A model generated the notes under the pieces. It did not search any database. It had not been told where the DNA came from and was given only the letters and a program-made list of their open reading frames with translations. A DNA stretch of 64,000 nt. Origin: a virus. Position numbers and translations under genes: made by a program. Shown piece by piece: positions 1 through 64,000 of this stretch (positions are counted from its first letter, which is position 1; every line of letters starts with the position of its first letter). The DNA lies in the IMG/VR virus record IMGVR_UViG_3300048833_000100, positions 1 to 64,000 of that record. One strand, given 5' to 3'.

Positions 1-8
1 TCACAGCC

Positions 9-359
9 ATGGCTGACTTCGCCCTCACTTCCTCTGAGGAAGAGGACAAAGACGACGCGCCCAAATTCGACTTCTCTCAGGGAGAGACGTTGCTGGTCGC
101 CCTGGATGACGGGAACATCTACCATGTCTCGGTCATCTCGGACACCAATGGCTGGTGCTCTTGTGAGCTCTTCTACGACGGGTGCATCGACTACATGATC
201 GAGGAGGCCTGTTCCTTCGACGATCCCTTCGGGGTCTATGTCATCGAAGGCTGCACTGGAACCTACATCAAGGGGGACGGTTGGATGACCGATGATGATG
301 CCGAGTTCTATCCAGGCACCATCCGTCCAGCCACCCCGGAAGAAAGGGAGATGCTCTGA
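9..359 (+). CDS. Small acidic protein of unknown function
   Basis: A 116-residue acidic protein rich in Asp and Glu, with several Cys residues in its middle part and a C-terminal PATPEEREML tail. I do not recognise the family. The frame is open to the left edge of the window, so the ATG at 9 is only the first visible start and this could be the end of a longer protein. It lies between the left edge, where the missing N-terminal half of the DNA polymerase would be expected, and the HNH gene at 446. The stop is followed by the recurring TGAACCATG junction but no gene of useful length follows it. Confidence 0.6.
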   Translation: MADFALTSSEEEDKDDAPKFDFSQGETLLVALDDGNIYHVSVISDTNGWCSCELFYDGCIDYMIEEACSFDDPFGVYVIEGCTGTYIKGDGWMTDDDAEFYPGTIRPATPEEREML

Positions 360-371
360 ACCATGTTGACC

Positions 372-389
372 ATCACACCACACCACACC
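372..389 (+). repeat. CACACC intergenic motif, copy 1
   Basis: The run ATCACACCACACCACACC lies in the gap before the HNH gene. It is one of about 17 similar intergenic copies in the window and reads in the direction of the downstream gene. Function unknown; a promoter or processing element is possible. Confidence 0.7.
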
Positions 390-445
390 TTGTAATGGTT
401 AGTTGTGCGGAGTAACCTACCTTCGCTGTCAGCTAGGAGGAACTT

Positions 446-1042
446 GTGCCATACCTACCTATCCAGGGATATGAGCAAATTTATGAGGTCAGCGACCTCG
501 GGCAAGTAAGATCCCTTGATCGACACACCACGGGTAAGGATGGGTGCATCTACCCATTTCGGGGAGTCACCCTTAAACCTGCTGTCCACAAAGACACTGG
601 CTACCTCATGGTCTCCCTCTGGAAAGGGGGAGTTGGGCGACACCATTATGTCCACCGACTGGTTGCAGAAGCCCACATTCCCAACCCAATGGGATTGCCT
701 GAAGTCAACCACAAGGATGGTATCCGAACCAACGCAACCGTTGGAAATTTGGAGTGGGTCACCGGACAGGAAAACAAGCAACATGCGGTAGACAGCGGAC
801 TGCGTGTTTATACCCACCGACTTACCAGAGACGAGTTTGTGGAGTGCATCCACGACATTATTGGTGGGGAGTCATATCAGTCACTGTCCGAACGTGTCCC
901 CTATAAGGTCCCGTTCCTTTCAACCAAGCTCCGGCAGTTGGCCAAAGAACTTGGCTTGGAGCAGGACCTGGATAACTCCCTTCGAGAACAGCGCATCACA
1001 AGAGCGAGGATCAACGGTGCTAAACATAGCAGAGCTGATTGA
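446..1042 (+). CDS. HNH homing endonuclease (NUMOD4 + HNH)
   Basis: A 198-residue homing endonuclease of the phage HNH type. The N-terminus has the NUMOD4-like pattern (YEQIYEVSDLGQVRSLDR, residues 10-26), followed by the HNH core: HRLVAEAHIPNP at 70-81, VNHKDG at 88-93 and NLEWVTGQEN at 101-110. It starts at GTG 446 behind AGGAGG at 435-440. Its last 26 bases overlap the start of the DNA polymerase C-terminal fragment in another frame. Base composition is less GC-rich than its neighbours, which fits recent insertion. Such enzymes cut intronless or cassette-free alleles of the gene they interrupt; here the target would be the polymerase gene. Confidence 0.88.
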   Translation: MPYLPIQGYEQIYEVSDLGQVRSLDRHTTGKDGCIYPFRGVTLKPAVHKDTGYLMVSLWKGGVGRHHYVHRLVAEAHIPNPMGLPEVNHKDGIRTNATVGNLEWVTGQENKQHAVDSGLRVYTHRLTRDEFVECIHDIIGGESYQSLSERVPYKVPFLSTKLRQLAKELGLEQDLDNSLREQRITRARINGAKHSRAD

Positions 1043-1820
1043 CTCGGTGCAGGAGGTGTCCCCCTCCGCCCATAACGTCAATCGCATCAACTCCATTGCT
1101 GACCACTATAAGAAGGAACGCCAAGAGAGCAAGACTCCCACCTTTGCTCTCACGCTCTGACCCCCTCTTCTTCGGAGGAGGGGGTAGAGCAAAGATACCT
1201 ATCAGGGGACCTGGAAGACCATCGTCGGCCAGGGTTTTGCCGTGAAGGTCGCCAAGCAGATCGAGAAGCGATACCACGAGCTCTATGTGGTCTCGGACCA
1301 ATGGGTCGCAGCCAAGCTCGATCAGGCCTCGATCGACGGCTATGTCACCGCAGCCTTCGGTCTTCGGGTCAGAACCCCTCTGCTTGCCCAGGTCATCCGG
1401 GGCAACTCCAAGACCCCCTATGAGGCCGAGGCAGAAGGCCGCACCGCAGGCAATGCTCTCGGGCAGTCCTGGTGCCTGTTGAACAGCCGGGCATGGGTCG
1501 AGTTCATGCAGAAGGTTCGGGCCAACCCGGACATGCGCCTCAAGGTCCGGCCCTGTGCCCAGATCCATGACGCAGGCTATGCCCTGATCCCCGATGACAT
1601 CGAGGTGCTCCAATACGTCAACGAGCACCTGGTCGAAGCCGTCTACTGGCAGGACCATCCTGACATCTCCCATCCCGATGTGAAACTCGGCGGGGAACTC
1701 TCCATCTTCTGGCCGAGCTGGGAGCATGAAGCTGTGATCCCGAACAGTGCCTCGGTGGATGCGATCTACGCAGTCATCGAGAACCATACGAAAAAACTCC
1801 GGGACAAGGGGGTCATCTGA
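1017..1820 (+). CDS. C-terminal fragment of family A DNA polymerase, interrupted by a 45-nt bypass-like segment
   Basis: Replicative family A DNA polymerase, C-terminal part only. A GTG at 1017 with GAGGA at 1006-1010 begins a frame that encodes 46 codons ending in SKTPTFALT, the first half of motif B (the O-helix). The frame then meets TGA at 1158 and TAG at 1185. The same frame resumes at 1197-1200 with TYQGTWKTIVGQGF and continues through the rest of the palm to motif C (QIHDAGYAL, Asp codon at 1569) and the stop at 1820. Joining across 45 nt gives the conserved FALTYQGTW. The N-terminal domains and motif A are not between positions 1 and 1017, so they must lie left of the window. Family assignment is firm; how the two halves are joined is inferred. 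Confidence 0.8.
1142..1199 (+). other. Bypass-like hairpin element inside the DNA polymerase gene
   Basis: Bases 1160-1170 pair with 1175-1185 to give 11 bp closed by a C(UUCG)G tetraloop at 1171-1174. The stem can be extended by 1154-1158 pairing with 1186-1190 past a bulged G1159, or alternatively by 1142-1150 (CTTTGCTCT) pairing with 1186-1194 (AGAGCAAAG). The segment carries in-frame TGA (1158-1160) and TAG (1185-1187). It is flanked by Thr codons ACG (1152-1154) and ACC (1197-1199). A Shine-Dalgarno-like GGAGGAGGGGG (1174-1184) precedes the second Thr codon. This is the architecture of the T4 gene 60 translational bypass; the function here is inferred. Confidence 0.65.
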
Positions 1821-1831
1821 CCTCCCTGCCC

Positions 1832-1950
1832 GCACTCTGTAGGGGTGTTTTTTGGTGTTTGGTTCACGTCCGGTAATGCAACATTACCGGACACAGTGAG
1901 CCCCTACAGGGTGCGGCGCTTTGGCCCACCATTTCCCCATCAAAGCGCCG
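1832..1950 (+). other. Densely structured intergenic element with three inverted repeats
   Basis: Outer arms 1832-1845 and 1901-1914 pair over 14 bp with one G-U. Inside them is a perfect 11-bp hairpin with a CAA triloop (1868-1878, loop 1879-1881, 1882-1892), extendable by TCAC/GTGA. Immediately downstream a second perfect hairpin pairs 1914-1923 with 1941-1950 over 10 bp. The element fills the gap between the polymerase stop and the next start at 1961. A terminator, a structured RNA or a hairpin promoter of the N4 virion polymerase type are all possible. Confidence 0.6.
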
Positions 1951-1960
1951 GGAGGCCCGC

Positions 1961-2323
1961 ATGAACTTCGTCACTGACCGAAGCCTTGAGATCATTCGCA
2001 AGGCCCTGAACAGGCTCGACCTGCCAGAGAATGGCACCGGCCATATCGCCCCGCACCACATGGGTGCCCTGCGCGATCTGATCGAGCACTTCGATTACTA
2101 TGTCGTGATCGGGGTCGGAGAGACCCAGGAAGTGGCCGGTGTCGTCCTCAAGGAGGACGGGCACTTCTACTTCATGAACGCCCGCAAAGCTGGCGACAAC
2201 AGCTGCTTCATCCGGCTCGATGACTACCTCAGCGACTACGCGGATCTGACCCAGATCCATTGGTTCCTCGAGGATGTCCGGGCCGAATGGATGGAAAAAT
2301 ATGGTCAAGCCAAGAGCGCCTGA
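1961..2323 (+). CDS. Hypothetical protein, 120 aa
   Basis: Unrecognised soluble protein. The start ATG follows GGGAGG within the downstream arm of the structured element. The protein is mildly acidic with a central beta-rich stretch (YYVVIGVGETQEVAGVVLKE) and a helical C-terminus. It opens a string of small genes of 53-120 residues that overlap or nearly touch and run to the acyl carrier protein, suggesting a single transcription unit. Confidence 0.7.
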   Translation: MNFVTDRSLEIIRKALNRLDLPENGTGHIAPHHMGALRDLIEHFDYYVVIGVGETQEVAGVVLKEDGHFYFMNARKAGDNSCFIRLDDYLSDYADLTQIHWFLEDVRAEWMEKYGQAKSA

Positions 2324-2339
2324 ACCAAGGACCAATCCC

Positions 2340-2570
2340 ATGACCAAGGATCCCTGCAAGGTCGGGGACCGCATCCGGTTGCTCGAGATGCAGGATGATC
2401 CCGATCCCATCCCACCCGGAACCACGGGCACTGTCACCAGTGTCCACCAGTTCCGTGGCCTCGGCCCCCGTCTCGAGGGGGCCTGGCATATATCCGTCAA
2501 CTGGGATGTCAGTCGCTCCCTGGCGCTCTGCTATCCCCCCGACCACTTCGAGGTTCTCCATGGCCCGTAA
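2340..2570 (+). CDS. DUF4314-like small protein
   Basis: 76 residues. The pattern KVGDRIRLLEMQDDPDPIPP followed by GTTGTVTSV and a late W-D plus RSLALC resembles the DUF4314 fold, an SH3-like barrel found in many phages with no established role. I place the start at the ATG at 2340 rather than at upstream in-frame starts, because the family pattern begins just after it. Its stop overlaps the start of the next gene. Confidence 0.7.
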   Translation: MTKDPCKVGDRIRLLEMQDDPDPIPPGTTGTVTSVHQFRGLGPRLEGAWHISVNWDVSRSLALCYPPDHFEVLHGP

Positions 2571-2757
2571 ACCCTCACCCCCGCTGAAGACCTATGACGC
2601 CGTGGCGACCTTCCCCATCACCAAAGCCGTGCGGGTGAAAGCCCGGAACCGGGAAGAGGCGATCGAGAAGGTCGCACGTGCTGTCCGGCAGAGCTACGGC
2701 GTTGCCTCAGAGAACATCTCCATGTGGGTGCCCTTCCTGGAAGGAGACCAGCAGTAA
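2560..2757 (+). CDS. Hypothetical protein, 65 aa
   Basis: Small protein with a basic N-terminus (MARKPSPPLKTYDAVATFPI) and an alpha/beta pattern in which KARNREEAIEKVARAV looks like a helix. It starts inside the end of the previous gene (ATGGCCCGTAA contains the upstream stop), so translation is probably coupled. Function unknown. Confidence 0.65.
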   Translation: MARKPSPPLKTYDAVATFPITKAVRVKARNREEAIEKVARAVRQSYGVASENISMWVPFLEGDQQ

Positions 2758-2782
2758 CGAAACCAGAGAAGGGGTTCACCTA

Positions 2783-3055
2783 ATGGGCTGGATCAAGACC
2801 TACGAAAACTGGCAGGTCATTATTGCCGAGCATTACGGCGAACTCGCCAAGTTCGGTGATGCGCAGACTGTTCGCATCATGCTCCGAGATGCTTCTCGAG
2901 AGGAGGCGTCGCTTGAGGAGCTTCTGATGAAACTCAAGGAGGCTCTGCCGCCCGACGATCCCTGGATTCCAAATACCCAGGAAGAACTGAAACGGGTTGT
3001 TGCCGCTAAGGATGAGCTGCGGAAGTGGCTCGCAGATCGAGGACTTGAGCCATGA
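2783..3055 (+). CDS. Hypothetical helical protein, 90 aa
   Basis: Predicted to be mostly helical and charged, with a stretch (REEASLEELLMKLKEALPPD) that could form a coiled coil. The start at 2783 is preceded by AGAGAAGGGG. Its stop overlaps the next ATG (ATGA). Unrecognised. Confidence 0.65.
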   Translation: MGWIKTYENWQVIIAEHYGELAKFGDAQTVRIMLRDASREEASLEELLMKLKEALPPDDPWIPNTQEELKRVVAAKDELRKWLADRGLEP

Positions 3056-3270
3056 CCGACAAGCCCTGGAACGCTTCCCACATCAACATCGGGGAAGTGG
3101 TGCATCAATACCTCTATGGCTTTGACATCTCCGTGGAGCATCTGGACCGACGCCTCGACCCATTTGGCGCCACAGTCATCAGGGATGGGGTCGTGCTATT
3201 CACCGGCCTCTTCCCGACCCTCTCGGCCGCCCGTCAGTGGTGCGAGCAGAAAGTGCGGGAACGGTCATGA
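3052..3270 (+). CDS. Hypothetical protein, 72 aa
   Basis: Small protein starting at the ATGA overlap with the previous stop. It contains VIRDGVVLFTGLFPTLSAAR, a beta-strand and helix pattern, and ends with a helical basic tail. Function unknown; the end overlaps the next start by four bases. Confidence 0.6.
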   Translation: MTDKPWNASHINIGEVVHQYLYGFDISVEHLDRRLDPFGATVIRDGVVLFTGLFPTLSAARQWCEQKVRERS

Positions 3271-3428
3271 CCAGAGCCCAACCCCAATACCTGATTGTCG
3301 CCAATCGCCGCTGCAAGACGCATCGGCCCGGCACCAAGCTGGTCTACACCGGCCCCAGGTCTGGCATCTGCCGTGGGTGGACCAGCCTGGGCCGCGTGAG
3401 CCAATGGATCGAAGGAGGATACACCTGA
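3267..3428 (+). CDS. Hypothetical basic protein, 53 aa
   Basis: Small basic protein with two Cys, seven Arg/Lys in the first half and the motif GICRGWTSLGRVSQWI. The start overlaps the upstream stop (ATGA) and the stop overlaps the next start. Such overlap on both sides supports it as real despite its size. Confidence 0.55.
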   Translation: MTRAQPQYLIVANRRCKTHRPGTKLVYTGPRSGICRGWTSLGRVSQWIEGGYT

Positions 3429-3733
3429 TGACCGACCAGACGCCCCAGCCACGGCGGAACTACGCCCTGGTGGCTCTGATCGTGCTTTATACCGATCAGG
3501 CCGGGGTGCAACACCAGCACCCCATGAACCTCATGACGGACATCTCGGTCGGCTACCTCGGCCTGGCTGGCATCTCCATGCTGCAATCTGCAGCCACCAC
3601 CCAGGCACTCGAGCAGCTGCCGGACAAGGAGATCACCGTGACCAACGTGGTGATCACCAGTCTCATCCCCATGGGGAACCTGACGCTGCACGAGCTGCGC
3701 CACAACCCCTTCCAATCGAAGCTCCATTCCTGA
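3428..3733 (+). CDS. Hypothetical protein, 101 aa
   Basis: Protein with an N-terminal hydrophobic strand (YALVALIVLYTDQAG) and a Gln/Thr-rich middle. The ATG at 3428 overlaps the previous stop and has GGAGG at 3415-3419. The LEQLPDKEITVTNVVITSLI segment suggests a small alpha/beta fold. No recognised family. Confidence 0.65.
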   Translation: MTDQTPQPRRNYALVALIVLYTDQAGVQHQHPMNLMTDISVGYLGLAGISMLQSAATTQALEQLPDKEITVTNVVITSLIPMGNLTLHELRHNPFQSKLHS

Positions 3734-3742
3734 GAGGGAACC

Positions 3743-4021
3743 ATGCACTTCTTCTCCAAGATCGAGAACGCCTTCGTGCTTCTCAAGACCGCGGGGGTCT
3801 ACCGTCAGGCTGACCTCTATCGCCGCGGGGAGCATCTCTTCGCCAAGGCCGGTGCGGGCTATATCCGTCTCGGCATCTCGGGGGAAACCTCCGCCCCCAG
3901 GACCCATTGGCTCGAGATCGACCCTGGTCAGGACGCAGGCAATCTGGACACCCGTAACGGGGTCATGCCGGTCTGGCTCCCCACCAAATCCAAGAAACCC
4001 ACCAAGCTCAAGGCAGCTTGA
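3743..4021 (+). CDS. Hypothetical protein, 92 aa
   Basis: Basic small protein with a lysine-rich end ([11 protein letters not shown]). GAGAGGG precedes the ATG at 3743. The composition suggests a nucleic-acid-associated protein, but no motif settles it. It sits directly upstream of the acyl carrier protein gene with an 18-base gap. Confidence 0.6.
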
Positions 4022-4038
4022 ACCAAGAAGGAACCTGC

Positions 4039-4278
4039 ATGTCTGCAGATATTGAACCCCGTCTCCGCAAGATCGTCTCGGAGCATCTGGACGTGGATCC
4101 TAACAAGATCCAGGAACATTCCGACTTCATTGGCGACCTCGGCGCCGACAGTCTCGACACGGTCGAGCTGGTCATGGCCTTCGAGGAAGAGTTCGGCATC
4201 GAGATCTCCGATGAGGCTGCCGAGGAAACCCAGACCTTCGGTCAGGCCCTCACTCTCGTGACCAAGCTCGCGGCCTGA
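4039..4278 (+). CDS. Acyl carrier protein
   Basis: 79-residue acyl carrier protein, the usual length for the family. The phosphopantetheine site is intact: Ser38 in [11 protein letters not shown], followed by the acidic recognition helix ([16 protein letters not shown]). It would be loaded by the host holo-ACP synthase and act with host fatty-acid or lipid enzymes; no partner enzyme is visible nearby. Start ATG 4039 follows AAGAAGGAACC. It is the last gene before a terminator. Presence of an ACP in a lytic phage is an auxiliary metabolic trait whose purpose is not known. Confidence 0.93.
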
Positions 4279-4293
4279 CAAAGGCTGTCACCC

Positions 4294-4318
4294 CCTTGGG
4301 TGCTCCCGAGGTTTTTTT
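4294..4318 (+). terminator. Rho-independent terminator after the acyl carrier gene
   Basis: CCTTGGG (4294-4300) pairs with CCCGAGG (4305-4311), including one G-U pair, around a TGCT loop, and is followed at once by seven T (4312-4318). Confidence 0.8.
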
Positions 4319-4342
4319 CTTGGTTTGTGGTCCGCCGTAGGA

Positions 4343-4366
4343 TACCACATCACACCGCACCACACC
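4343..4366 (+). repeat. CACACC intergenic motif, copy 2
   Basis: TACCACATCACACCGCACCACACC-type run between the terminator and the nuclease gene, 14 bases before its start codon. Same orientation as the gene. Confidence 0.7.
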
Positions 4367-4379
4367 TGCAGGAGCACCC

Positions 4380-5366
4380 ATGACTCTCTCCAATGTCACC
4401 AATATCCCCTTGCCGCTGGCCGTCTGGCTGGCCGGGGATGGCTACGATTTCAAGCGTGGCACCCGCAAAGCCATCTCGGCGACCTCCCTTCTGAAGGGTG
4501 TCCGTAAGATCCTCCTCGAGGAGCGTCTGCGGGATGAGGACAAGCTGCAGGTCGATGTCTCCCAGCTCATCGCCTCTCGCCTTGGCCACACGATCCATGA
4601 CGGGATCGAGAAGGCATGGACCCATGATTATGCCGGAGCCATGCGGGCACTGGGACATCCCGAGTCTCTGATCGAACGGATCCGCATCAACCCGGAACCA
4701 TACGAGCTCCGCACCCGCAACGACATCATCCCGGTCTATCTGGAGCAACGCACCGAGAAGGACTTCATGGGCTATGCCATCACCGGCAAGTTCGACATGA
4801 TCCTCGACGGGGTGCTTCACGACTTCAAATCCACCTCCACCTTCGCCGCCGTTCATGGTTCGAAAGACGAGGATTACCGGCTCCAAGGCTCCATCTATCG
4901 CTGGCTCAATCAGGACAAGGTGACCGCCGACCACATGGTCATCAACTTCATCTTCACCGACTGGTCGAAGGCTGAAGCGCGGCGCCGCCCGGATTACCCG
5001 CAGCAGCGGGTCATGCCGCACCCGCTCCCGCTCTACTCGATCGCCGAGATCGAGAACTGGATGCGGGGCAAAATCCGTGCCCTGGAAGCAGCGGCCGATC
5101 TCCCGGAAGACCAGATCCCCCACTGCACCGAGGAGGAGCTGTGGCGATCGGACCCGGTCTTCAAATATTTCGCGGACCCGGCCAAGGCGCTGGATCCGAA
5201 AGCCCGGTCCACCAAGAACAGCCCGACCATGCTGGAGGCCCAGCAATATATGGCTTCCAAGGGTGGCAAGGGCGTCATCGTCGAGGTGCCCGGCAAGGTC
5301 AAAGCCTGTGGCTATTGCCCGGCTTTCCCCATCTGCACACAGAAAGATCTCTACGATCTCGAGTGA
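4380..5366 (+). CDS. PD-(D/E)XK nuclease with four-cysteine (Fe-S type) cluster
   Basis: 328-residue exonuclease of the RecB/Cas4-like PD-(D/E)XK family. The catalytic signature is complete: His70 (GHTIHDG), Asp139 in ITGKFDMIL, Asp148 and Lys150 in HDFKST, and Gln169 in RLQGSIYRW. Four cysteines, Cys249, Cys310, Cys313 and Cys319 (CGYC and C), have the spacing seen in Cas4/AddB-type iron-sulphur nucleases. It likely degrades or resects DNA ends during replication or recombination. It begins the primase-ATPase-SSB-resolvase run, and GCAGGAG at 4367-4373 is the ribosome binding site. Confidence 0.88.
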   Translation: MTLSNVTNIPLPLAVWLAGDGYDFKRGTRKAISATSLLKGVRKILLEERLRDEDKLQVDVSQLIASRLGHTIHDGIEKAWTHDYAGAMRALGHPESLIERIRINPEPYELRTRNDIIPVYLEQRTEKDFMGYAITGKFDMILDGVLHDFKSTSTFAAVHGSKDEDYRLQGSIYRWLNQDKVTADHMVINFIFTDWSKAEARRRPDYPQQRVMPHPLPLYSIAEIENWMRGKIRALEAAADLPEDQIPHCTEEELWRSDPVFKYFADPAKALDPKARSTKNSPTMLEAQQYMASKGGKGVIVEVPGKVKACGYCPAFPICTQKDLYDLE

Positions 5367-5391
5367 GCCCCGAACCATAGGAGCAGCTACA

Positions 5392-7569
5392 GTGTTCGAT
5401 CTACACAAGGTCCCCCATCACAAGGCCATCGAGGACATCACGCAGCTTGTCTGCGCCGAGGTGGGCAACAAGGATGCGGGGTTCTTCCGTCCGATCGTGG
5501 CCTATCACCTGATGGTTGCGGCCGCCACGATGCGGACCCAACTCAGAACCAATGACCGGGGGGACATCCCGGTCAACGGTTACGTCATCGCCCTCTCGAC
5601 TTCCGGCTCGGGTAAAGGTCACGGCATGGGTGTTCTGGAGAACGTCATCTTCCGGGACTTCCGTCGCACCTTCATCGACTACACCCTGCCGCAACTGGCC
5701 GAGTCAGCGATCTGGAAGCACGCCATGGGCCGTGCTGCCAAGAACGGCACCGAGGAGCAGTTCGAGTATGACAAGCTCAATGCCGAATACGAGCGGGCTG
5801 GAGAGTATCTCTTCAGCTTCGACGATGCCCACTCGTCCGCGGTGAAGCAGTTGCGGGAGAAGCTCCTAATTTCCCAGGCCGGCTCGCTCAACTTCATCGT
5901 GGACGAGATCGGGTCGAACCTCGACAAGATCGCCCCCACGATGCCGGTCTTCCTGGAGCTCTATGACCAGGGTCTCGCCAAGCAGAAGCTCTACATGAAC
6001 TCGGCTGACCGCAAGCGGACAGCCCAGATCGAGGGCAAGACCCCCACGAACATGATCCTCTTCGGCACCCCCTCGAAACTCTTCAACGGGGGCAACACCG
6101 AGGACACGTTCTATGAGCTTCTGGAGACGGGCTTTGCCCGGCGCTGCATCTTCTCCCTGGGGCATCCGAACCCGGCCTATCATGACATGACGGCCGAGGA
6201 GCAATACGACGCTCAATCGGACCCGACCAAGAAGGCCGAGCTGCAAGCCTGGGCGGATCACCTCGCCTCTCTCGCCGATACCGCCAAATACGATCAGATG
6301 ATCGAGGTCCCCCGTGACGTGGGGATCAAGCTCATCGAGTATCGCAACTGGTGCGACGAGCGGGCATCCGAGATGCCCGAGCACAACGACATCCGCAAGG
6401 CCGAAATGGCGCACCGCTACTTCAAGACCCTGAAGCTGGCGGGCGCCCTGGCCTTCGTGGAGGAGTCCCCTGCCCTGACAGAGGGTCTTCTCCTCTCGGC
6501 CATCAAGCTGGTCGAGGAGTCCGGGGAGAGCTTCCAGGCGATCCTGTCACGGGAACGGCCCTATATGAAGCTGGCTCGCTACATCGCAGCCATGGGCACT
6601 GAGCTGACCCATGCTGACCTTGCAGAGGAGCTGCCCTTCTACAAGACCGGCGCAGGTCCCAGGAGCGAGCTCCTGACTATGGCAACGGCCTGGGGCTACA
6701 AACACCACATCATCCTGAAGCGGCGCTACATGGATGACGTGGAGTTCTTCTCGGGGGAAGCCCTGAAGAAGACCCAGCTCTCTGAGCTGCACCTGGCCCA
6801 CTCGGAAGACTGGACCCAGGGGTATTCGGCGGAGCTTGCTCCATTCGATCAGCTCGATCGACTGGTGGCTTTGCCGGATTACAACTGGACTGTCCATGCT
6901 TTCAAGGATGGGCACCGGGCCGGTGACAACGTAATCCCAGGCTTCAACCTGGCCGTCTTCGACATCGACGGCACGGTCAGCAGGGATGTGGTTCACGAGC
7001 TCCTGGAGGATTACACCTTCATGACCTACACCACCAAGCGCCACACACCGGCCGCCAACCGCTTCCGCCTGATCCTGCCGATGAACTATCATCTGAAGCT
7101 CGATCGGGAGGAATACCGGGAGTTCATGGACAACATGCTCGAATGGCTGCCCTTCGAGGTCGATGTCGACGCAGCCCGCGACATCGCCCGGAAGTGGGCC
7201 ACCAACGAGCATGCCCTCATCCACACGAACCAGGGCGAAAAGCTCCTGGATGTGCTCCCCTTCGTGCCCCGGACCAAGCGGAACGAGCAGCGTCAGGCCG
7301 ACCTGAAGCAACAGACCAAGGAGCTGGGATCCCTCGACAGCCTGGAGCGGTGGTTCGCACATCGCTTCATGGATGGGGATCGCAACAACGCCATGCTGAA
7401 GTTCACCCTCGCTCTGGTGGACTCCGGCATGGATTACATCGAGGTCGAGAACAAGGTCTTCGCCTTCAACGCCAAGCTCAAGAACAAGCTCGACAAGGAC
7501 GAGCTTCGTCGCACGGTGCTGGTGACCGCCAACAAGCGCATCCAGGACCGTCGGGCAGCCGGCATCTGA
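5392..7569 (+). CDS. Primase/helicase (P-loop plus AEP-like primase half)
   Basis: 725 residues from a GTG at 5392 preceded by TAGGAGC. The N-terminal half carries a P-loop (STSGSGKGHG, around residues 69-78) and a Walker B-like FIVDEIG (Asp171-Glu172), as in DUF3987-type phage ATPases. The C-terminal half carries an AEP-type primase signature: Asp524-x-Asp526 in FDIDGT and NRFRLILP from residue 556. The combination suggests a fused helicase and primase that starts replication strands, equivalent to the large primase of N4-like phages. It is flanked by the nuclease and the RecA-like ATPase. A longer reading from upstream in the same frame overlaps the nuclease gene and is not credible. Confidence 0.8.
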   Translation: MFDLHKVPHHKAIEDITQLVCAEVGNKDAGFFRPIVAYHLMVAAATMRTQLRTNDRGDIPVNGYVIALSTSGSGKGHGMGVLENVIFRDFRRTFIDYTLPQLAESAIWKHAMGRAAKNGTEEQFEYDKLNAEYERAGEYLFSFDDAHSSAVKQLREKLLISQAGSLNFIVDEIGSNLDKIAPTMPVFLELYDQGLAKQKLYMNSADRKRTAQIEGKTPTNMILFGTPSKLFNGGNTEDTFYELLETGFARRCIFSLGHPNPAYHDMTAEEQYDAQSDPTKKAELQAWADHLASLADTAKYDQMIEVPRDVGIKLIEYRNWCDERASEMPEHNDIRKAEMAHRYFKTLKLAGALAFVEESPALTEGLLLSAIKLVEESGESFQAILSRERPYMKLARYIAAMGTELTHADLAEELPFYKTGAGPRSELLTMATAWGYKHHIILKRRYMDDVEFFSGEALKKTQLSELHLAHSEDWTQGYSAELAPFDQLDRLVALPDYNWTVHAFKDGHRAGDNVIPGFNLAVFDIDGTVSRDVVHELLEDYTFMTYTTKRHTPAANRFRLILPMNYHLKLDREEYREFMDNMLEWLPFEVDVDAARDIARKWATNEHALIHTNQGEKLLDVLPFVPRTKRNEQRQADLKQQTKELGSLDSLERWFAHRFMDGDRNNAMLKFTLALVDSGMDYIEVENKVFAFNAKLKNKLDKDELRRTVLVTANKRIQDRRAAGI

Positions 7570-7575
7570 CAATCC

Positions 7576-7636
7576 CCCCGGCCTCCGCCTCACGGCTCTG
7601 GCCGGGGACTCTGAGCCTCCCTGGAGGTGTGTTTTT
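7576..7636 (+). terminator. Two hairpins and T-run after the primase gene
   Basis: A perfect 8-bp hairpin (CCCCGGCC 7576-7583 with GGCCGGGG 7600-7607) is followed by CCTCC-CT-GGAGG (7616-7627) and a TTTTT tract. It is probably a terminator or attenuator in the gap before the ATPase gene. Confidence 0.6.
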
Positions 7637-7671
7637 GGGGTGTGTGCCCCTAAGCGAAAGGAACCATCCGC

Positions 7672-8409
7672 ATGGATGCCACCAATGATCAGCTCGTCCT
7701 CGTCGCGGGCGAGAGCGGCTCCGGCAAATCTGCCAGCCTGCGGAACATCCGCAACCAGGAGAAATGGGTCTATCTGAACTGCGAAGCGGGCAAGCGTCTG
7801 CCCTTCCGCAACAAGTTCATCTCGGTCACGATCACGGATCCCTACGAGATCTTCGACTACTTCCAGCAAGCCATGGAGAACCCGGACAAGATCGACGGGA
7901 TCATTATCGACACCATCACCTTCCTGATGGAGATGTTTGAGTCGATCTATATCAACCGGGCCGCCGATACCCAGAAAGCCTGGGGCGCCTACTTCCAGTT
8001 CTTCAAGGAGCTGATGCAGGAGAAGGTCGCAGCCTTCGGCAAGCCGGTTGTCATCCTGGGCCATACCCTGACCACCTATGACCAGAAATCCTTGTCGAAC
8101 AAGGTCTCGGTCCCGGTCAAAGGTGCCCTGAAGAACAACGGCATCGAGGCCTATTTCTCGACCGTCGTGGCGACCAAGAAGATCGAGCTCTCGGATCTCG
8201 CCAAGTTCGACCAGAACCTGCTGACAATCACCCCGGAGGACGAAGCCCTGGGCTACAAGCACGTCTTCCAGACCCAGCTGACCAAGTCCACCACCGGGGA
8301 ACGCATCCGCTCCCCCATGGGCATGTTCCGTCAGGATCAGACCTTCATGGACAATGATGTCCAGAAGCTGCTCGACCATCTTGACGAATACTACGGCGTC
8401 GCGGCTTAA
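7672..8409 (+). CDS. RecA-like P-loop ATPase (AAA_24 / Sak4-type)
   Basis: 245-residue P-loop ATPase. Walker A is GESGSGKS with Lys19 and Ser20, and Walker B is DGIIIDTITF with Asp80. The layout matches the small RecA-like (AAA_24, Sak4) proteins that accompany an SSB gene in many phages and act in single-strand annealing or recombination. The gene directly downstream encodes the SSB-like protein, as in N4 (gp44-gp45). Start ATG 7672 follows AAAGGAACC. Confidence 0.85.
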   Translation: MDATNDQLVLVAGESGSGKSASLRNIRNQEKWVYLNCEAGKRLPFRNKFISVTITDPYEIFDYFQQAMENPDKIDGIIIDTITFLMEMFESIYINRAADTQKAWGAYFQFFKELMQEKVAAFGKPVVILGHTLTTYDQKSLSNKVSVPVKGALKNNGIEAYFSTVVATKKIELSDLAKFDQNLLTITPEDEALGYKHVFQTQLTKSTTGERIRSPMGMFRQDQTFMDNDVQKLLDHLDEYYGVAA

Positions 8410-8418
8410 TCACAGGCC

Positions 8419-8445
8419 GCACACCACACCCCCCCAAACCACACC
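8419..8445 (+). repeat. CACACC intergenic motif, copy 3
   Basis: CACACCACACC, a C tract and AAACCACACC fill the short gap before the SSB gene. Same orientation as the gene. Confidence 0.7.
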
Positions 8446-8462
8446 TCATCTCGGAGAACACG

Positions 8463-9200
8463 ATGAGCAAACTCTTTGGCAACCTGAAGAACGACGGTCT
8501 CGAAGAGGCCGGCGACCGCCTGGGCGGAGGCCGTGAGCCGGTCGCCTCGGGCCTCTATGACGCAACCATCAAGGTTGCCTATGCCGGTCAGTCCAGCGGA
8601 GGTGCTCACAGCGTCACCCTGGTCCTCGACGTGAACGGCCAGGAAGTCCGCTCGACCCAGTGGGTCACCAACAAGGCCGGCGAGAACTTCTACCCCGACA
8701 AGCAGGACTCGAAAAAGAAGCATCCGCTGCCCGGCTACACCCTGCTCAACGACATCTGCCTCTTCGCCACCGGGGAAGAGCTGTCGGAGCAGAACACCGC
8801 GCAGAAGATGGTCAACATCTACGACTTCGACGAGAAGAAGGAAGTCCCGACCGAAGTGCCGGTGCTGACTGGTCTGCTCGGCAAGCCGGTTCACCTCGGC
8901 ATCCTGCGGGTCATCGAGACCGTCCAGAAGAAGGGCGACGATGACAAATACTACGACACCGACAAGACCCGCACGTCGAACGAGATCGACAAGGCCTTCC
9001 ACCCGGAGACCCATCGCACGGTCACCGAGTATCAGAAGGAAGTCATGACCCCCGAGTTCCACACCGCCTGGGGTGAACGCAACTCGGGCAAGGACCGCGA
9101 CAAGACCAAGGGCGGCGGCAACGGTGCCGGTGCTTCTGGTTCGGGCCGTCCGGGCAATACCAATGCCCCGCCGACTGCCAAGAAGAAGCTCTTCGGCTGA
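8463..9200 (+). CDS. Single-stranded DNA-binding protein (N4 gp45-like)
   Basis: 245 residues: a beta-rich N-terminal domain (ASGLYDATIKVAYAGQ and so on), then a Gly/Asn/Pro-rich flexible tail ending in lysines and LFG (TAKKKLFG). This layout and its position after the RecA-like ATPase match the N4 SSB, which in N4 also activates host RNA polymerase at late promoters through its C-terminus. Its stop overlaps the resolvase start (TGATG). Identification rests on context, length and tail rather than a catalytic motif. Confidence 0.75.
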   Translation: MSKLFGNLKNDGLEEAGDRLGGGREPVASGLYDATIKVAYAGQSSGGAHSVTLVLDVNGQEVRSTQWVTNKAGENFYPDKQDSKKKHPLPGYTLLNDICLFATGEELSEQNTAQKMVNIYDFDEKKEVPTEVPVLTGLLGKPVHLGILRVIETVQKKGDDDKYYDTDKTRTSNEIDKAFHPETHRTVTEYQKEVMTPEFHTAWGERNSGKDRDKTKGGGNGAGASGSGRPGNTNAPPTAKKKLFG

Positions 9201-9706
9201 TGCTCCTTGTGGGAATCGACCCTGGATATTCAGGAGCCATTGCGCTCCTGGATGCCACCACCGGGCGGGTCACGATCCATGACATGCCCACGACTCCCAA
9301 CCCCAAGGGCAAGCCTGAGCTCAATCTCCACAGGCTGGGCGAGATCCTGAAACCGGACCTGGATGGCTACTGCCCCGAGACCTGCATTGCAGTGCTCGAG
9401 AAGGTGGCCACCATGCCCGGCCAGGGGATCTCCTCAGCCTTCCGCTTCGGCCAGGGCTACGGCGCCATCGAGATGGCGCTCGTCGGCCATGGCTGGGAGC
9501 GGAACTACGTCACCCCCACCACCTGGAAGAAGTATTTCAAGCTCTCTTCCGACAAGGGGGTCAGTCGCTCTCTGGCGATGCAACGCTTCCCGCACTCGGC
9601 CGACCTCTTCGCCCGTGTGAAGGATGACGGGCGTGCCGAGGCTGCCCTCCTGGCGCTCTACGCCCGTGAGGTCGTCCTCCCTGCCCAGGGGCGGGCTGTC
9701 GCTTGA
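9200..9706 (+). CDS. RuvC-like Holliday junction resolvase
   Basis: 168-residue RNase H-fold resolvase. The first acidic motif is Asp7 in VGIDPGYSGAIAL, the second is the Glu in IAVLEKVATMP, and the C-terminal block KDDGRAEAALLALYA supplies the remaining acidic residues. It would cut branched recombination and replication intermediates before packaging. It starts within the stop of the SSB gene. Family assignment is strong; substrate preference cannot be read. Confidence 0.88.
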   Translation: MLLVGIDPGYSGAIALLDATTGRVTIHDMPTTPNPKGKPELNLHRLGEILKPDLDGYCPETCIAVLEKVATMPGQGISSAFRFGQGYGAIEMALVGHGWERNYVTPTTWKKYFKLSSDKGVSRSLAMQRFPHSADLFARVKDDGRAEAALLALYAREVVLPAQGRAVA

Positions 9707-9710
9707 CAGC

Positions 9711-9727
9711 TCCCCCAAACCACAACA
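9711..9727 (+). repeat. Weak CACACC-like intergenic motif
   Basis: TCCCCCAAACCACAACA before the gene at 9748 is a divergent relative of the repeated motif; the exact core is missing. Confidence 0.4.
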
Positions 9728-9747
9728 ACTCACTCTATGGAGCTGCC

Positions 9748-10251
9748 ATGCAGATCACCCTCTCCGAAGACGAAATCCAACAAGCCGTCGTGGCCTTTGT
9801 CCGCGGTCAGATCACCATCGCCGAGAACCAGCAGATCGACGTGAACTTCACGGCCGGTCGGGCACCCAATGGCCTGACGGCCACGCTGCAGATCTCGACC
9901 GTCGGTGCCGCGATCCCGGCTCCCAAACCCATGGCTCGCCCCACGTCGGGCAACCCCTTCGGCAACATGAAGGCCCCGGCTCCCCAGGAACCGATCGCCA
10001 ATATCTCGACCGGCGAGGAGCGTGTCCCCGTGATGGACACCGCACCGGATGCCGACCCGGAACCGGAAGTGGGCGAGCCCGTCAACTATGCTCAGGATGA
10101 CACGGCTGAAGAGCCCCAGACCTCCGAAGAGCCGCCGCTGGTGAAGAAGGCTGGCATCTTCTCGAAGGCCACGGCCAATGTTGACGAGGCGCCGGAAGCG
10201 GTGTCCGATGATAAGCCCTCCCCGAAGTCGATCTTCTCGAAGACCGCCTGA
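9748..10251 (+). CDS. Acidic protein with disordered middle, 167 aa
   Basis: The N-terminal third (MQITLSEDEIQQAVVAFVRG) is helical. The rest is rich in Pro, Ala, Glu and Asp and probably unstructured. Two copies of a KxxIFSK-like motif occur near the end (AGIFSKATA and KSIFSKTA), resembling the basic-aromatic tail of the SSB-like protein two genes upstream. A partner-binding role is possible. I chose the ATG at 9748 with TGGAGC upstream over an in-frame TTG at 9703. Confidence 0.65.
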   Translation: MQITLSEDEIQQAVVAFVRGQITIAENQQIDVNFTAGRAPNGLTATLQISTVGAAIPAPKPMARPTSGNPFGNMKAPAPQEPIANISTGEERVPVMDTAPDADPEPEVGEPVNYAQDDTAEEPQTSEEPPLVKKAGIFSKATANVDEAPEAVSDDKPSPKSIFSKTA

Positions 10252-10272
10252 TCCATCCGGCCTGATACGACC

Positions 10273-10304
10273 AGAAAGCACCCTCCGGGGTGCTTTCTCT
10301 TTTC
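10273..10304 (+). terminator. Rho-independent terminator
   Basis: AGAAAGCACC (10273-10282) pairs perfectly with GGTGCTTTCT (10289-10298), followed by CTCTTTTCCC. Confidence 0.8.
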
Positions 10305-10322
10305 CCACTTCAGGAGGATCGG

Positions 10323-10514
10323 ATGGCCATCATCCCCCGCACACCCTTCACCCCCGAGTCCATGGACGACCCGTTGACGCTCACTCAGCATCTCTTCGGT
10401 GAGACCATGGCTTCGCTCGAGTCCATGCCCCAGAACCGCATGACGGCTCTCGCCAAGACCAAGCTCGAGGAAGGATACTTCTGGCTCCTCGCCGCAGGAG
10501 CACAACCCGCATGA
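10323..10514 (+). CDS. Hypothetical protein, 63 aa
   Basis: Small protein beginning MAIIPRTPFTPES, Met-rich and mostly helical. CAGGAGGATCGG immediately precedes the ATG at 10323, a strong ribosome binding site. The stop overlaps the start of the following small membrane protein. No family recognised. Confidence 0.65.
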   Translation: MAIIPRTPFTPESMDDPLTLTQHLFGETMASLESMPQNRMTALAKTKLEEGYFWLLAAGAQPA

Positions 10515-10678
10515 TGAAGTTCATCTTCGGTCTCGGCTATGTCCTCGTCGTCATCGGCGTGATCGGCATTGCCCTCGGGACCACTGTGCTCTTGGTGCAA
10601 CAGCTTCTGCTGCTCGGTATCCTGCTTCTGGTCGGCGCTGCTGTCTGGAAGTTCTGGATCATGCCGGAAAAACCCTGA
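10511..10678 (+). CDS. Small two-span membrane protein, 55 aa
   Basis: 55 residues beginning MMKFIFGLGYVLVVIGV. Two hydrophobic segments (about residues 4-24 and 25-48) are followed by WKFWIMPEKP. It overlaps the preceding stop (ATGATG) and ends just before a terminator. Its size and topology would suit a holin-like or membrane-modulating protein, but nothing proves that. Confidence 0.6.
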   Translation: MMKFIFGLGYVLVVIGVIGIALGTTVLLVQQLLLLGILLLVGAAVWKFWIMPEKP

Positions 10679-10690
10679 CCCCAAATAGCA

Positions 10691-10729
10691 GAAGCCCCCC
10701 TGCCCGTGATTCAGGGGGGCTTCCGTTTT
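10691..10729 (+). terminator. Strong Rho-independent terminator
   Basis: GAAGCCCCCCTG (10691-10702) pairs perfectly with CAGGGGGGCTTC (10712-10723), followed by CGTTTTG. Confidence 0.85.
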
Positions 10730-10907
10730 GGCTCTCGGAGGTCTTTGGGAAAACTGGTTCGAGATCCTGGGAACACCATATCTAGTATCGACCGGAGGTT
10801 TAACCCCAAATCTTTCAGACAACCGTCTGATGGGTTTTCACTTGCCTTTTGATAGGGCCAAACTAATTCTGGAAGTCTGATCAATTCAATCGAGTTCCGG
10901 TTGAACC
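10730..10907 (+). other. Non-coding gap with AT-rich stretch
   Basis: About 180 bases with no gene. It holds a small hairpin (TCAGAC-AACC-GTCTGA near 10819-10834) and an AT-richer stretch with TTGCCT and TAATTC 16 bases apart that could be a weak sigma70-like promoter for the gene at 10908. Confidence 0.35.
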
Positions 10908-11426
10908 ATGGGAGCCCAATCAGTGACTGCCCTGTCTATCCCCACATCCTTGCCTCCGGTCCTGCACCAGATCACCCTGAACACCGGGGAGATCCGGCAC
11001 CGAGATCGGGCTGTCATCCCCGTGGATGTGTTACCGGGAGCCCTCGAAGCGATTGATCGCATGGTTCACAAGAACACCTGCATCCCCATGAACTTCGACG
11101 GTGAGTCCTGGCTTGTGGCCGGGCATGCAGAAGACCGCACCCTGACCATCACGCTCTGGCGTGGCACCTGGGACAAGCGGGTGCTCTTCCTATCGGCCGG
11201 CACAGCCCCGGATCTCGTCTCCGGCAAGGCTCTCTGGGCACGACTGCATGAGCACAGCTCCGACCCCATTCCTGACCCACCTCAGGACGTTCCCTGGATC
11301 GCCGAGCGGTTTGAACCCATCGGGTTACTGCTCCCCCAAACCACCATCTGGGCCATCGACTTCTCAGCCATGATCGGCTGGGCCTGGTTGGTCTATCTCG
11401 CAGCATTGGAACTCCCGGTCCATTGA
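10908..11426 (+). CDS. Hypothetical protein with C-terminal hydrophobic segment, 172 aa
   Basis: Last rightward gene of the replication block. The body is alpha/beta with no motif I know. The C-terminus (ISFSAMIGWAWLVYLAALE-like, residues about 150-168) is hydrophobic and could anchor it in a membrane. It stands alone between terminators and may have its own promoter. The stop codon lies inside the downstream terminator hairpin. Confidence 0.65.
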   Translation: MGAQSVTALSIPTSLPPVLHQITLNTGEIRHRDRAVIPVDVLPGALEAIDRMVHKNTCIPMNFDGESWLVAGHAEDRTLTITLWRGTWDKRVLFLSAGTAPDLVSGKALWARLHEHSSDPIPDPPQDVPWIAERFEPIGLLLPQTTIWAIDFSAMIGWAWLVYLAALELPVH

Positions 11427-11443
11427 CCGGGAGTTTCCTTTTT
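11411..11443 (+). terminator. Terminator at the converging gene ends
   Basis: ACTCCCGGTC (11411-11420) pairs perfectly with GACCGGGAGT (11425-11434), followed by TTTCCTTTTT. It separates the rightward block from the leftward virion polymerase gene. Confidence 0.85.
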
Positions 11444-11451
11444 GCCCTACC

Positions 11452-14400
11452 CTAGTCGAAGATTGCAGCGACCGGGTGGTTGAACGGGGCATCGAAGCCC
11501 ATGGCCGGGCCGAACGAATAGGGCAGCCGTCCATCGAGAGTCGAGCCAAGGAAAGACCCATCCCAGGTGGTGGAAATCCCCGAGGCCGGGCCAACACCCC
11601 CCATCATGAACAGCGAGGTGAGCGGCCGGTCCCGCAGGGTCCGGGCCGCGATCTTCATGATCCTGAGCTTGTAGCTCCAGAACCACTGCAGACCCATGGT
11701 CTCCCGGAAATCCCGTCCCCGGCCCGGCAGACGGTTATACTGCACGAACTCTTCCCGGATCTGGTCGAGAGCATCCTCAGGCTTCATGCCCTTCTTCTTG
11801 GTCAGGTGATCATAGAGCACCGCCTTGGCCACGAAGTCTCCATACTGAACCATCCGGTTCAACCCCTGGAACAGGGCCGAGTCCTTGGTGATCAGCAGGT
11901 TCTTGGCCGTGCCTTGAGCCCAGTCCGGCATCCGGTTTGCGACCCGCTCCAGATACTCCCCCCACTTGCCTTCCCGGATGGCCACATCGGCTTCAGTCAG
12001 GCTTTCGGAGATCGTCGAGAACTCACCGCTCTCGATCAGGGGTGCCACAGAGAGCTTGGCATTGGCTCGATCCAGAACTGCGATCCGTGCCTGCAGGGCA
12101 TCCCGACGGGTCGGGTTATTGATCACAGCCGCCATCTCGATCTGCAACCGCTGGATCTCTTCCCGGTTCTTCACATAGGTCGAGATCTCCGAGAACTTGT
12201 CCCGCATCCCGGTCGCAATGGCGATCGGGCTCACACCCACCATCGAGAGGTGGTAGATGTTGGACAAGATGTTCTGGTAGCCCACCACGATCGAGCGGAC
12301 GATGATCGTGGTCTTGGCGAAGGATACCACGGACTCGACCGTATTCTCGAAGGTCTTGAGCTTGCGGAAGGCATGCACCCCAAGAAGACGTTCAGCCGTC
12401 TTCTGGATATTCTGCTGGGTTTTTTCATTCCAGCGGGAGATCCCGGTCCAGGCATCCGTCGTCGAGGCACGTCGGAAACCAATCGCATCCTCGACCTGAT
12501 CCCGTTTCACCCACAGCTCGTCTTTACCGAAGACCTCATGGGCGTGCTGCTTCATCTTCCAGCCCATGGTTCCCCAGGCATCCCGAACCACAGGATCCTT
12601 TTGGTTCGGGTCCGCGACGTTGATGAACTCGGAGACATCGCCCTTGGCTCGAGCTGCATCATAGGTCTCTTTCAGCACCTCGAGCAGCGCGACGTTGTTG
12701 GCATCCGCCACATTCTCTTCGACGATCCGACCCATCCACACCCCGAGCATCCGTCCGAGGTGATCATCCATCGGCATGGCTTCGGTATGGGCAGGATCCA
12801 TGGGGCGCTGGTGCCCGGCGATCTTGCCCTCCTTGTCGAAGATCGGCAGCAGGTAGTCTCCGGCAGGCAGGTTGTCGAGAGACCCTGGACGTGCCCGGCC
12901 GACCGAGAGCGCAATATCGGCGCTGTCATAGTCGGCAATCAGGCCAGCCGTCTGACCCGGCAGACGCTGGCCGGTATGGGCATCCACACCCATCCAAGTC
13001 TCGTGAACCGTCTGAGCCACCCCCTGACGGAAGGCAGTCTTGCCTGCCACCGTGGAGCGATAGTAGCCCCGCTTCGGCTGACGACCTTCGTTCTTGTCTC
13101 CGACATAATCCCCGACACGGGTGAACCCCCGCTTCAGGAGATTTGCTTGTTGGTCATCCTCGAAGACCATCAAGGCGGCACCTTCCTGCATCAGCCGTGG
13201 GATATACCCCTTCAGACCGTTGTTCTGCGCCACCTGGTTCAGAGCCCCGTCCCTGGTGATCCGCTTCATCTCCAGGGTTCGGGTGCCATTCAGGAAGCCG
13301 GTCAGGGTCTGCATCCCATCAGCCTCGTCCTTGGCCAGATCAGCCAGGGCCTTCTGCGTATCGGCATCGAGCTCGGCAAAGGCATAGAGGCTGGTCAGCT
13401 GGTCAATGGCAGTCACCAGATCTTCCGAGACGGGAGCCACACCCTTGGGTTTGTTCTCCCCGAACAGATGCGCGATGGCATGGGCGTTGGGCAGCAGGTT
13501 CTGCGAGGTCACCTTGCCAGACACCATATAGACGGCCAGTGCCTTGGCCTTGGCGATCTGCCGGGCCGATACAGCACCCCCCAGACCCATGACGGCTTCT
13601 TCGGCATCCGCGATCTTCTGATCCAAAGAACCCAGGTTCCGAAGCAGATCCAACGTCTCGGCATGACCAAGTGCCAGGAGATCCGTGCGAGCCAGTCCCT
13701 TGTGCAGCTGGCTCCACTCCGCACTCGTCAGCGGCCGGGAAAACTTCTTGGCGAGGTTCACCGGAACCCCCTCCCGGAAGTCTTGGCGCAGGGCGTCAAT
13801 CTTCGACTTGGCCTTGTTGATCAGACGCAGCAGCCCGATGTTGTCCTTGGTCTGTCCACGGAGATCCGACAGGATCGACCGCAGCTCGTGTTTCCCTTCG
13901 ATCCGGTTCAGGAAATAGGTGGCATTGTCCATGTTTTCCTCGGTGCGATCCGGGGATCCCAGAGAGGTCACCAGAGAGGTGACATAGGCCGCCTGCCCCA
14001 GGACGGAGCCTTTGCGCTGCTTGGCCGCATTGACCAGCTTGATCGTTGCCTTGGTCGACTTGTCCTCAACCTGTGATGCCAGCCAGCTGTTGGCCTGTTC
14101 GATCTTCTCGTTCATGGTCTCCAGCCCGGCCATCAGCCGGCGCTTGCCCTGCACCGTGGTCAGAGTCAGGGCGAGCTTCTCCATCTCCTGCCGCAGGTTG
14201 GGCTCCATCTTGCGCGGGTGGATCGACAGACGGGTGATCAGGTTCACCAGAGTGGAACCAATCGACCGGAGGAAATCATCCACCGAGTCCCACTTCAGAT
14301 CGGCGATCTTGGGAGCCTCGATCTTCTCCAGCACTTCCCGGAACCCGTCATTGGTCAGGGCCAGGGCTGTGAACACCGCCAGCTGGTCATTCCGGTTCGG

Positions 14401-17400
14401 GGTCTGTTTCTTGATCCCGTCTGCCCCGGCAAGGTGATCCCACATCGCCTCGGCCAGGGATGCACTCACCCCAGGCAGCTTGGTGAAGTCCTGGGGGGTC
14501 ACCACCCGCAGCACATGGTCGAAGGCTTCCTGCAGATGCCGATGGATCGGCTTGTCCGCTCGCATGCCTGCCTGCACCGACGCATAGACAGCCTCGAAGG
14601 CCCGTGCCTCCCGAGCGGTCACATTGAAGCCTGCAGCCGCTGCCCGTTCCCGAGCCTTACCAGCCGTGCTCAGACTGTCTGCAACGGCCGTCTGTGCCTT
14701 GGTGGCAGCCTCTGCTTCCGTGATCTTCCCCGCGGCCAGCAGATCATTGACATTGCCCATGCGCTCCAGCCAGAGCCGCATACGACCAAGGAACATCTCC
14801 TCGACCTCCTGCAGCCTGTCCGAAGCAGGGAAGCTCTGGTCCAGCACCTGATTGACCTGTGCATCTGCACGGGCCACCTCGACAGCTTTTGAGGGCGCCA
14901 CCAGCAGGGTTGCGTTGAACTGCAGGTTCGACAGCAACGTGTTGCCGGGGTGGAACCCCACCAGCTTCTTGAAGGCATTGATTGCTCGAGCCACCCAGGA
15001 GATCAGGGGACGGTAGGTCTTGGTCGCCTCGAGCTTCTCCGAGAGCTTCTGGTTCGACAGTGCATAGGAGATCAGCTCGGAGATCTGGGCAGCCGGATTG
15101 CCTTTCTGGGCATGCAGCACCGCATGCAGCTGAGACATGGCGCCTGCACTGGCCCCTTCCGGGACCATCTTCAGGATGTCATCCCGCAGGGCTTCCAGCT
15201 CCTTGACGGCATGGCGGACATGCTCCGGCACCGATCTGGGATCGTCGTAGAAATCGACCAGCCGCTTCATCGTGTGGATGTGGAGCATCTCGTGGATCAG
15301 AACTTCCGGGGCTGCATGAGCCACGAAGACAACCTGCTTGCCGGCCGAGCTCTGCCCATACTGGATCTGCCCATTGGACTGGTTCAGCCCCTTGGTCAGT
15401 TCCGGGTAGAGGGTATTCCGCACCTGCTCCAGCGCCTTGTTGGAGCCGAAGTAGTAGACCACGTCTTCCGACAGGGGAGCTACTTTCCGCATCCCCTGGA
15501 TGGCCCGCAGCTGCTCTTCCGTGGTGTCGGTATCCGCCGTCAGGAGCTGCATCACTGCAGAGCCCTTGATCGAGACCACCCCCGGATGCCCATCAACCTC
15601 CGTGCCCAATTCAGACACCTTGGCCCGGAACTCGGCACTGGGCTTCTGGGCATAGTCCTTCCGAGAGGCCCCGTCCTTGGCAGCCCTTGCCTGTGCCTGA
15701 AGAGCAGAGAGCTCTTCCCGGTAAAGCTGGTTCAGCTGGCTCGTGATCTCGTCATAGGCGATCGGGGAACCACCCGCCACCACAGTCCCTGGGGAGACGA
15801 AAGGTGCCTGTGCCGACGCCATGTGATCGGTCGAGGTTGCCATCCGTGCCATGGCCCGTTTCCGGGCCGTGCTTTGCATGGCCATCTCATCAAGCTCCCG
15901 CTGCATGTTCACGATGTCTGCGTGCTGCAGGGGCCGGTTACCAACCGTCTTGCGGAAATCCCGCATCGTCTTGTTCAAGGCGTCCTTGGTGTCTTTGCTC
16001 AGATTGGCAAAATCCTGATAGGTCAGGTTCTGGGTCATCTGCCGGAACCCGTCTGCAATCGCCTGATAGGGATTGCCCTCGATCCAGCCATTGTAGACTT
16101 GCTCGTTGATCTGTCGGGATGCCCCTTCGATCTTGTCGGCCGCCAGCTCCACCCCGTCAAAGACCGGGAGAGACATATCGAAATCCCCATTCCCATCATG
16201 ATAGATGTTCAGGATCATCCGACCATCGCCGGTCCCGATCGTCAGGAAGGCACTGACCTTCACCGAAGCATCGGCCGGGGTGACCAGCGTGGCACGGGTC
16301 TCCATATTCCCGCTGAAGCTGCCACCCACCTTGTAGTCATGGCTTTGATCCCGATCGGGAGCCGCGATCTGGAAGCTCTGTGCATCGGTCCCATAGATCG
16401 GAGCGATCTTCATGCTCTCGGCATAGATGTCCCGCATCCGCTCTTCCGACAACAGACGACGGCCAGGCTTTGGGGTCCATTCCCCGGTGGCACCATTGGA
16501 GCCTTTCCGTTTGGCTTCCAGTTCCGCTTCAGCCTTCTGGGCTGCATCCTCTTCAGCCTGTGCCTCTTTCAGCTTCCGCAGGAACACATCCCGGAAGATC
16601 AGGGCCTGGACCTGAGATGCCCGTTGTGTGGTTCGCATATGGCTCCCGAGACCCCCCGTGGTCTCGTCGATCGCATCAAACATCGGCTGAGCAAAATGGA
16701 TCTCGATGTTCTTGGCCAGGGTATCGAACATGCGCCCAGACACCGTGGACTCGACCGGGTTGCTAAACCAGTCGTGCATCTCACGACGGGACAGACCCAT
16801 GACTGCCATGAGGTCTTGAACCATCTGATACTCATTGGCCTTCAGGGCATCGAAGTTCCGGTAACCATTTCCTTGCCGAGAGATCTCCGTGAGCATCTTG
16901 GAGAGCTGTTTCGTCACCACCCCCGCGATTTTATTGGACACGCCATTGACGCCGGAACCATAGAGGAACACGGTCAGTGGGTTCTTCACCGTGTTGCGGC
17001 CGATCCCCACACCCTCCAGCCGACCATCCTCCCCATGCTCCAGTTCGATCTGCAGGAACGCGGGGTCGTTGAACTTCTCAAGGACCCGCAGCACTGAATG
17101 AAGCCGTTCCTGAGAGAAGCCTTCTGGCACATCATCAACCTGCCCATGCACAAGATCGTGCATGCGGGCCTCGAGCCGGTGGGCCGCCATATGATAGAGG
17201 TCGGTGCGGTTTTCTGCCCGCATCGCCACGAAGTTGTTCAGCGAGATCTCCACATCTGTGAAGAACAGCCCGCCTTTGGCAAACCGCTCGATCTGGGCTG
17301 CATCAAACTCACCCAGGCCCATGTGAACCATGGCATTGATGGGACCGTCTGTCTTGCCATCCGCCTCCAAGGCCAGTGCCGTCTCGAAGGCATTGCGGTT

Positions 17401-20400
17401 GCCCACGACATCCGCCACCTCGACCTGAGCTGCCACCATCAGGGCATGGATCTGTTTGGGGGTCAGTGGCCCGAGTTTTTTGGCAGCCACAGTCTCCATG
17501 AAGTCATTCACGTCGAAGGAGTCTTCGACAATGCCTTCTGCCAGCAGATCAATCAGGGGGGCATATTTGCCCGTCACCAGATCCTGGGCACTCTCGATCG
17601 AATCCTGCACCGATTTCTGTTCGACCTTGACGCCAAGGGACTGGGCAATGGCCAACCAGAGAGCTTCCTCGTGTTTGGCGTTGTCGAGATCCAATGTCGA
17701 ATGGGTTGAGGAGATCATCTCGCGGGCAATCTTGGAGCCCTGTGGGGTCACTGGCCCGGATTGCTGGAGACGCCCCACCGCAGAGACAGCCCACTCGAAG
17801 AAGATCGGCATGTCCCAGATACCATCCTGGGTCTCCGCCACCTGACTGACTTCGTCGATGTAGCCCTGCACCGCGGCCAGATCATGCTCGATCGTATTGT
17901 TCTTCCCATCAATCGCATCGAGGTGATCGACGTTATAGGTCTTCCGGTCCGCCTCGGAGATCTCCTGGAATCCCAGGAGCGTCTTCACATTCTCATCCCC
18001 AAGGGCCTGGAAGAAATTGACCATCGGTTTCACCAACCGATTGGGGGTCTCCTGCAGACGCTTCACAACCTTGCGCTCCTGCCTGGACAGCTCCGCCAGT
18101 CGGTTGCCCAGCTGGGTCCGAGCCACTGTCTTCAGTGGCTTGCCGATCAGGCGATCCTTCACACGACCTTGGGTGAGGATATTGGTGAAAGGGGACCGCA
18201 TCTTGACCAGAACCTCGAAGTCCCGATCCAGCAACTGATCGACATGGGGCTCCAGCATGATGAAGTCCCGTGTCACATCCCCGACGGTGACATGCACCTT
18301 CCGCCAACCAATCCGGCCACGCCCCTCCTCCGGCTTGCCAGCTTTGGTATCCATGAGCAATTCAAGCGACGTGGCTGCCAGAGAACGGAACATCCCCTGC
18401 GTCTGCCGGATCGTCTTCTCATCTCGAGGAGACACATCCAGAAGGACCATCATCTTGTTGGCGATCTGCTCCACAGCTGATTGCTGCGGATGGCCATAAC
18501 GCACTGCCTTTGTCACATTGCCTGGCAGGGACGTGCCTCGAGGCAGTCCCAGGATCTTGGCCATGGCTTCCTCGTCCCGTGGACGCTGCGGCCCAGTGCT
18601 GGCCAGCAGCCATTCATAGACGGCAGCGAAGGCTGCGAACTTCACCTGCTCCGGGAACTCCCGGACCGAGCCTTCTTTCAGGAGGTTCAGGGGGAGACCG
18701 TCACTGGTATTGAGCCATGCGCTGATGGCCTCGCCTTGCAGGTTCCACCCTTTGATGAACTCCTGGGCTGCATTGTCCAGCTCGGCCGAGAACTCGGTGA
18801 AGTTCATCTCCATCACGTTGTCGATGGCATCCCGTTGCTCTTCGGTCACGTCCTCGGACGATCGCACATAGTCCTCAAAGAACTTGTGGGCATCCTCGAT
18901 GCCCGGCAACAGGGAGCCGTGCTTCCTTGGCTTGAAGGCATCGAGGAAGACATTGACGCCCTTCATGGGGATCACGAGGATATTTTTCAGGCTCTCGAAC
19001 CACCGAACGACGGGGGCATCCTCTACCGGAGCAGCTTCACTGGAGATCTCTTCGATGTCCTGATCGACCGCGGTCTCGGTGGTTTCCTCCTGCTCTGACC
19101 GAGCAGCATCGGCCTCAGCTTCCAGGAACTCCTGACGCTCTGCCTGTGCGATGGCCTCGTCCCCAAAAACCAGGGGAGTGCCGGCAGCTTCAGACACGAT
19201 GGCGTCGATCAAACCCTGCTGCTCAAAATACCCGGAGCTGTCATCGACTGGGAGAACCCACGCCAGATCGGGATGCTCCCGTGCCGGGATATTATCGAGA
19301 TCGGTGTAGCCGGTTTTGCGGAACAGGCCGGGCGTTGTTCTGGGGGTCACCCCATTATGGCGAAGCTCTCGTGCCACTGGGCCATGCGGAGCAATGCCCC
19401 CGATGCGAGCCATGTAAGCCGTGAATGGTCGCTTCTGCACCTTTGGCTCACGAGCCGCAGCTGCCTTGGCTCTACGCTCGGCCGCCAGACGCTTCTTCTC
19501 CGCAGCCCGCACTGCCTTCTTCTCTTCCCGTTCCTTGGCCTTGGCTGCCTTTGCTGCAGCCTTCTCCGCAGCCTTGGCCTCAGCCTCTTCTTTGGTGGTC
19601 TTGGCCTGTGCTGCCCGCTCTGCCTTGCGCTCTGCGACCTTCCGGTTCACGGCATCAATCAGCGGATCCATCATCGGATCAGCCTTGGGCTCGACAGGCT
19701 CTTGTGCCTTGGGGGCATCAGGAACCGGCTTGGCCAGATCCCCTCGCAGCGTGAGCTTCTTGTGCATGTTGGGGACCGAGACAGCTTTCATCTCGGTCAG
19801 TCCATGGGTCTGGATCAGCTGCTTCAGGAGGTCCGCTGCCGCTGTCGCGTCCGCATGGACCTCCTGAGCCAGAGCCACTGAGTTGGGGTTGGTCAGATCG
19901 ACCCAGACACCATCCTTGGCTTCCTTGGCATAGAAGCCATAGACCCCCTTGGCGACGAAGGGGACCTTGTGAGACTTGCCCTTGCCGACGGCAGCCGACT
20001 CGTTGAAGGCCTTCATCTTGTTCGACTGGCTCAAGGCGAAGTTCCTGAGATCGGTCAGAGCCCGCATGGCCACATCCCGGTGACCAACCCGCATGGCGTC
20101 ATTCACCCGCTTGTAGTGGCCGGACAGGGACAGGGAGGTAACCTCTTCCCCGTTGCGGACGGTATCCATGCCGGTATGGAAGATCTCCTTCCGAACCTCA
20201 TCCTTGGTCTTGGGAGGTTGGGTTCCAGGCTGGGACCAGATCTTGGCCTTCTGGGCATCGAGCTTCTCGAGGGTGGCAAAGATCTTGGCCGCCGCACTGA
20301 GGTGTTTCCGACGCTCGGCCGTTACGGGGCTCTGCCCCTCCACCGGGCCGAGCTGGTTCAGGACCGTGTCATAGGTTTCCTTGGACAGCAGGGCCGGATT

Positions 20401-22533
20401 GGCCTGAGCCACATAGTCCAGGATCTTGAGGTAGGACTCACGCGTCTTGGGATCGAGATCCGGCTTGGCCAGTTCCGAAGCCGGAACCATTTGACCCAGG
20501 ATCTCCGGGGTCACTTCGGAGAGGATCTTGTTGGCCTCATTCACCAGCTTCGATTGCTCGAATGTCGCCAGATGTTTGGTCAGGGTCTTGTGGCTCTGGA
20601 CCCGTGTGTCATTGGCCGGCAGTTTCGCCACGGCTTCCCGGACACGGGTGCTGTCACCCCGCTTCATCGAGTCAATCCCATCCAGCACATCCAGCGCCGA
20701 ATAGATCCTGGTTGCCTCATCCGGGCTCGCCATGGCTCGGGCAGCTTCTTCAACCACCATCGTCCGGGGGATGCTGGCCTTGGGATCGGCTTCATACATC
20801 GCCTTCACGGACGGGTAATTCGCCGCCACGTTTGCGATCTCATCTTCGTCGAAGACCAGGCCCCGCCGCAGATCATCCTCTGCGGGATCAGAGGCTGGAA
20901 GGGAAACCCCACCTTCCGGGGCCTGGTCCTCTACCACTTCCGCCGACGGGGACGGCAGAGCGGATGCTTGTTGTTCAGCCTTCAGGGCTACCATAGCTGC
21001 CCCGGCAGAGGCCAGTTCAGCTGCAGCCTCTACCCGTGCCTTGGTGCCGGTCACGCTCTCGGCATCGAGCTTGGCTTCATTGCGGGCATCGAGCTTGGTG
21101 CCTGCTGCTCCAAGGGCCGTGGAAGCCCCGCTGAGGACCGCATTGCCGACGGCGCTGGCCGATTGCCCAAGGATGTCTGCCGCGATCCCAGGAGCCTGCA
21201 TGGAGCCAGCGGAGGCAATACCACCGAGAGCTCCTTGGGCACCTGCTTCTGCGACACCTTCTTCCAAGGCCTGATCAAACCCGACATCCCGCTTGGCGAT
21301 GTTACCGACCACCGCCGAGTTCATCTCCTGCAGGGTCTCTTCCACAGTCTCCCTGGTGATGTCTTGCACCCCGGCCCGGATTGCATTGTTCGGGGCAATG
21401 CGGAACGGATTGGCTGCAAAGGGTGCGGCAATCTTACCTGCCAACAGAGCGCCCGGAGCTGCCAGCGGAGCAGCCACAATCCCGGCATCCGTGGCAATCT
21501 GGAGCTGTGCCTCCCGATGGCTCATGTTCTGGGCCCGGAGTGCCTGATACTCCTCGCTCTCCCACATCTCCTCTTCGGAGAGGTTCATGATCTCGTTCTG
21601 GACCTGGCTTACGGCACCACCCGTCTCCGTTGCACCAATGGCGACGGGAGCCAGTTTCAGGGCAGTCTGCTCGAGCAGCTTCTTCCCGGCTTCCGTGCCC
21701 AGATGCTCAACAGCTGCAGCACGGGTCATGCCGCCTGCCGTCAGCATGCGGAGGGTGTTGGCCTTGGCCAGAACCTTGATCCCGAGCGTAGTGGGAAGTA
21801 GCGAACCAATCCCCTCGGGGACAAGGGAGCCTGCCATGATCGGATCATCGGCATAGTTGGCGATCGTCTCGCCGAAGCCTTCGACAAACTTGGTAGCCCC
21901 AGGAGACAAGAGACCATCCCACTCCCCGGCTGCCTCAGCTGCCAGAGCTTCCTGATACCGGGCTTCCCGATCTTCCTTATCGAGAGACGCCTCGATCTGG
22001 TGCTGTGCCCGGCGATCCTGCATCAGCTGGGACTGCTGACCTTCGAGCCATCCAGACAGATCCTGTGTGGCCTCCGAGACCACTGGGGACATCGTGGTTC
22101 CGAGCACTGCATCGACGCCAGCCGTGCCAAGTGCCGCAACCCCACCAACGACATTGGCTGCCATCTTGCCGGTGTCGATCAGGGAGTCACCGGCCACCTG
22201 ATCCCAATCCCGTTCAGACTCTTTCAGGACCTCGACACCACGACGGGCATCCAGGTAGTTGCCACGACCGAGCCAGGCGTCTTTTCCGTAGACCCGCAGC
22301 AGCTCATCCGGCTGCATGGTCTTCAGATCCTGTAGGCTCTGATCATCTGCCAGACGGTTGCCTTGAAGGTCTGCCGTGGCAATACGCTGCTGCTCCTGCG
22401 GCGTCCCGAACATGGCTTTCTTCTGGATCGCAGTTGCTTCCAGCTGGGCCTTCTTCTCAGCCACTGCCGGGCTGTCAGTCGGCGCTGCAGGCGTCGGTGC
22501 CCAGTTGAGATTGAACGAGAGCTTTTCGGCCAT
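11452..22533 (-). CDS. Virion RNA polymerase (N4 gp50-like giant protein)
   Basis: About 3,700 residues, packaged in the capsid and injected to transcribe early genes. Numbering from the longest reading (22581), the T7-type polymerase motifs are all present: T/DxxGR Arg1604 (AVGRLQQSG), motif A Asp1741 (ADGKTDGPIN), motif B Arg1862-Lys1866-Tyr1874 (RNTVKNPLTVFLYG) and motif C Asp2129 (IYHDGNGD). Spacings are close to those of the N4 enzyme. Just after the polymerase is a zincin motif, His2430-Glu-x-x-His2434 (LIHEMLHIHT), and about 1,200 further residues of unknown role. Starts at 22581, 22548 and 22533 are possible. I favour an internal one because the first overlaps a hairpin and lacks a ribosome site. 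CACACC motif copy 4 lies upstream. Confidence 0.93.
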   Translation of the reverse strand: MAEKLSFNLNWAPTPAAPTDSPAVAEKKAQLEATAIQKKAMFGTPQEQQRIATADLQGNRLADDQSLQDLKTMQPDELLRVYGKDAWLGRGNYLDARRGVEVLKESERDWDQVAGDSLIDTGKMAANVVGGVAALGTAGVDAVLGTTMSPVVSEATQDLSGWLEGQQSQLMQDRRAQHQIEASLDKEDREARYQEALAAEAAGEWDGLLSPGATKFVEGFGETIANYADDPIMAGSLVPEGIGSLLPTTLGIKVLAKANTLRMLTAGGMTRAAAVEHLGTEAGKKLLEQTALKLAPVAIGATETGGAVSQVQNEIMNLSEEEMWESEEYQALRAQNMSHREAQLQIATDAGIVAAPLAAPGALLAGKIAAPFAANPFRIAPNNAIRAGVQDITRETVEETLQEMNSAVVGNIAKRDVGFDQALEEGVAEAGAQGALGGIASAGSMQAPGIAADILGQSASAVGNAVLSGASTALGAAGTKLDARNEAKLDAESVTGTKARVEAAAELASAGAAMVALKAEQQASALPSPSAEVVEDQAPEGGVSLPASDPAEDDLRRGLVFDEDEIANVAANYPSVKAMYEADPKASIPRTMVVEEAARAMASPDEATRIYSALDVLDGIDSMKRGDSTRVREAVAKLPANDTRVQSHKTLTKHLATFEQSKLVNEANKILSEVTPEILGQMVPASELAKPDLDPKTRESYLKILDYVAQANPALLSKETYDTVLNQLGPVEGQSPVTAERRKHLSAAAKIFATLEKLDAQKAKIWSQPGTQPPKTKDEVRKEIFHTGMDTVRNGEEVTSLSLSGHYKRVNDAMRVGHRDVAMRALTDLRNFALSQSNKMKAFNESAAVGKGKSHKVPFVAKGVYGFYAKEAKDGVWVDLTNPNSVALAQEVHADATAAADLLKQLIQTHGLTEMKAVSVPNMHKKLTLRGDLAKPVPDAPKAQEPVEPKADPMMDPLIDAVNRKVAERKAERAAQAKTTKEEAEAKAAEKAAAKAAKAKEREEKKAVRAAEKKRLAAERRAKAAAAREPKVQKRPFTAYMARIGGIAPHGPVARELRHNGVTPRTTPGLFRKTGYTDLDNIPAREHPDLAWVLPVDDSSGYFEQQGLIDAIVSEAAGTPLVFGDEAIAQAERQEFLEAEADAARSEQEETTETAVDQDIEEISSEAAPVEDAPVVRWFESLKNILVIPMKGVNVFLDAFKPRKHGSLLPGIEDAHKFFEDYVRSSEDVTEEQRDAIDNVMEMNFTEFSAELDNAAQEFIKGWNLQGEAISAWLNTSDGLPLNLLKEGSVREFPEQVKFAAFAAVYEWLLASTGPQRPRDEEAMAKILGLPRGTSLPGNVTKAVRYGHPQQSAVEQIANKMMVLLDVSPRDEKTIRQTQGMFRSLAATSLELLMDTKAGKPEEGRGRIGWRKVHVTVGDVTRDFIMLEPHVDQLLDRDFEVLVKMRSPFTNILTQGRVKDRLIGKPLKTVARTQLGNRLAELSRQERKVVKRLQETPNRLVKPMVNFFQALGDENVKTLLGFQEISEADRKTYNVDHLDAIDGKNNTIEHDLAAVQGYIDEVSQVAETQDGIWDMPIFFEWAVSAVGRLQQSGPVTPQGSKIAREMISSTHSTLDLDNAKHEEALWLAIAQSLGVKVEQKSVQDSIESAQDLVTGKYAPLIDLLAEGIVEDSFDVNDFMETVAAKKLGPLTPKQIHALMVAAQVEVADVVGNRNAFETALALEADGKTDGPINAMVHMGLGEFDAAQIERFAKGGLFFTDVEISLNNFVAMRAENRTDLYHMAAHRLEARMHDLVHGQVDDVPEGFSQERLHSVLRVLEKFNDPAFLQIELEHGEDGRLEGVGIGRNTVKNPLTVFLYGSGVNGVSNKIAGVVTKQLSKMLTEISRQGNGYRNFDALKANEYQMVQDLMAVMGLSRREMHDWFSNPVESTVSGRMFDTLAKNIEIHFAQPMFDAIDETTGGLGSHMRTTQRASQVQALIFRDVFLRKLKEAQAEEDAAQKAEAELEAKRKGSNGATGEWTPKPGRRLLSEERMRDIYAESMKIAPIYGTDAQSFQIAAPDRDQSHDYKVGGSFSGNMETRATLVTPADASVKVSAFLTIGTGDGRMILNIYHDGNGDFDMSLPVFDGVELAADKIEGASRQINEQVYNGWIEGNPYQAIADGFRQMTQNLTYQDFANLSKDTKDALNKTMRDFRKTVGNRPLQHADIVNMQRELDEMAMQSTARKRAMARMATSTDHMASAQAPFVSPGTVVAGGSPIAYDEITSQLNQLYREELSALQAQARAAKDGASRKDYAQKPSAEFRAKVSELGTEVDGHPGVVSIKGSAVMQLLTADTDTTEEQLRAIQGMRKVAPLSEDVVYYFGSNKALEQVRNTLYPELTKGLNQSNGQIQYGQSSAGKQVVFVAHAAPEVLIHEMLHIHTMKRLVDFYDDPRSVPEHVRHAVKELEALRDDILKMVPEGASAGAMSQLHAVLHAQKGNPAAQISELISYALSNQKLSEKLEATKTYRPLISWVARAINAFKKLVGFHPGNTLLSNLQFNATLLVAPSKAVEVARADAQVNQVLDQSFPASDRLQEVEEMFLGRMRLWLERMGNVNDLLAAGKITEAEAATKAQTAVADSLSTAGKARERAAAAGFNVTAREARAFEAVYASVQAGMRADKPIHRHLQEAFDHVLRVVTPQDFTKLPGVSASLAEAMWDHLAGADGIKKQTPNRNDQLAVFTALALTNDGFREVLEKIEAPKIADLKWDSVDDFLRSIGSTLVNLITRLSIHPRKMEPNLRQEMEKLALTLTTVQGKRRLMAGLETMNEKIEQANSWLASQVEDKSTKATIKLVNAAKQRKGSVLGQAAYVTSLVTSLGSPDRTEENMDNATYFLNRIEGKHELRSILSDLRGQTKDNIGLLRLINKAKSKIDALRQDFREGVPVNLAKKFSRPLTSAEWSQLHKGLARTDLLALGHAETLDLLRNLGSLDQKIADAEEAVMGLGGAVSARQIAKAKALAVYMVSGKVTSQNLLPNAHAIAHLFGENKPKGVAPVSEDLVTAIDQLTSLYAFAELDADTQKALADLAKDEADGMQTLTGFLNGTRTLEMKRITRDGALNQVAQNNGLKGYIPRLMQEGAALMVFEDDQQANLLKRGFTRVGDYVGDKNEGRQPKRGYYRSTVAGKTAFRQGVAQTVHETWMGVDAHTGQRLPGQTAGLIADYDSADIALSVGRARPGSLDNLPAGDYLLPIFDKEGKIAGHQRPMDPAHTEAMPMDDHLGRMLGVWMGRIVEENVADANNVALLEVLKETYDAARAKGDVSEFINVADPNQKDPVVRDAWGTMGWKMKQHAHEVFGKDELWVKRDQVEDAIGFRRASTTDAWTGISRWNEKTQQNIQKTAERLLGVHAFRKLKTFENTVESVVSFAKTTIIVRSIVVGYQNILSNIYHLSMVGVSPIAIATGMRDKFSEISTYVKNREEIQRLQIEMAAVINNPTRRDALQARIAVLDRANAKLSVAPLIESGEFSTISESLTEADVAIREGKWGEYLERVANRMPDWAQGTAKNLLITKDSALFQGLNRMVQYGDFVAKAVLYDHLTKKKGMKPEDALDQIREEFVQYNRLPGRGRDFRETMGLQWFWSYKLRIMKIAARTLRDRPLTSLFMMGGVGPASGISTTWDGSFLGSTLDGRLPYSFGPAMGFDAPFNHPVAAIFD

Positions 22534-22555
22534 GGGCACTGGATCCATCAATGAG

Positions 22556-22583
22556 AAATGGCGGGGAGTGATCCCCGCCATTA
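22556..22583 (-). terminator. Hairpin at the 5' end of the virion polymerase gene
   Basis: Read leftward, AATGGCGGGG and CCCCGCCATT pair around ATCACT. It may terminate transcription from the upstream internal-protein genes or structure the leader of the polymerase mRNA. Confidence 0.5.
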
Positions 22584-22610
22584 TTAGACACTGAATTGGT
22601 CGGCGTCTAT

Positions 22611-22627
22611 GGTGTGGTGTGGTGTGA
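22611..22627 (-). repeat. CACACC intergenic motif, copy 4
   Basis: Read leftward as TCACACCACACCACACC, between the internal virion protein stop and the virion polymerase gene. Same orientation as the genes. Confidence 0.7.
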
Positions 22628-22628
22628 T

Positions 22629-24698
22629 TTACATATCCTGCAACAGCTTCTCAGCCTTACGAACCCGTCGCTTCTGATCGGCCGTTAGTGGGCCGGACTT
22701 GGAGTTCATCTTCTCCAGGAACGCCTCCAGCCGCCGCACAGCCGCAGCCTTGGCAATCGGGTGTTCCGTTTCCCCAGAGATGAAGTCGGCGGCATAGGCC
22801 AGTTCCGTGGGGTCCTCGAGCGCATCCGGGTCATCAGCCCCAAGGAGAGAAACCATATCCTCGGCAGCCGTGCCCTCCGGTTGGGTGGCCTTGATCTGCT
22901 CGGAGATCTGGTTCACCGCAGCGGCTTTTTGCTGATCCACCACTGCGCTAGGATTGGGCATGGGTGCCGCTGCCCGGTCCAGAGCAGAGGTGCCATTCAC
23001 AAACCCGTTCTGGACGAGGGTCGAGCCTGCATTACGCATGGACCGCCCTGCCCCCATCAGAGTAGCACCGGCCTCAGGAGAGACCACGGAGACCGGGTAT
23101 CCCAGTGCCGTGAGGCCCGCACCTGCGCCCCAAGCAGCTCCGCCTGTAAGGCGCCCCACATTCCGGTCAAGGACACGGGCCTGTCCCGTGGAGACGGCAT
23201 TGGCAAAGTCCCCCACACCGGCCTGCACTGCTTGCGCCTGTTCCAGATCATTGGTGGGTGCTGGAGGTGTATCCGGGGTTTCACCGCTGGCTGTCGGATC
23301 TCCTTGGGCACCTTCCGCCTTCGCTGCCGCTTCGGCTAGGGCAGCCTCAGCGGGGGTGCGACCAGTAGGCTGGTCACCTTTGGGAGAACCTTGAAGGGCA
23401 GAGTCCACGATGGTTTGAGCCGCTGCCGCCTTTTCTTCTGGAGGCATGTTCGCGTAGCCGGACAGCTCCAGGATCTCATCAATGGTCTTCTGGATGGCTT
23501 CCGGGGAGGATCTCCGATAGATCTGAGCCCGAAGGGTATTGTCGAGCTTGGTCAGCTCGGCCCGCTCGTTCTTGATCCGGGTATCCTCCCGCTTGTATTC
23601 GTTGATCTTGTCGTCCAGACGCATGTTGTCGTCCGGCATATCCAGCCCACCAAGGATCTTCCTGATTTCAGCCACAGCCGGGATCTGCCCATCGTTGTTG
23701 AAATTGAGGAAGTCGATCCCGGTATTGGTCAGGGTATCCTGGATGACCGCAGCAATGATCTTCGGGTTGACCCCTTTGAACTCGCTTGTCAGATCGTTGT
23801 AGAGACCACGCAGTTCCCCCCGGCTCCGGGAAAACTTGCCCTCCTCATCCGAAGTCTCATCCGCCCCGAGCTCGGAGATCACAGTCTGCAGGGGATCCGC
23901 AGACTGCCCAAACCGGGACTCCCCGAGCTCGTAATAATAGAGCTCCTTGTTGAGACCCCGTTCCCGTGCCAAAGCACGCTCCTGATTGTCGAGGGTCTCT
24001 GTCTTTGAGAGGATGATGCTCTCGATATCTTGGGGAGCTGCCTTCACCTGTTCATGGTCTGAGAGCGTGACATCCCCCACTGCCCAGTTCTTCGGGTCGA
24101 CCGAACCAATGGCCTTCAGGAGGGCTTCCTCTTCCTTGGGGGCAAACTTGTTCTGGATGATCCACTCCGATGCAAGTTCAGGGGTGATGAGGTCAGGGTC
24201 ATCGGCCAACTTGTTGGCCTGCTCAAAGGCCCATTCCGCCCGCTGCCGATCTTCCTCGCTCCGGGCATAGACCTCGTCTGCCCGACCCTCACCAATCTTC
24301 TGCCGCCCGAAGTCATGTTCATTCTTGCCGAGATTGAACCGAGCCTGAGCATCCGAGGTGTCATTGGCCCGGCTGGTCTCCAGAGAGGAGCGATACCCAT
24401 AGGCCTTGTCCAGAGCCCCGGCAGTCGCCTCTCCGGGAGCGATCCCGAGAGCACCCAGACCTTGGGTTGCCAGGGCCTGGTCCAGCGTGCCAACCCCGCG
24501 GTGCCGCAGAAGGTTGTCGGCAACCTTGGCGTCGATGAGCAGATCGGCCTTGGCCTTCTTCTCCTCACCTGCCTCGCCGAAGACATCCCCGAGACCTTCC
24601 ATGGCCTTGGCAAAGCCATCGCTTGCCTTGGCCTTGAGATAGGCAGCACTTTGGAAGTCGGGGCCGGAGACCTGTTGCCAGGTGATACGATTAGCCAT
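22629..24698 (-). CDS. Internal/ejected virion protein, 689 aa
   Basis: Large helical protein rich in Ala, Glu and Asp, next to the virion polymerase, as are the N4 internal proteins (gp51/gp52 region). The N-terminus (MANRITWQQVSGPDFQSAAY) and long helical tracts suggest an elongated particle component. A Pro/Gly/Ala-rich stretch around residues 430-480 and an Ala/Gly-rich, mildly hydrophobic stretch around 500-560 follow. The start has GAGGTGAACCATG. Naming rests on position and composition only. Confidence 0.7.
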   Translation of the reverse strand: MANRITWQQVSGPDFQSAAYLKAKASDGFAKAMEGLGDVFGEAGEEKKAKADLLIDAKVADNLLRHRGVGTLDQALATQGLGALGIAPGEATAGALDKAYGYRSSLETSRANDTSDAQARFNLGKNEHDFGRQKIGEGRADEVYARSEEDRQRAEWAFEQANKLADDPDLITPELASEWIIQNKFAPKEEEALLKAIGSVDPKNWAVGDVTLSDHEQVKAAPQDIESIILSKTETLDNQERALARERGLNKELYYYELGESRFGQSADPLQTVISELGADETSDEEGKFSRSRGELRGLYNDLTSEFKGVNPKIIAAVIQDTLTNTGIDFLNFNNDGQIPAVAEIRKILGGLDMPDDNMRLDDKINEYKREDTRIKNERAELTKLDNTLRAQIYRRSSPEAIQKTIDEILELSGYANMPPEEKAAAAQTIVDSALQGSPKGDQPTGRTPAEAALAEAAAKAEGAQGDPTASGETPDTPPAPTNDLEQAQAVQAGVGDFANAVSTGQARVLDRNVGRLTGGAAWGAGAGLTALGYPVSVVSPEAGATLMGAGRSMRNAGSTLVQNGFVNGTSALDRAAAPMPNPSAVVDQQKAAAVNQISEQIKATQPEGTAAEDMVSLLGADDPDALEDPTELAYAADFISGETEHPIAKAAAVRRLEAFLEKMNSKSGPLTADQKRRVRKAEKLLQDM

Positions 24699-24706
24699 GG
24701 TTCACC

Positions 24707-25273
24707 TCAGATCTTGTTTTTTTCGACATAGCGGTTGGCCCAGCCTCTGCCGCGACCTTCCTGCGATGCCCGACCGTCCGCCCGTTCCTGCAGAGCCGTG
24801 TTGTAGCTTGCAATCTGGTTGGCGTAGTTGTCGGCATAGGTCTGCTTCTGGAAGTCGAACATCTCATTTGCCAGCTTGTTCTGCTGGACCGCGCCCCAGA
24901 TCGAGCCAATGGTTCCGATCCCCTTGGAGATCATCTCGAGCCCGTCGAGGTTGAAACCCTTCTCCTTATCCCAGAGCAGGCCCTTAAACCCATCCCACAG
25001 GGACAGATCTTTGGCTGTGGCGTCATCTGCTGCCGGAGCCACAGGCGCCGGAACCGCAGCTGCACTGGTCGTCGGCGCCGTCGGAGCGGCACCGGGAGCC
25101 TGATACTGGAAGGGGGTGATCTGGTAGCCAGCCGGTGCAGCATTGGGGGCTGCCACACCGAGCGGTGCGGGGGCGGTGGAGGTCCAGGAGCGCAGCTGGT
25201 CGGAGGTAGGCATCCCGGTAAAGCCCAAGGGCGACGGGGCCTGAGATGTGGGATAGGTATACGGGTAGGTCAT
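24707..25273 (-). CDS. Structural protein, Pro/Ala-rich, 188 aa
   Basis: The N-terminal 110 residues are low-complexity (Pro, Ala, Thr, Tyr), beginning MTYPYTYPTSQAPSPLGF. The C-terminal part is helical (KLANEMFDFQKQTYADNYAN). The ATG at 25273 with GGAG upstream is preferred to an in-frame TTG. It sits in the late operon between two internal virion proteins; N4 has a small structural gene at the same place. Confidence 0.65.
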   Translation of the reverse strand: MTYPYTYPTSQAPSPLGFTGMPTSDQLRSWTSTAPAPLGVAAPNAAPAGYQITPFQYQAPGAAPTAPTTSAAAVPAPVAPAADDATAKDLSLWDGFKGLLWDKEKGFNLDGLEMISKGIGTIGSIWGAVQQNKLANEMFDFQKQTYADNYANQIASYNTALQERADGRASQEGRGRGWANRYVEKNKI

Positions 25274-25301
25274 GGGCAAGACTCCACTGAATTGTTCGGG
25301 A

Positions 25302-27590
25302 TCAGGTCAAGCCGGGAAGTTCGAGCGAGATTGCAACGAAGTCCGTCACCATGGCTCTGGACAGTTCCGCGAGCTCACTGCCCGTCAGGAGGGTCCGACC
25401 CAGAAAACTTGCGCTGCGTTCCCCGAATTGTTCGGTGGCATCTGAAAACATCATAGGGTCAACGACGACATTCGTCATGCCCAGATTTTCATTCCAGAGC
25501 TTCTCCAGCTCCTTGGTCTTTTCGGCATAGTCCTCACCGAGGTTCTGCATGTCCTGCATGATGTCTGCCGTATCGGCAGCGATCCAACGACTATAGGCAT
25601 CCCCCACAGCATCGGTGAGTTTGGTCAGGTTCTCAGGACGGAACAGCACGTTCCAATCCACGTTGAAGCTGCCGGTGGTCACCAGGGACTTCCCGACCTG
25701 CAGGGCCACCATGGAGACAATGGTTCCCAGGATGGCTCCCCACTTCTCGCCCAGAACCAATACCGAGATCTTGGAGAGGATCGTGGTCAGGATCACGGAG
25801 GCGATCCCATTGGCCACAGCTCCAACCATGGCGGCTGTTGCGGCCGAGGCCCCGAGAGCCGCTCCTACAGCTGCGTTGGTTCCGAGGATCCCACTGACCG
25901 TCGCAAGCCCTGCCCCGGCAGAGATGACCGAGATGGCGATCGAGACTGCGAACATCACGATCTTGAAGAAGCCCCTCTGATACCACTTCTGCTTCACCTG
26001 CTTGTAGCTGTTGATGACCAGATAGGTGGAGACCCCGGCCAGCTCTGCACCTTTCAGAGCTCCGACCTTCCGCAGAGTCGGGTAGTGCAGCGGGATCAGG
26101 AAGCCGGACTCATCCTCTTCCTCAAGCACATCCTCAGCATAGATCCTCACGCTCTTATCACCGTAGACGAAGTTCTGGTGCATGAGCCCGGTCACTACGA
26201 TCTTGCTGTAACGCCGCTTGGAGTGCTGTCGAAGGATGGCAAACCGGGACCAGGTCTGCTTCACATGCTGGAGGTAGTCATAATAATCCATGCCCAGATC
26301 CCATGCGGTCACCGGAGCCATGGGAACGATCAGGTATTCCCCGAGCTTCAGCAGGGGCCGGGTTTGGTTCGCATCGAAACGGGCAGCATTGCCGACGTGT
26401 TGCGTCTCCTCGATCCCTGTCCAGGAGATGATGAAATCGAACTGCGGCAGACCCGGCATCCGAATATGGATCTCGTTTCGATCAGGCACGTCGTTGAAGA
26501 CGGCCTCCAGCGCAGGGGCGATCTTGTTCCAGCTTGGGTTGGTCGGCGAACCATCCCCATCATTGGCCCGCTTCCAGCGCCGCCAGGCTGCACTGGTCAC
26601 CCGCTTGTTCCGGGCATCTGCCACGAAGTCATCGAGGGTCGTGTTGGAGACCTGAAGATTAATCAGGCTCCTGAAGAACTCATAGAGGTAGGTCTGCGAC
26701 GGGGTGTCGGCTGCGTTGAGCGTGACCGCGGGAAGCAGGAACATATGGTCCATGTCCCCGAGTTGCTCGTGATCCTCGAGCTGTGGGATCAGCTTCGAGA
26801 GCCTTGCCCCGGTCAGCTTCCAATAGGCCTCTTCGGCTGCATCCTGCAGGGAGCCACCGATCTCAGTGACGAACTGGTTCTCGATCCTGATCGGGATGGC
26901 TGGGAAGAACTCCGCCAGATCCGAGGCCACTGGGCGCAGGGCATCGAAGGTCGCGTTGCCAGAGCCCATGCGGTAGGTGAAGAGCTGTGTGTCTCCGGCG
27001 ATCCACTGCCTGCGGGCATTTCGGGTCAGGACCTGATAGCTCACATAGAGGAGCTTTCGGTTGTCCCGGTAACTGCCCCAGAGGAGATCCGCCGCAGCGG
27101 GCACCGTATAGGTGGTCGCGCCTCGAGTGATCTCCATCCGGGCTGTGGCCATGTTCAGCTCGGCTGTCCATTCCTCCTCATCCCAGGTTGGGTGGTTCCT
27201 GGAGACCCAGTGCTCGGCCCAGTAATCGACATCGGCGTCATCCACCCGTGCCGAACCAATGATGATCTTCTGGTTCTCTCCCAGACCGAGGACTGTCCGC
27301 ATGGCGGCCGTGAGGCCCTTGCCACGAACAGAGATCGCGGCCCCAATGGTTCCCGTCGGCATGCCCAGATCGTAACCCGTCCGAGCCCAGCGGAAGAACA
27401 TCTGGTTCCGCATGGCCGTCGAGCTGCGGAGGAAGTTCTGGAGATGGTCTCCCAGACCCTTGGAGCTGTTCGAGAGGTTCGATGACAGGACGAGCGAAGG
27501 CAGCAGCTTGGGACGATTTTTCGGCTCCCCGGCCATATTCCAGACCGCGGAGCTGACATAGGTTTTCGTCTTGCTGCTGAACAGGCCCAT
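25302..27590 (-). CDS. Large structural protein with hydrophobic C-terminal region, 762 aa
   Basis: Late-operon protein with a soluble N-terminal two thirds and a strongly hydrophobic Ala/Gly/Val/Ile-rich zone at residues about 537-640 (FFKIVMFAVSIAISVISAG onward), long enough for several membrane spans. After it comes a coiled, charged end. Such a protein could insert in the host membrane during genome ejection; that is inference. The ATG overlaps the previous stop (TGATG), so translation is coupled. Confidence 0.7.
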   Translation of the reverse strand: MGLFSSKTKTYVSSAVWNMAGEPKNRPKLLPSLVLSSNLSNSSKGLGDHLQNFLRSSTAMRNQMFFRWARTGYDLGMPTGTIGAAISVRGKGLTAAMRTVLGLGENQKIIIGSARVDDADVDYWAEHWVSRNHPTWDEEEWTAELNMATARMEITRGATTYTVPAAADLLWGSYRDNRKLLYVSYQVLTRNARRQWIAGDTQLFTYRMGSGNATFDALRPVASDLAEFFPAIPIRIENQFVTEIGGSLQDAAEEAYWKLTGARLSKLIPQLEDHEQLGDMDHMFLLPAVTLNAADTPSQTYLYEFFRSLINLQVSNTTLDDFVADARNKRVTSAAWRRWKRANDGDGSPTNPSWNKIAPALEAVFNDVPDRNEIHIRMPGLPQFDFIISWTGIEETQHVGNAARFDANQTRPLLKLGEYLIVPMAPVTAWDLGMDYYDYLQHVKQTWSRFAILRQHSKRRYSKIVVTGLMHQNFVYGDKSVRIYAEDVLEEEDESGFLIPLHYPTLRKVGALKGAELAGVSTYLVINSYKQVKQKWYQRGFFKIVMFAVSIAISVISAGAGLATVSGILGTNAAVGAALGASAATAAMVGAVANGIASVILTTILSKISVLVLGEKWGAILGTIVSMVALQVGKSLVTTGSFNVDWNVLFRPENLTKLTDAVGDAYSRWIAADTADIMQDMQNLGEDYAEKTKELEKLWNENLGMTNVVVDPMMFSDATEQFGERSASFLGRTLLTGSELAELSRAMVTDFVAISLELPGLT

Positions 27591-28690
27591 CAGTTCAACT
27601 GAAGGCGGGTGCGGATGCGGTTGACCACCGTGGTGATCTCCGGGTTGTCCAGGCCGCCAGGGGTGGCCACACCCTCGTTCATCGTCTTGCTGGTGGTCCA
27701 GGCGTTCATCATCACCTGCAGAACCTTGGTCTCGGCATCCCGCTTGTAGGAAGCGATCTGCTCGTCATAGAGCTCCATCTGCTTGCCGACCGAGCCAGTC
27801 ACCGTGGCACCACCGCGGCGGGTGTTCAGGGTCTTCGAGCGATGACCTTCGGTCTGCTCTTTCAGGTTCTCGAGCTGCTCCGGCAGCAGGAACTGGTTGT
27901 TGTATTCCTTGCCTACCGTGTCGGCCGTGAAGCCTGCCACCTGTGCCGGGTAGAAGTCGGAGAGTTGATACCCAAGGATGGCCACTTCGCCGTCCAGCTT
28001 CTGCTTCTGGGCCGGGTCGATATTGGCCAGCTGATAGAGGATTTGGTCACGTTGAGCGGTCTTCACATCCGTCCCACGCTGCAGGTCGATCAGCTGGGCG
28101 GGCAGCAGGTAGGTGACCTCGTAGGCCGCCTTCTCGACCTGACGCTTGGCGAGGTTCCAGTTGGCATCCTCGGTCGCCAGACGCAGCTTGGTCAGCGAGT
28201 ATTCAGCACCCGCCGTCTTGGCCTGGAACTGGGCAATGGCGAGACGGGCCTTGGATTCCTCGGCCTGGATGCGGGCCTGGACCAGAGCCACGGCTGCAGC
28301 ATCGGCCTGACGCTGGGCTGCGACTGCCTGCCAGCGAGCGGTGTCCCTGGAGAGGAGATACTGGACTGCCGAACCAAGAGCAGCGGAGGTGAGTTGGATA
28401 TAGGCCTCGGCATATTGGGCGCCGGTCAGGCGGCCCTTCTCGAACTCGACCTTGACGTGCTCCGAGATGGAAACCATCAGAGCATCAAACATTCCCGAGC
28501 CGCCAACTCTGCGGGAGGTGAGATCTCCCTCAGTCAGGGAGGGGACATCGACGATCGAGCTGTCAGGGATCTGGAACTCGGGGTCGTTGAAATCGACCGC
28601 AGGGAGGGTGAGATCCTGATCCGCTGTCAGGAGGGTATAGAGCTCCCCGGCAAGGGCGCCGGCTTCGGTAGAGGTAGGTGTCGTCGGCAT
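27590..28690 (-). CDS. N4 gp54-like structural protein, 366 aa
   Basis: A long helical protein. Residues about 100-260 are Ala/Gln/Glu-rich (AQRQADAAAVALVQARIQAE and following), typical of coiled coil. It lies between the large membrane-active protein and the gp49-family gene, where N4-like phages carry a conserved structural gene. The ATG at 28690 has AAGGAAATCCC upstream. Function beyond virion component cannot be read. Confidence 0.65.
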   Translation of the reverse strand: MPTTPTSTEAGALAGELYTLLTADQDLTLPAVDFNDPEFQIPDSSIVDVPSLTEGDLTSRRVGGSGMFDALMVSISEHVKVEFEKGRLTGAQYAEAYIQLTSAALGSAVQYLLSRDTARWQAVAAQRQADAAAVALVQARIQAEESKARLAIAQFQAKTAGAEYSLTKLRLATEDANWNLAKRQVEKAAYEVTYLLPAQLIDLQRGTDVKTAQRDQILYQLANIDPAQKQKLDGEVAILGYQLSDFYPAQVAGFTADTVGKEYNNQFLLPEQLENLKEQTEGHRSKTLNTRRGGATVTGSVGKQMELYDEQIASYKRDAETKVLQVMMNAWTTSKTMNEGVATPGGLDNPEITTVVNRIRTRLQLN

Positions 28691-28719
28691 GGGATTTCCT
28701 TGTCGGAGAGCTCAGTGGT

Positions 28720-29340
28720 TCAGGCGCCGCGGGTCTTCAGGGCATAGCCCTCGAGTTCCCAGATCCTGTTGAAGGCGTTGTCGAAGGCCACTTTGCGGCC
28801 CATCTCTTCGTTGAAGTTGGTCGGATCAATCACGTTGGAATAGCCGACTACCTGCGAACCATTGGTCAGTCGCAGCACACAGACGGTCAGGGTGCCGTCG
28901 GGCAGATAGGTCTCGCTTTCCACCAGAGCCTTGAGGTGCTCCGGGGTCAGCCGGGTAGGCCCCTTCTCCACCGGCAGCACGTTCAGAGCCGTGCGAACCG
29001 CTGTGGTGAAGAGGGCATCCTTGATCCGCTGTTCGGGCGGCAGCTGGTTGTAGGGAACCATGCAGGGATGCTGCTTGAGGTCCGGGTCCTTGACCGGGCC
29101 ATAGACCCACCCATCCGCTTCCTTGAAGGCCAGCCAGCCCTCATGGCTCTGCTCGGGCGTATGGTTCGGATTGGCTGCCAGAGCCTCGACACCAGCGATG
29201 GCCGAGTTCTTCTGCCAGTCCGGTGCCTCATCCCAGGGCAGGTGACTGTAATCGCCGATCCCCCGGCAATAGGCCCGGTTGATCTCATGGGCCAGAACGG
29301 CGGCTGCCAGGATGAACTTGCGTGCGATGGGACCGCTCAT
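28720..29340 (-). CDS. RyR-domain protein fused to N4 gp49 / Sf6 gp66 domain
   Basis: 206 residues in two parts. The N-terminal half (AHEINRAYCRGIGD through SAIAGVEALAANP and ADGWVYGPVKDP) has the pattern of the phage RyR-like domain. The C-terminal half (TVCVLRLTNGSQVVGYSNV to NRIWELEGYAL) matches the N4 Gp49/Sf6 Gp66 family. Both families are common in phages and have no proven role. The stop region overlaps the neighbouring gene start, placing it in the late operon. Confidence 0.8.
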   Translation of the reverse strand: MSGPIARKFILAAAVLAHEINRAYCRGIGDYSHLPWDEAPDWQKNSAIAGVEALAANPNHTPEQSHEGWLAFKEADGWVYGPVKDPDLKQHPCMVPYNQLPPEQRIKDALFTTAVRTALNVLPVEKGPTRLTPEHLKALVESETYLPDGTLTVCVLRLTNGSQVVGYSNVIDPTNFNEEMGRKVAFDNAFNRIWELEGYALKTRGA

Positions 29341-29984
29341 TCAGCTTGCCCCGCAGCAGCAGCCTGCTGGAGCGCCAGACGCTTCAGCTCGGTCTCGGTC
29401 AGTTGAGGCAGAACCTCGATGGCAAACTCGTTGACCCAACGGGTCTCCAGGCTGATGTTGGCCGGGTTCTTCGGGTCCACCTTCGACTTCTTCTGAAGGA
29501 AGCGACGCTCCTTCATCATCTCGTAGATGCAGACCGGCACATGGTAGCCCTCGTCAGTCATCTCACCGAAGGGGACATATTTCGTCACGATCCCGAGATA
29601 CTTGTTCGAGAAAGTGAAGAACTCGCCGGGGATGTCCCGCTTGTCCGGGTTCAGGTTCGTCACCCGGATGCGGATAAGGCGCATGTTCTCTTCGAGGAGC
29701 TTCTTGCGGCGCTGTGCCTTCAGGTAACCGGGCGAGTGGTTCACGACCGGAGCCACGGCCTCTGCAGGGGCCTCGTCCGGCGTCGGGGGGACATCATTCA
29801 GATGATCATTGATCTTCTTGCGAAGGGTCTCGAGGCCAATCTTCGGGGAGATCTGCAGGCCCATGGAGCGGGCACGTTCCTTCAGCAGGGTGAGCTCGTC
29901 GGGGCCAGTCCCCTCATCTTCGCCCACGTCGGCGTTGATGTCGCTTTCATCAACCTGGCTGGTCATGTCGGTCACGTCGTTCAT
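29337..29984 (-). CDS. Virion-block protein, N4 gp55-like position, 215 aa
   Basis: Acidic N-terminus (MNDVTDMTSQVDESDINADV) followed by a basic helical domain and a compact domain containing IRVTNLNPDKRDIPGEFFTF. This last part resembles head-associated proteins found next to the capsid gene in N4-like phages. AAGGAACGCCAA precedes the start. It is the first gene after the capsid gene and has its own upstream CACACC motif. Confidence 0.65.
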   Translation of the reverse strand: MNDVTDMTSQVDESDINADVGEDEGTGPDELTLLKERARSMGLQISPKIGLETLRKKINDHLNDVPPTPDEAPAEAVAPVVNHSPGYLKAQRRKKLLEENMRLIRIRVTNLNPDKRDIPGEFFTFSNKYLGIVTKYVPFGEMTDEGYHVPVCIYEMMKERRFLQKKSKVDPKNPANISLETRWVNEFAIEVLPQLTETELKRLALQQAAAAGQAE

Positions 29985-30000
29985 TTGGCGTTCCTTCGAG

Positions 30001-30020
30001 GTGTGGTTTGGTGTGGTGTG
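30001..30020 (-). repeat. CACACC intergenic motif, copy 5
   Basis: Read leftward as CACACCACACCAAACCACAC in the gap between the capsid stop and the gene starting at 29984. Same orientation as the genes. Confidence 0.7.
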
Positions 30021-30046
30021 AATAGGCCGGGGGATCCCGGCCTATT
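30021..30046 (-). terminator. Hairpin after the capsid gene
   Basis: AATAGGCCGG (30021-30030) pairs perfectly with CCGGCCTATT (30037-30046). There is no long T-run, so it may be an mRNA-stabilising hairpin or a partial terminator that sets high capsid expression. Confidence 0.6.
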
Positions 30047-30060
30047 CCTCAGTCCCTGGA

Positions 30061-31512
30061 TCAGATCCGGGCGACGGTCTTGATCACGGCCAGACGTTCC
30101 GGGCGCAGGATCATGGTGCCATACCACCACTTGATCGAGCTGAAGCCCGTCTCACCGAAGGGGTCGGTGCGATCGGCAGTGCTCTCGCCCGGCATCTTGG
30201 TGATGATCTTGAACTTCATCATCTTGCCGCCGGTCTGGAAACCGATCGTGGTGAACGAGCCTTCGCCGATGCAGAGCATCGGGAACACGTCGTAGCGACC
30301 GCCCGTGGCCATGTAGCCGGGGTTGGTCTGCTCCAGAGCACCAGCGCCTGCCCAGTGCAGCATCTCGGGAACCACGACGAAACGGAAGTGGCCCACCGAG
30401 CCGATCTCGCCGTTCAGGGTCGTGCCGCCCGCAGCATACTTGTGGACCGGGACAAAGGCCGGGTTGTTGAACTGGTCAACCATGCCCTCGACGGTGGCCT
30501 GCAGTTCCGAGCCGATGTAGATCACACGACCATGCGCGATGGTCTTCGTGTCGATCATCCGCGAGCCGGTGATGGCCGTGGTCCGGGTCGGGGTGCGGTT
30601 GTCATTGAGGATGCGGTGCAGACGCGACAGATCCTCATAGACGACTTCCGACGGCTCGGCTGCTTCATCGGCGCCCGTGATGCCAGCCACCGTGGTCGCA
30701 TCGCCTGCGAAGACGACGACACCGGCACCAGACAGCAGGTCTTTCTGCAGCACGGCTTCGGTCAGCTGGTTCGCGCCAGTGATCATCTCGCGGCTCGTGT
30801 GAGCGTAAAGTTCCTCGTCCGAGTCGAAGTCCAGGGACTCCTGGGTGAACTCGCGGAAGAAACCCAGCTTGTGGATCGAGCCTTCGATCTGCAGACGGGT
30901 GAAGCCGACACGGTTGTAGCGGCCGCCGTTCTCACCGATCATCGGCAGCTTGCCGTCGATCGTGCCGATGTCCTTCGAGGAACCATAGAGGTTGCCCGAA
31001 CCGGGGGTTGCCACGGCACCGACGCCGAGAGCCACGACAGCGTTCTTCTCTGCAACCGAGGCATAGCGAGCGATCAGCGGGCCAGTCAGGGTGATGGTGG
31101 CACGGCCAGCACCAGCCGAGTCATCCGCACCAGCAACAGCGACAACGGTGTCACCGATGTTGGCGTTGATCGCCGCGACGGCAGCAGCCTTGGCACCGTT
31201 GGCGACGTTCAGCACCGAGCGCGGGAAGGAGACGAACCAGTCCGTGGTCAGGATGGTGGCGCCAGCTGCGTCAATGCCCTGGTCGTTGATGTTGCGAGCA
31301 TCCAGCAGCGGCAGGTAGTGATGCAGCTTGATCTTCTTGCCGTAGTGCTTCGGCATCGAGGTCACTTCGGCCAGCTGGGAGAAATACATCTCTTTCGCCG
31401 CTTCGATGAGAGCCTTCCGTTGCCAGAAGAACTCGTTCATCTGCTTGTTGCCGGTGTTGCCTTCGATCGAGGCGGGAGTGCCGCCTGCGGGGTTGTTGTA
31501 GCGTTGGACCAT
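30061..31512 (-). CDS. Major capsid protein
   Basis: 483-residue head protein in the position of N4 gp56, between the scaffold-like protein and the hairpin. The sequence is Gly/Ala-rich with a beta-rich body, including the segment around residues 205-260 ([20 protein letters not shown]) and a C-terminal [20 protein letters not shown] end common to this capsid group. The ribosome site AAGGAGG is among the best in the block, in keeping with high expression. N4 gp56 is shorter (about 400 residues). Confidence 0.85.
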
Positions 31513-31528
31513 TTAAGGCCTCCTTGCG

Positions 31529-32722
31529 TCAGAACTTCGTGGGGATCGCCATGATCTGCTCATCAGTCATGGCAAATGGGTCGATCGCCGGTTTTGGCGT
31601 CGCCTTGGTCGTGCTGCCCGGAGCCGGAGAAATGGCTCGGGCTTGATCCCTCGTAGCAGTCGGCGCACGCGGACGGGCAGGACGGGTCTCCACAGGCTGA
31701 GGCTGCAACGCTGCCGGTCCGGGTGTCGGCGCTGCAGGCACCGATCCGGCTGGCAGTAGTTTGCCCGCATGGAAGAGCTCATCTCCAACCGTCTTGTAGG
31801 CTTGGATGAACGGGGTAGAACCGAACTGGCCCAGGATCTTCCGGCGCTCGATTTCAGCGGTGATCGTGGCATAGATGCCATTGGATCTCTGCTGGTCGAT
31901 GACCTTCAGGATATTGGGATCGGCATAGGCGGCCTCTTTACTGACCGGGTCCCAGGTCTTGTGAACCATGGCGACAGTGGCCTTGCCCTCGTCGGACAGA
32001 TACAGGTCGTCAATGACTTCCTGCCACTGCATCTCATGGTCTGTGACCTTGTGGTTGCCCGGCTTGTAATCAGGCTCGGCGGTGGCATCGAGATCCATCG
32101 GATCGACTTTGCCATCGTGGAGCAGCTTCTGGATCGCCTTGGGATCTTTCTTCTCGAGGTCGATCAGAAAGCTGATCTTGTCTTCCTGCAGGAGCCCGTT
32201 GGTCTCGAGCATCCGCAGCATCTTCAGGTGAGGCTTCAGGCCCTGCATCTTCTTGGTGTAATTGGCCCCAAGCTGCGCCAGCTGGATCACCTCTTCCGGT
32301 GAACTGGGCGTGAACTCCCGACCATTGGCCCGGAAGGGCGCCATGATCTTCTTGTAGGCCTCTTCATAATTGACAGCCTCAGGCGCACCCGCGGTCACAG
32401 GGGCCTGAGGCTGAACAGCTGCCGTCGTGGCGGGAGGAGGAACCCCATCGGCAACTGCTTTGGATTGGGCATCCGGCTGGGCTACGGGAGGGGTATCTCC
32501 CAGCTCATCATCCGGCACATCCTCCTCGGCCCCCTGCCCGACCGGCTGGTCGCCGGTCTCTGCAGGGGCCTCGGTTTGCCCACCATCATCAACGACCTCG
32601 CCAGTCTCGACGAGGTCTTCTTCAGGCTCGGTGACAGCACCCTGATCCGGTGCTGCGGCCGGAGCCTCCATCATGTTCATGATGTCCTCGTCGGACATCG
32701 AGGCGAGGTCGATGCCACTCAT
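31529..32722 (-). CDS. Scaffold-like / N4 gp57-like protein, 397 aa
   Basis: Acidic, Pro/Ala/Gln-rich N-terminal third, a helical charged middle (residues about 120-300) and another Pro/Ala-rich stretch before the end. A short motif is present at both ends: SMSDEDIMNM near residue 8 and AMTDEQIMAI near the C-terminus. The position between capsid and portal suggests a scaffolding or head assembly protein; some N4-like annotations call the equivalent a tape measure. The sequence alone does not decide. Confidence 0.65.
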   Translation of the reverse strand: MSGIDLASMSDEDIMNMMEAPAAAPDQGAVTEPEEDLVETGEVVDDGGQTEAPAETGDQPVGQGAEEDVPDDELGDTPPVAQPDAQSKAVADGVPPPATTAAVQPQAPVTAGAPEAVNYEEAYKKIMAPFRANGREFTPSSPEEVIQLAQLGANYTKKMQGLKPHLKMLRMLETNGLLQEDKISFLIDLEKKDPKAIQKLLHDGKVDPMDLDATAEPDYKPGNHKVTDHEMQWQEVIDDLYLSDEGKATVAMVHKTWDPVSKEAAYADPNILKVIDQQRSNGIYATITAEIERRKILGQFGSTPFIQAYKTVGDELFHAGKLLPAGSVPAAPTPGPAALQPQPVETRPARPRAPTATRDQARAISPAPGSTTKATPKPAIDPFAMTDEQIMAIPTKF

Positions 32723-33054
32723 TCTGCAGCGGCCTCCGCCAGGAGTTCGTCACGGGCTTCATCGAGCGTCTTCAGCTCTTCTTCCATCAGGGCGCCCTGC
32801 TGCTCGATGCGGCGGAAGAACTGCTGGAGCTTCGAGATCATGTCGAGTTCCGAGATGATCTCGGCGCGGTGCTGCACGAGACCCGGCTCGGCGATGATCG
32901 AAGTCAGACGCTGCGGCTCTTCCTTGAACAGGTGCTCCAGGATCAGGGCCTTGAACTCACGGTTGGTTGCGAGCTTCTCGAGGGCCTGCTTCCGCTTCAC
33001 CATGGCCTTGGCGTCTTCAATGCGGATCTCGACTTCTTGCAGTTCGGGGTTCAT
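32719..33054 (-). CDS. Coiled-coil protein between portal and scaffold, 111 aa
   Basis: Small, highly charged protein with heptad-like helices (EVEIRIEDAKAMVKRKQALE and LDMISKLQQFFRRIEQQGAL). CAGGAGC precedes the ATG, and the stop overlaps the start of the scaffold-like gene. N4 has a small gene (gp58 position) here. A head assembly helper is likely but not shown. Confidence 0.65.
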   Translation of the reverse strand: MNPELQEVEIRIEDAKAMVKRKQALEKLATNREFKALILEHLFKEEPQRLTSIIAEPGLVQHRAEIISELDMISKLQQFFRRIEQQGALMEEELKTLDEARDELLAEAAAE

Positions 33055-33070
33055 TTTTTGCTCCTGGGGT

Positions 33071-33092
33071 GGTTCGGTGTGGTGTGGTGTGG
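33071..33092 (-). repeat. CACACC intergenic motif, copy 6
   Basis: Read leftward as CCACACCACACCACACCGAACC, between the portal stop and the gene starting at 33054. Same orientation as the genes. Confidence 0.7.
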
Positions 33093-33115
33093 CAATCTTA
33101 TGTGGTTTTTGCGCA

Positions 33116-35350
33116 TCACGTCAACATCTCACCAGCTGCCCTGACTTTCAGGGCCTGTCCGAGATCCACGGCTTGCGTGTCCTTGTCCCGTGGCTCGAGC
33201 ATCCGCTTGGTGATCTCGAGCATCTGGTTCGCCTTGGCCTGCTGACCGAGCTTGTCCATCTCGCGGGCATGTGTGGTGCCGGTTTCCTGCTCGATGAAGT
33301 CGAGATCCTTCATGTCCGCATCCGAGCCAAGGGCTCGAGCTCGTGCCATGGTCTCCTGGATCTTGGCCTGTGCCAGAGCAGCGTTCGACTGTGCCAGTGC
33401 AGCTCGTGCCCGCTCCTCGGCGATCTCCGCCTCGATCTTGGCCACCTCCAGCTCCTTCAGCTTCTGAGCCACTGGATCCGGCTGCGGCTTGAAGTTCTCG
33501 ATCGCGTGGGCCAGTTCCGGCATCCGCTTCAGACGAGCGATCTCGGAGAGGATCTTCTGGGTCATCTCGAAGGGCAGCGTCTGGCCAAGGGTCTGGAGCA
33601 TGAAGCCCAGATCCTGCGCCTTGGCTTCGTCCACCTCGGCCGTCGAGATGTCGACCTCGATGTTGTGCTCACCGCGGAGATCCTGCGGGTTCACCCGGAT
33701 GGCCACCTCATTGGTGATCTGGGTGATCTCTTCGTCGGTCATGAAGAGCTGGTTCATGGTGATCAGCTTGCGGCCGATCTCCTCCATCCCTTGAGCCAAC
33801 CGCCGCAGGATCGACATCTCCCGCTTGGAGGCTGCATCCAGAAGCCCTCGGATCCCGGCAGCCACCTCACCATAGGCCTCGCCCGAGAGCCCGCCAGAGA
33901 AGGCCTTGACCCCGGTCAGGGCTTCGGCTTCCTGGTTCTGGAGCTGCAGCATGGCCATGGCCGAGCCAGGGATCTCGGGATACTTGTGCTGGTGGATGCC
34001 GAGGTCCGGCCCGACATTCGGGTTGAACTCGTAATCCTGCCCGGAGTCATACCGCCGACGGTTCACCGTATCGAGCATGCCACGGGCAAAGCCGGTCTGA
34101 CCGTTGGCACTCTTACCAAGCAGGTCGATCATCCCACGGGTCAATGCCCCCAGGATGGCCTGATTGTCTTCCAGAAGCTCGGCATCCGGCTCCCCGGCTA
34201 CCGACTTGCGGATCGGCATATAGGGCACCACCACCAGCGGGATCTTCTTGTCGGGATAGGGGTTCTCCTCCATCCGAACCATGACATCCCCGACCCATGT
34301 GGCCACGATCGGGACCAACGTGTCGTTGCCGTGGATGTCGTAGAAGCCCCAGTATTCATAGGCCACGACCACCTTGCGGAGATCGTCCTTGAACTGATGG
34401 CTCGCGTTGATGATCGAGGTGGCGTGATCAGCATTGAACAACGGTGCCGCATTGGCCCAGTTCACCTGATCCAGGTTCTTGTATCGCCCATCCTTCAGCA
34501 TCTTGGCCTTCGAGGTCTCGAAGCTCACGACGGCGAAGTTGGCGCGGTCCAGATCCCCGTTGCAGTTCGGGTCGATGTAGACATTCTCGAAGTCGATGAT
34601 GTCGAGGGTCGGGTGGTTGCGGATGACCTCCTCTTCCTCAACGATCGTCGTGCCGTTCTGCTGGGCAAAGAAGGGAGCCCCCATCTCCTGGGAATAGTAG
34701 GCCGCCTCCTGCATCTCCGGCGCCAGATCCTCGAACCCCTGCGGGTTCTGGGTGATCATGGCGATAGCTTGCTCGAGCATCTGCAGGGTCTGCTGATCCA
34801 TCGGATCAACTGGGAAGAAGGCGTAGGTCGGAACCTCCTTCTGAACCATGCGACTGTCTCGCAGCCAGCCCGGACGCACAACCACAGTGCCTTCATCGAC
34901 CGCGGTGCGGACAAACTCGTCGACGAACTTCACCCGGTTGAGCTTGGTCCGCATCTGATGGTTCACTACCATCTCATCCTGCCGGGCGATCTTCGCATCC
35001 TCGAAGGTCTTGGGCGTGGCGTTGAACAGCTTCTCCGACGACAGGAACGGTTCCGACAGCGGGGCATAGCGCCACTCGTTCTGTCGACGGACCAGCTTCG
35101 GCTCGATCGTCGAGCGGTTCGGTTTGAGCTTATCCTTGGCTTTTCGCTTCGCTTCTCGGAGCTCCAGCCACCGCTTGATCTTGATGACCTGGGCATCATG
35201 TGCCGGTTTGGCCATCTCCAGATCCTCTTTCAGGGTCTGGACCGAGGGCTCGTTCTTCCAGTCGGTCAGCTTCCCAGGACCCTGGATCTCTTTCAGGTCA
35301 TCCTCCTGATCGAGCAGTTCTTCGTCCGAGAGCTCATGGTTCGGGAGCAT
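33116..35350 (-). CDS. Portal protein (N4 gp59-like)
   Basis: 744-residue portal, close to the N4 portal in length. The N-terminus is acidic (MLPNHELSDEELLDQEDDLK). The central part has the alternating beta and loop segments typical of podovirus portals (FINVYIDPN-like FENVYIDPNCNGDLDRANF, then VAYEYWGFYDIHGNDTLVPI). The C-terminal 150 residues are long helices (LKELEVAKIEAEIAEERARA) that would form the barrel or crown. The ATG at 35350 after AGAGG is preferred to the in-frame TTG two codons earlier. It forms the packaging channel with the terminase. Confidence 0.85.
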   Translation of the reverse strand: MLPNHELSDEELLDQEDDLKEIQGPGKLTDWKNEPSVQTLKEDLEMAKPAHDAQVIKIKRWLELREAKRKAKDKLKPNRSTIEPKLVRRQNEWRYAPLSEPFLSSEKLFNATPKTFEDAKIARQDEMVVNHQMRTKLNRVKFVDEFVRTAVDEGTVVVRPGWLRDSRMVQKEVPTYAFFPVDPMDQQTLQMLEQAIAMITQNPQGFEDLAPEMQEAAYYSQEMGAPFFAQQNGTTIVEEEEVIRNHPTLDIIDFENVYIDPNCNGDLDRANFAVVSFETSKAKMLKDGRYKNLDQVNWANAAPLFNADHATSIINASHQFKDDLRKVVVAYEYWGFYDIHGNDTLVPIVATWVGDVMVRMEENPYPDKKIPLVVVPYMPIRKSVAGEPDAELLEDNQAILGALTRGMIDLLGKSANGQTGFARGMLDTVNRRRYDSGQDYEFNPNVGPDLGIHQHKYPEIPGSAMAMLQLQNQEAEALTGVKAFSGGLSGEAYGEVAAGIRGLLDAASKREMSILRRLAQGMEEIGRKLITMNQLFMTDEEITQITNEVAIRVNPQDLRGEHNIEVDISTAEVDEAKAQDLGFMLQTLGQTLPFEMTQKILSEIARLKRMPELAHAIENFKPQPDPVAQKLKELEVAKIEAEIAEERARAALAQSNAALAQAKIQETMARARALGSDADMKDLDFIEQETGTTHAREMDKLGQQAKANQMLEITKRMLEPRDKDTQAVDLGQALKVRAAGEMLT

Positions 35351-35352
35351 GT

Positions 35353-36045
35353 TCAACCTCTGCTGTGTGTGGTGCCATAGGCACTGAGGGAGGTGCCGTA
35401 GGCATCTGCCGGATTGTGGGCTCCACCGGAGCGGATGAATTTGGAGAGACCCCCGAAGCCTCCGAGGTGAGCCATGGCTCGCATCCCGTCCCAGGTAACA
35501 GGGGTGCCATTGATGGTCTGGCCCACATAGCGGTCATAGCCCGCCTTGCGGATCCGGTTGTCGATGTCATTGAAGTGCCAGTTGGAGGCGGCGATCTGAG
35601 CATTGCGATCGGCCCGGAACTGCTCGCGGGTCATCTCGGGGATGACACCTGCGGCCACAGCCTCGGCACGTCGGGCCTGAGAGAACTGTAGGATGCCGTC
35701 ATGTCCGACACCGCCTGAGCCCTGCACATCGTTGTAGGCATCCCACCGACCACCGGACTCGGTGCCGATCAGGGACCGAGGCACGTTGTCGGCAAAGCCC
35801 ATGGCTGCCCAGTTGTCATTGCCGGAGCCAGGAGGCAACGGTCCCATGCCTTGGGGAGCTGGACCTTGTCCGGTCCAGCTCAGATCCTTGGCGGCGACCG
35901 CATCACGACGCTCCCTTGCCCCCTCCCCGATACTACCAAGCTGAGCCCATGCCGATTGCAATAGGCCCTGAGATCGAGCCTGGGTTGCCTGGATCATCGA
36001 GGTGATGTCAGGCAGTGGAGCCACTGGGGAAGGAAGGGGTGCCAT
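35353..36045 (-). CDS. Transglycosylase-like lysis or virion enzyme
   Basis: 230 residues. After a flexible Pro-rich N-terminus, Glu96 lies in SLIGTESGGRWDAYND and is followed by GGVGHDGILQFSQARRAEAV, the pattern of phage lytic transglycosylases (catalytic Glu, then G-x-LQ-S). The later part has HLGGFGGLSKFIRSGGAHNP. It could open the cell wall on entry or at lysis. The stop lies five bases from the portal start, so it may be a virion component. No signal peptide is visible. Confidence 0.75.
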   Translation of the reverse strand: MAPLPSPVAPLPDITSMIQATQARSQGLLQSAWAQLGSIGEGARERRDAVAAKDLSWTGQGPAPQGMGPLPPGSGNDNWAAMGFADNVPRSLIGTESGGRWDAYNDVQGSGGVGHDGILQFSQARRAEAVAAGVIPEMTREQFRADRNAQIAASNWHFNDIDNRIRKAGYDRYVGQTINGTPVTWDGMRAMAHLGGFGGLSKFIRSGGAHNPADAYGTSLSAYGTTHSRG

Positions 36046-36062
36046 GATGTGGTCTCCTTGGC

Positions 36063-36293
36063 TTAGGTCAGGCCGCCACGTTTCTTGGCCCAGAACCGCC
36101 AGCCGATCCCGGTTGCGACAGAGGCGGTGCCACTGAGGGCCATCGTCAGTCCCACGGCGGCGGCGTTGGCGACCTCCTGGACATCAATGCAGAACTGGGT
36201 TTCGGCTCGTGCAGTCAGGATGCCTGCGGTGACGAGGGCGGAGCCTGCCAGAAGCAGGATGTAGCGGATGATGAGAGCAATGGCGCCTTGCAT
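36063..36293 (-). CDS. Holin-like membrane protein, 76 aa
   Basis: Small protein with two hydrophobic segments (about residues 4-25, IALIIRYILLLAGSALVTAG, and 43-62) and a basic C-terminus (FWAKKRGGLT). AAAGGATC precedes the ATG. Placement between the transglycosylase and the GH19 endolysin makes a holin the natural reading, but function is inferred from topology and context. Confidence 0.7.
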   Translation of the reverse strand: MQGAIALIIRYILLLAGSALVTAGILTARAETQFCIDVQEVANAAAVGLTMALSGTASVATGIGWRFWAKKRGGLT

Positions 36294-36314
36294 GGGCGAT
36301 CCTTTCGGTTGGGG

Positions 36315-37010
36315 TTAGAAGGAGACTTCAGGCGCTGCGACCAGAGAGGCCTGCAGCGATGCACGGGTCTTGGGTCCGATCACACCATCCGCCACGAGGC
36401 CCTTGGCCCGCTGGTAGGGAACGACATAGCCGTAGCCGAGATAGCGCAGAGCCAGCTGATCCCAGCGAGCCAGCCGGTCAGCCAGACCGTTGGTGCCGCC
36501 GTTGATCCGCTTGGAGAGGCCCACCAAGTCGCCCTTGTCGGCGAACTTGTTCAGGCCATTGGTCGACCAGAACCACATCACCGAGAGCCCTTCCCAGGGA
36601 TCCGTATTGATGAGGTCCGGGTTTGATCGGAAGTCAGGAACTGCCAGACCGATCACCCCGGCGAGATCCTCACACCAGTCCTGATACCGGGCGATGTTGT
36701 AGCCGCCCGTGACCTGGAGAGGTCCCCTGCCCCGGTTCTTGTAACCGTCGCCATCCACCATCTTGGTGTTGCCGAGATCGGTGCGGGTGTCATACCGCTT
36801 CTGTGCCGGGGTCGGTCCCCAGATCTCCTGGTCATATTTGAAGTCGAGGGACTCATGCCCAACCTGAGCCAGCATCGGCACCAGACGGTGCGGCCGAGTC
36901 AGTCCGACGGTCTCTCCAAGCAGCTGCAGCCCCTTGTGAAGAGAGGCGGCATTGCTGCGGTTCTTGGCGCGGGTGAGCTCTACAAGAGCATCGAGGGTCA
37001 GTTCACCCAT
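36315..37010 (-). CDS. GH19-type endolysin with C-terminal peptidoglycan-binding motif
   Basis: 231 residues. The GH19 chitinase-like catalytic site is seen as Glu53 in GHESLDFKYD, with the family block YKNRGRGPLQVTGGYN at residues 90-105. The C-terminal 40 residues contain GLVADGVIGPKTRASL, the DG-x-x-G-x-x-T pattern of peptidoglycan-binding domains. It would cleave the glycan strands of the host wall at lysis. No signal sequence, so it relies on the adjacent holin. CACACC copy 7 lies upstream in the opposite orientation. Confidence 0.88.
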   Translation of the reverse strand: MGELTLDALVELTRAKNRSNAASLHKGLQLLGETVGLTRPHRLVPMLAQVGHESLDFKYDQEIWGPTPAQKRYDTRTDLGNTKMVDGDGYKNRGRGPLQVTGGYNIARYQDWCEDLAGVIGLAVPDFRSNPDLINTDPWEGLSVMWFWSTNGLNKFADKGDLVGLSKRINGGTNGLADRLARWDQLALRYLGYGYVVPYQRAKGLVADGVIGPKTRASLQASLVAAPEVSF

Positions 37011-37040
37011 ATCATGTCTCCAATGGTTCGGCTGGATTAA

Positions 37041-37063
37041 ACCACATCATACCACACCACACC
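37041..37063 (+). repeat. CACACC intergenic motif, copy 7 (opposite to the genes)
   Basis: ACCACATCATACCACACCACACC read rightward, although both neighbouring genes run leftward. Located 30 bases upstream of the endolysin start. Confidence 0.7.
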
Positions 37064-37064
37064 A

Positions 37065-37658
37065 TCATTTAGGAGGGTCCAACTGGAAGAAGACGGTATC
37101 GGTCTCCTCGAAGGCGTCGATGTAGGCGCCACCGGGTCCGAAGGGGCAGGAGAACTTCAGAGACAAGGCGACCCCTGCCCGGCCGGGCAGCAGGGTCGCC
37201 GGGGGAGTCAGGGTGAGATTCACCCGCTCGGGATTTTCGGAGAGCTGCTTGATGGCCGGCAGGGGTTCCCCTGCGAAGGCGATGTCTCGACCGTCAATGT
37301 AGATCGGCATGGCGGTGAGGAAATTGCAGAGCGTTCCCTTCCGGGTGCTTGAGATCACCATGGTCAGGTCGAGCTCTTCGCCCTTTCTCACTGGCTCGGT
37401 GACATAGCTGTGACCGGGGAGCATACGGATCAACCTATTCTCCCCGGTCACCTGGTTGAGCTGTTCCTGGAACTTCCGCAGGTCATCCCGTGTCGCCACG
37501 TTCAGATCGGCCTGCAGCTTGGCAATGAAATGGGGCCAGGCCAGCGTGAAGACAAACCCACCGACGATGCCAGAGATCGAGACGATCAGGGTGGAGAGGA
37601 AGATGGCATCCTTGACGACGGATGCGAACCGCTGAAAGCGGGAAACCGGATCGCTCAT
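37065..37658 (-). CDS. Membrane-anchored protein of unknown function, 197 aa
   Basis: One membrane span near the N-terminus (IFLSTLIVSISGIVGGFVFT, about residues 18-38), then a helix (LRKFQEQLNQVTGEN) and a beta-rich domain. The topology suits an inner membrane protein with a periplasmic domain. Its position upstream of the endolysin suggests a spanin-like or lysis role, but no spanin partner or lipobox is visible. Confidence 0.6.
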   Translation of the reverse strand: MSDPVSRFQRFASVVKDAIFLSTLIVSISGIVGGFVFTLAWPHFIAKLQADLNVATRDDLRKFQEQLNQVTGENRLIRMLPGHSYVTEPVRKGEELDLTMVISSTRKGTLCNFLTAMPIYIDGRDIAFAGEPLPAIKQLSENPERVNLTLTPPATLLPGRAGVALSLKFSCPFGPGGAYIDAFEETDTVFFQLDPPK

Positions 37659-37750
37659 GGCGCACTCCAGAAAGGGTTGGGGGGAGCCGGAGCGTTCAGC
37701 GCACAGAGGTGGTGAGGTCTTCCTATTCCCAGCATAGGCGAGTTTCCCGC

Positions 37751-37768
37751 ATCACACCAGATCACATC
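37751..37768 (+). repeat. CACACC intergenic motif, copy 8 (opposite to the genes)
   Basis: ATCACACCAGATCACATC, a degenerate copy that overlaps the stop codon of the leftward tail fibre chaperone-like gene. Confidence 0.5.
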
Positions 37769-38394
37769 AAAGCAAGCGCATCGAGAGCCGTCTGCAGATG
37801 AGACTGTGCATCCTCGGTATCGGCAGCCGCCACGATCAGCTGGATGGTGCTCTGCCGGATCTTCTCGATCGCGGCCGCCACGGGGCGCCAGAGAGCCGCC
37901 ATGTTGATCCATAGCTGCGCCAGCTCATAGGCCGTTGGCGCCGTGATCCCGACCTCCTCCACCAGGAATGGATAATCGGTCAGGGTTTCCGGCAGACTTG
38001 CCAGATAGCTGATCGCCTCAGCTTCCTTGGCCATGTAGATCATGTCCTGGCCGGGCAGCACTGTGATATATTTGCCACGAACCATCGCCACAGCCGAGTT
38101 CAGCTGGGCAACCGCCTGAGCCTTTGCCTCCGGCAGGCTCAGGCTGGGCAACAGCACAGAGGTTGTCAGCACGTCGACGGGTCCAAAGATCCCATCCACC
38201 ATCCCATAGATCACACCGTCCTCGAGCAGCCCTACCGGGACCGGCAGCTGCTCGAGATCTTTCGGGATGGACCCATCCTGTTGAAACCAGAGCATCCCCT
38301 CCGGGATCAGCTCAGGCAGCAGGGAGCTGTCATTGGCTCCCATGCTCTGGATCTCGCCTGTGGGAGAAAGAGTGACATATTTCACATTCGGCAT
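37762..38394 (-). CDS. Tail fibre assembly chaperone-like protein, 210 aa
   Basis: Encoded directly downstream of the tail fibre gene. The first 90 residues form a beta-rich domain (VKYVTLSPTGEIQSMGANDS). The C-terminal half is helical with YPFLVEEVGITAPTAYELAQ, a pattern common in small proteins that follow fibre genes (DUF4376/XkdW-like). It probably folds or attaches the fibre. Identification rests on context and the C-terminal helical pattern. Confidence 0.6.
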   Translation of the reverse strand: MPNVKYVTLSPTGEIQSMGANDSSLLPELIPEGMLWFQQDGSIPKDLEQLPVPVGLLEDGVIYGMVDGIFGPVDVLTTSVLLPSLSLPEAKAQAVAQLNSAVAMVRGKYITVLPGQDMIYMAKEAEAISYLASLPETLTDYPFLVEEVGITAPTAYELAQLWINMAALWRPVAAAIEKIRQSTIQLIVAAADTEDAQSHLQTALDALALM

Positions 38395-38401
38395 GGGTAT
38401 C

Positions 38402-41400
38402 TCATTTGAAGGTGTTGAGGGCGCCGATGAACCGCTTGCTCAATGTGGTGATAACGCTCGTTTGATCCTGTGTAACAATCCGCAAACGATAGGTGGTGTT
38501 GCCACTCGTCGTCCGCGTATCGACGCCAAAGATGTCCACCTTCCCCGACGAGGCCGAGAAGATGGCTACCGATGCCACAACCTCACCGTTGGTCACGTCA
38601 TAAATCTGGATGTAGGCAGGTTCGTTGTCGCCGTTAGCTGGGAAGTTATAGGTCACACTTCCGTGGATGACTGCAGGCTGGTTTCGCGCCCGACTGAGAA
38701 CAAGGGTTTCCAAAGTAACAGTCGTATTCCCACCAGCAGTGACCGATCCATTGGTGAAGGAGTAGTCGAACTTGGTCACCGAGTCGTCGGCGATCTTGAT
38801 CGTATTCACGGAAAGGTTGGCGATCTTGGCGTTGTTGATGATCGCGTTCCTGATCTGGGCAGATCCGGTGATGAGTTCTCCGGTCGTCACCTTGTCCGCG
38901 GTGATGGCATTGGCAGCAATCACATCGGTCGTGATCCCCTCTGGGGTGATCAGCGTCGAGCCAGCCCGCTTCTTGATGACCTCGATGTTGGTCATGTAGG
39001 CAGTGCCGGCACCCCCACCGATCCTCCCCGCAGTAACTCGCATAAACTCGGTGCCAGCGGGTGCAACTATCGGCCCAGCATCGGTTGCGGTGTAACCGCG
39101 AGAAACCTGCTTCCAATTGATGCTGTTGTAATTGCTTTCGTTCAAAATGAGTGGAGAACCAATTTGAGCACCAGCTTTATCGTAAAACCAGAACGTGAGG
39201 CGGCATGTGGCATCTCTTGAAGCACCTGCCGTTGCCATATCAAACTTGGCTGCAAACTGTTCACCACCAGTAACAGTGGCATTGTAGACGCACCTGGCAG
39301 ACTTCCCATCTGCAGAATATGCAAATTTCAGTATATGCTTGGTCGGGGAGTTGGTCCCTGCCGTAGTCCCCTCATCCGCAGCGACCACCAAGGAAGCTGT
39401 GTCTGCAATGGCATCCCACCCCCGGAGATCCCCGAAGATGAAGGAGCCGTTGGGCACCAGGTTGCCACTGAGGTCGGTCACCACCAGCTGCTGCATGGCC
39501 ACCGAGCCATCGAGCAAGATGTTTCTTGCCGCGATCCGGGCCACCGATGCCGTGCCGGCCGAACCATCTGCCGCGATCAGCTCGAGGAGGGAGACCTCAC
39601 CCCCGGCCTGAGCCTTGATGAGATACCCGGCTGAAGCTCCTTCTTGTAGACTGGAAATGGCTGTCCGGTGCTCGATGATCCCCGCCTCGACATAGGTCAC
39701 CGGGTAGATCTGGATCCGGTGGATCGTGATGTCCTTGACCGCCATGCCGCCGAACTGGGAGGCATTGTGGTTGGCCATGACGAAGATCTCACACGAGGTC
39801 ACGGCGGATAGATCCACCCCGTCCGGGATGCGGAACTCACCCGTCGCCAGCATCATCTCGCCCAGGATGACCGGCTGTGGCAGCATATCCGTGAAGGGGA
39901 TGGCCACCCGGTTGTCTGCGCCGGGGGTGTTGAAGTCAAAGAGGATCCCCGCCCCGGACAGGCTGCCACTGGTCAGGGTAAACTCGACCTCGACCTTGAA
40001 GGCGGTGGACTTCTTCTGCCCGCGCCAGAAGGTGGTCATCGTGGTGCCAGCTTGAACTCCGGCACTTACCCCCGACGAAGCCAAGTTCCAACGGAACTCG
40101 GTCCCAGTGGAGTAGACCGAGTTCGGCTGCCGCGTTGGACCCGTGTTCCAGTTTGCCCAGTTAGCCGGACAGAACTGATTGGAAAGGCACCCACTCCCTT
40201 GTGAGGTCACCCGAACGGCAAGGTCCGATGCCAGGGTAGCTGCAACTTGGGCACCTTCAGCGCCTTCCTGAGCCGAGACCGCGGCTTCCTGGGCAAGGAC
40301 GGCAAGGGCCACCTGATCTCCAGCGTCACTGGCTGCTTGGGCAGCCAACACCCTCTCATCATAGGCCTGGCTCGCAGATCCCGCCGCAGTCTCCTGTGCG
40401 GTGACCGCTTGGTCTCGAGCGGAGACTGCATTTGTCCTGGCCGTTTCTGCCAACAAACGATCGGCCTGAGCTGCCGAGGCATAGGACTCCGCCGCGGTCA
40501 CATAGCCTGCCACCTCGACGACCTGCTCGGCCACGGCACCAGCATAGGCTTCAGCATCGCTCTTGGCCTCAGCCGCCAGTCGCCACGCCCTCCGACTGAG
40601 GGAGATCTCCTGCACATCGAACCATGTGACCCGGAGATGGCTACCATCCGCCAGCTGACGGAAGTGCGGGAAGATGAACTGGGAGGCTTCTGACCCAGTG
40701 AGCAGGATCACATTCGGGAGATCGGTCACCTGATCTGGATCGGCCGTCAGATACCAGACCACCGTGACTTCTTCACCCACACCCTCGTTGCTGCTCTCCC
40801 AAACCTGGATGTCGGCGAGGGGAGCGATCCGGGTTGTGGCATTGTCCCAGGTCGTGGCTCCTGCCCAGAGGCAGGCCGGTGTGGTGGTGCCATGAGCCAG
40901 CACCCGGATCCGGGCCGAGACCTGGTAGAGCTTGTCGGGCTCGAAAGCCATTGGGTAGGCGGGACCTACTGCCGTGGAGACCGAACCATCCAGGTCGAGC
41001 GCATCCCCGAACACGGGGTCATTGGTGAGGAACCGTTCCTCTGGGACCGGGAGCTTCGGGAAGAAGGTCGTGCTGTCCGGCTCGGTGGTCCAGCTCGAGG
41101 CTGGCAACCTCAGGGTCGATCGCTGCCGCGGCTTGATGGCTTCGGTGAGCCGAGCTTCCCGGAGGTCCAGCGCCTCCATAAGGGAGTCCGTCTCCATCCC
41201 GGCAAGCACCGTGGCCAGGGTGGTATTTCCCTGGATCGCAGCCAAGGCTGCGTTGTTGATTTGGGTCTGTTGGTTTGGCAGCTCCACATCCAGGATCTGG
41301 CTGGCCACCGACTGGACATCATTCAGTTCCAGCCCGAGCTCTGCCGCCACCTGCTGGGCTGCAGCTGCCGCACTGGTCGCTTGTGCGACCGCGGCGGCAA

Positions 41401-41737
41401 CCTCTGCACTCACCCCCGTCATGACCCCGGTGGCAATCCCGGTCGTCATGTCATCCGACCAGCCGGCAAAGATACCGGGGATCTGATCCAACACATACTG
41501 GATCCGGGCATCAGTGTAGACCCGAGCCGCAAGGGTCGCTGCATAGATCGAGCTGATCGCCGAGTTCGCCGTGCCCTGCGCTGCGTCAGCATCATCCTGG
41601 GCCGCGTCGATACGGGCATTGTGGTTCAGGGCAACATCCTGGACCGTCTGCTCAAGCGAGGCGATGTCGGTTTCGATGCCGGGGAGAACCACCAGCTCGA
41701 GGTTCTCTGCCCAGGAGGCGATGTCTTCGATCGGCAT
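38402..41737 (-). CDS. Tail fibre / appendage protein, 1111 aa
   Basis: Host-binding tail component. Residues 1-200 contain long Ala/Gln/Asp-rich helices (NHNARIDAAQDDADAAQGTA), then a beta-rich domain (about 200-390). A further Ala-rich coiled stretch follows (about 395-510, many SAQEGAEGAQ-like heptads). The C-terminal 600 residues are beta-rich with jelly-roll-like segments (NLVPNGSFIFGDLRGWDAIA). The late part AITADKVTTGELITGSAQIR resembles phage host-specificity proteins. The start overlaps the stop of the adaptor gene. It replaces the N4 gp65/66 appendage position. Confidence 0.8.
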   Translation of the reverse strand: MPIEDIASWAENLELVVLPGIETDIASLEQTVQDVALNHNARIDAAQDDADAAQGTANSAISSIYAATLAARVYTDARIQYVLDQIPGIFAGWSDDMTTGIATGVMTGVSAEVAAAVAQATSAAAAAQQVAAELGLELNDVQSVASQILDVELPNQQTQINNAALAAIQGNTTLATVLAGMETDSLMEALDLREARLTEAIKPRQRSTLRLPASSWTTEPDSTTFFPKLPVPEERFLTNDPVFGDALDLDGSVSTAVGPAYPMAFEPDKLYQVSARIRVLAHGTTTPACLWAGATTWDNATTRIAPLADIQVWESSNEGVGEEVTVVWYLTADPDQVTDLPNVILLTGSEASQFIFPHFRQLADGSHLRVTWFDVQEISLSRRAWRLAAEAKSDAEAYAGAVAEQVVEVAGYVTAAESYASAAQADRLLAETARTNAVSARDQAVTAQETAAGSASQAYDERVLAAQAASDAGDQVALAVLAQEAAVSAQEGAEGAQVAATLASDLAVRVTSQGSGCLSNQFCPANWANWNTGPTRQPNSVYSTGTEFRWNLASSGVSAGVQAGTTMTTFWRGQKKSTAFKVEVEFTLTSGSLSGAGILFDFNTPGADNRVAIPFTDMLPQPVILGEMMLATGEFRIPDGVDLSAVTSCEIFVMANHNASQFGGMAVKDITIHRIQIYPVTYVEAGIIEHRTAISSLQEGASAGYLIKAQAGGEVSLLELIAADGSAGTASVARIAARNILLDGSVAMQQLVVTDLSGNLVPNGSFIFGDLRGWDAIADTASLVVAADEGTTAGTNSPTKHILKFAYSADGKSARCVYNATVTGGEQFAAKFDMATAGASRDATCRLTFWFYDKAGAQIGSPLILNESNYNSINWKQVSRGYTATDAGPIVAPAGTEFMRVTAGRIGGGAGTAYMTNIEVIKKRAGSTLITPEGITTDVIAANAITADKVTTGELITGSAQIRNAIINNAKIANLSVNTIKIADDSVTKFDYSFTNGSVTAGGNTTVTLETLVLSRARNQPAVIHGSVTYNFPANGDNEPAYIQIYDVTNGEVVASVAIFSASSGKVDIFGVDTRTTSGNTTYRLRIVTQDQTSVITTLSKRFIGALNTFK

Positions 41738-42399
41738 CAGATGAACCCTTTGTCCCGCAGTCGATCAAAGCCGGAGGTCGTATCGTCCTGCGCGAGATCG
41801 CCCTCTTCGGCGACGGCACAGAGCGCCTCGTAGCGGTTCATCAGCTGGACGCTCTTAGCCACATGGGCATCCCCGGCCATGCCGGAGAAGATCCCGGCCG
41901 CCACTCGGACCTGGAGAGCCTCCTCCAGTGCAGGCAAGATGCGGACCTGTGCTTCCAGATCAATGGGGTCCGGCAGCGCCGGATGCCCGGCCTGATATTC
42001 GATCGTGTAGCGTTCCCCGGCGACCGCACTCTCGAAGAGGATCTCGTCATGGGACAGGATCTGGATGGTTCCATCCAAGTGGTCGTGCCGGTTGATGCCG
42101 AAGGGCTGGGCCTCATTGGCCGGGGTCAGGGGATTGTCTTCCCGACCGACGGAGAGGATCTTCACCAGATCCGGGATCAACGTGCTCAGGTCATAGGACT
42201 TTTGGGTGCCGACGATCGTCAGAGTATAGAACCCTCTCCGCAGGATGAAGCGGGCATGCAGGGCTTTCAGCGCCAGCTCGATATGGGACTGGACCTTGCC
42301 CTGTTGATCCTCGGCGATGGACCCTGCCCCCTCCATTCCGATCGAAAGGGCAGACAGCTCCCCGTAGCTCAGGCGTTTGAACAGCTCTTGCAGTTCCAT
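41737..42399 (-). CDS. Head-tail adaptor-like protein (N4 gp67-like position), 220 aa
   Basis: N-terminal helix (MELQELFKRLSYGELSALSI) followed by an alpha/beta body with IQILSHDEILFESAVAGERY and a helical C-terminus. The helical start and small size match neck or adaptor proteins found between terminase and tail genes. It has the same neighbours as N4 gp67 (terminase upstream, fibre downstream). TGAACC precedes the ATG without a Shine-Dalgarno. Role inferred from place. Confidence 0.65.
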   Translation of the reverse strand: MELQELFKRLSYGELSALSIGMEGAGSIAEDQQGKVQSHIELALKALHARFILRRGFYTLTIVGTQKSYDLSTLIPDLVKILSVGREDNPLTPANEAQPFGINRHDHLDGTIQILSHDEILFESAVAGERYTIEYQAGHPALPDPIDLEAQVRILPALEEALQVRVAAGIFSGMAGDAHVAKSVQLMNRYEALCAVAEEGDLAQDDTTSGFDRLRDKGFI

Positions 42400-42420
42400 G
42401 GTTCAGCAATCCCTTCGATA

Positions 42421-42439
42421 AACCACACCACACCACACC
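42421..42439 (+). repeat. CACACC intergenic motif, copy 9 (opposite to the genes)
   Basis: AACCACACCACACCACACC read rightward, between the terminase stop and the adaptor start, both leftward. Confidence 0.7.
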
Positions 42440-42446
42440 GGGCGGG

Positions 42447-44105
42447 CTAGACGATGTAGGAGGAGAGGGTGGATTGGCCGTGATCTTCCGGTTCATCCAG
42501 CCCCCAGATACCGTCTTCGTTCTGGGATTGCGGAGCGTCCTCGGAGGGCTTCCAGGGTTTAAGATACATCAGCATGGAGACGGTGTCGATGAAGTCATCA
42601 TGCTTCGACTTGAGACCGGAGACCGTGGCCAGTTGGATCTCTTGCAGCAACTCACCCAGAACGATGGAGTTCTTCATCTCCTCGGGCAGATAGATCTTGC
42701 CCGCCTTGAACAGAGGCACCACGAGGTTGAAGCGGGCGAGCTTGTCACCCTCGGGCTGGATGCCCGGCTGCCCGTTCTTGCCCAGGGCAAAGGTGAACCA
42801 TTGGTTCCGGGTGATCATCTCATTGGTGAGCCATTGGATGAAGGCCCCCTGTTGCCCGGCGATCTCGATGCCCACCGCCTGCGGCCGATACTCGGCCACG
42901 AGGCGGAAGAGGTCATTGATTGCATGATCCATGGTCTGCTTCTTGCAGACCCCATCCACCCAGAACCAATCCCCATTGGCGTTGTAGGCCCAGACCGAAA
43001 TGACCGAGTAGTCGTTCGACTGCTTGGCCTTCGTGGCAAAGTCGGTGGTGATGTAGAAGTTGAACTTGCCCCGGTTCTGCAGCACAGCCTGCCGACTGAA
43101 CCAACGGATCTCGGTATCCTGGACCAGGCGTTCTTCGGAAGATGTGATCCGCAACATGAGCTCCTGCATGAAGGCGTTGACGGTCCCCTCCAGCACCGCC
43201 TTCTCATAGGCGGCCTTGACCATGGAGTAGGGGAAGCGATCTTCCCAGGCTCCCCGGAACTCGGCCTTGGAGCAGGGGAAGCGTTCGCAGACAGGCCAGA
43301 CGTTGACGTGCCAGGCCCCGGATTCCACCGCCTCATAGAGCACATCGCCCTTGTTAAAGGGGGTGCCGTTCCAGAGGGTCTTGCGCTTGGTCGGGTGGAG
43401 GGCGAAGTCCACGCCCTTGGTCACCGTGTCCTTGATCGAGGCCATGGCGGTTCTGGACTTGGCATCGTCATCCGAGACGAGGTCGTCGAGAACGCAGAGG
43501 GTGGGGCGCTTCCCGAAGACCTTGGAACCACGGATCCCGGACTTGGCGCCATACATCTTGATGCCCAGGCGGTTGCCGTCCTTGGACTTGAACTCAATGT
43601 AGTTCTCGGTGAACTTGGCTTCCGGCAACCATTCCTTCAGGAACTCGGAGTTGTGGTATCGGAACTCGATGTTCTGCCGGAAGTTCTTCACCCCGTTGTC
43701 CATCGAGTCGGAGACATAGAGCATCCCCTGGACCCGACCGAAGCCCTCGATCTCCCCGAAGACCCCGAGGTAGAGAGCCAGGTATTCCCCCATCAGGGTG
43801 GTCTTGGCGGCGCCCCGGAAGCATAGGTTGGCGATGTTCTGCTTCTTGCCCGCGATCTGGTCCAGCATGGCCAGGTGAACCACGGGCGTCAGGTTCTCTT
43901 CACCCTCTTCTCCGTTCACCAGCTTGATGAAGTTCAGGAAGTTCAGGGCGAAGACACTCGGCATGTAATGGCCCGAGTTCAACGAGCCATAGTCCACCTG
44001 ATTGAGCCAGTCGTCGACCGACTGTCGCACGAGGCCACGGTTCGCCAGCATGGCGGCGATGTCGACCTGATCTGGATCAGACGACGGCAGGGCCTCTTGA
44101 ACCAT
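42447..44105 (-). CDS. terL: Large terminase subunit
   Basis: 552-residue DNA packaging motor. The ATPase part has a Walker A-like loop with Lys101 (CFRGAAKTTL) and a Walker B at PTLCVLDDLV (Asp207-Asp208). The nuclease half begins with Asp355 in YITTDFATKA, continues with VDGVCKKQTM and ends with DDFIDTVSMLMYLKPW. The order and spacing are those of phage TerL proteins of the N4 type. The ATG at 44105 overlaps the stop of the preceding small gene and is preferred to the in-frame TTG one codon upstream. Confidence 0.92.
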   Translation of the reverse strand: MVQEALPSSDPDQVDIAAMLANRGLVRQSVDDWLNQVDYGSLNSGHYMPSVFALNFLNFIKLVNGEEGEENLTPVVHLAMLDQIAGKKQNIANLCFRGAAKTTLMGEYLALYLGVFGEIEGFGRVQGMLYVSDSMDNGVKNFRQNIEFRYHNSEFLKEWLPEAKFTENYIEFKSKDGNRLGIKMYGAKSGIRGSKVFGKRPTLCVLDDLVSDDDAKSRTAMASIKDTVTKGVDFALHPTKRKTLWNGTPFNKGDVLYEAVESGAWHVNVWPVCERFPCSKAEFRGAWEDRFPYSMVKAAYEKAVLEGTVNAFMQELMLRITSSEERLVQDTEIRWFSRQAVLQNRGKFNFYITTDFATKAKQSNDYSVISVWAYNANGDWFWVDGVCKKQTMDHAINDLFRLVAEYRPQAVGIEIAGQQGAFIQWLTNEMITRNQWFTFALGKNGQPGIQPEGDKLARFNLVVPLFKAGKIYLPEEMKNSIVLGELLQEIQLATVSGLKSKHDDFIDTVSMLMYLKPWKPSEDAPQSQNEDGIWGLDEPEDHGQSTLSSYIV

Positions 44106-44356
44106 CAATTCAACAAACCCTTCGGGGCTTCTTCCAGGGGCTCGGCTCCGGTCACGATGTTCGGATCATCCAGCAGGATCTGGAGCTTGGCCGCCTCGAG
44201 GAGGTAAAGGGCATCGGCACTGTTGTGACTGGAGACGACCGAGATCTCCCCATCCTTCTTCCGGCCGACCAGCACAGCCATGGCATCAAAGCAGCCGGTC
44301 TTCAGCCCTTCCTTGACCATCTGCCGCGGGGTGGGTGCCTTGCTCTTCTTGCCCAT
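44105..44356 (-). CDS. Hypothetical protein upstream of terminase, 83 aa
   Basis: Basic N-terminus (MGKKSKAPTPRQMVKEGLKT), then a compact alpha/beta part with AVLVGRKKDGEISVVSSHNS. Translation is coupled at both ends (TGAACCATG upstream, TGATG overlap downstream). It may be a small terminase helper, but no motif confirms that. Confidence 0.6.
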   Translation of the reverse strand: MGKKSKAPTPRQMVKEGLKTGCFDAMAVLVGRKKDGEISVVSSHNSADALYLLEAAKLQILLDDPNIVTGAEPLEEAPKGLLN

Positions 44357-44359
44357 GGT

Positions 44360-44746
44360 TCAGGCTCCCGGCTGGAGGCCGGTCGCACATTCACCCGCGA
44401 GGGCGGCATATCCGGCGAGGTCGACATAGTCATCGAGGTGGGCTTGTCCCTGCATGCCGCGGGCCAGCTTCAGGGAGATCATGAAGCGCCAGCCCTCGAG
44501 CTCGGTCAGGTTCTGTCCGGTCATGGCGTTGAAGATCGCCACCGTCCGAGCCATGGACCGCTCCCCACCTTCGGCGTCGCGGGTCACTGCCCGATCACGG
44601 AGAGCCTGAGCTGCGTCCTCGAGGAGCTTGGGAGCCACCCCGACCGAGGGGGTGGGTTTGTTCAGGGACTTGAGGATTTCCTGGAGCTTGTCCAGGCCCT
44701 CTTGGGGATTTGGTTGGGCGAGAACGTAGTGGGGGTGTTGGTTCAT
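44360..44746 (-). CDS. DUF6378-like protein, 128 aa
   Basis: The C-terminal half (MARTVAIFNAMTGQNLTELE, then MISLKLARG and HLDDYVDLAGYAALAGEC) matches the pattern of the DUF6378 family, which is widespread in phages and of unknown function. The ATG at 44746 has AGAAGGAGCC and is preferred to longer in-frame readings that run into the CACACC motif. Confidence 0.75.
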   Translation of the reverse strand: MNQHPHYVLAQPNPQEGLDKLQEILKSLNKPTPSVGVAPKLLEDAAQALRDRAVTRDAEGGERSMARTVAIFNAMTGQNLTELEGWRFMISLKLARGMQGQAHLDDYVDLAGYAALAGECATGLQPGA

Positions 44747-44777
44747 CTTGGGCTCCTTCTGGTTGCCCGGATATTTG

Positions 44778-44794
44778 CACACCACACCACACCA
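44778..44794 (+). repeat. CACACC intergenic motif, copy 10 (opposite to the genes)
   Basis: CACACCACACCACACCA read rightward, between the small-terminase-like stop and the leftward gene starting at 44746. Confidence 0.7.
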
Positions 44795-44801
44795 AAGCAA
44801 G

Positions 44802-45503
44802 CTAGACCACGTCAGGCGCCTTCGGGGTCACGTCCCGCATTGAGCCAGGGATCGGCTGATGGGCCACATCCTTGGTTGCCACCCCGGCTTCGATGGCAGC
44901 AATCTGGACCTGAGCCAACGAGGCCATCATGTCCTTCAGGGCATCGAGCCCCCGCCCGGTCTGCCCACCGAGGTCGATCTGAACCTTCTTGGTCTCCGGC
45001 ACCTTGAGATGGGTGAGCAGTGAATTGGCGGCCTCGACCCGGACCTTGGCCGAGACATCCTCGTCATTCATGATCGAATACTGGACGTTGATCGCTTCCT
45101 GGTAGGCATGGGCATTGAGCACCCAGGTCGGGATCAGGCTCTGCTCCCGAACCTTGTTGACCAGCTGCCCCGAATTGTAGGCCGCCACATAGGAGCTGAT
45201 CTCCTTCTCGGTCGCAGCCCGGTTGACCAGGATCTGATACCGATCGGGGAAGGTCTTCTTCCAGGCCGTCTGGTTCGAGCAACCCATCATCTTGTGGGAG
45301 ACATAGGTCACGGCCGAGATGTAATCATCGAGCCGGAACCGACCCTCCTCCAGCACAGAACCAAAGCTGAGGAAGTTCTCCCGGAAGACCTTGGCCTCCT
45401 CGGGATCGGTGGCGATGGCATTGATCTGAGCCAACAGCTGAGGGGTGGCTGCAGTCTTGAAGGCCGCAGGCAGGGCCTCTCTCAACTCATCTTGAGTCAG
45501 CAT
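44802..45503 (-). CDS. Small terminase-like protein (N4 gp69 position), 233 aa
   Basis: First gene of the leftward late block. Helical protein with a stretch WKKTFPDRYQILVNRAATEK that could be a DNA-binding helix-turn-helix, then KVRVEAANSLLTHLKVPETK. Several small terminase subunits have this arrangement (DNA-binding N-terminal region, helical C-terminus). It occupies the N4 gp69 position before the terminase. Function is inferred. Confidence 0.65.
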   Translation of the reverse strand: MLTQDELREALPAAFKTAATPQLLAQINAIATDPEEAKVFRENFLSFGSVLEEGRFRLDDYISAVTYVSHKMMGCSNQTAWKKTFPDRYQILVNRAATEKEISSYVAAYNSGQLVNKVREQSLIPTWVLNAHAYQEAINVQYSIMNDEDVSAKVRVEAANSLLTHLKVPETKKVQIDLGGQTGRGLDALKDMMASLAQVQIAAIEAGVATKDVAHQPIPGSMRDVTPKAPDVV

Positions 45504-45572
45504 CTCTTCTTCTCTTCCAGAGGGGAGTATATCTCATAGATAGAAGATGACTCTTTAGGGTGTCAATAGGAT

Positions 45573-45592
45573 AAACCATACCACACCATACC
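45573..45592 (+). repeat. CACACC intergenic motif, copy 11
   Basis: AACCATACCACACCATACC variant in the divergent region. Reads toward the early block. Confidence 0.55.
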
Positions 45593-45622
45593 AGTAGATA
45601 GATCTCTCTCCTCTCTTCTTCA

Positions 45623-45672
45623 TCTCAGATAGATCCTCCTTCCGCTGACGCTACAGTCGGATCTATCTGAGA
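45623..45672 (+). repeat. Perfect 14-bp inverted repeat
   Basis: TCTCAGATAGATCC pairs with GGATCTATCTGAGA around a 22-base loop, 50 bases upstream of the first early gene. Possible operator, hairpin promoter or mRNA leader structure. Confidence 0.7.
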
Positions 45673-45721
45673 GCAGAGTCTCTTAGATGAAGAGAATCTT
45701 GAAGTAGAGGAGAACAGTTCA

Positions 45722-46006
45722 ATGGATCAGATGAAGTATCCAGTCCTTAAAGAGTGGATAGATGAGGTAAGACATTGGGAACAACCATCCAGAGGATATG
45801 GCATTGGTTCTCTTACAGATGGAGTTCTTACAGACATCATCTTCATTGGAGAACACTGGGACTATCTGAAGCTGAAGGAAGAGAAGGGAACAGACTGGTC
45901 CAGAGAAGATGTTGCCAAGCTGGCATGGAACAGCTGGATGGATCGTCAGTCTCCAGATGCAGAGTTCAAGCTCGGGTATCTGATTGGATACAGGTTCCTG
46001 GTTTAG
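45722..46006 (+). CDS. Low-GC early protein, 94 aa
   Basis: First gene of the early block. Acidic protein with several Trp (VRHWEQ, HWDYLKL, LAWNSW). Its codon use is unlike the rest of the window (many AGA, GGA and AT-ending codons), pointing to recent acquisition. GAGGAGAAC precedes the ATG. No family recognised; early N4-like genes of this size often act on host functions. Confidence 0.65.
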   Translation: MDQMKYPVLKEWIDEVRHWEQPSRGYGIGSLTDGVLTDIIFIGEHWDYLKLKEEKGTDWSREDVAKLAWNSWMDRQSPDAEFKLGYLIGYRFLV

Positions 46007-46119
46007 TCTCAGACAGTCGTGGTTTTGTGGTCATTCATGGGATCCGGCCGCAGTAGGGAAATCCTCATAGTTTACTCGGGTGGCAGTCTTATACACTCTG
46101 GGGACACCATGGAGGAGCT

Positions 46120-46130
46120 CCCCCCCCCCC
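46120..46130 (+). repeat. Homopolymer of 11 C
   Basis: An uninterrupted C tract in the leader between two early genes. Prone to slippage or to sequencing length error; it does not fall in a gene. Confidence 0.85.
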
Positions 46131-46140
46131 TGTAGGTATC

Positions 46141-46158
46141 CACGGCCTGTAGGCCGTG
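46141..46158 (+). promoter_or_regulatory. Early hairpin, copy 1 (CGGCC-TGTA-GGCCG core)
   Basis: CACGGCC pairs with GGCCGTG around TGTA, 33 bases before the gene at 46192. First of five compensated hairpins with the same core; candidate virion-RNAP promoter. Confidence 0.6.
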
Positions 46159-46191
46159 TTGGACTACCACGCTCACCTATGGAGGATCCCC

Positions 46192-46557
46192 ATGAGCATC
46201 ATTCGCACCGCCTTCACCTCGGCTACCACTGGCGCACTGTCCACCGTCGCCGCTGCCGCCAACTCACTCACCTCCGCTGCTGAAGCAGTGGACATCGGTG
46301 CCCAATCCCTCAAGCAGATCGCCAAGGTCGGTCTGCACAACGCCACCAACTGGGCCGAAGCCGCCGAAGAAGATACCGTCGAAGCCAAGGTCGAGCGCAA
46401 GCTCATCCGCCACGACGAACGTGTCGCCCGCATCGAGGCCATCGCTCTCTCTGCTGCCAAGCGTCAGGAGAAGCTCAATGCCAATCCCGAAGCCAAGGCC
46501 ATCTTCAACGAGATGATGCGCTCCATCCAACCGTCACTCCGCGTCGCTGCCGAGTAA
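46192..46557 (+). CDS. Hypothetical early protein, 121 aa
   Basis: Helical protein with an Ala/Thr/Ser-rich N-terminal third (MSIIRTAFTSATTGALSTVA) and a charged helical rest (AKVERKLIRHDERVARIEAI). GGAGGATCCCC precedes the ATG. Located behind early hairpin copy 1. Unknown function. Confidence 0.65.
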   Translation: MSIIRTAFTSATTGALSTVAAAANSLTSAAEAVDIGAQSLKQIAKVGLHNATNWAEAAEEDTVEAKVERKLIRHDERVARIEAIALSAAKRQEKLNANPEAKAIFNEMMRSIQPSLRVAAE

Positions 46558-46563
46558 CCCTAC

Positions 46564-46600
46564 AGCCACCCTGCACATCGCGGGGTGGCTACTTCATTTC
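46564..46600 (+). terminator. Probable terminator
   Basis: AGCCACCC (46564-46571) pairs with GGGTGGCT (46583-46590), followed by ACTTCATTTC. The T-run is weak. Confidence 0.5.
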
Positions 46601-46652
46601 AAGAGGACACCTAACCTAAACCCTACCGTCGCTGACACCGATCAGGATAGAG

Positions 46653-46672
46653 ACCACACACCTCACCACACT
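46653..46672 (+). repeat. CACACC-like intergenic motif, copy 12 (divergent)
   Basis: ACCACACACCTCACCACACT in the gap before the gene at 46814. Less regular than other copies. Confidence 0.4.
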
Positions 46673-46727
46673 CCATCAGCTCGTCATCCAGTGCCCATGT
46701 CCATCTTCCGGGTCACTCGACACCGGA

Positions 46728-46745
46728 CAGAGGCTCATGCCTCTG
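46728..46745 (+). promoter_or_regulatory. Hairpin CAGAGGC-TCAT-GCCTCTG
   Basis: Perfect 7-bp stem with a four-base loop, 20 bases upstream of early hairpin copy 2. Different core from that family. Confidence 0.45.
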
Positions 46746-46765
46746 TATGGCTCTCCTATGCGCCA

Positions 46766-46783
46766 TGCGGCCTGAGGGCCGCA
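46766..46783 (+). promoter_or_regulatory. Early hairpin, copy 2
   Basis: TGCGGCC pairs with GGCCGCA around TGAG, 30 bases before the ATG at 46814. Core shared with copies 1, 3, 4 and 5; outer pairs differ but remain complementary. Confidence 0.6.
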
Positions 46784-46813
46784 ATGGATGCAACGCCAAC
46801 ATCGGAGCCCATC

Positions 46814-47017
46814 ATGCGGATCACCACCGACACCGAATACGAAGCTGCCGTTGCTCGCAAGAACGAGATCATCCGGCAACTCGACGAGTGCTACAGCACC
46901 GTCTTCGACATCCCACACAATCACCCTCTGGAGATCGAGCTGGACCGCATCTGTGCAGCTCTCAACCTCTACGAGGAGGCTGAGATCTACAACAGCCTCT
47001 GCCTCTGCAACTTCTGA
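46814..47017 (+). CDS. Hypothetical early protein, 67 aa
   Basis: Small acidic helical protein (MRITTDTEYEAAVARKNEII). I take the ATG at 46814 (CGGAGCCCATC upstream) rather than longer in-frame readings, because those would translate through the early hairpin. Cys-rich end (SLCLCNF). Unknown function. Confidence 0.6.
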   Translation: MRITTDTEYEAAVARKNEIIRQLDECYSTVFDIPHNHPLEIELDRICAALNLYEEAEIYNSLCLCNF

Positions 47018-47034
47018 ACCAAGGAGAACAAACC

Positions 47035-47415
47035 GTGACCAAACCTAAGGACACCCTCGCCAGCAAACTCGCCCAATTGATCTCGCCTCAGCTCTCAGCC
47101 GATCAGGAGGCATATGATGCCCAATGGGAGGCCGACATGGAGGCCGAATACCAGCGCATCCATCAGCTCGTCTATGGTCACCCAACCATGAGCCCGACTG
47201 AGCAAGGCATCGCCGAGCATCCCATCCTTGCCCGGTGCAGGCTCTTGATCCAGTCGATCGAGAACCAGATCCCAGACGAGTCCATGAGCTGGAAGGTGGA
47301 GCTCTTCTGCGACCACATCCGGTCCATCTTCACCGCACCACGACCCAATGCCACAAGTCCTCATCGGAACCATACCGAGGGCCTTGATGCCGTCGTCTTT
47401 CCCTATCGACCCTGA
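47035..47415 (+). CDS. Hypothetical early protein, 126 aa
   Basis: Starts at GTG 47035 behind AAGGAGAAC. The central part (DAQWEADMEAEYQRIHQLVY, then CRLLIQSIENQIPDESMSWK) has the look of a small acidic helical domain; the end is Pro/His-rich. Not recognised. Confidence 0.6.
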   Translation: MTKPKDTLASKLAQLISPQLSADQEAYDAQWEADMEAEYQRIHQLVYGHPTMSPTEQGIAEHPILARCRLLIQSIENQIPDESMSWKVELFCDHIRSIFTAPRPNATSPHRNHTEGLDAVVFPYRP

Positions 47416-47431
47416 ACCAAGGAGCACACCA

Positions 47432-47776
47432 ATGACCATCCTGACCTACACCGACGAAGCTACCAAAGCTGTCATGACCTACGAACTGGATGACCTGCCT
47501 CAGGGTCACCAGTTCTTTCCCGGCATCCGGGTCAAGAGCCTCGTCATTAACGGGGTCTCTCACATCTTCTACGACCACGAATGGCCGGGGGAAATGTCCC
47601 CTGAGTCCGTATTCGCGGAGCTCTCCACTGTGGTCCTGCACCACTACTTCGACTCGAACCACTATCAACCAACTCCAGAGGAGTTGGCTGAGTGGGAGAT
47701 GCGTATGGAGGCCGAGCAGTCAGGCATTGAGGCTCTGGCCGATGACAACTCCCACGAGTCCTCCTCTCTCGCATGA
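47432..47776 (+). CDS. Hypothetical early protein, 114 aa
   Basis: Acidic protein with His-rich patches (VVLHHYFDSNHYQP) and an acidic tail. AAGGAGCACACC precedes the ATG at 47432. Followed after its stop by early hairpin copy 3. Function unknown. Confidence 0.6.
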   Translation: MTILTYTDEATKAVMTYELDDLPQGHQFFPGIRVKSLVINGVSHIFYDHEWPGEMSPESVFAELSTVVLHHYFDSNHYQPTPEELAEWEMRMEAEQSGIEALADDNSHESSSLA

Positions 47777-47785
47777 CCAACACTG

Positions 47786-47805
47786 ACACGGCCTGTGGGC
47801 CGTGT
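47786..47805 (+). promoter_or_regulatory. Early hairpin, copy 3
   Basis: ACACGGCC pairs with GGCCGTGT around TGTG, eight perfect pairs, 14 bases before CACACC copy 13 and 50 bases before the ATG at 47855. Confidence 0.65.
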
Positions 47806-47819
47806 TGGCACATCGCCAG

Positions 47820-47841
47820 TCACACCACACCACACCAAACC
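47820..47841 (+). repeat. CACACC intergenic motif, copy 13
   Basis: TCACACCACACCACACCAAACC right after early hairpin copy 3. Reads with the downstream gene. Confidence 0.7.
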
Positions 47842-47854
47842 ATGGAGACTACCC

Positions 47855-48052
47855 ATGCCTTTCGTCCTTCCCTTCCTCGTCATGGTCCTTGTCGATAAGG
47901 CCATCTACGAACAGCTGACCGCAGCCAGTGGCCCGCTCTGGCTGCTCTTCGGCTTCATGGTCACCATGACCGTTGCCGTCGGCATCGTCATGGTCTTCGC
48001 CTTCATCGACGCTTCGGTGGAGCGCAGCTTCTACCGTGGCCGGAGGTTCTGA
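47855..48052 (+). CDS. Small membrane protein, 65 aa
   Basis: Two hydrophobic segments (MPFVLPFLVMVLVDK and LWLLFGFMVTMTVAVGIVMV) with a basic tail (FYRGRRF). The leader ATGGAGACTACCC before the ATG is repeated almost exactly before the gene at 48440. An early membrane protein could affect host membrane potential or exclude other phages; not shown. Confidence 0.65.
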   Translation: MPFVLPFLVMVLVDKAIYEQLTAASGPLWLLFGFMVTMTVAVGIVMVFAFIDASVERSFYRGRRF

Positions 48053-48055
48053 ACC

Positions 48056-48214
48056 ATGCGGATCCAGCTGCCTCTGCAAGACGAGCTTCGGATCTGTGAG
48101 GACAGCTTGGCTGTCGCACAGGAAGACCTTCCCGAAGATCTCGAAGATGAGATCGAAGCCCTGCTTGCAGGGCTCCCGACTCCCATCCCATTCGTGCCCT
48201 ACAGGGCCTATTAA
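48056..48214 (+). CDS. Small acidic protein, 52 aa
   Basis: Reads MRIQLPLQDELRICEDSLAV, then an acidic helix and a Pro/Tyr-rich end. It starts in a TGAACCATG junction with the upstream stop and ends with TAA just before a GNRA-capped hairpin. Composition is like the surrounding early proteins. Confidence 0.5.
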   Translation: MRIQLPLQDELRICEDSLAVAQEDLPEDLEDEIEALLAGLPTPIPFVPYRAY

Positions 48215-48238
48215 CACAGGGCCGGCGACGGCCTTGTG
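48215..48238 (+). terminator. GNRA-capped hairpin after the small acidic gene
   Basis: CACAGGGCCG pairs with CGGCCTTGTG (one G-U) around a GCGA tetraloop. No T-run follows directly; likely an mRNA 3' end structure. Confidence 0.5.
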
Positions 48239-48373
48239 CTTGCCACAATGTTGCCGCTTGTCTCTGTGGACACCATTGGATACTGGAACCGCGGTCAGCC
48301 CATTAGTGGGCACCGCAGGGTTGGGTTTTTGGGGTTTTCCCAGAGACAACCCAAGCACACAATTCAACCGTAA

Positions 48374-48393
48374 CTGCGGCCTGTGGGCCGCAG
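48374..48393 (+). promoter_or_regulatory. Early hairpin, copy 4
   Basis: CTGCGGCC pairs perfectly with GGCCGCAG around TGTG, 46 bases before the ATG at 48440. Confidence 0.65.
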
Positions 48394-48420
48394 CGGATAG
48401 GAGCACGGTGCTCTGTCCGC
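48393..48420 (+). promoter_or_regulatory. Hairpin with 3-nt loop abutting early hairpin 4
   Basis: GCGGA and TCCGC enclose GAGCA-CGG-TGCTC. Its five-base stem with a triloop is the size of an N4 virion polymerase promoter hairpin. Confidence 0.5.
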
Positions 48421-48439
48421 AATCATGGAGACTACCCAA

Positions 48440-48862
48440 ATGGCACAATCCCTGCGCAACCAGAACTTCGCTGGCAACCGTTCCTCGAACCGTCCGTTCT
48501 CGCGGGACAACCGCGCCAACGACGACCGTGAGGAAGAGGCTCTGCCGCCGGCCGACTATTGGCTGAACGTGGGCTTCACCCAAGTCGATCCCGAGACCGG
48601 TGAAGAGACCTTCGTCTCGCTGTCCCGCAAGGGCATCCCGTCGGATGCACTGAAGATCTCGTCGGGCAGCGGCCCGATGTCGAAGGCCAAGAACAAGGCC
48701 ATCACGATGCTCGATGACCGCGCCATGGCGATGGAAGCGGGCGATGTCTGGACCACCCGCCTGCAGGTGCAGGTCCGTCGTGTGGGCACCACCAATGGCG
48801 CCGCACCGCTCGAAGAGGACAACCCGTTCATCGACGCCATCCGCGCTCTCTTCGCCGACTGA
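48440..48862 (+). CDS. Hypothetical early protein, 140 aa
   Basis: The N-terminus is Asn/Arg/Ser-rich and probably disordered (MAQSLRNQNFAGNRSSNRPF). The body contains DYWLNVGFTQVDPETGEETF and a helix with KAKNKAITMLDDRAMAMEAG, suggesting a beta-rich nucleic-acid-associated fold. Its GGAG is nine bases before the ATG. It precedes a strong terminator and RNAP1. No firm family. Confidence 0.65.
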   Translation: MAQSLRNQNFAGNRSSNRPFSRDNRANDDREEEALPPADYWLNVGFTQVDPETGEETFVSLSRKGIPSDALKISSGSGPMSKAKNKAITMLDDRAMAMEAGDVWTTRLQVQVRRVGTTNGAAPLEEDNPFIDAIRALFAD

Positions 48863-48871
48863 TCCGGCACA

Positions 48872-48906
48872 GCCCTATCCCTTCGGGGGTAGGGCATCCC
48901 TTTTTT
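48872..48906 (+). terminator. Strong terminator with UUCG loop
   Basis: GCCCTATCCC (48872-48881) pairs with GGGGTAGGGC (48886-48895) around TTCG, followed by ATCCC and six T. Confidence 0.85.
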
Positions 48907-48972
48907 CCATCCCCTTCCTGACCCGGCACTCGGGATAGTCATTCTACCCTCGATAGTCCGGTTGGCGTTGCT

Positions 48973-48988
48973 CCGGCCTGTGGGCCGG
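48973..48988 (+). promoter_or_regulatory. Early hairpin, copy 5
   Basis: CCGGCC pairs with GGCCGG around TGTG, in the 230-base leader of the RNAP1 gene. Confidence 0.6.
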
Positions 48989-49135
48989 TTGGGTGGTTGG
49001 CGTGGCTCTGGCCATGTCTGTCACCTAAGGACGCCCTAAAGACGGTCCTCACTCATGACCCTCGACTGTCCTAAAGGACCAGACCTTGGAAAGATCCAGG
49101 GTCTGTCCTGAACCATGCCCAGAAGGGAGAGACCC

Positions 49136-50029
49136 ATGAAAGACTTCGATCGGGACTACGATACCCTCGAGATTACCGACCTGTTGCCCGAGCTCGCAGA
49201 GCTCGAAGACATCAATACCGAGACCTCCACTCAGATCGAGCTGGAGAAGCTCCACTGCAAGTATCAGCAGATCCCGGCCATGCGGGAGGACTTCGCACGG
49301 GACCTCACCGGGACCATCGAGGCGACCGGACTGCCTATGGCTTTCTGCCTGCAGCTCCTCGTCCAGATGGCCCTACACCGCACCGCGGATGTTTCGACCA
49401 TGGTCGGCATCCTGCGGCCGCACTTCGAGGACAAGGAGAAGCCGGCACAGGCCTGTGCCGATGCCATCTGGGAAGCCTGCGGCCACGACCTCCTCGACTA
49501 TGACGACGAACGTCAGAAGCTCGTCATGGCCTATGATGTGGACGATGAGACCCATCGGATGATCGAGCAGTTCATGTATCCACTGCCCATGGTCGAACCT
49601 CCTGCAGAGGTGAAGACCAACCGGCACACCGGCTACAAGACCATCAAGGGCTCCATCATCCTCAAGCACAACCACATCGAGGAAGATGTCTGCCTCGACC
49701 ACATCAACCGGATGAACGCCCAGGAACTCAGGCTGAACACCAAGATCGTCTCGATCATGCAGAACAGCTGGGCGAACCTGGACAAGCGCCAGGAGGACGA
49801 GACCGTGGTCGAGTTCCGGGCACGGCAGAAGGCCTTCAAGAAGTTCGACCGCACCTCACGGGATGTTATCGACCTCGTGTCGATGCAGTCCGAGAAGTTC
49901 TGGCTGACCCACAAATACGACAAGCGCGGGCGGACCTACGCCCAAGGCTACCACATCAACTACCAATCCGGTGACTGGCACAAAGCCATGATTGAGTTTT
50001 ACCGGACAGAGCAGTTGAAAGAGGCATGA
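49136..50029 (+). CDS. RNAP1, subunit of the phage two-subunit RNA polymerase
   Basis: 297 residues, N-terminal half of a T7-type RNA polymerase split into two proteins as in N4 (gp15/gp16). The T/DxxGR motif is near its end: Asp262-Lys-Arg-Gly-Arg266 in KYDKRGRTYAQGYHINYQ. RNAP2 at 52206 supplies motifs A, B and C. ATG 49136 with AAGGGAGA is preferred to the ATG at 49115. The last 25 residues (INYQSGDWHKAMIEFYRTEQ to the end) are in AT-richer DNA and are duplicated, in diverged form, after the following HNH gene. Confidence 0.88.
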   Translation: MKDFDRDYDTLEITDLLPELAELEDINTETSTQIELEKLHCKYQQIPAMREDFARDLTGTIEATGLPMAFCLQLLVQMALHRTADVSTMVGILRPHFEDKEKPAQACADAIWEACGHDLLDYDDERQKLVMAYDVDDETHRMIEQFMYPLPMVEPPAEVKTNRHTGYKTIKGSIILKHNHIEEDVCLDHINRMNAQELRLNTKIVSIMQNSWANLDKRQEDETVVEFRARQKAFKKFDRTSRDVIDLVSMQSEKFWLTHKYDKRGRTYAQGYHINYQSGDWHKAMIEFYRTEQLKEA

Positions 50030-50044
50030 TACCCTGTTAGGGTA
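50030..50044 (+). other. TACCCT-GTT-AGGGTA hairpin
   Basis: Six-base stem with a three-base loop between RNAP1 and the HNH gene. Possibly a small terminator or a hairpin promoter for the HNH gene. Confidence 0.4.
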
Positions 50045-50069
50045 AATATACCCCTACAAGGAATCCAAC

Positions 50070-50687
50070 ATGAAGATCTGCAAAGACTGTGGTGAGTCCC
50101 TACCACTCACCGCATTTCGGCCCAAGCCGTCCAACAAGGATGGCTTGGAGCCACGCTGCAAAGCCTGTCGAAACATACGATACAACAAGGCAGACCCACA
50201 CAGGGTCTTCCGCAAAATCTACAACAGTCAGCTGCTCAATTCAGTAGGTCGGGGGCATCCGCCACCGGCATACACCTATGAAGAGCTCATTGCTTGGGCA
50301 GACCGACAGCCACAACTCTGGGAGCTTTGGCATGCCTATGTGGCATCAGGATACCAAAAGGAGTTGAAGCCGAGCTGCGATCGTCTGGACAACAACCGCC
50401 CATACGAGCTCGACAACCTCGAGATCGTGACCTGGGAGGAAAACCGGGCAAGGGCAGCCAGGGACAAAGCAGCCAACACCCTACTGGTGAACCACCGCCC
50501 AGTAGCCGCATACAATCTCGATGGCTCCAAACATAGAGAATACCCATCCATCACAGAAGCCATGAGAGAAGTCTCAGGGAATATGTGGGGCATCTCCTCT
50601 GTGGCCAATGGAGTGCCAGTCAGAGATGGGCGCGGCCACCTCTACACACCCAGAACCTATAAAGGATTCATTTGGAAATGGATCTGA
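50070..50687 (+). CDS. HNH homing endonuclease behind RNAP1
   Basis: 205 residues. It begins with a C4 zinc finger (CKDCGESLPLTAFRPKPSNK, then CKAC). A phage HNH-type core follows (SCDRLDNNRPYELDNLEIVT, residues about 108-127). A NUMOD1-like DNA-binding end comes last (PVAAYNLDGSKHREYPSITE, then YKGFIWKWI). The composition is AT-richer than the surrounding genes. It lies between the RNAP1 stop and a second, diverged copy of the RNAP1 C-terminus. Confidence 0.85.
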   Translation: MKICKDCGESLPLTAFRPKPSNKDGLEPRCKACRNIRYNKADPHRVFRKIYNSQLLNSVGRGHPPPAYTYEELIAWADRQPQLWELWHAYVASGYQKELKPSCDRLDNNRPYELDNLEIVTWEENRARAARDKAANTLLVNHRPVAAYNLDGSKHREYPSITEAMREVSGNMWGISSVANGVPVRDGRGHLYTPRTYKGFIWKWI

Positions 50688-50764
50688 ACATCAACCCGCA
50701 GGGGAACGACTGGCAGAAGGCCATGATCGAGTTCTTCCATGCTGAACCTCTGAAGGAGATTTGA
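50678..50764 (+). pseudogene. Displaced C-terminal remnant of RNAP1
   Basis: A 28-codon reading, MDLNINPQGNDWQKAMIEFF and eight more residues, ends at 50764. It aligns without gaps to the current RNAP1 end, with about 15 of 25 residues identical, including DW-KAMIEF and LKE. Its DNA has the GC-rich composition of the phage. It reads as the original RNAP1 3' end, pushed downstream when the HNH gene arrived with a replacement tail. It overlaps the HNH stop. Confidence 0.75.
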
Positions 50765-50767
50765 ACC

Positions 50768-51046
50768 ATGGGAGATCATGGAGACGACCTTTGGGACATC
50801 GCTTTCGAGGATAACCTGGCACAGCATAACGATGTCTGGCCCGAGGACTATGTTCCCAAGACCTGGACCACCAACGAAGGCAGGATCCTGCTCCTCACGG
50901 AGATGACAACCAGCCACATCTTCAACTGCATCGAATGGCTCAAGAGACGGCCGTTCCCTGACAAGCCAAAGATCAAGCAGATGATCGCAGCCTTCGATGC
51001 GGAGCTGGAACGGCGCCAAACCGAAGCCCAATCACGGGAGGAGTGA
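50768..51046 (+). CDS. Hypothetical protein, 92 aa
   Basis: Acidic N-terminus (MGDHGDDLWDIAFEDNLAQH) and a helical second half with LLTEMTTSHIFNCIEWLKRR, a pattern recurrent in small phage proteins of unknown role. It starts in a TGAACCATG junction with the RNAP1 remnant, which implies its translation was originally coupled to RNAP1. Confidence 0.65.
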   Translation: MGDHGDDLWDIAFEDNLAQHNDVWPEDYVPKTWTTNEGRILLLTEMTTSHIFNCIEWLKRRPFPDKPKIKQMIAAFDAELERRQTEAQSREE

Positions 51047-51049
51047 ACC

Positions 51050-51367
51050 ATGGGGAAACGATCCGAGATGCTCCGGTTGGAGCTGAACCTGACTGCCCAG
51101 AAGCTGAAGGTGGCTGATGCCTCCAGGATGTCGACCTACTGGGCTACAACCAATCAGGTGGCCGACCTCCTGAAGCGCAACTTCACCGCCAGCGGTATGG
51201 TTCTCCACGTCACCGATCTGACCGGGAAAACCCTCATCAATCCCGTGATGATCTCCGACGGGCTCAGTGAGGCAACCCTGCGAGCCATCCATGCCGACAT
51301 CGTCCGTAGCTACGACTTGGCGGCATCGTTCGGTCCCATCAAACCCCTCGATCCACCGAAGGAGTGA
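51050..51367 (+). CDS. Hypothetical protein, 105 aa
   Basis: Basic N-terminal helix (MGKRSEMLRLELNLTAQKLK) followed by an alpha/beta part with TASGMVLHVTDLTGKTLINP. GGGAGGAG lies just before the TGAACCATG junction. Unrecognised. Confidence 0.6.
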   Translation: MGKRSEMLRLELNLTAQKLKVADASRMSTYWATTNQVADLLKRNFTASGMVLHVTDLTGKTLINPVMISDGLSEATLRAIHADIVRSYDLAASFGPIKPLDPPKE

Positions 51368-51370
51368 GCC

Positions 51371-51745
51371 ATGACACGAATCTCCAAATCCCACGCTGCT
51401 ACAGCCCATGCTGTCTATGGGGGGATAAAGAAGCTCAATCTTTCGGATGAGAAGAAACGGATCTGGGCAGAGGCCTTTGACCGGATGATGAACCCGCCAC
51501 CAGTGGAGGGGGAAATCATCGGCCGAAGCCCTGCGGAGATCTGGTTCAACGATGAGCTCGCCAAACCCGGCAGCTTCCACATCAAGAGCTTCGACTTCGG
51601 GTCACCGCCCTGGTCTCAGGAGCGCATCACTCCGGTCGACACCACCCCTGACTGGAAACATCCCATCCCAACCAATCGGGCAGGGAATACCCCATCTCTC
51701 GAGGCCCGCCTCAAGGCTCGAGCCAAGCGCAAGAAACGGAAGTGA
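51371..51745 (+). CDS. Hypothetical protein with basic C-terminus, 124 aa
   Basis: Helical N-terminal half (KSHAATAHAVYGGIKKLNLS), a Pro/Trp-containing linker and a strongly basic tail (ARLKARAKRKKRK) suited to binding nucleic acid. It starts at a TGAGCCATG junction. Function unknown. Confidence 0.6.
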   Translation: MTRISKSHAATAHAVYGGIKKLNLSDEKKRIWAEAFDRMMNPPPVEGEIIGRSPAEIWFNDELAKPGSFHIKSFDFGSPPWSQERITPVDTTPDWKHPIPTNRAGNTPSLEARLKARAKRKKRK

Positions 51746-51749
51746 CATC

Positions 51750-51965
51750 ATGAGACTGGACACACCAGAACGGGCCAACCTGTTCGGATCGGCACAACGG
51801 GCTCACAAACATCTCGGTGTGCTCTTCCAGAACCCGATGGAGCTGGACAAGGACATCATCCAGGAAGAGATCTCCATCGCGGAGAGCTACCGGGATCAAG
51901 AGATGGCCCGCTACAACAACTACATCACCAAGCTCAACGAGCTCAAAGCTCGCATCAAGGATTGA
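51750..51965 (+). CDS. Helical protein, 71 aa
   Basis: Highly charged helical protein (LDKDIIQEEISIAESYRDQE) with coiled-coil character. Starts four bases after the previous stop. Unknown role. Confidence 0.6.
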   Translation: MRLDTPERANLFGSAQRAHKHLGVLFQNPMELDKDIIQEEISIAESYRDQEMARYNNYITKLNELKARIKD

Positions 51966-51969
51966 TCAC

Positions 51970-52149
51970 ATGATCGTCATCACCCTCGGCAATGGAGCCG
52001 AGTTCTACATCACCCAGGACAAGCGCATGGGCATCCGTCAGGTGACCAATGGCCAGATCACCAGTGATGTGGCTCTCGGCACTGCAACAGAGAAGCGGCT
52101 GGATACAATCCAACTGCACATGAACTCGCTCCGGCCTCATCTGGACTGA
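51970..52149 (+). CDS. Small hypothetical protein, 59 aa
   Basis: Short protein with a beta-strand N-terminus (MIVITLGNGAEFYITQDK). Starts four bases after the previous stop and precedes the RNAP2 leader. Not recognised. Confidence 0.55.
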   Translation: MIVITLGNGAEFYITQDKRMGIRQVTNGQITSDVALGTATEKRLDTIQLHMNSLRPHLD

Positions 52150-52158
52150 GTTCTACCG

Positions 52159-52179
52159 AACCACAGCACAGCACACCAA
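52159..52179 (+). repeat. CACACC-like intergenic motif, copy 14 (divergent)
   Basis: AACCACAGCACAGCACACCAA in the 56-base leader of RNAP2. Spacing like the others but with substitutions. Confidence 0.45.
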
Positions 52180-52205
52180 CTGCAGAACATACCAGGAGAT
52201 ACCCA

Positions 52206-53471
52206 ATGGCTTTCCAAGAGTTCACTCCGATCCAGTATCTGATGATCGACATCGCCAACAACGCTGGCCAAGACAAGGAAGACTGGGATCTCCGCCTGCA
52301 ATGGTTCGAGATCCATGAGGCCCAGATCCGCGAGATCGCCGAGCTGGCCCAGACAGCGCCCAAATCCATCCCGAGCCACCCCCTGGTCAAATATGCCAAG
52401 GAGAACGGCGAGCCCTCGCTCTTCGTCGCAGGAATCCTCGCATGGGATGCTGCCCGTCAGGGCAAGGAGATCGGCTATCCAATCTCCCTCGATGCCACGG
52501 CCTCGGGTGCCCAGCTTCTGGCTCTCCTCGTGGAGTGCGAGAAATCGGCCCTGCTCTGCAACGTGATCGACTCGGGCAAGAGGGAGGACCTCTACACCAA
52601 CGTCTATCACCTCATGCTGGGCCGCATGCCTGACCAGGCAATCTCGATCACCCGGCAGCAGGTCAAGGACGCTGTCATGCCCTCGTTCTATGGTTCACGG
52701 GAAGCCCCGATCCGCACCTTCGGAGAAGGGGAGCGGCTCCAGTGCTTCTACGATACCATGTCCCAGGACCTGCCTGGCCTCTGGGCTCTGAACAACGCCC
52801 TGATCGAGCTCTGGAACCCCCGCACTCGAGCCCACAGCTGGGTGCTCCCCGACAACTTCCATGTCCGCACCAAGGTCATGGATGAGCGGGAAGAGCATGT
52901 CCAGTTCGCAGGCGCCCTGCATGTGGTGACCACCAAGGTGAACCGGCCGAAACCCTTCGGTCTGGACATCGCTGCCAACTCGATCCACTCGATCGACGGC
53001 ATGGTGGTCAGGGAGATGTCCCGTCGGTGCTCCTACAATCCCGACAAGATCGCAGCCCTGATCCGGCTGACCTCCGGTATCTCCCCGCACAGACCCAACC
53101 GCAACAGCCCGAACCACGACCTCGTGGAGACGCTGTGGCAGCACTATCTGGACTCTGGCTTCCTGTCGGCTCGTATCCTCGAGCTGCTGGATCCCCAGAA
53201 CATCCACCTGGTCGATGCGGATGTCATCCGGGGCATGATCAAGACCCTGCCGGAGAAACCGTTCCCGATCCTCTCGGTCCACGACTGCTTCCGCTGCCAC
53301 CCCAACTATGGCAACGACCTGCGCCGGCAATACAACCAGATCCTGCATGACATGGCTCAGTCCGATCTCCTGAGCTTCATCGTCAGCCAGATCTCGGGCA
53401 CCCGCATGAAGGTCCATAAATACGGCAAGATCGCCGACCGGATCCTCGAGACGAACTACGCCCTCAGCTGA
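52206..53471 (+). CDS. RNAP2, catalytic subunit of the phage two-subunit RNA polymerase
   Basis: 421 residues, C-terminal half of the T7-type polymerase. Motif A has Asp96 (SLDATASGAQLL). Motif B has Arg150, Lys154 and Tyr162 (TRQQVKDAVMPSFYG). Motif C has Asp360 (ILSVHDCFRCHP). With RNAP1 it forms the N4 RNAPII-type enzyme that transcribes middle genes. The five small genes between the two subunits are not in N4 order and include the HNH insertion. The motif B spacing equals that in the virion polymerase, showing the two share ancestry. Confidence 0.92.
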   Translation: MAFQEFTPIQYLMIDIANNAGQDKEDWDLRLQWFEIHEAQIREIAELAQTAPKSIPSHPLVKYAKENGEPSLFVAGILAWDAARQGKEIGYPISLDATASGAQLLALLVECEKSALLCNVIDSGKREDLYTNVYHLMLGRMPDQAISITRQQVKDAVMPSFYGSREAPIRTFGEGERLQCFYDTMSQDLPGLWALNNALIELWNPRTRAHSWVLPDNFHVRTKVMDEREEHVQFAGALHVVTTKVNRPKPFGLDIAANSIHSIDGMVVREMSRRCSYNPDKIAALIRLTSGISPHRPNRNSPNHDLVETLWQHYLDSGFLSARILELLDPQNIHLVDADVIRGMIKTLPEKPFPILSVHDCFRCHPNYGNDLRRQYNQILHDMAQSDLLSFIVSQISGTRMKVHKYGKIADRILETNYALS

Positions 53472-53477
53472 TGCCTC

Positions 53478-53509
53478 GTTCCATCCCCATGTCCCTATAG
53501 GGATGGAAC
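53478..53509 (+). other. GTTCCATCCC inverted repeat after RNAP2
   Basis: GTTCCATCCC pairs perfectly with GGGATGGAAC around a 12-base loop, directly ahead of the terminator. It may form an antiterminator or a second stop signal. Confidence 0.55.
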
Positions 53510-53515
53510 TACCTC

Positions 53516-53556
53516 GATGCCCCACCCGCTTCCGCGGTGTGGGGCATCTCTTTTTT
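53516..53556 (+). terminator. Strong terminator after RNAP2
   Basis: GATGCCCCAC (53516-53525) pairs perfectly with GTGGGGCATC (53539-53548), followed by TCTTTTTT. Confidence 0.88.
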
Positions 53557-53755
53557 CCCCCATATACCCACCAAGAAACAGCCTACTTCAGGACAGTCAC
53601 GAAGACAGTCGCAGGTCCATCAATAGGGGCTACTGGAGGGAAGGACCTCATCCTATCGCCGATCCAGGAAGAGTCCAGAGCCAAACCACCAACCCGGTCA
53701 GGGTTGTTTTGTGGTTGTTGGCTCCAGCGACCAGCCCCGAACCATGGAGGTCACA
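53557..53755 (+). other. Non-coding leader before the gene at 53756
   Basis: About 200 bases with no gene. It contains AACCC-GGTCA-GGGTT (53691-53705) followed by GTTTTG, a possible small terminator, and the recurrent GGTTGTTTTGTGGTTGTTGG-like T/G stretch. Confidence 0.45.
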
Positions 53756-53983
53756 ATGATCACCCACCTGCCGACCCGTCGCGTGACGGACCTGAAGATC
53801 CAGCACATCACGGCAGGACCCGGTGGTCCCGTGGTTGCCTCGAACCTCACCTACAAGATCGACGGGAAAAACAACTCAGCTCGGGTTCCCTGGGCTGCAG
53901 CCAGCCCGGCCGCCGAGATGCGCCGCATCGAGGAGGCATTGAAAAAACAGTCGGGGAGGGGTCCCAAAGACCCCGCGGCGTGA
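53756..53983 (+). CDS. Hypothetical protein, 75 aa
   Basis: Small protein with a beta-rich start (MITHLPTRRVTDLKIQHITA) and a helical end (AEMRRIEEALKKQSGRGPKD). TGGAGG lies six bases upstream of the ATG. Unrecognised. Confidence 0.6.
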   Translation: MITHLPTRRVTDLKIQHITAGPGGPVVASNLTYKIDGKNNSARVPWAAASPAAEMRRIEEALKKQSGRGPKDPAA

Positions 53984-53989
53984 TAATCA

Positions 53990-54009
53990 TACCACATCAC
54001 ACCACACCG
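53990..54009 (+). repeat. CACACC intergenic motif, copy 15
   Basis: TACCACATCACACCACACC before the gene at 54023. Nearly identical to copies 2 and 7. Confidence 0.7.
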
Positions 54010-54022
54010 AGAGGATTGAGCC

Positions 54023-54415
54023 ATGGGCACTCCCAAGCTGAACACCGTCCCGAAAGACATGGTCGCCGAGGCCAAATGGATGAAGGAGAACTTCACCTAC
54101 AAGCCCGACGGCATGGCTGACGAATGGGACATCGGCAAGACCGTGGGAGACTGTGAGGACTATGTCCTGAAGCTGCTCCAGCGTCTCTGCGGGGGCAGCA
54201 AGTCCAAGGTGATCAAGATGCTCCTCAAGGGCAAGGCCCGGATCATCTACACCAAGACCAAAGGCGGCACCGGCCACGCCGTCCTCGAATACCAGGGCTT
54301 CTACATCTGCTCCCGCTATCAGACCTGGAGCAAGTGGCGGCCGGAATACACCGTTTTCAAACCCTACAACCGGACCATGCTTGCTCTCAAGCTGGCCCTC
54401 GGAAAGGTCATCTGA
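54023..54415 (+). CDS. Transglutaminase-like cysteine peptidase, 130 aa
   Basis: Short member of the bacterial transglutaminase-like cysteine proteinase group. Cys44 lies in VGDCEDYVLKLL and His85 in GGTGHAVLEYQG, the Cys-His pair with the typical GDCEDY signature. Members of the wider family cleave host or phage proteins, and N4-like phages may use one early. A third catalytic residue is not obvious. GAGAGGATTGAGCC precedes the ATG and CACACC copy 15 lies just before it. Confidence 0.7.
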   Translation: MGTPKLNTVPKDMVAEAKWMKENFTYKPDGMADEWDIGKTVGDCEDYVLKLLQRLCGGSKSKVIKMLLKGKARIIYTKTKGGTGHAVLEYQGFYICSRYQTWSKWRPEYTVFKPYNRTMLALKLALGKVI

Positions 54416-54418
54416 ACC

Positions 54419-54538
54419 ATGGATACCCGTGACATCGACATCGTCCCCGCCACCGGCCTCGTGGCCATCATCGCCATCTGCTCTGCAGGTGGCGCCATCA
54501 TCGGGCTCCTGACCGGCTTCTTCGTCTGGGCCTTCTGA
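54419..54538 (+). CDS. Single-span membrane peptide, 39 aa
   Basis: Reads MDTRDIDIVPATGLVAIIAI and then a hydrophobic stretch ending FFVWAF. One transmembrane segment of about 25 residues with an acidic N-terminal tail. It starts in a TGAACCATG junction and its stop overlaps the next start (TGATG). Confidence 0.55.
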   Translation: MDTRDIDIVPATGLVAIIAICSAGGAIIGLLTGFFVWAF

Positions 54539-54954
54539 TGGCCGACGACATCCTGAAACGCAGCCGCAGGGTCTCCCTGACGGTGCAAGAGATCCTATTC
54601 CTCCAGGGGGCTCTTTCCATTGGCATCCAAGCCAATCAGTCCGAGAAGCTGCACGAGAAGCTCTCCCGCATAATGCGGGAAGAGTGTGATCCTGAACGTC
54701 ACCGCCTCGTTGAGGCCTACCGCAATGCGGTCGAGGCCAAGGACGGAGAGATCGAAGTCGACGCAGACGCTGAGGTCAGCCTGAGCGATGACGACGGTGC
54801 CTATGTCCAGGTCTGGATGTGGGTCTCCAACTCACAGGCTGGCCTCATCACCGAGATCACCTGCATGTCCTGTGGCGACACCACCAACAGTGACGACAGC
54901 CCGGACGGTGAACGCTGCCCGGACTGCTACAACCGAGAGGTCGACCACCCATGA
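54538..54954 (+). CDS. Zinc-ribbon-ended protein, 138 aa
   Basis: Helical N-terminal half (SLTVQEILFLQGALSIGIQA), an acidic middle and a C-terminal zinc ribbon formed by CMSC and CPDC (TCMSCGDTTN ... ERCPDCYNRE). Coupled to both neighbours through TGATG and ATGA overlaps. Function unknown. Confidence 0.65.
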   Translation: MADDILKRSRRVSLTVQEILFLQGALSIGIQANQSEKLHEKLSRIMREECDPERHRLVEAYRNAVEAKDGEIEVDADAEVSLSDDDGAYVQVWMWVSNSQAGLITEITCMSCGDTTNSDDSPDGERCPDCYNREVDHP

Positions 54955-55103
54955 CAGCCCAGACCCAATGGATCGTGGTCATCTTCCTCTTCACCCTTGG
55001 GTGGATGACCCACCACAATGCCCTCGAAGCCCACAGACACACCCACGAGCTCGCCTGCCACGTCGGTGCTGAAGAGCTCTGCAGCTGGCACAGATCCAAC
55101 TGA
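54951..55103 (+). CDS. Small membrane-anchored His/Cys protein, 50 aa
   Basis: N-terminal hydrophobic anchor (WIVVIFLFTLGWM, residues 7-19) followed by a His-rich tail (THHNALEAHRHTHELACHVG). It starts at ATGA with the previous stop. Too short for a confident family. Confidence 0.5.
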   Translation: MTAQTQWIVVIFLFTLGWMTHHNALEAHRHTHELACHVGAEELCSWHRSN

Positions 55104-55135
55104 GCCAGCTTCTCAAGATCCCCCTGCTGCAAACC

Positions 55136-55173
55136 TAGCCCGTGGGTGGCGGGCTGCGGCCTGAGTCACCGCA
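55136..55173 (+). other. Hairpins with a decayed early-hairpin core
   Basis: AGCCCG/CGGGCT (55136-55154) is followed by TGCGGCCTGAG, the same 5' arm and loop as early hairpin copy 2, but with a degenerate 3' arm (CCGCA). It looks like a broken member of the early hairpin family. Confidence 0.4.
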
Positions 55174-55226
55174 ATCCATCCAGTGGCAGGGGGACCCTGA
55201 CCACGCAGCCCTGTGAGGAATGAACC

Positions 55227-56033
55227 ATGGCACTTAAGACCCTCCAAGACAAAGCTGAGGCACTGGCAGCCGAATACCTCGAGCGAGTGAGGATGCACGA
55301 TGAGTTGACCGGCGCTTGTGCCGATCTGCGTCGTGAGCGGGCCAAGGACATTCGCGATTTACATGAGGCCACCGCCAACACCCTCACCGCTCTCCTTGCC
55401 CGCGCCGAAGCCGCAGAGGGTAAGATCGAAAATGCCGGGCAGGCGATGGCTGAAACACAACCGTCTTGGGAATACCGCTGTCACGCAATCACTGCGGCAC
55501 TCGGCATGGATTTTGGTGGGCCAACCCCAGATGGCATACCTGAGGAACACACTTGGTATTCCCACAATCTGAAACGAGCCAATTCAGAGCGTGATGCCGC
55601 CGTTTTGAAATCCCATCAATACAAGGCCGAACGAGACGCCGCGTTTGCCGAGGTCGCCCGCCTGTCCACCCCACCGGATGATGCGGAGGTGGCGGCACTG
55701 TCCGCATTTCACGATTGGTCCAATAACCATGCGGCGGACTGGAAGATGGGCGCGCTCAAAATGAACGGTAAGTTTAGCCGCTTCATGGACCCGGACACTG
55801 ATACTGCATGGATCGGCTTCAAAGCTGGCTTTCTCGTCGCCCTCGCCCGCCTGTCCCACGCCCTCGCGGCGGAGCGGAAGCTGGCGGATGATGCTGTGCA
55901 TGAATTGAAGCACGCACGGGCCGTTCTCCGACATGAACAATACCTAGATGATCCGGGGCGTGAGGCCGTCATCGCCCGCCACGCGGCCCGCAGGAAGGAA
56001 GAAACCCTCGTCAAGCATGGGAGCAAGACATGA
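55227..56033 (+). CDS. Coiled-coil accessory protein, 268 aa
   Basis: First and longest of a nine-gene accessory run whose stops and starts overlap. Residues 1-80 are helical (LQDKAEALAAEYLERVRMHD). A middle part has HDWSNNHAADWKMGALKMNG and AWIGFKAGFLVALARLSHAL, a pattern common in small prophage proteins; the tail is helical and basic. TGAGGAATG-ACC precedes the start. Its sequence style differs from the N4-like core genes, suggesting acquisition from another phage. Confidence 0.65.
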   Translation: MALKTLQDKAEALAAEYLERVRMHDELTGACADLRRERAKDIRDLHEATANTLTALLARAEAAEGKIENAGQAMAETQPSWEYRCHAITAALGMDFGGPTPDGIPEEHTWYSHNLKRANSERDAAVLKSHQYKAERDAAFAEVARLSTPPDDAEVAALSAFHDWSNNHAADWKMGALKMNGKFSRFMDPDTDTAWIGFKAGFLVALARLSHALAAERKLADDAVHELKHARAVLRHEQYLDDPGREAVIARHAARRKEETLVKHGSKT

Positions 56034-56425
56034 AGATCAAGCGATACCGTATGGTGAGAGACCCGTGGAACCACGCGCACATGACGGCGCGTGATGACGG
56101 CGAATTTGTTCTGCACGAAGACCACCTCGCCCTTGTCGCAGCGGTAGAGCATGAACGTGATAACGCCCTTGGTATTGTGGCCTCTGCTTATGCGGCTGGA
56201 TATACACAGGCGGAGTCTGGTCTCCCAAGCCACGCAAATCAACACACAGCAGCCCAAGCCGCCCTCACTGCGATTGAGCGGGCGGCTTATGAACGGGGCG
56301 TGCGGGATGCGGCAGAAAAGTGCGATGCCGTGCGCAACCACGAGGACACGACCGAAGATGAGTCTGTCGGCGCTCTGTGCTGTGCGTTAGAAATCCGCGC
56401 CCTACTCACGCAGGAGGGGCGGTGA
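56030..56425 (+). CDS. Hypothetical accessory protein, 131 aa
   Basis: Starts at ATGA with the previous stop. The first 40 residues (RYRMVRDPWNHAHMTARDDG, then VLHEDHLALV) resemble the start of several prophage accessory proteins. The rest is Ala-rich and helical with RDAAEKCDAVRN. Unknown role. Confidence 0.6.
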   Translation: MKIKRYRMVRDPWNHAHMTARDDGEFVLHEDHLALVAAVEHERDNALGIVASAYAAGYTQAESGLPSHANQHTAAQAALTAIERAAYERGVRDAAEKCDAVRNHEDTTEDESVGALCCALEIRALLTQEGR

Positions 56426-56667
56426 TGGTCGGCGGATACATTTTGCAGGTCACTGAAATACGCCCCGGCGTTGCACAGATTTGGGTGCAAGGCACCGGAA
56501 GCGAACAGCACGACGAATTGGCAGTCGATGTAAAGATCGCGCCAGTCATGCCAAAGCCCGGCGATAGCTGCTGGTGGCAAGGCCGCAAGTGCTACTGCGC
56601 CAAGGACACAATCACTTTGGAGCGCGTCGGTTACAGCTATGACCCGCGCAAGCAGGAGGGGCGGTGA
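56425..56667 (+). CDS. Hypothetical beta-rich protein, 80 aa
   Basis: Compact protein with GGYILQVTEIRPGVAQIWVQ and PGDSCWWQGRKCYCAKD, suggesting a small barrel. CAGGAGG precedes the ATG, which overlaps the previous stop; its own stop overlaps the next start. The preceding GGAGGGGCGGTGATG junction recurs exactly at 56655-56669. Confidence 0.6.
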   Translation: MVGGYILQVTEIRPGVAQIWVQGTGSEQHDELAVDVKIAPVMPKPGDSCWWQGRKCYCAKDTITLERVGYSYDPRKQEGR

Positions 56668-56915
56668 TGGACAAGCCCAAGATCATCGAAACCCACATCC
56701 GCAAATGCCGCGTGGTGATCGACAAGCGCACCTTGGAGCGCATCGTCAAGGAATGGGCGATGAAACAGGCCGGGTTCTATGAATATGCGACCGGCGCTGA
56801 AATCAGGTTCCCCGACGCGACAGAGGGAAGCCCACCTTACAAGGTCGGCACCTACTGCACGGTTGACCTGACCGAGGACCAGATGCTGATACCGAAGGAG
56901 GCCACCCATGACTGA
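56667..56915 (+). CDS. Hypothetical protein, 82 aa
   Basis: Begins MDKPKIIETHIRKCRVVIDK with basic helices and ends in a beta-rich part (KVGTYCTVDLTEDQMLIPKE). Overlaps the previous stop; the following gene starts inside its last codons. Not recognised. Confidence 0.6.
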   Translation: MDKPKIIETHIRKCRVVIDKRTLERIVKEWAMKQAGFYEYATGAEIRFPDATEGSPPYKVGTYCTVDLTEDQMLIPKEATHD

Positions 56916-57261
56916 CCTGATCACCGAGAACGCCCGGCTGCGGGCGGCGCTGGAAGCTATCTACGAGATCACGGTTGAGCCAGCGGAAACGGACCACAAG
57001 AACGTGCGAGGCTGGATTGAAGTAACTGCCCGCAACGCCCTTGCCACGCCCGCCCCTGACGCGGTGCAGGAGGCCGCGAGGGTGCCGGAAATCGCGGCGC
57101 TGATCGAGGCGGCGAAAGCCCTGCACCGTGACATGCTAGAGCGGGCGCAACTCAAGATCGACACGATCAGCGGTGATCAATACCGCATCGTCAATTCGGG
57201 CCGCACCGCTTGGGCCGACTTCGACGCCGCCATTCGCGCCATCGCAGGAGACCGCACATGA
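56908..57261 (+). CDS. Helical accessory protein, 117 aa
   Basis: Starts with a coiled helix (MTDLITENARLRAALEAIYE), a pattern very common in short prophage proteins, and contains AREVPEIAALIEAAKALHRD-like helices. It overlaps the genes on both sides. Function unknown. Confidence 0.6.
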   Translation: MTDLITENARLRAALEAIYEITVEPAETDHKNVRGWIEVTARNALATPAPDAVQEAARVPEIAALIEAAKALHRDMLERAQLKIDTISGDQYRIVNSGRTAWADFDAAIRAIAGDRT

Positions 57262-57491
57262 GCAAATACTTCGCCAATATGAGGGGCCGCCAGCACGAAT
57301 GGCGGGTCGATGTCGCGGAGGCCTCAGTGGAGGACATGCGCGCTGACGGGATCGAGGTATTCGAGGCCGTCTACACCATCCCAGGATGGGTGGCCGACCT
57401 TGGCCTGACCCGCCCGTGGTGCATCATGCAGGATATCTGGGACGCGCCGACCCGCATCTGGAAACGGATTAAGCGAAAAAACCGCACATGA
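57258..57491 (+). CDS. Hypothetical protein, 77 aa
   Basis: Begins MSKYFANMRGRQHEWRVDVA and ends with a basic tail (RIWKRIKRKNRT). The ATG overlaps the previous stop (ACATGAGC), and the next gene starts with the same ACCGCACATGAGC string, a small direct repeat at 57251-57263 and 57481-57493. Confidence 0.55.
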   Translation: MSKYFANMRGRQHEWRVDVAEASVEDMRADGIEVFEAVYTIPGWVADLGLTRPWCIMQDIWDAPTRIWKRIKRKNRT

Positions 57492-57610
57492 GCATCGCAG
57501 CACTGATCTGCCAACTGATCGGGCACAGGTTCAGCTACCAAGGCTATGACTACTTCGGCAAGGGAGGAAGTATGGTTTGCAACCGTTGCGCCAAGGAGAA
57601 AGGCCAATGA
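57488..57610 (+). CDS. Small CxxC protein, 40 aa
   Basis: Reads MSIAALICQLIGHRFSYQGY and ends in CNRCAKEKGQ. The CxxC plus the N-terminal Cys/His (CQLIGH) resembles a tiny zinc-binding fold seen in prophage accessory genes. Overlaps both neighbours. Confidence 0.55.
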   Translation: MSIAALICQLIGHRFSYQGYDYFGKGGSMVCNRCAKEKGQ

Positions 57611-57801
57611 CCGCACCGGAACGCATTTGGGCGTGGGAGATTACAGAGCGCGGGATACCACAAGGAGCGGGCGGTTGGATCAGGCACAAGGCTTCGGGGG
57701 ATCACGAATACATCCTCCACACCCGCGCCGCGCTGGCTGCATCGCCACTGGTGCAGGAGATCGTAGCGGAGGCGGTGAAGGCGGAACGATCCAATGGCTA
57801 G
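57607..57801 (+). CDS. Hypothetical protein, 64 aa
   Basis: Begins MTAPERIWAWEITERGIPQG and contains HEYILHTRAALAASPLVQEI, a pattern recurrent in short phage accessory proteins. It overlaps the previous stop (CAATGA) and the next start. No function known. Confidence 0.6.
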   Translation: MTAPERIWAWEITERGIPQGAGGWIRHKASGDHEYILHTRAALAASPLVQEIVAEAVKAERSNG

Positions 57802-57904
57802 ACATCGGAAACGTGCCAAGGCAGGATCCCCTGGGGATTACTGGAAACATGACCGGAAGAAACGGAAGGCGCCATGGTGGCGCCGGCTGTTTGGTCTCAA
57901 CTGA
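57794..57904 (+). CDS. Small basic protein, 36 aa
   Basis: Reads MARHRKRAKAGSPGDYWKHD followed by RKKRKAPWWRRLFGLN. More than a third of residues are Arg or Lys. It overlaps the preceding gene by eight bases. The extreme charge suggests nucleic acid or membrane binding. Confidence 0.5.
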   Translation: MARHRKRAKAGSPGDYWKHDRKKRKAPWWRRLFGLN

Positions 57905-57915
57905 AAAGCTGAACC

Positions 57916-58233
57916 ATGGGAGAAAAAGTCGCTTTGCTCGTCGCACTGCTCATGTGCGGTGGGGTGGTGGCATGTGCCATCAAGTTCCCTCCACCGACTG
58001 CAGCCGAGCTGAAAGAACAGCGTGAGCTCGAGCTCCAGGAAAAGCTCCCTGCTGGCTGCAAGGTCACCGACCTTGGATCCTTCGCGGAGATCGACCGCAT
58101 GGTGGCCATCCAGTGCTCAGGCAGCACGGTGGTCACAACCCTACAGGTGGAGAAGCGTCTCCAGACCATGGGGAAAGTCACCCAAACGGTCACCGACATT
58201 GACGGGACCGTCAACATCATCCCGGAGAACTGA
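57916..58233 (+). CDS. Putative lipoprotein, 105 aa
   Basis: Short signal sequence (MGEKVALLVALLMCGGVVAC) with a lipobox-like VVAC at residues 17-20, then a soluble domain (LPAGCKVTDLGSFAEIDRMV) with a beta-rich end. It would be lipidated and held at the outer or inner membrane, as in superinfection-exclusion or lysis lipoproteins. Last rightward gene before the fibre cassette; TGAACC precedes its start. The lipobox is the only functional clue. Confidence 0.65.
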   Translation: MGEKVALLVALLMCGGVVACAIKFPPPTAAELKEQRELELQEKLPAGCKVTDLGSFAEIDRMVAIQCSGSTVVTTLQVEKRLQTMGKVTQTVTDIDGTVNIIPEN

Positions 58234-58238
58234 GTCGA

Positions 58239-58260
58239 GACTGACCCCAAGGGGTCAGTC
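58239..58260 (+). terminator. Bidirectional hairpin between converging genes
   Basis: GACTGACCCC (58239-58248) pairs perfectly with GGGGTCAGTC (58251-58260). It contains the stop codon of the leftward gene. There is no T-run on either side, so its strength is uncertain. Confidence 0.6.
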
Positions 58261-58545
58261 TGCAGCTCTCGGGATGCCTCGCCACACCCGCAGCTTGCCA
58301 TCATAGACTGTCTGGGCCTGTGCCTCCGTGGCACCGGCCCTGACCCGAACACCCCACAGACCCGGAAACAGGGCATTGCTGGGGATCACCACCTCCACCA
58401 CCCGGCTCTCCGGGATGGCGGAGATGGCCTCGATCGCCTCCGTGCCCTGGAAGACAAAGGCCTCCGACCACGTCAGGACCGGAGCATGTGCCGGAACCGT
58501 CACCACGATGGTCGTCATCTCATCAGCATAGGTGTTCTCGGTCAT
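58255..58545 (-). CDS. Small protein of the fibre cassette, 96 aa
   Basis: Beta-rich protein (TTIVVTVPAHAPVLTWSEAF, later GLWGVRVRAGATEAQAQTVY). The last gene of the leftward cassette, overlapping the repeat protein upstream by four bases. It may be a fibre tip or chaperone; no family recognised. Confidence 0.6.
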   Translation of the reverse strand: MTENTYADEMTTIVVTVPAHAPVLTWSEAFVFQGTEAIEAISAIPESRVVEVVIPSNALFPGLWGVRVRAGATEAQAQTVYDGKLRVWRGIPRAAD

Positions 58546-59900
58546 ACCCAGACTCCTTGCACTGTATGCTGTCTCCAGCTTCCTTCAACCTGCCGCATGG
58601 CCCAAAACCCTTCTACGCTGTGTTCTGCCCAGAACCCAGTCACTTCGATTTGCTTGGATGTATCCCGCTGATCCGTGGCAATGCCGGAGATCGAGATCGT
58701 CCCTTCGACAGTCCCGATCACCCGGATCCTGCCCAGGGCCTCCCCGGTAATTCCGATGGTTCCAGAGATTTCTCCAGACACCTCGGCCGCGGTCCCTGCA
58801 CCGAAAGCCTCACCTGTGAGCCCGATCGAACCATTGACCGTTCCCAGGACCCGGACAGAGCCAAGCCCCGAGCCAGAGATCCCGATAGTTCCTGATACTG
58901 TCCCAACATCCCGGACAGATCCTAGACCCGAACCAGTGATCCCAATGGTTCCAGATACCGTCCCGACATCACGCACAGAGCCTGTGGCAGAGCCAGTCAG
59001 GCCGATACTGCCAGACACCGAGCCAATGTCTCGCACGGTCCCCGCAGCAGAGCCGCTCAGACCAATTGTGCCGGCCACCGAACCAGACACCTTCGCAGAC
59101 CCCGTGGCAGCCCCGGAGAGGCTGATGGTCCCTGTGACCGTCCCGATGCTCCGCACTGACCCGGAAGCCGCTCCCGTGAGCCCTATGGTTCCGGCCACGC
59201 TGCCTGTGCTGCGAACAGTCCCCGCCGCAGAGCCGGTGAGGGAGATGGTTCCCGAAACCGTGCCCTCGACCCCGGAGCTCTCTCCAGGCTCCATGTGGTA
59301 GCTGTCCGGGGTCACCCCACCAATCGCCGGATTGGCATTGAGATCCCGCATCCCCTCACTGCCATTGAAGAGATCGGCAAACATCGTTGCCGGATCCATG
59401 GCAGTGTCATTCGACCACCAGTAACCTTGGGTCTCCCCAGGGATCACATAGGTGCCGGTGCGGTCCCCCATGAAATAGGCTTTGGCAAGGCTGACATCTG
59501 AGACAGCATCATCAGATGTCATCACCAGCACACCGTTGTGCCAAAGCTCTCCGTAGATCCCGCCGCCAAGTCCAGCAGCATTGAACCTTAGGACGAAGTT
59601 GTTGGTCCCGCCTGGGAAAGCCAGGTGGGCTGTGGGTCCGACAAAATCAAAGACTACCGGAGCCCAACCGGATGAGTAAAAACTGGCCGCGATGCTGCGA
59701 CCAGACTCATCGTTGTGACCGTTGATGAAGACACTGGAGAACATATCCGTGTCGATCATCTTGGCCGTCGAGGGAGCATCCAGCTGCCCCGCTGCATAGC
59801 GATAGGACCATGCAAAAGTGCAGGCCGCAAAACCCCAAGGCGGCCCATCCGGCACAGCCAGGATGGGCGCTACGGGAGAGAACCAAGACGCTGCAGGCAT
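58542..59900 (-). CDS. Repeat-rich fibre-like protein, 452 aa
   Basis: Residues 1-210 form a globular beta-rich domain (MPAASWFSPVAPILAVPDGP, later FVGPTAHLAFPGGTNNFVLR) resembling laminin-G/sialidase-type carbohydrate-binding folds. From about residue 213 to 425 there are about ten tandem repeats of roughly 20 residues with the pattern GTI-(L/I)-(T/S)-G-x-x-x-GSVR. The last 40 residues carry four short aromatic repeats (EVTGFW, VEGFW, VEGSW, VQGVW). It is probably a surface-exposed adhesin or fibre on the particle. It runs opposite to the early genes around it. Confidence 0.75.
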   Translation of the reverse strand: MPAASWFSPVAPILAVPDGPPWGFAACTFAWSYRYAAGQLDAPSTAKMIDTDMFSSVFINGHNDESGRSIAASFYSSGWAPVVFDFVGPTAHLAFPGGTNNFVLRFNAAGLGGGIYGELWHNGVLVMTSDDAVSDVSLAKAYFMGDRTGTYVIPGETQGYWWSNDTAMDPATMFADLFNGSEGMRDLNANPAIGGVTPDSYHMEPGESSGVEGTVSGTISLTGSAAGTVRSTGSVAGTIGLTGAASGSVRSIGTVTGTISLSGAATGSAKVSGSVAGTIGLSGSAAGTVRDIGSVSGSIGLTGSATGSVRDVGTVSGTIGITGSGLGSVRDVGTVSGTIGISGSGLGSVRVLGTVNGSIGLTGEAFGAGTAAEVSGEISGTIGITGEALGRIRVIGTVEGTISISGIATDQRDTSKQIEVTGFWAEHSVEGFWAMRQVEGSWRQHTVQGVWV

Positions 59901-59920
59901 GTGCTACCCCTGAGGTGATA

Positions 59921-59941
59921 TGGGCCGGATCATCCGGCCCA
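59921..59941 (-). terminator. Hairpin with 3-nt loop between cassette genes
   Basis: TGGGCCGGA pairs perfectly with TCCGGCCCA around TCA. It lies in the 47-base gap before the repeat protein and could attenuate transcription or act as a hairpin promoter. Confidence 0.55.
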
Positions 59942-59947
59942 TTGGCT

Positions 59948-60355
59948 TCAGGCGTTGCCTGCGTTCAGGTTGAACGCCGTGATGTCCAGCACCACACCTG
60001 CAGCCAGAGCCACAGCACCAAGCTGCATGTCACCACCGGCACCCGTGAGACTCACCGTGCCCTGGCAGTGACAGGTCGTGCCCGTGCTGTCATAGATCCT
60101 GAAGTGAGCGGCCGTGCCAGCAGCATCCGCTGCGGGATCCGTCCAGAGACCGGCCAGGGCCTTGGCACCGTTCGCTGCAGCTGCCATCCAGTCAGCGGGC
60201 AGGGCCAGCGTTGCCAGCACCGTCCCGGTATCAGCTGCGGCGCAGTTGGCGGGCACAGCACCCGTGCGGATCCGCATGATCGGGCTTGCCCCGATTTCCG
60301 TCTCGGTGGCGTTCAGCCAGGCGTTACGCACCGGCACGGAGAATTGAAGAGCCAT
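59948..60355 (-). CDS. Fibre cassette protein, 135 aa
   Basis: First gene of the cassette. The N-terminal half (MALQFSVPVRNAWLNATETE) and the pattern GTAAHFRIYDSTGTTCHCQG, GDMQLGAVALAAGVVLDITA match a family of small proteins that commonly sits beside fibre genes in phages; no function is proven. Ala-rich, beta-structured. Its start is 57 bases from a rightward CACACC copy. Confidence 0.7.
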   Translation of the reverse strand: MALQFSVPVRNAWLNATETEIGASPIMRIRTGAVPANCAAADTGTVLATLALPADWMAAAANGAKALAGLWTDPAADAAGTAAHFRIYDSTGTTCHCQGTVSLTGAGGDMQLGAVALAAGVVLDITAFNLNAGNA

Positions 60356-60411
60356 TGGTCACCCCTTGAAGATGGAGGAGGTCGTCGACCTCCCAGTCAA
60401 ATTATATCACT

Positions 60412-60434
60412 TTACACCAAACCACACCAAACCG
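60412..60434 (+). repeat. CACACC intergenic motif, copy 16
   Basis: TTACACCAAACCACACCAAACC in the divergent gap between the fibre cassette and the rightward gene at 60521. Confidence 0.65.
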
Positions 60435-60488
60435 AAATCCGTGGATCCCCCTGAACCATCTGGACAGGGGATCTGGTCCGTGGGTAAA

Positions 60489-60505
60489 TCACACCACACC
60501 AAACC
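60489..60505 (+). repeat. CACACC intergenic motif, copy 17
   Basis: TCACACCACACCAAACC, 16 bases before the ATG at 60521, the only gene preceded by two copies. Confidence 0.7.
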
Positions 60506-60520
60506 GTCAGGACTTGAGCC

Positions 60521-60748
60521 ATGAAGGACACTGTCTCTGAAGCCCCGGTCACCCCGAGCCGGGGACACAACTCCCCCTACGATCGCGGCCGGGCCGACAG
60601 CTACTACAGCCGTCCTCCTGAACCCAACAAGCGCACAGGCCATCTGGGCGTCAATCGGATCACCGATCTGACCCCGGAGGAAACCCAGGAATACTACGCC
60701 GGGTATGACTGGAATGAGCAATACGGCGAGAAAAAAGACTGGAGATAA
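60521..60748 (+). CDS. Hypothetical protein, 75 aa
   Basis: Small protein with many Tyr, Arg and Asp (RGHNSPYDRGRADSYYSRPP), a composition seen in disordered or host-directed phage proteins. The end (EYYAGYDWNEQYGEKKDWR) has repeated YxxxY pairs. The stop precedes the next GTG by four bases. Unknown function. Confidence 0.6.
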   Translation: MKDTVSEAPVTPSRGHNSPYDRGRADSYYSRPPEPNKRTGHLGVNRITDLTPEETQEYYAGYDWNEQYGEKKDWR

Positions 60749-60752
60749 CACC

Positions 60753-61106
60753 GTGAGAACCTATGCCGACCGTCAGAAAGACGTGGGGCAGGGCCGCTAT
60801 GCCCTGTCTTCCGATACCCGTGACTTTGATCCGACCACTCTCGAGGGAGCCAAGGCGATCCTCTCTGTGGCCGGCGCCAAGAAGGCCGCCAAGTTCGCCC
60901 TGAATGACCTCTGGAAGCAGGCACAGGAGCCGGGGCAGGGCTACCTACCCACCGCCCGGATCAACGCTCCCTTGCGTGTCCTGCAGGCCCTGGAGACCCT
61001 TGGCATGATCGAGAAAGCGCAGGATGATCGGGGCAGGGCTTTCCGATACCGGCTCTCCCCGACTGGCTTGCGCCAAGCCAAGAAGAAGGCGGGCCTCGTC
61101 GCATGA
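60753..61106 (+). CDS. Winged-helix DNA-binding protein, 117 aa
   Basis: The second half (PTARINAPLRVLQALETLGM followed by IEKAQDDRGRAFRYRLSPTG) has the spacing of a winged helix-turn-helix with a beta wing, suggesting a DNA-binding regulator. I take the GTG at 60753 with CTGGAG upstream; an in-frame ATG 39 bases earlier is the alternative. The stop overlaps the next start. Confidence 0.65.
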   Translation: MRTYADRQKDVGQGRYALSSDTRDFDPTTLEGAKAILSVAGAKKAAKFALNDLWKQAQEPGQGYLPTARINAPLRVLQALETLGMIEKAQDDRGRAFRYRLSPTGLRQAKKKAGLVA

Positions 61107-61672
61107 CAAGGAACCCCGTCAAATACAGGGACATCACCATTCGCGGTGTGACCTACCCCGACGCCTCCGCTGCCGCTGCGGCGATCGGGGTAACCCGATC
61201 CACCATCGGCCGAGCCATCCGCTTGGGCAAACTGGACACAGTCGGACTGGGGGTCGGATCCAACAATATCTGTCCTGTCGTCATCCGTGGGGTCTACTAC
61301 CCGACCCAGATGGCGGCAGCTGAAGCCCTCGGCGTCCGGGCGGATGTCGTCTGTAAGGCCCTGAACAGGGGAACCATCGACAACGTGGGCCTCGGCTCAG
61401 GGAACTGGCTCCGGGAAGTGGATGCTCCCCGAAACCCGATCACCCTGCTCGGGGTCACCTTCCCCTCCATGGCTGCTGCATCCCGGCTCCTGGGCTTCAC
61501 GGACAAGCATGTCCATCGGGTTCTCAAATCCGGTGGCAAGAAGGCCAAAGCCCGCCTTATGGAGGCCGTCTGTGCCTACCGGGATGCCCAACATATCGCC
61601 CGGATGGACGCTATGCGCGCCAGAGAAGGGCGGGCACAGGTCACCCACCACCGGATGTCCGAAGCCGCCTGA
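61103..61672 (+). CDS. Protein of three tandem NUMOD1-like DNA-binding repeats
   Basis: 189 residues. Three copies of a NUMOD1-like unit are visible: VTYPDASAAAAAIGVTRSTI, then VYYPTQMAAAEALGVRADVV, then VTFPSMAAASRLLGFTDKHV, each followed by a short basic helix. These units normally form the DNA-binding end of HNH/GIY homing endonucleases, but no nuclease motif is present here. It could be a DNA-binding regulator made from homing endonuclease modules or the remains of one. It starts at ATGA with the previous stop. Confidence 0.75.
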   Translation: MTRNPVKYRDITIRGVTYPDASAAAAAIGVTRSTIGRAIRLGKLDTVGLGVGSNNICPVVIRGVYYPTQMAAAEALGVRADVVCKALNRGTIDNVGLGSGNWLREVDAPRNPITLLGVTFPSMAAASRLLGFTDKHVHRVLKSGGKKAKARLMEAVCAYRDAQHIARMDAMRAREGRAQVTHHRMSEAA

Positions 61673-61699
61673 ACCACCCCACCCGCGCATCCCAACAGC

Positions 61700-61730
61700 A
61701 CCACGATCGCCCTTGCGGTCGTGGTTTTTT
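61700..61730 (+). terminator. Strong terminator
   Basis: ACCACGATCG (61700-61709) pairs with CGGTCGTGGT (61716-61725), including one G-U, around CCCTTG, followed by six T. Confidence 0.88.
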
Positions 61731-61763
61731 GGGTTTGTGCCCTGATCAGATTTGGAGACTTCC

Positions 61764-62813
61764 ATGACCATGTTTACCATGACCCCGAAAGAGGTCAGGG
61801 CCGCCATCCTCGAGTGCTTCGAGGCCCGACTGGTGCCCTTCATCCAGTCGAGCCCCGGCATCGGCAAGAGCGCCATTGTGGCCTCGATCGCCAAGGAGTT
61901 CGATCTCGAGCTCATCGACCTTCGCCTGAGCCAGTGCGCCCCGGAAGACCTCATGGGTCTGCCCATGCGCTTGGGCGAGGGCACCGAGATGAAGGCTGCC
62001 TTTGCCCCCTTTGCCATGTTCCCCGTCGTCGGGGACAAGCTACCCAAGGGCAAGAACGGCTGGCTGCTCTTCCTCGACGAGTTCAACTCGGGAACCAAGA
62101 TGGTTCAGGCAGCTGCCTACAAGCTGGTGCTCGATCGCATGGTTGGCCAGTTCCGGCTGCATGACGATGTCTATGTCGTGGCGGCTGGTAACCTGGCCTC
62201 TGACCGCGCCATCGTGAACAGCCTCTCGACCGCCATGCAATCCCGCCTGGTTCACATCGAGATGGAGCTGCATCACGGTGAGTTCATGGACTTCGCCACG
62301 GCCGCACAATGGGATCCTCGCATCCTGGCCTTCTTGGAGTTCCAGCCGGGCAAGTTGCACAACTTCAAGCCCGACCACACCGATCGGACCTTTGCCTGCC
62401 CGCGGACCTGGGACTTCGTCAACCGGCTCATCAACGGCAAGCCCAAGATGAACAAGCCGCTGCTGGCGGGTGTCATTGGAGAAGGTGTAGCTGTCGAGTT
62501 CTGCACCTATGCTGAGATCTTCGCACAGCTGCCGAGCTACACCGTCATCTGCTCGGACCCCGACAACACTCCGATTCCGCGGGATCCGGGACCGCTCTAT
62601 GCGACCATCACCATGATGGGCGACAAGTTCTCGCGGGCGACCTTCAAGGACGCAGCCAAATATGCAGACCGTCTGCCGCCCGAGTTCCAGGTGCTCTACC
62701 TGAAATCGGTAAAACGGCGGGAGCCCTCCTTCGTCCGGGACCAGGAGTTCGTCCGGCGCAGCAAGCGTCTGGTGACCTTCATGGCTGAAGATGACATGGC
62801 GATGGTCGCATGA
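61764..62813 (+). CDS. MoxR-type AAA+ ATPase (N4 gp24-like)
   Basis: 349 residues. Walker A is SSPGIGKSA with Lys35, Walker B is WLLFLDEFNSG with Asp105-Glu106, and VVAAGNLASDRAIV follows as the sensor 1 region, the arrangement of MoxR-family AAA+ chaperones. N4 carries such an ATPase paired with a VWA-type protein; here the partner is the metallopeptidase-like gene at 63449. Together they probably remodel or activate a target complex early in infection. TTTGGAG precedes the ATG at 61764. Confidence 0.85.
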   Translation: MTMFTMTPKEVRAAILECFEARLVPFIQSSPGIGKSAIVASIAKEFDLELIDLRLSQCAPEDLMGLPMRLGEGTEMKAAFAPFAMFPVVGDKLPKGKNGWLLFLDEFNSGTKMVQAAAYKLVLDRMVGQFRLHDDVYVVAAGNLASDRAIVNSLSTAMQSRLVHIEMELHHGEFMDFATAAQWDPRILAFLEFQPGKLHNFKPDHTDRTFACPRTWDFVNRLINGKPKMNKPLLAGVIGEGVAVEFCTYAEIFAQLPSYTVICSDPDNTPIPRDPGPLYATITMMGDKFSRATFKDAAKYADRLPPEFQVLYLKSVKRREPSFVRDQEFVRRSKRLVTFMAEDDMAMVA

Positions 62814-63007
62814 CGAGCACACCCCAACCCACCACAGACCGGGTGAAGTTCGTCTGCCCGGTCTGCAAGTCTGACCGGATCCTACGGGATGCCTATGCGT
62901 CGTGGAACCAGGACACCCAGGAATGGGAGCTCCACGATGTCTACGACTACACCACCTGCCAGGACTGTGATGCTGGCAGCAATCATCGGGACGAGATCCC
63001 GATCTGA
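62810..63007 (+). CDS. Zinc-ribbon protein, 65 aa
   Basis: Two CxxC pairs (CPVCKSDRIL and CQDCDAG) enclose a Trp/Asp-rich strand pair (YASWNQDTQEWELHDVYDYT). It starts inside the stop of the ATPase gene. Such small ribbons often bind nucleic acid or partner proteins. Its translational coupling to the ATPase suggests a shared role. Confidence 0.7.
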   Translation: MTSTPQPTTDRVKFVCPVCKSDRILRDAYASWNQDTQEWELHDVYDYTTCQDCDAGSNHRDEIPI

Positions 63008-63289
63008 ACGAGATCCTTCCCCGATCAGGGGGAGGGGAGTCGGAAGGACCTCAACAGGGCTTCATACCTTCCGGCTCCACAGGTCCCGTCCCAGGGTGCT
63101 GACTTACCTGGGATGGGCTTGGTCGGCGGCATGCCCCCATGCCGTCGGCGTGGCTGTGTCAGCAGCTGCCAGGAGATGACCGCCTATCAAGCGGTGGCGT
63201 ATGACAGGGAATGAAGGGATTAGCCCCACTGGCTCCAAGAGCTATCGCCCAGCCGAACATCAGGATGTGTCCTGAGCATCTCCTACCCC
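63008..63289 (+). other. Structured non-coding region upstream of the tRNA-like gene
   Basis: 282 bases with no credible gene. Two hairpins stand out: CCCGTCCCAGG (63085-63095) pairs with CCTGGGATGGG (63107-63117), 11 bp with one G-U; and CGGCATG (63127-63133) pairs with CATGCCG (63138-63144) around CCCC. It may encode a small RNA or the leader of the tRNA-like transcript. Confidence 0.5.
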
Positions 63290-63380
63290 GAGGGTGTGGC
63301 GGAATTGGTAGACGCGGCGCTTATAGGGGCTCCAGAACCCGAACGTGCCGGAATTGTGGGTTCGACTCCCACCACCCTCA
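63290..63380 (+). tRNA. tRNA-Leu-like gene with aberrant anticodon arm
   Basis: The acceptor stem GAGGGTG (63290-63296) pairs perfectly with CACCCTC (63373-63379). The T arm is GTGGG-TTCGACT-CCCAC (63356-63372). The D arm GCG-GAATTGGTAGA-CGC (63299-63315) is typical of leucine tRNAs. No normal 5+7+5 anticodon arm can be drawn. The only good pairing there is GGCGC (63316-63320) with GTGCC (63345-63349), enclosing 24 bases. The anticodon therefore cannot be assigned. A discriminator A and CC follow. It may be a degenerate tRNA, a tRNA with an insertion, or a tRNA mimic. Confidence 0.65.
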
Positions 63381-63448
63381 CCTACCACGCAGTTCCCGGT
63401 CTGCGTCATCAAAACCGGGACCCCATTCCCTGAACCATGGAGCTCCCC

Positions 63449-64000
63449 ATGCGAGACCTGTCTCAGGTCGTCGTGCCCGATCAGGCCACGCTCGACACCC
63501 TGCTGTCCAAAGCCAAGCTCCAGTTCTTCGCAGCCAAGCGCAAGGGCGTCGGCTTCCTTGGCTCCCTGCTGTGTGATCACACATATATCTGGGACGACTC
63601 CCCGAATTGTCCCACCGCCTGGTGCGATGGCAAGACCATCTGCTTCAACCCGCGGTTCTTTGTGAGCCTGGCTCAGGAGCAGCGTGTGACCCTCCTGGTC
63701 CATGAGCTCTGGCACACCGGCTATGACCACATGGACCGGATCGGCAACCGAGATCCCGAGACCTGGAACGAGGCTGCCGACTACGTCATCAACAACCTGA
63801 TGGACACCTGGGGCTACAACTTCACAGGCATGGACCCCCTGCTCGACCATCAATATGACAACATGACCACTGAACAGGTCTATGAGATCCTGATCAAGCA
63901 GCCCCGCAATCCCAACCGGGCGACAGACCCAAGTCCCCTTGGGAATGATGTCCGCCCATCCCCGTCCCGCGCTGACCAACAAGCCATCAAGGAGAAGATC
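63449..64000 (+). CDS. Metallopeptidase-like / VWA partner protein (N4 gp25-like), cut by window end
   Basis: 184 codons visible, open at the window end. The zincin motif His85-Glu-Leu-Trp-His89 (LLVHELWHTGYDHMDRIG), followed by WNEAADYVINNLM, matches the N-terminal putative metallopeptidase domain that precedes a VWA domain in partners of MoxR ATPases. The VWA part would lie beyond the edge. ATG 63449 with GGAG at 63439-63442 is chosen; ATG 63437 in the same frame is possible. It pairs with the ATPase at 61764. Confidence 0.82.
   Translation, partial: MRDLSQVVVPDQATLDTLLSKAKLQFFAAKRKGVGFLGSLLCDHTYIWDDSPNCPTAWCDGKTICFNPRFFVSLAQEQRVTLLVHELWHTGYDHMDRIGNRDPETWNEAADYVINNLMDTWGYNFTGMDPLLDHQYDNMTTEQVYEILIKQPRNPNRATDPSPLGNDVRPSPSRADQQAIKEKI

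What the first reader, a model, noticed from the sequence alone, without database searches (positions are those of the whole stretch)
1017..1199. T4 gene 60-like translational bypass candidate inside a phage DNA polymerase gene
Seen directly: the polymerase C-terminal frame starts at GTG 1017 (GAGGA upstream). It runs exactly 46 codons to ALT, is then broken by TGA and TAG in the same frame, and resumes 45 nt later with YQGTW. Joining restores the conserved motif B sequence FALTYQGTW. The gap folds into a long hairpin with a C(UUCG)G cap, lies between two Thr codons (ACG and ACC), and has a Shine-Dalgarno-like stretch before the landing codon. Established knowledge: in T4 gene 60, ribosomes skip 50 nt after codon 46, with a UUCG-capped hairpin at take-off, matched codons, and a homing endonuclease gene (mobA) just upstream in the same split gene. 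Here an HNH gene is also just upstream. Differences: take-off and landing codons are synonymous rather than identical, the stop is the second codon after take-off, and the gap is a multiple of three. If real, this is a second, independent bypass cassette, in a replicative polymerase.
Basis: partly seen in the sequence, partly recalled or inferred. Interest (0 to 1): 0.92.

Follow-up and report, generated by a model that had tools for sequence, protein, structure and literature searches.

The report
Ribosome-hop cassette in phage polymerase genes
In a family of uncultured N4-like phages a DNA-cutting "homing" gene and a short hairpin insert have spread together into the DNA polymerase gene, and the sequences indicate that ribosomes must jump over the insert to make the enzyme, a trick firmly established in phages only for one T4 gene.

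Summary
The window is from an N4-like (Schitoviridae) phage whose family-A DNA polymerase is split. The C-half starts at GTG 1017, reads 46 codons to FALT, is broken by 45 nt holding TGA and TAG and a -28 kcal/mol UUCG-capped hairpin, then resumes at YQGTW inside motif B. About 40 viral relatives and nearly all of 468 phage records lack the insert.

It is not unique. Pattern scans found four more uncultured phages with 40, 47, 48 and 48 nt inserts at exactly this codon boundary. Hairpin sequences differ but co-vary, Thr codons lie at both edges (4/4), and two lengths are not multiples of three. Related pols carry 5-nt or 1-nt inserts. A 5' stem-loop abuts the take-off codon in all eight with 5-48 nt inserts, as in T4 gene 60. 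Eight of these nine loci have the same HNH family just upstream. Insert-bearing pols are scattered over the pol tree, so the cassette moves. The closest HNH in a cultured phage (nACB1) sits in a group I intron within a few bases of the same site.

Best reading: a second, non-homologous family of HNH plus translational-bypass mobile cassettes. Bypass itself is inferred, not shown.

The parts
446..1042 (+). NUMOD4-HNH homing endonuclease gene; its 3' end overlaps and supplies the start region of the polymerase C-half
   Evidence: Pfam NUMOD4 1.2e-10, HNH_3 5.6e-9; best match among 50,697 phage records is the nACB1 intron HNH, 49.8% over 198/198 aa; same family next to the insert-bearing pols L069, L072, L073, L074, L076, L077, L078
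1017..1160 (+). ORF1 of the polymerase C-half: 46 codons to the take-off ACG, then CTC TGA
   Evidence: lead peptide aligned with split relatives
1125..1151 (+). 5' stem-loop (arms 1125-1133 / 1143-1151) ending directly before the take-off codon
   Evidence: -11.6 kcal/mol, z -4.0; present in 8/8 pols with 5-48 nt inserts, stronger than in 35 distinct intact relatives (p about 7e-6, sequences not phylogenetically independent)
1152..1154 (+). take-off codon ACG (Thr)
1155..1199 (+). 45-nt coding gap (T4-style count, landing codon included)
   Evidence: absent from about 40 viral relatives and from nearly all of 468 phage records
1154..1190 (+). gap hairpin: main stem 1161-1170 / 1175-1184, UUCG loop 1171-1174, lower stem 1154-1158 / 1186-1190
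   Evidence: -27.9 kcal/mol; covariation across five members
1187..1189 (+). GAG, Shine-Dalgarno-like, 7 nt before the landing codon
   Evidence: weak evidence, composition of the hairpin's 3' arm also explains it
1197..1199 (+). landing codon ACC (Thr)
   Evidence: ACN at this place in 5/5 long-gap members, not required by the first search patterns
1200..1820 (+). ORF2: rest of the polymerase (motif B Tyr, motif C HD), no usable start codon before motif B
   Evidence: PHROG 2573 DNA polymerase 3.8e-33; pN 0.25-0.42 against saturated pS among members

Best explanation
This is a mobile cassette: a free-standing HNH homing endonuclease gene plus a bypass element placed in the endonuclease's presumed target, motif B of an N4-like DNA polymerase. 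The HNH gene has split the polymerase and provides, by overlap, the start region of the C-half. The 45-nt insert a little downstream breaks the presumed target site and so would protect the genome from its own endonuclease. Ribosomes read ORF1 to the Thr codon ACG, stall there with the 5' stem-loop behind and the gap hairpin ahead, let go of the codon, slide 45 nt, re-pair peptidyl-tRNA-Thr at ACC and resume at TAT, giving ...FALT-YQGTW.... Shown: the sequences, structures, their co-variation, recurrence in unrelated pols, and association with the HNH family. Inferred: the hop itself, the endonuclease's cleavage site, the protection, and assembly of the two polymerase halves.
For: (1) The same site carries different inserts in four other phages: 48 nt (ACC>ACT), 40 (ACT>ACA), 47 (ACT>ACT), 48 (ACC>ACC). 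The search fixed only the take-off ACN; the landing codon was ACN in 4/4, about 1.5e-5 by chance if independent. (2) Gaps of 40 and 47 nt are out of frame. (3) Five hairpins with different stems and loops: 100% of cells paired, 4 pairs changed on both sides, covariation 0.556 against 0.136 in shuffles and at most 0.12 in slid controls. Selecting the stems by folding inflates the paired percentage. (4) A 5' stem-loop ends at the take-off codon in 8/8 pols with inserts of 5-48 nt; intact relatives lack it. T4 has the same two elements and a 50-nt gap, and sliding is processive to 56 nt (PMC11194080). (5) ORF2 is under purifying selection and no other DNA polymerase was found in the record. (6) Every insert-bearing locus but L067 has the same HNH family upstream; none of the intact or split-without-insert relatives has it. 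(7) Insert-bearing pols fall in several lineages, some next to intact pols; HNH identity exceeds pol identity between distant members (61% against 46%, window-L073). (8) The nACB1 HNH lies in a group I intron at this site, as proposed for the origin of the T4 element (PMC5009743).
Against: No protein or RNA data. The KKYK nascent-peptide signal essential in T4 is absent here; no replacement was identified. ACG to ACC needs a wobble-tolerant Thr tRNA. The 5-nt inserts of L072/L073 have GCT, not ACN, before TAT. The stop does not sit directly after take-off in most long-gap members. All long-gap members are metagenomic assemblies; the window's own record has no replicate.
Confidence: 0.8

Rival explanations
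1. The insert is removed from the RNA before translation (a minimal intron cut by a hairpin-recognising nuclease and religated).
For: It would give the same joined protein; a hairpin at the junction is what such nucleases recognise; a group I intron lies at the site in nACB1.
Against: 40-48 nt is far too short for a self-splicing intron and Rfam finds none in the window's polymerase region. RNA removal would not explain Thr codons kept at both edges while the rest of the gap diverges, nor the 5-nt and 1-nt inserts at or near the same site with the same HNH family.
Confidence: 0.08
2. Stop-codon readthrough through the insert, adding 15 residues.
For: In the window the gap is 45 nt, divisible by three; also 48 nt in L074 and L067.
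Against: Two stops must be read, the added residues would fall inside motif B (the O helix, by general knowledge of family-A polymerases), and 40- and 47-nt members are out of frame.
Confidence: 0.02
3. The polymerase gene is dead or recently broken, or the insert is an assembly error.
For: Metagenomic record; hairpins can upset assembly.
Against: Five distinct inserts at one codon boundary, one of them identical in two assemblies (L065/L069); downstream frame intact and under purifying selection; no second DNA polymerase found.
Confidence: 0.05
4. The pieces are made separately: a 47-residue peptide and a C-terminal protein started after the gap.
For: The polymerase is already split once between N-half and C-half.
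Against: No common start codon in frame before the motif B Tyr; the first is GTG 1242. The break lies in motif B.
Confidence: 0.05

Closest known systems
Phage T4 gene 39 - mobA - 60.1 - gene 60 with its 50-nt bypass (NC_000866; PMC3014915, PMC5009743, PMC11194080)
   Same: Gene split in two with an HNH gene between; C-half reads 46 codons before the gap; gap of about 50 nt with a UUCG-capped hairpin starting at take-off; codons for one tRNA at both edges; 5' stem-loop; proposed link to a group I intron and to protection from the endonuclease.
   Different: Other gene (DNA polymerase), other amino acid (Thr), no KKYK signal, synonymous codons allowed, hairpin sequence variable, several gap lengths, HNH apparently intact, recurrent in many phages.
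Group I intron with HNH gene in the DNA polymerase of Acinetobacter phage nACB1 (OQ032511)
   Same: Closest HNH relative among phage records (49.8%) and interrupts the same motif B site within a few bases.
   Different: There the interruption is an intron of about 850 nt, not a bypass element, and the polymerase is not otherwise split.
Split (genes-in-pieces) phage enzymes made by homing endonucleases, for example T4-like ribonucleotide reductases (own knowledge)
   Same: Free-standing endonuclease splits an essential enzyme whose halves work together.
   Different: Those carry no bypass element, to my knowledge.
Magnusiomyces capitatus mitochondrial byp elements (PMC5009743)
   Same: Short inserts skipped by ribosomes; take-off and landing codons not always perfectly matched.
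   Different: Mitochondrial, 81 instances, no endonuclease partner mentioned there.

Membership tests
T4-type programmed translational bypass | non-coding gap inside an otherwise conserved reading frame | tested here: met
[quoted passage not shown]
   Thr at both edges in 5/5 long-gap members; identical in L069 and L067, synonymous in three
T4-type programmed translational bypass | hairpin immediately 3' of take-off | tested here: met
T4-type programmed translational bypass | 5' stem-loop upstream of take-off | tested here: met
T4-type programmed translational bypass | stop codon directly after take-off | tested here: not met
   second codon in the window, L069 and L074; distant in L067 and L056. 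Directly after Thr only in the 5-nt members
T4-type programmed translational bypass | nascent-peptide signal (KKYK type) | tested here: not met
   No KKYK in ORF1; a different signal cannot be excluded
T4-type programmed translational bypass | joined protein made from unspliced mRNA | not testable with these tools
   needs protein and cDNA data
mobA-byp mobile cassette | HNH gene linked to the bypass element and moving with it | tested here: met
   movement inferred from tree incongruence
mobA-byp mobile cassette | sequence homology to T4 mobA/byp | not tested
   no direct alignment was made; the host genes are unrelated, so family membership by descent is not claimed
Group I intron | catalytic core around the insert | tested here: not met
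   cmscan of the window's polymerase region, none; present in nACB1

The most novel reading that the evidence does not exclude
A widespread, non-T4 family of mobile cassettes in which a homing endonuclease escaped from a group I intron, split a replicative polymerase, and survives because its target acquired inserts of 1, 5 or 40-48 nt that are each rescued by ribosome recoding (+1 shift, 5-nt hop, long bypass).
Probability: 0.6. Interest if true: 0.96.

Novelty: new variant of a known kind. Interest (0 to 1): 0.93.

Why it matters
Long-range bypassing rests in bacteria and phages essentially on one gene, T4 gene 60; other phage cases (Hau3, Corndog) are only suggested (PMC5009743, PMC4351075). 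This family would give several natural, divergent bypass elements with different codons, hairpins and gap lengths in an essential enzyme, so what is required can be read from comparison rather than mutants. It also makes testable the idea that the T4 element arose from a group I intron and protects against its endonuclease, because the intron form, the short-insert form and the long-hairpin form all occur at nearly the same site.

Tried and rejected
Group I or other Rfam RNA in the window's polymerase region: none. Exact hairpin elsewhere in viral contigs: none. A second DNA polymerase in the record: none. Phage tRNA-Thr: none found; one odd Leu-like tRNA. Bacterial genome contigs with the HNH profile: only more distant HNH genes, top identity 58% over 71 residues, polymerase context not inspected. 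Wider landing patterns: L190 and L191 are chance hits. Cultured phages with this split polymerase: none found; matches stop where the cassette-specific tail and lead begin. Covariation of the 5' stem-loop alone is weak (28 of 500 shuffles reach it); its case rests on recurrence, energy and contrast with intact pols. 46 codons as a functional constant: rejected, 46 or 47 in the family and 46 also in a split relative without the insert. Literature search found no report of this family; the library is open-access only.

Full report
What is there. The window lies in a 73,895-bp virus record (G000) of N4-like type: its polymerase best matches Schitoviridae DNA polymerases at 65-69% identity. The polymerase is split. 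The N-half (681 aa) is at G000 70940-72985 and ends ...SEQMPDI followed by a tail of about 50 residues. The C-half starts at GTG 1017. Six other viral loci (L014, L015, L016, L022, L023, L040) have the same split with related tails and their own C-half start, but contiguous FALTYQG or FALTYDG. The ends of the record are taken as neighbours because gene order then matches these relatives; no terminal repeat was found, so missing sequence between them cannot be excluded.

The insert. The other pols fetched in the first scan that reach this site have no insert, and 456 of 468 phage records that match cover at least 80% of a query spanning the junction; most of the remaining 12 were not inspected one by one. 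The hairpin is among about five strongest places of its size in nearly the whole record.

The family. A pattern fixing FALT on one side and YQGT on the other with 21-51 free bases was run over the viral contigs. Translation of flanks left only polymerase genes L055, L056, L065/L069 and L067 as real; the rest were chance. Gaps counted as in T4 are: window 45 (ACG>ACC), L055/L074 48 (ACC>ACT), L056/L078 40 (ACT>ACA), L065/L069 47 (ACT>ACT; two assemblies, no differences over the 1,500 bases upstream and 2 over 6,210 downstream), L067 48 (ACC>ACC). Each gap holds a hairpin with a different stem: CCCCCUCUUC/GAGGAGGGGG, GCCCCCUCUCA/UGAGAGGGGGC, CCCCCUCAU/GUGAGGGGG, CCCCCCCUAG/CUAGGGGGGG, and in L067 UGGUCGCCCACUGC/GUAGUGGGCGACUA. 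On aligned stems, 4 of 9 pairs change on both sides and none is broken. z-scores are -3.9 to -8.0.

HNH neighbours. A profile of the HNH family found L072, L073, L075, L076 and L077 besides the known ones. Their pols are also interrupted: L072 and L073 have TAGCT after the Thr codon, L076 has TAACA (ACG UA ACA UAU, Thr again before TAT), L077 has one extra C after UUU (a plausible +1 shift site, UUU C), and in L075 the HNH frame is fused to the polymerase beyond motif B. None of the intact or split-without-insert relatives carries this HNH; five of them carry a different HNH (about 32% identity) at another site. L067 has the insert without the HNH; a ribonucleotide-reductase-like gene (own identification from the translation) lies between its halves.

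5' stem-loop. In all eight pols with 5-48 nt inserts a stem ends directly before (in L074 and L076 one or two bases before) the take-off codon (-6.3 to -15.3 kcal/mol on the last 32-33 nt), with 7-9 of 9 register pairs; 35 distinct intact relatives have 4-7. In L078 the 5' arm is shifted and in L067 outer pairs are exchanged. Sequence covariation of this stem alone is weak. T4 gene 60 depends on a 5' stem-loop and a take-off stem-loop (PMC11194080), and the T4 record gives the 46-codon first frame and 50-nt gap used here as a yardstick.

Mobility and origin. In a FastTree of query-anchored polymerase sequences the insert-bearing pols fall in several places: window+L067+L069; L078+L077; L074 among intact L012/L020; L072 beside intact L010; L073 and L076 near nACB1. 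HNH identity is 61-63% between members whose pols are only 44-46% identical, while the close pair window-L069 has 62% and 64%. The best phage-record match of the window HNH, by a wide margin, is in Acinetobacter phage nACB1, where it is flanked by group I intron matches that interrupt motif B (FAL^TYMG, exon boundary inferred from the sequence; these matches are significant by E-value but below Rfam's gathering score). [quoted passage not shown] Here the intron form and the bypass form occur within a few bases of each other with related endonucleases.

Mechanism. The joined product is needed: motif B Tyr lies directly after the gap, no common in-frame start precedes it, no other DNA polymerase was found, and ORF2 is under purifying selection (pN 0.25-0.42 with saturated pS). 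Readthrough fails for 40 and 47 nt. RNA removal would not preserve Thr codons at both edges. Ribosome bypass explains codon match, hairpin, 5' stem-loop and gap lengths of 40-48 nt, within the range over which sliding is processive (up to 56 nt, PMC11194080). What triggers take-off without the T4 nascent peptide is open; the cassette-specific lead of ORF1 is a candidate. The hop, the cleavage site and the protection are inference.

Verdict. Observation confirmed; interpretation supported and extended from a single candidate to a recurrent, mobile family. Membership of the T4 element by descent is not claimed; it looks built to work like it.

Noticed in passing
window 63290-63382: A Leu-like tRNA gene for which ARAGORN reports a four-base anticodon (atag), suggesting an eight-base anticodon loop.
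   Followed up: no
L013, L025, L028-L031, L041, L067: N4-like DNA polymerase genes carry several other, unrelated interruptions: a different HNH split near GFDGHSL, breaks around residues 490-501 and 558, and one near motif A in L067.
   Followed up: partly
L075:807-1877: HNH frame fused directly to the C-terminal part of the polymerase, skipping motif B.
   Followed up: partly
L077:5009-5290: One-base insertion giving UUU C in the polymerase next to the same HNH family; a possible +1 frameshift site.
   Followed up: partly
L047:5658-5981 (-): nACB1 feature annotated as DNA polymerase on the minus strand does not look like one; probable misannotation.
   Followed up: no
L067:11766-13760 (-): A ribonucleotide-reductase-like gene lies between the two polymerase halves where other members have the HNH gene.
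   Followed up: no
window 1014-1019: Relatives start the C-half at ATG GTG; here the first codon is ACG, so GTG 1017 (or ACG) must serve as start.
   Followed up: partly
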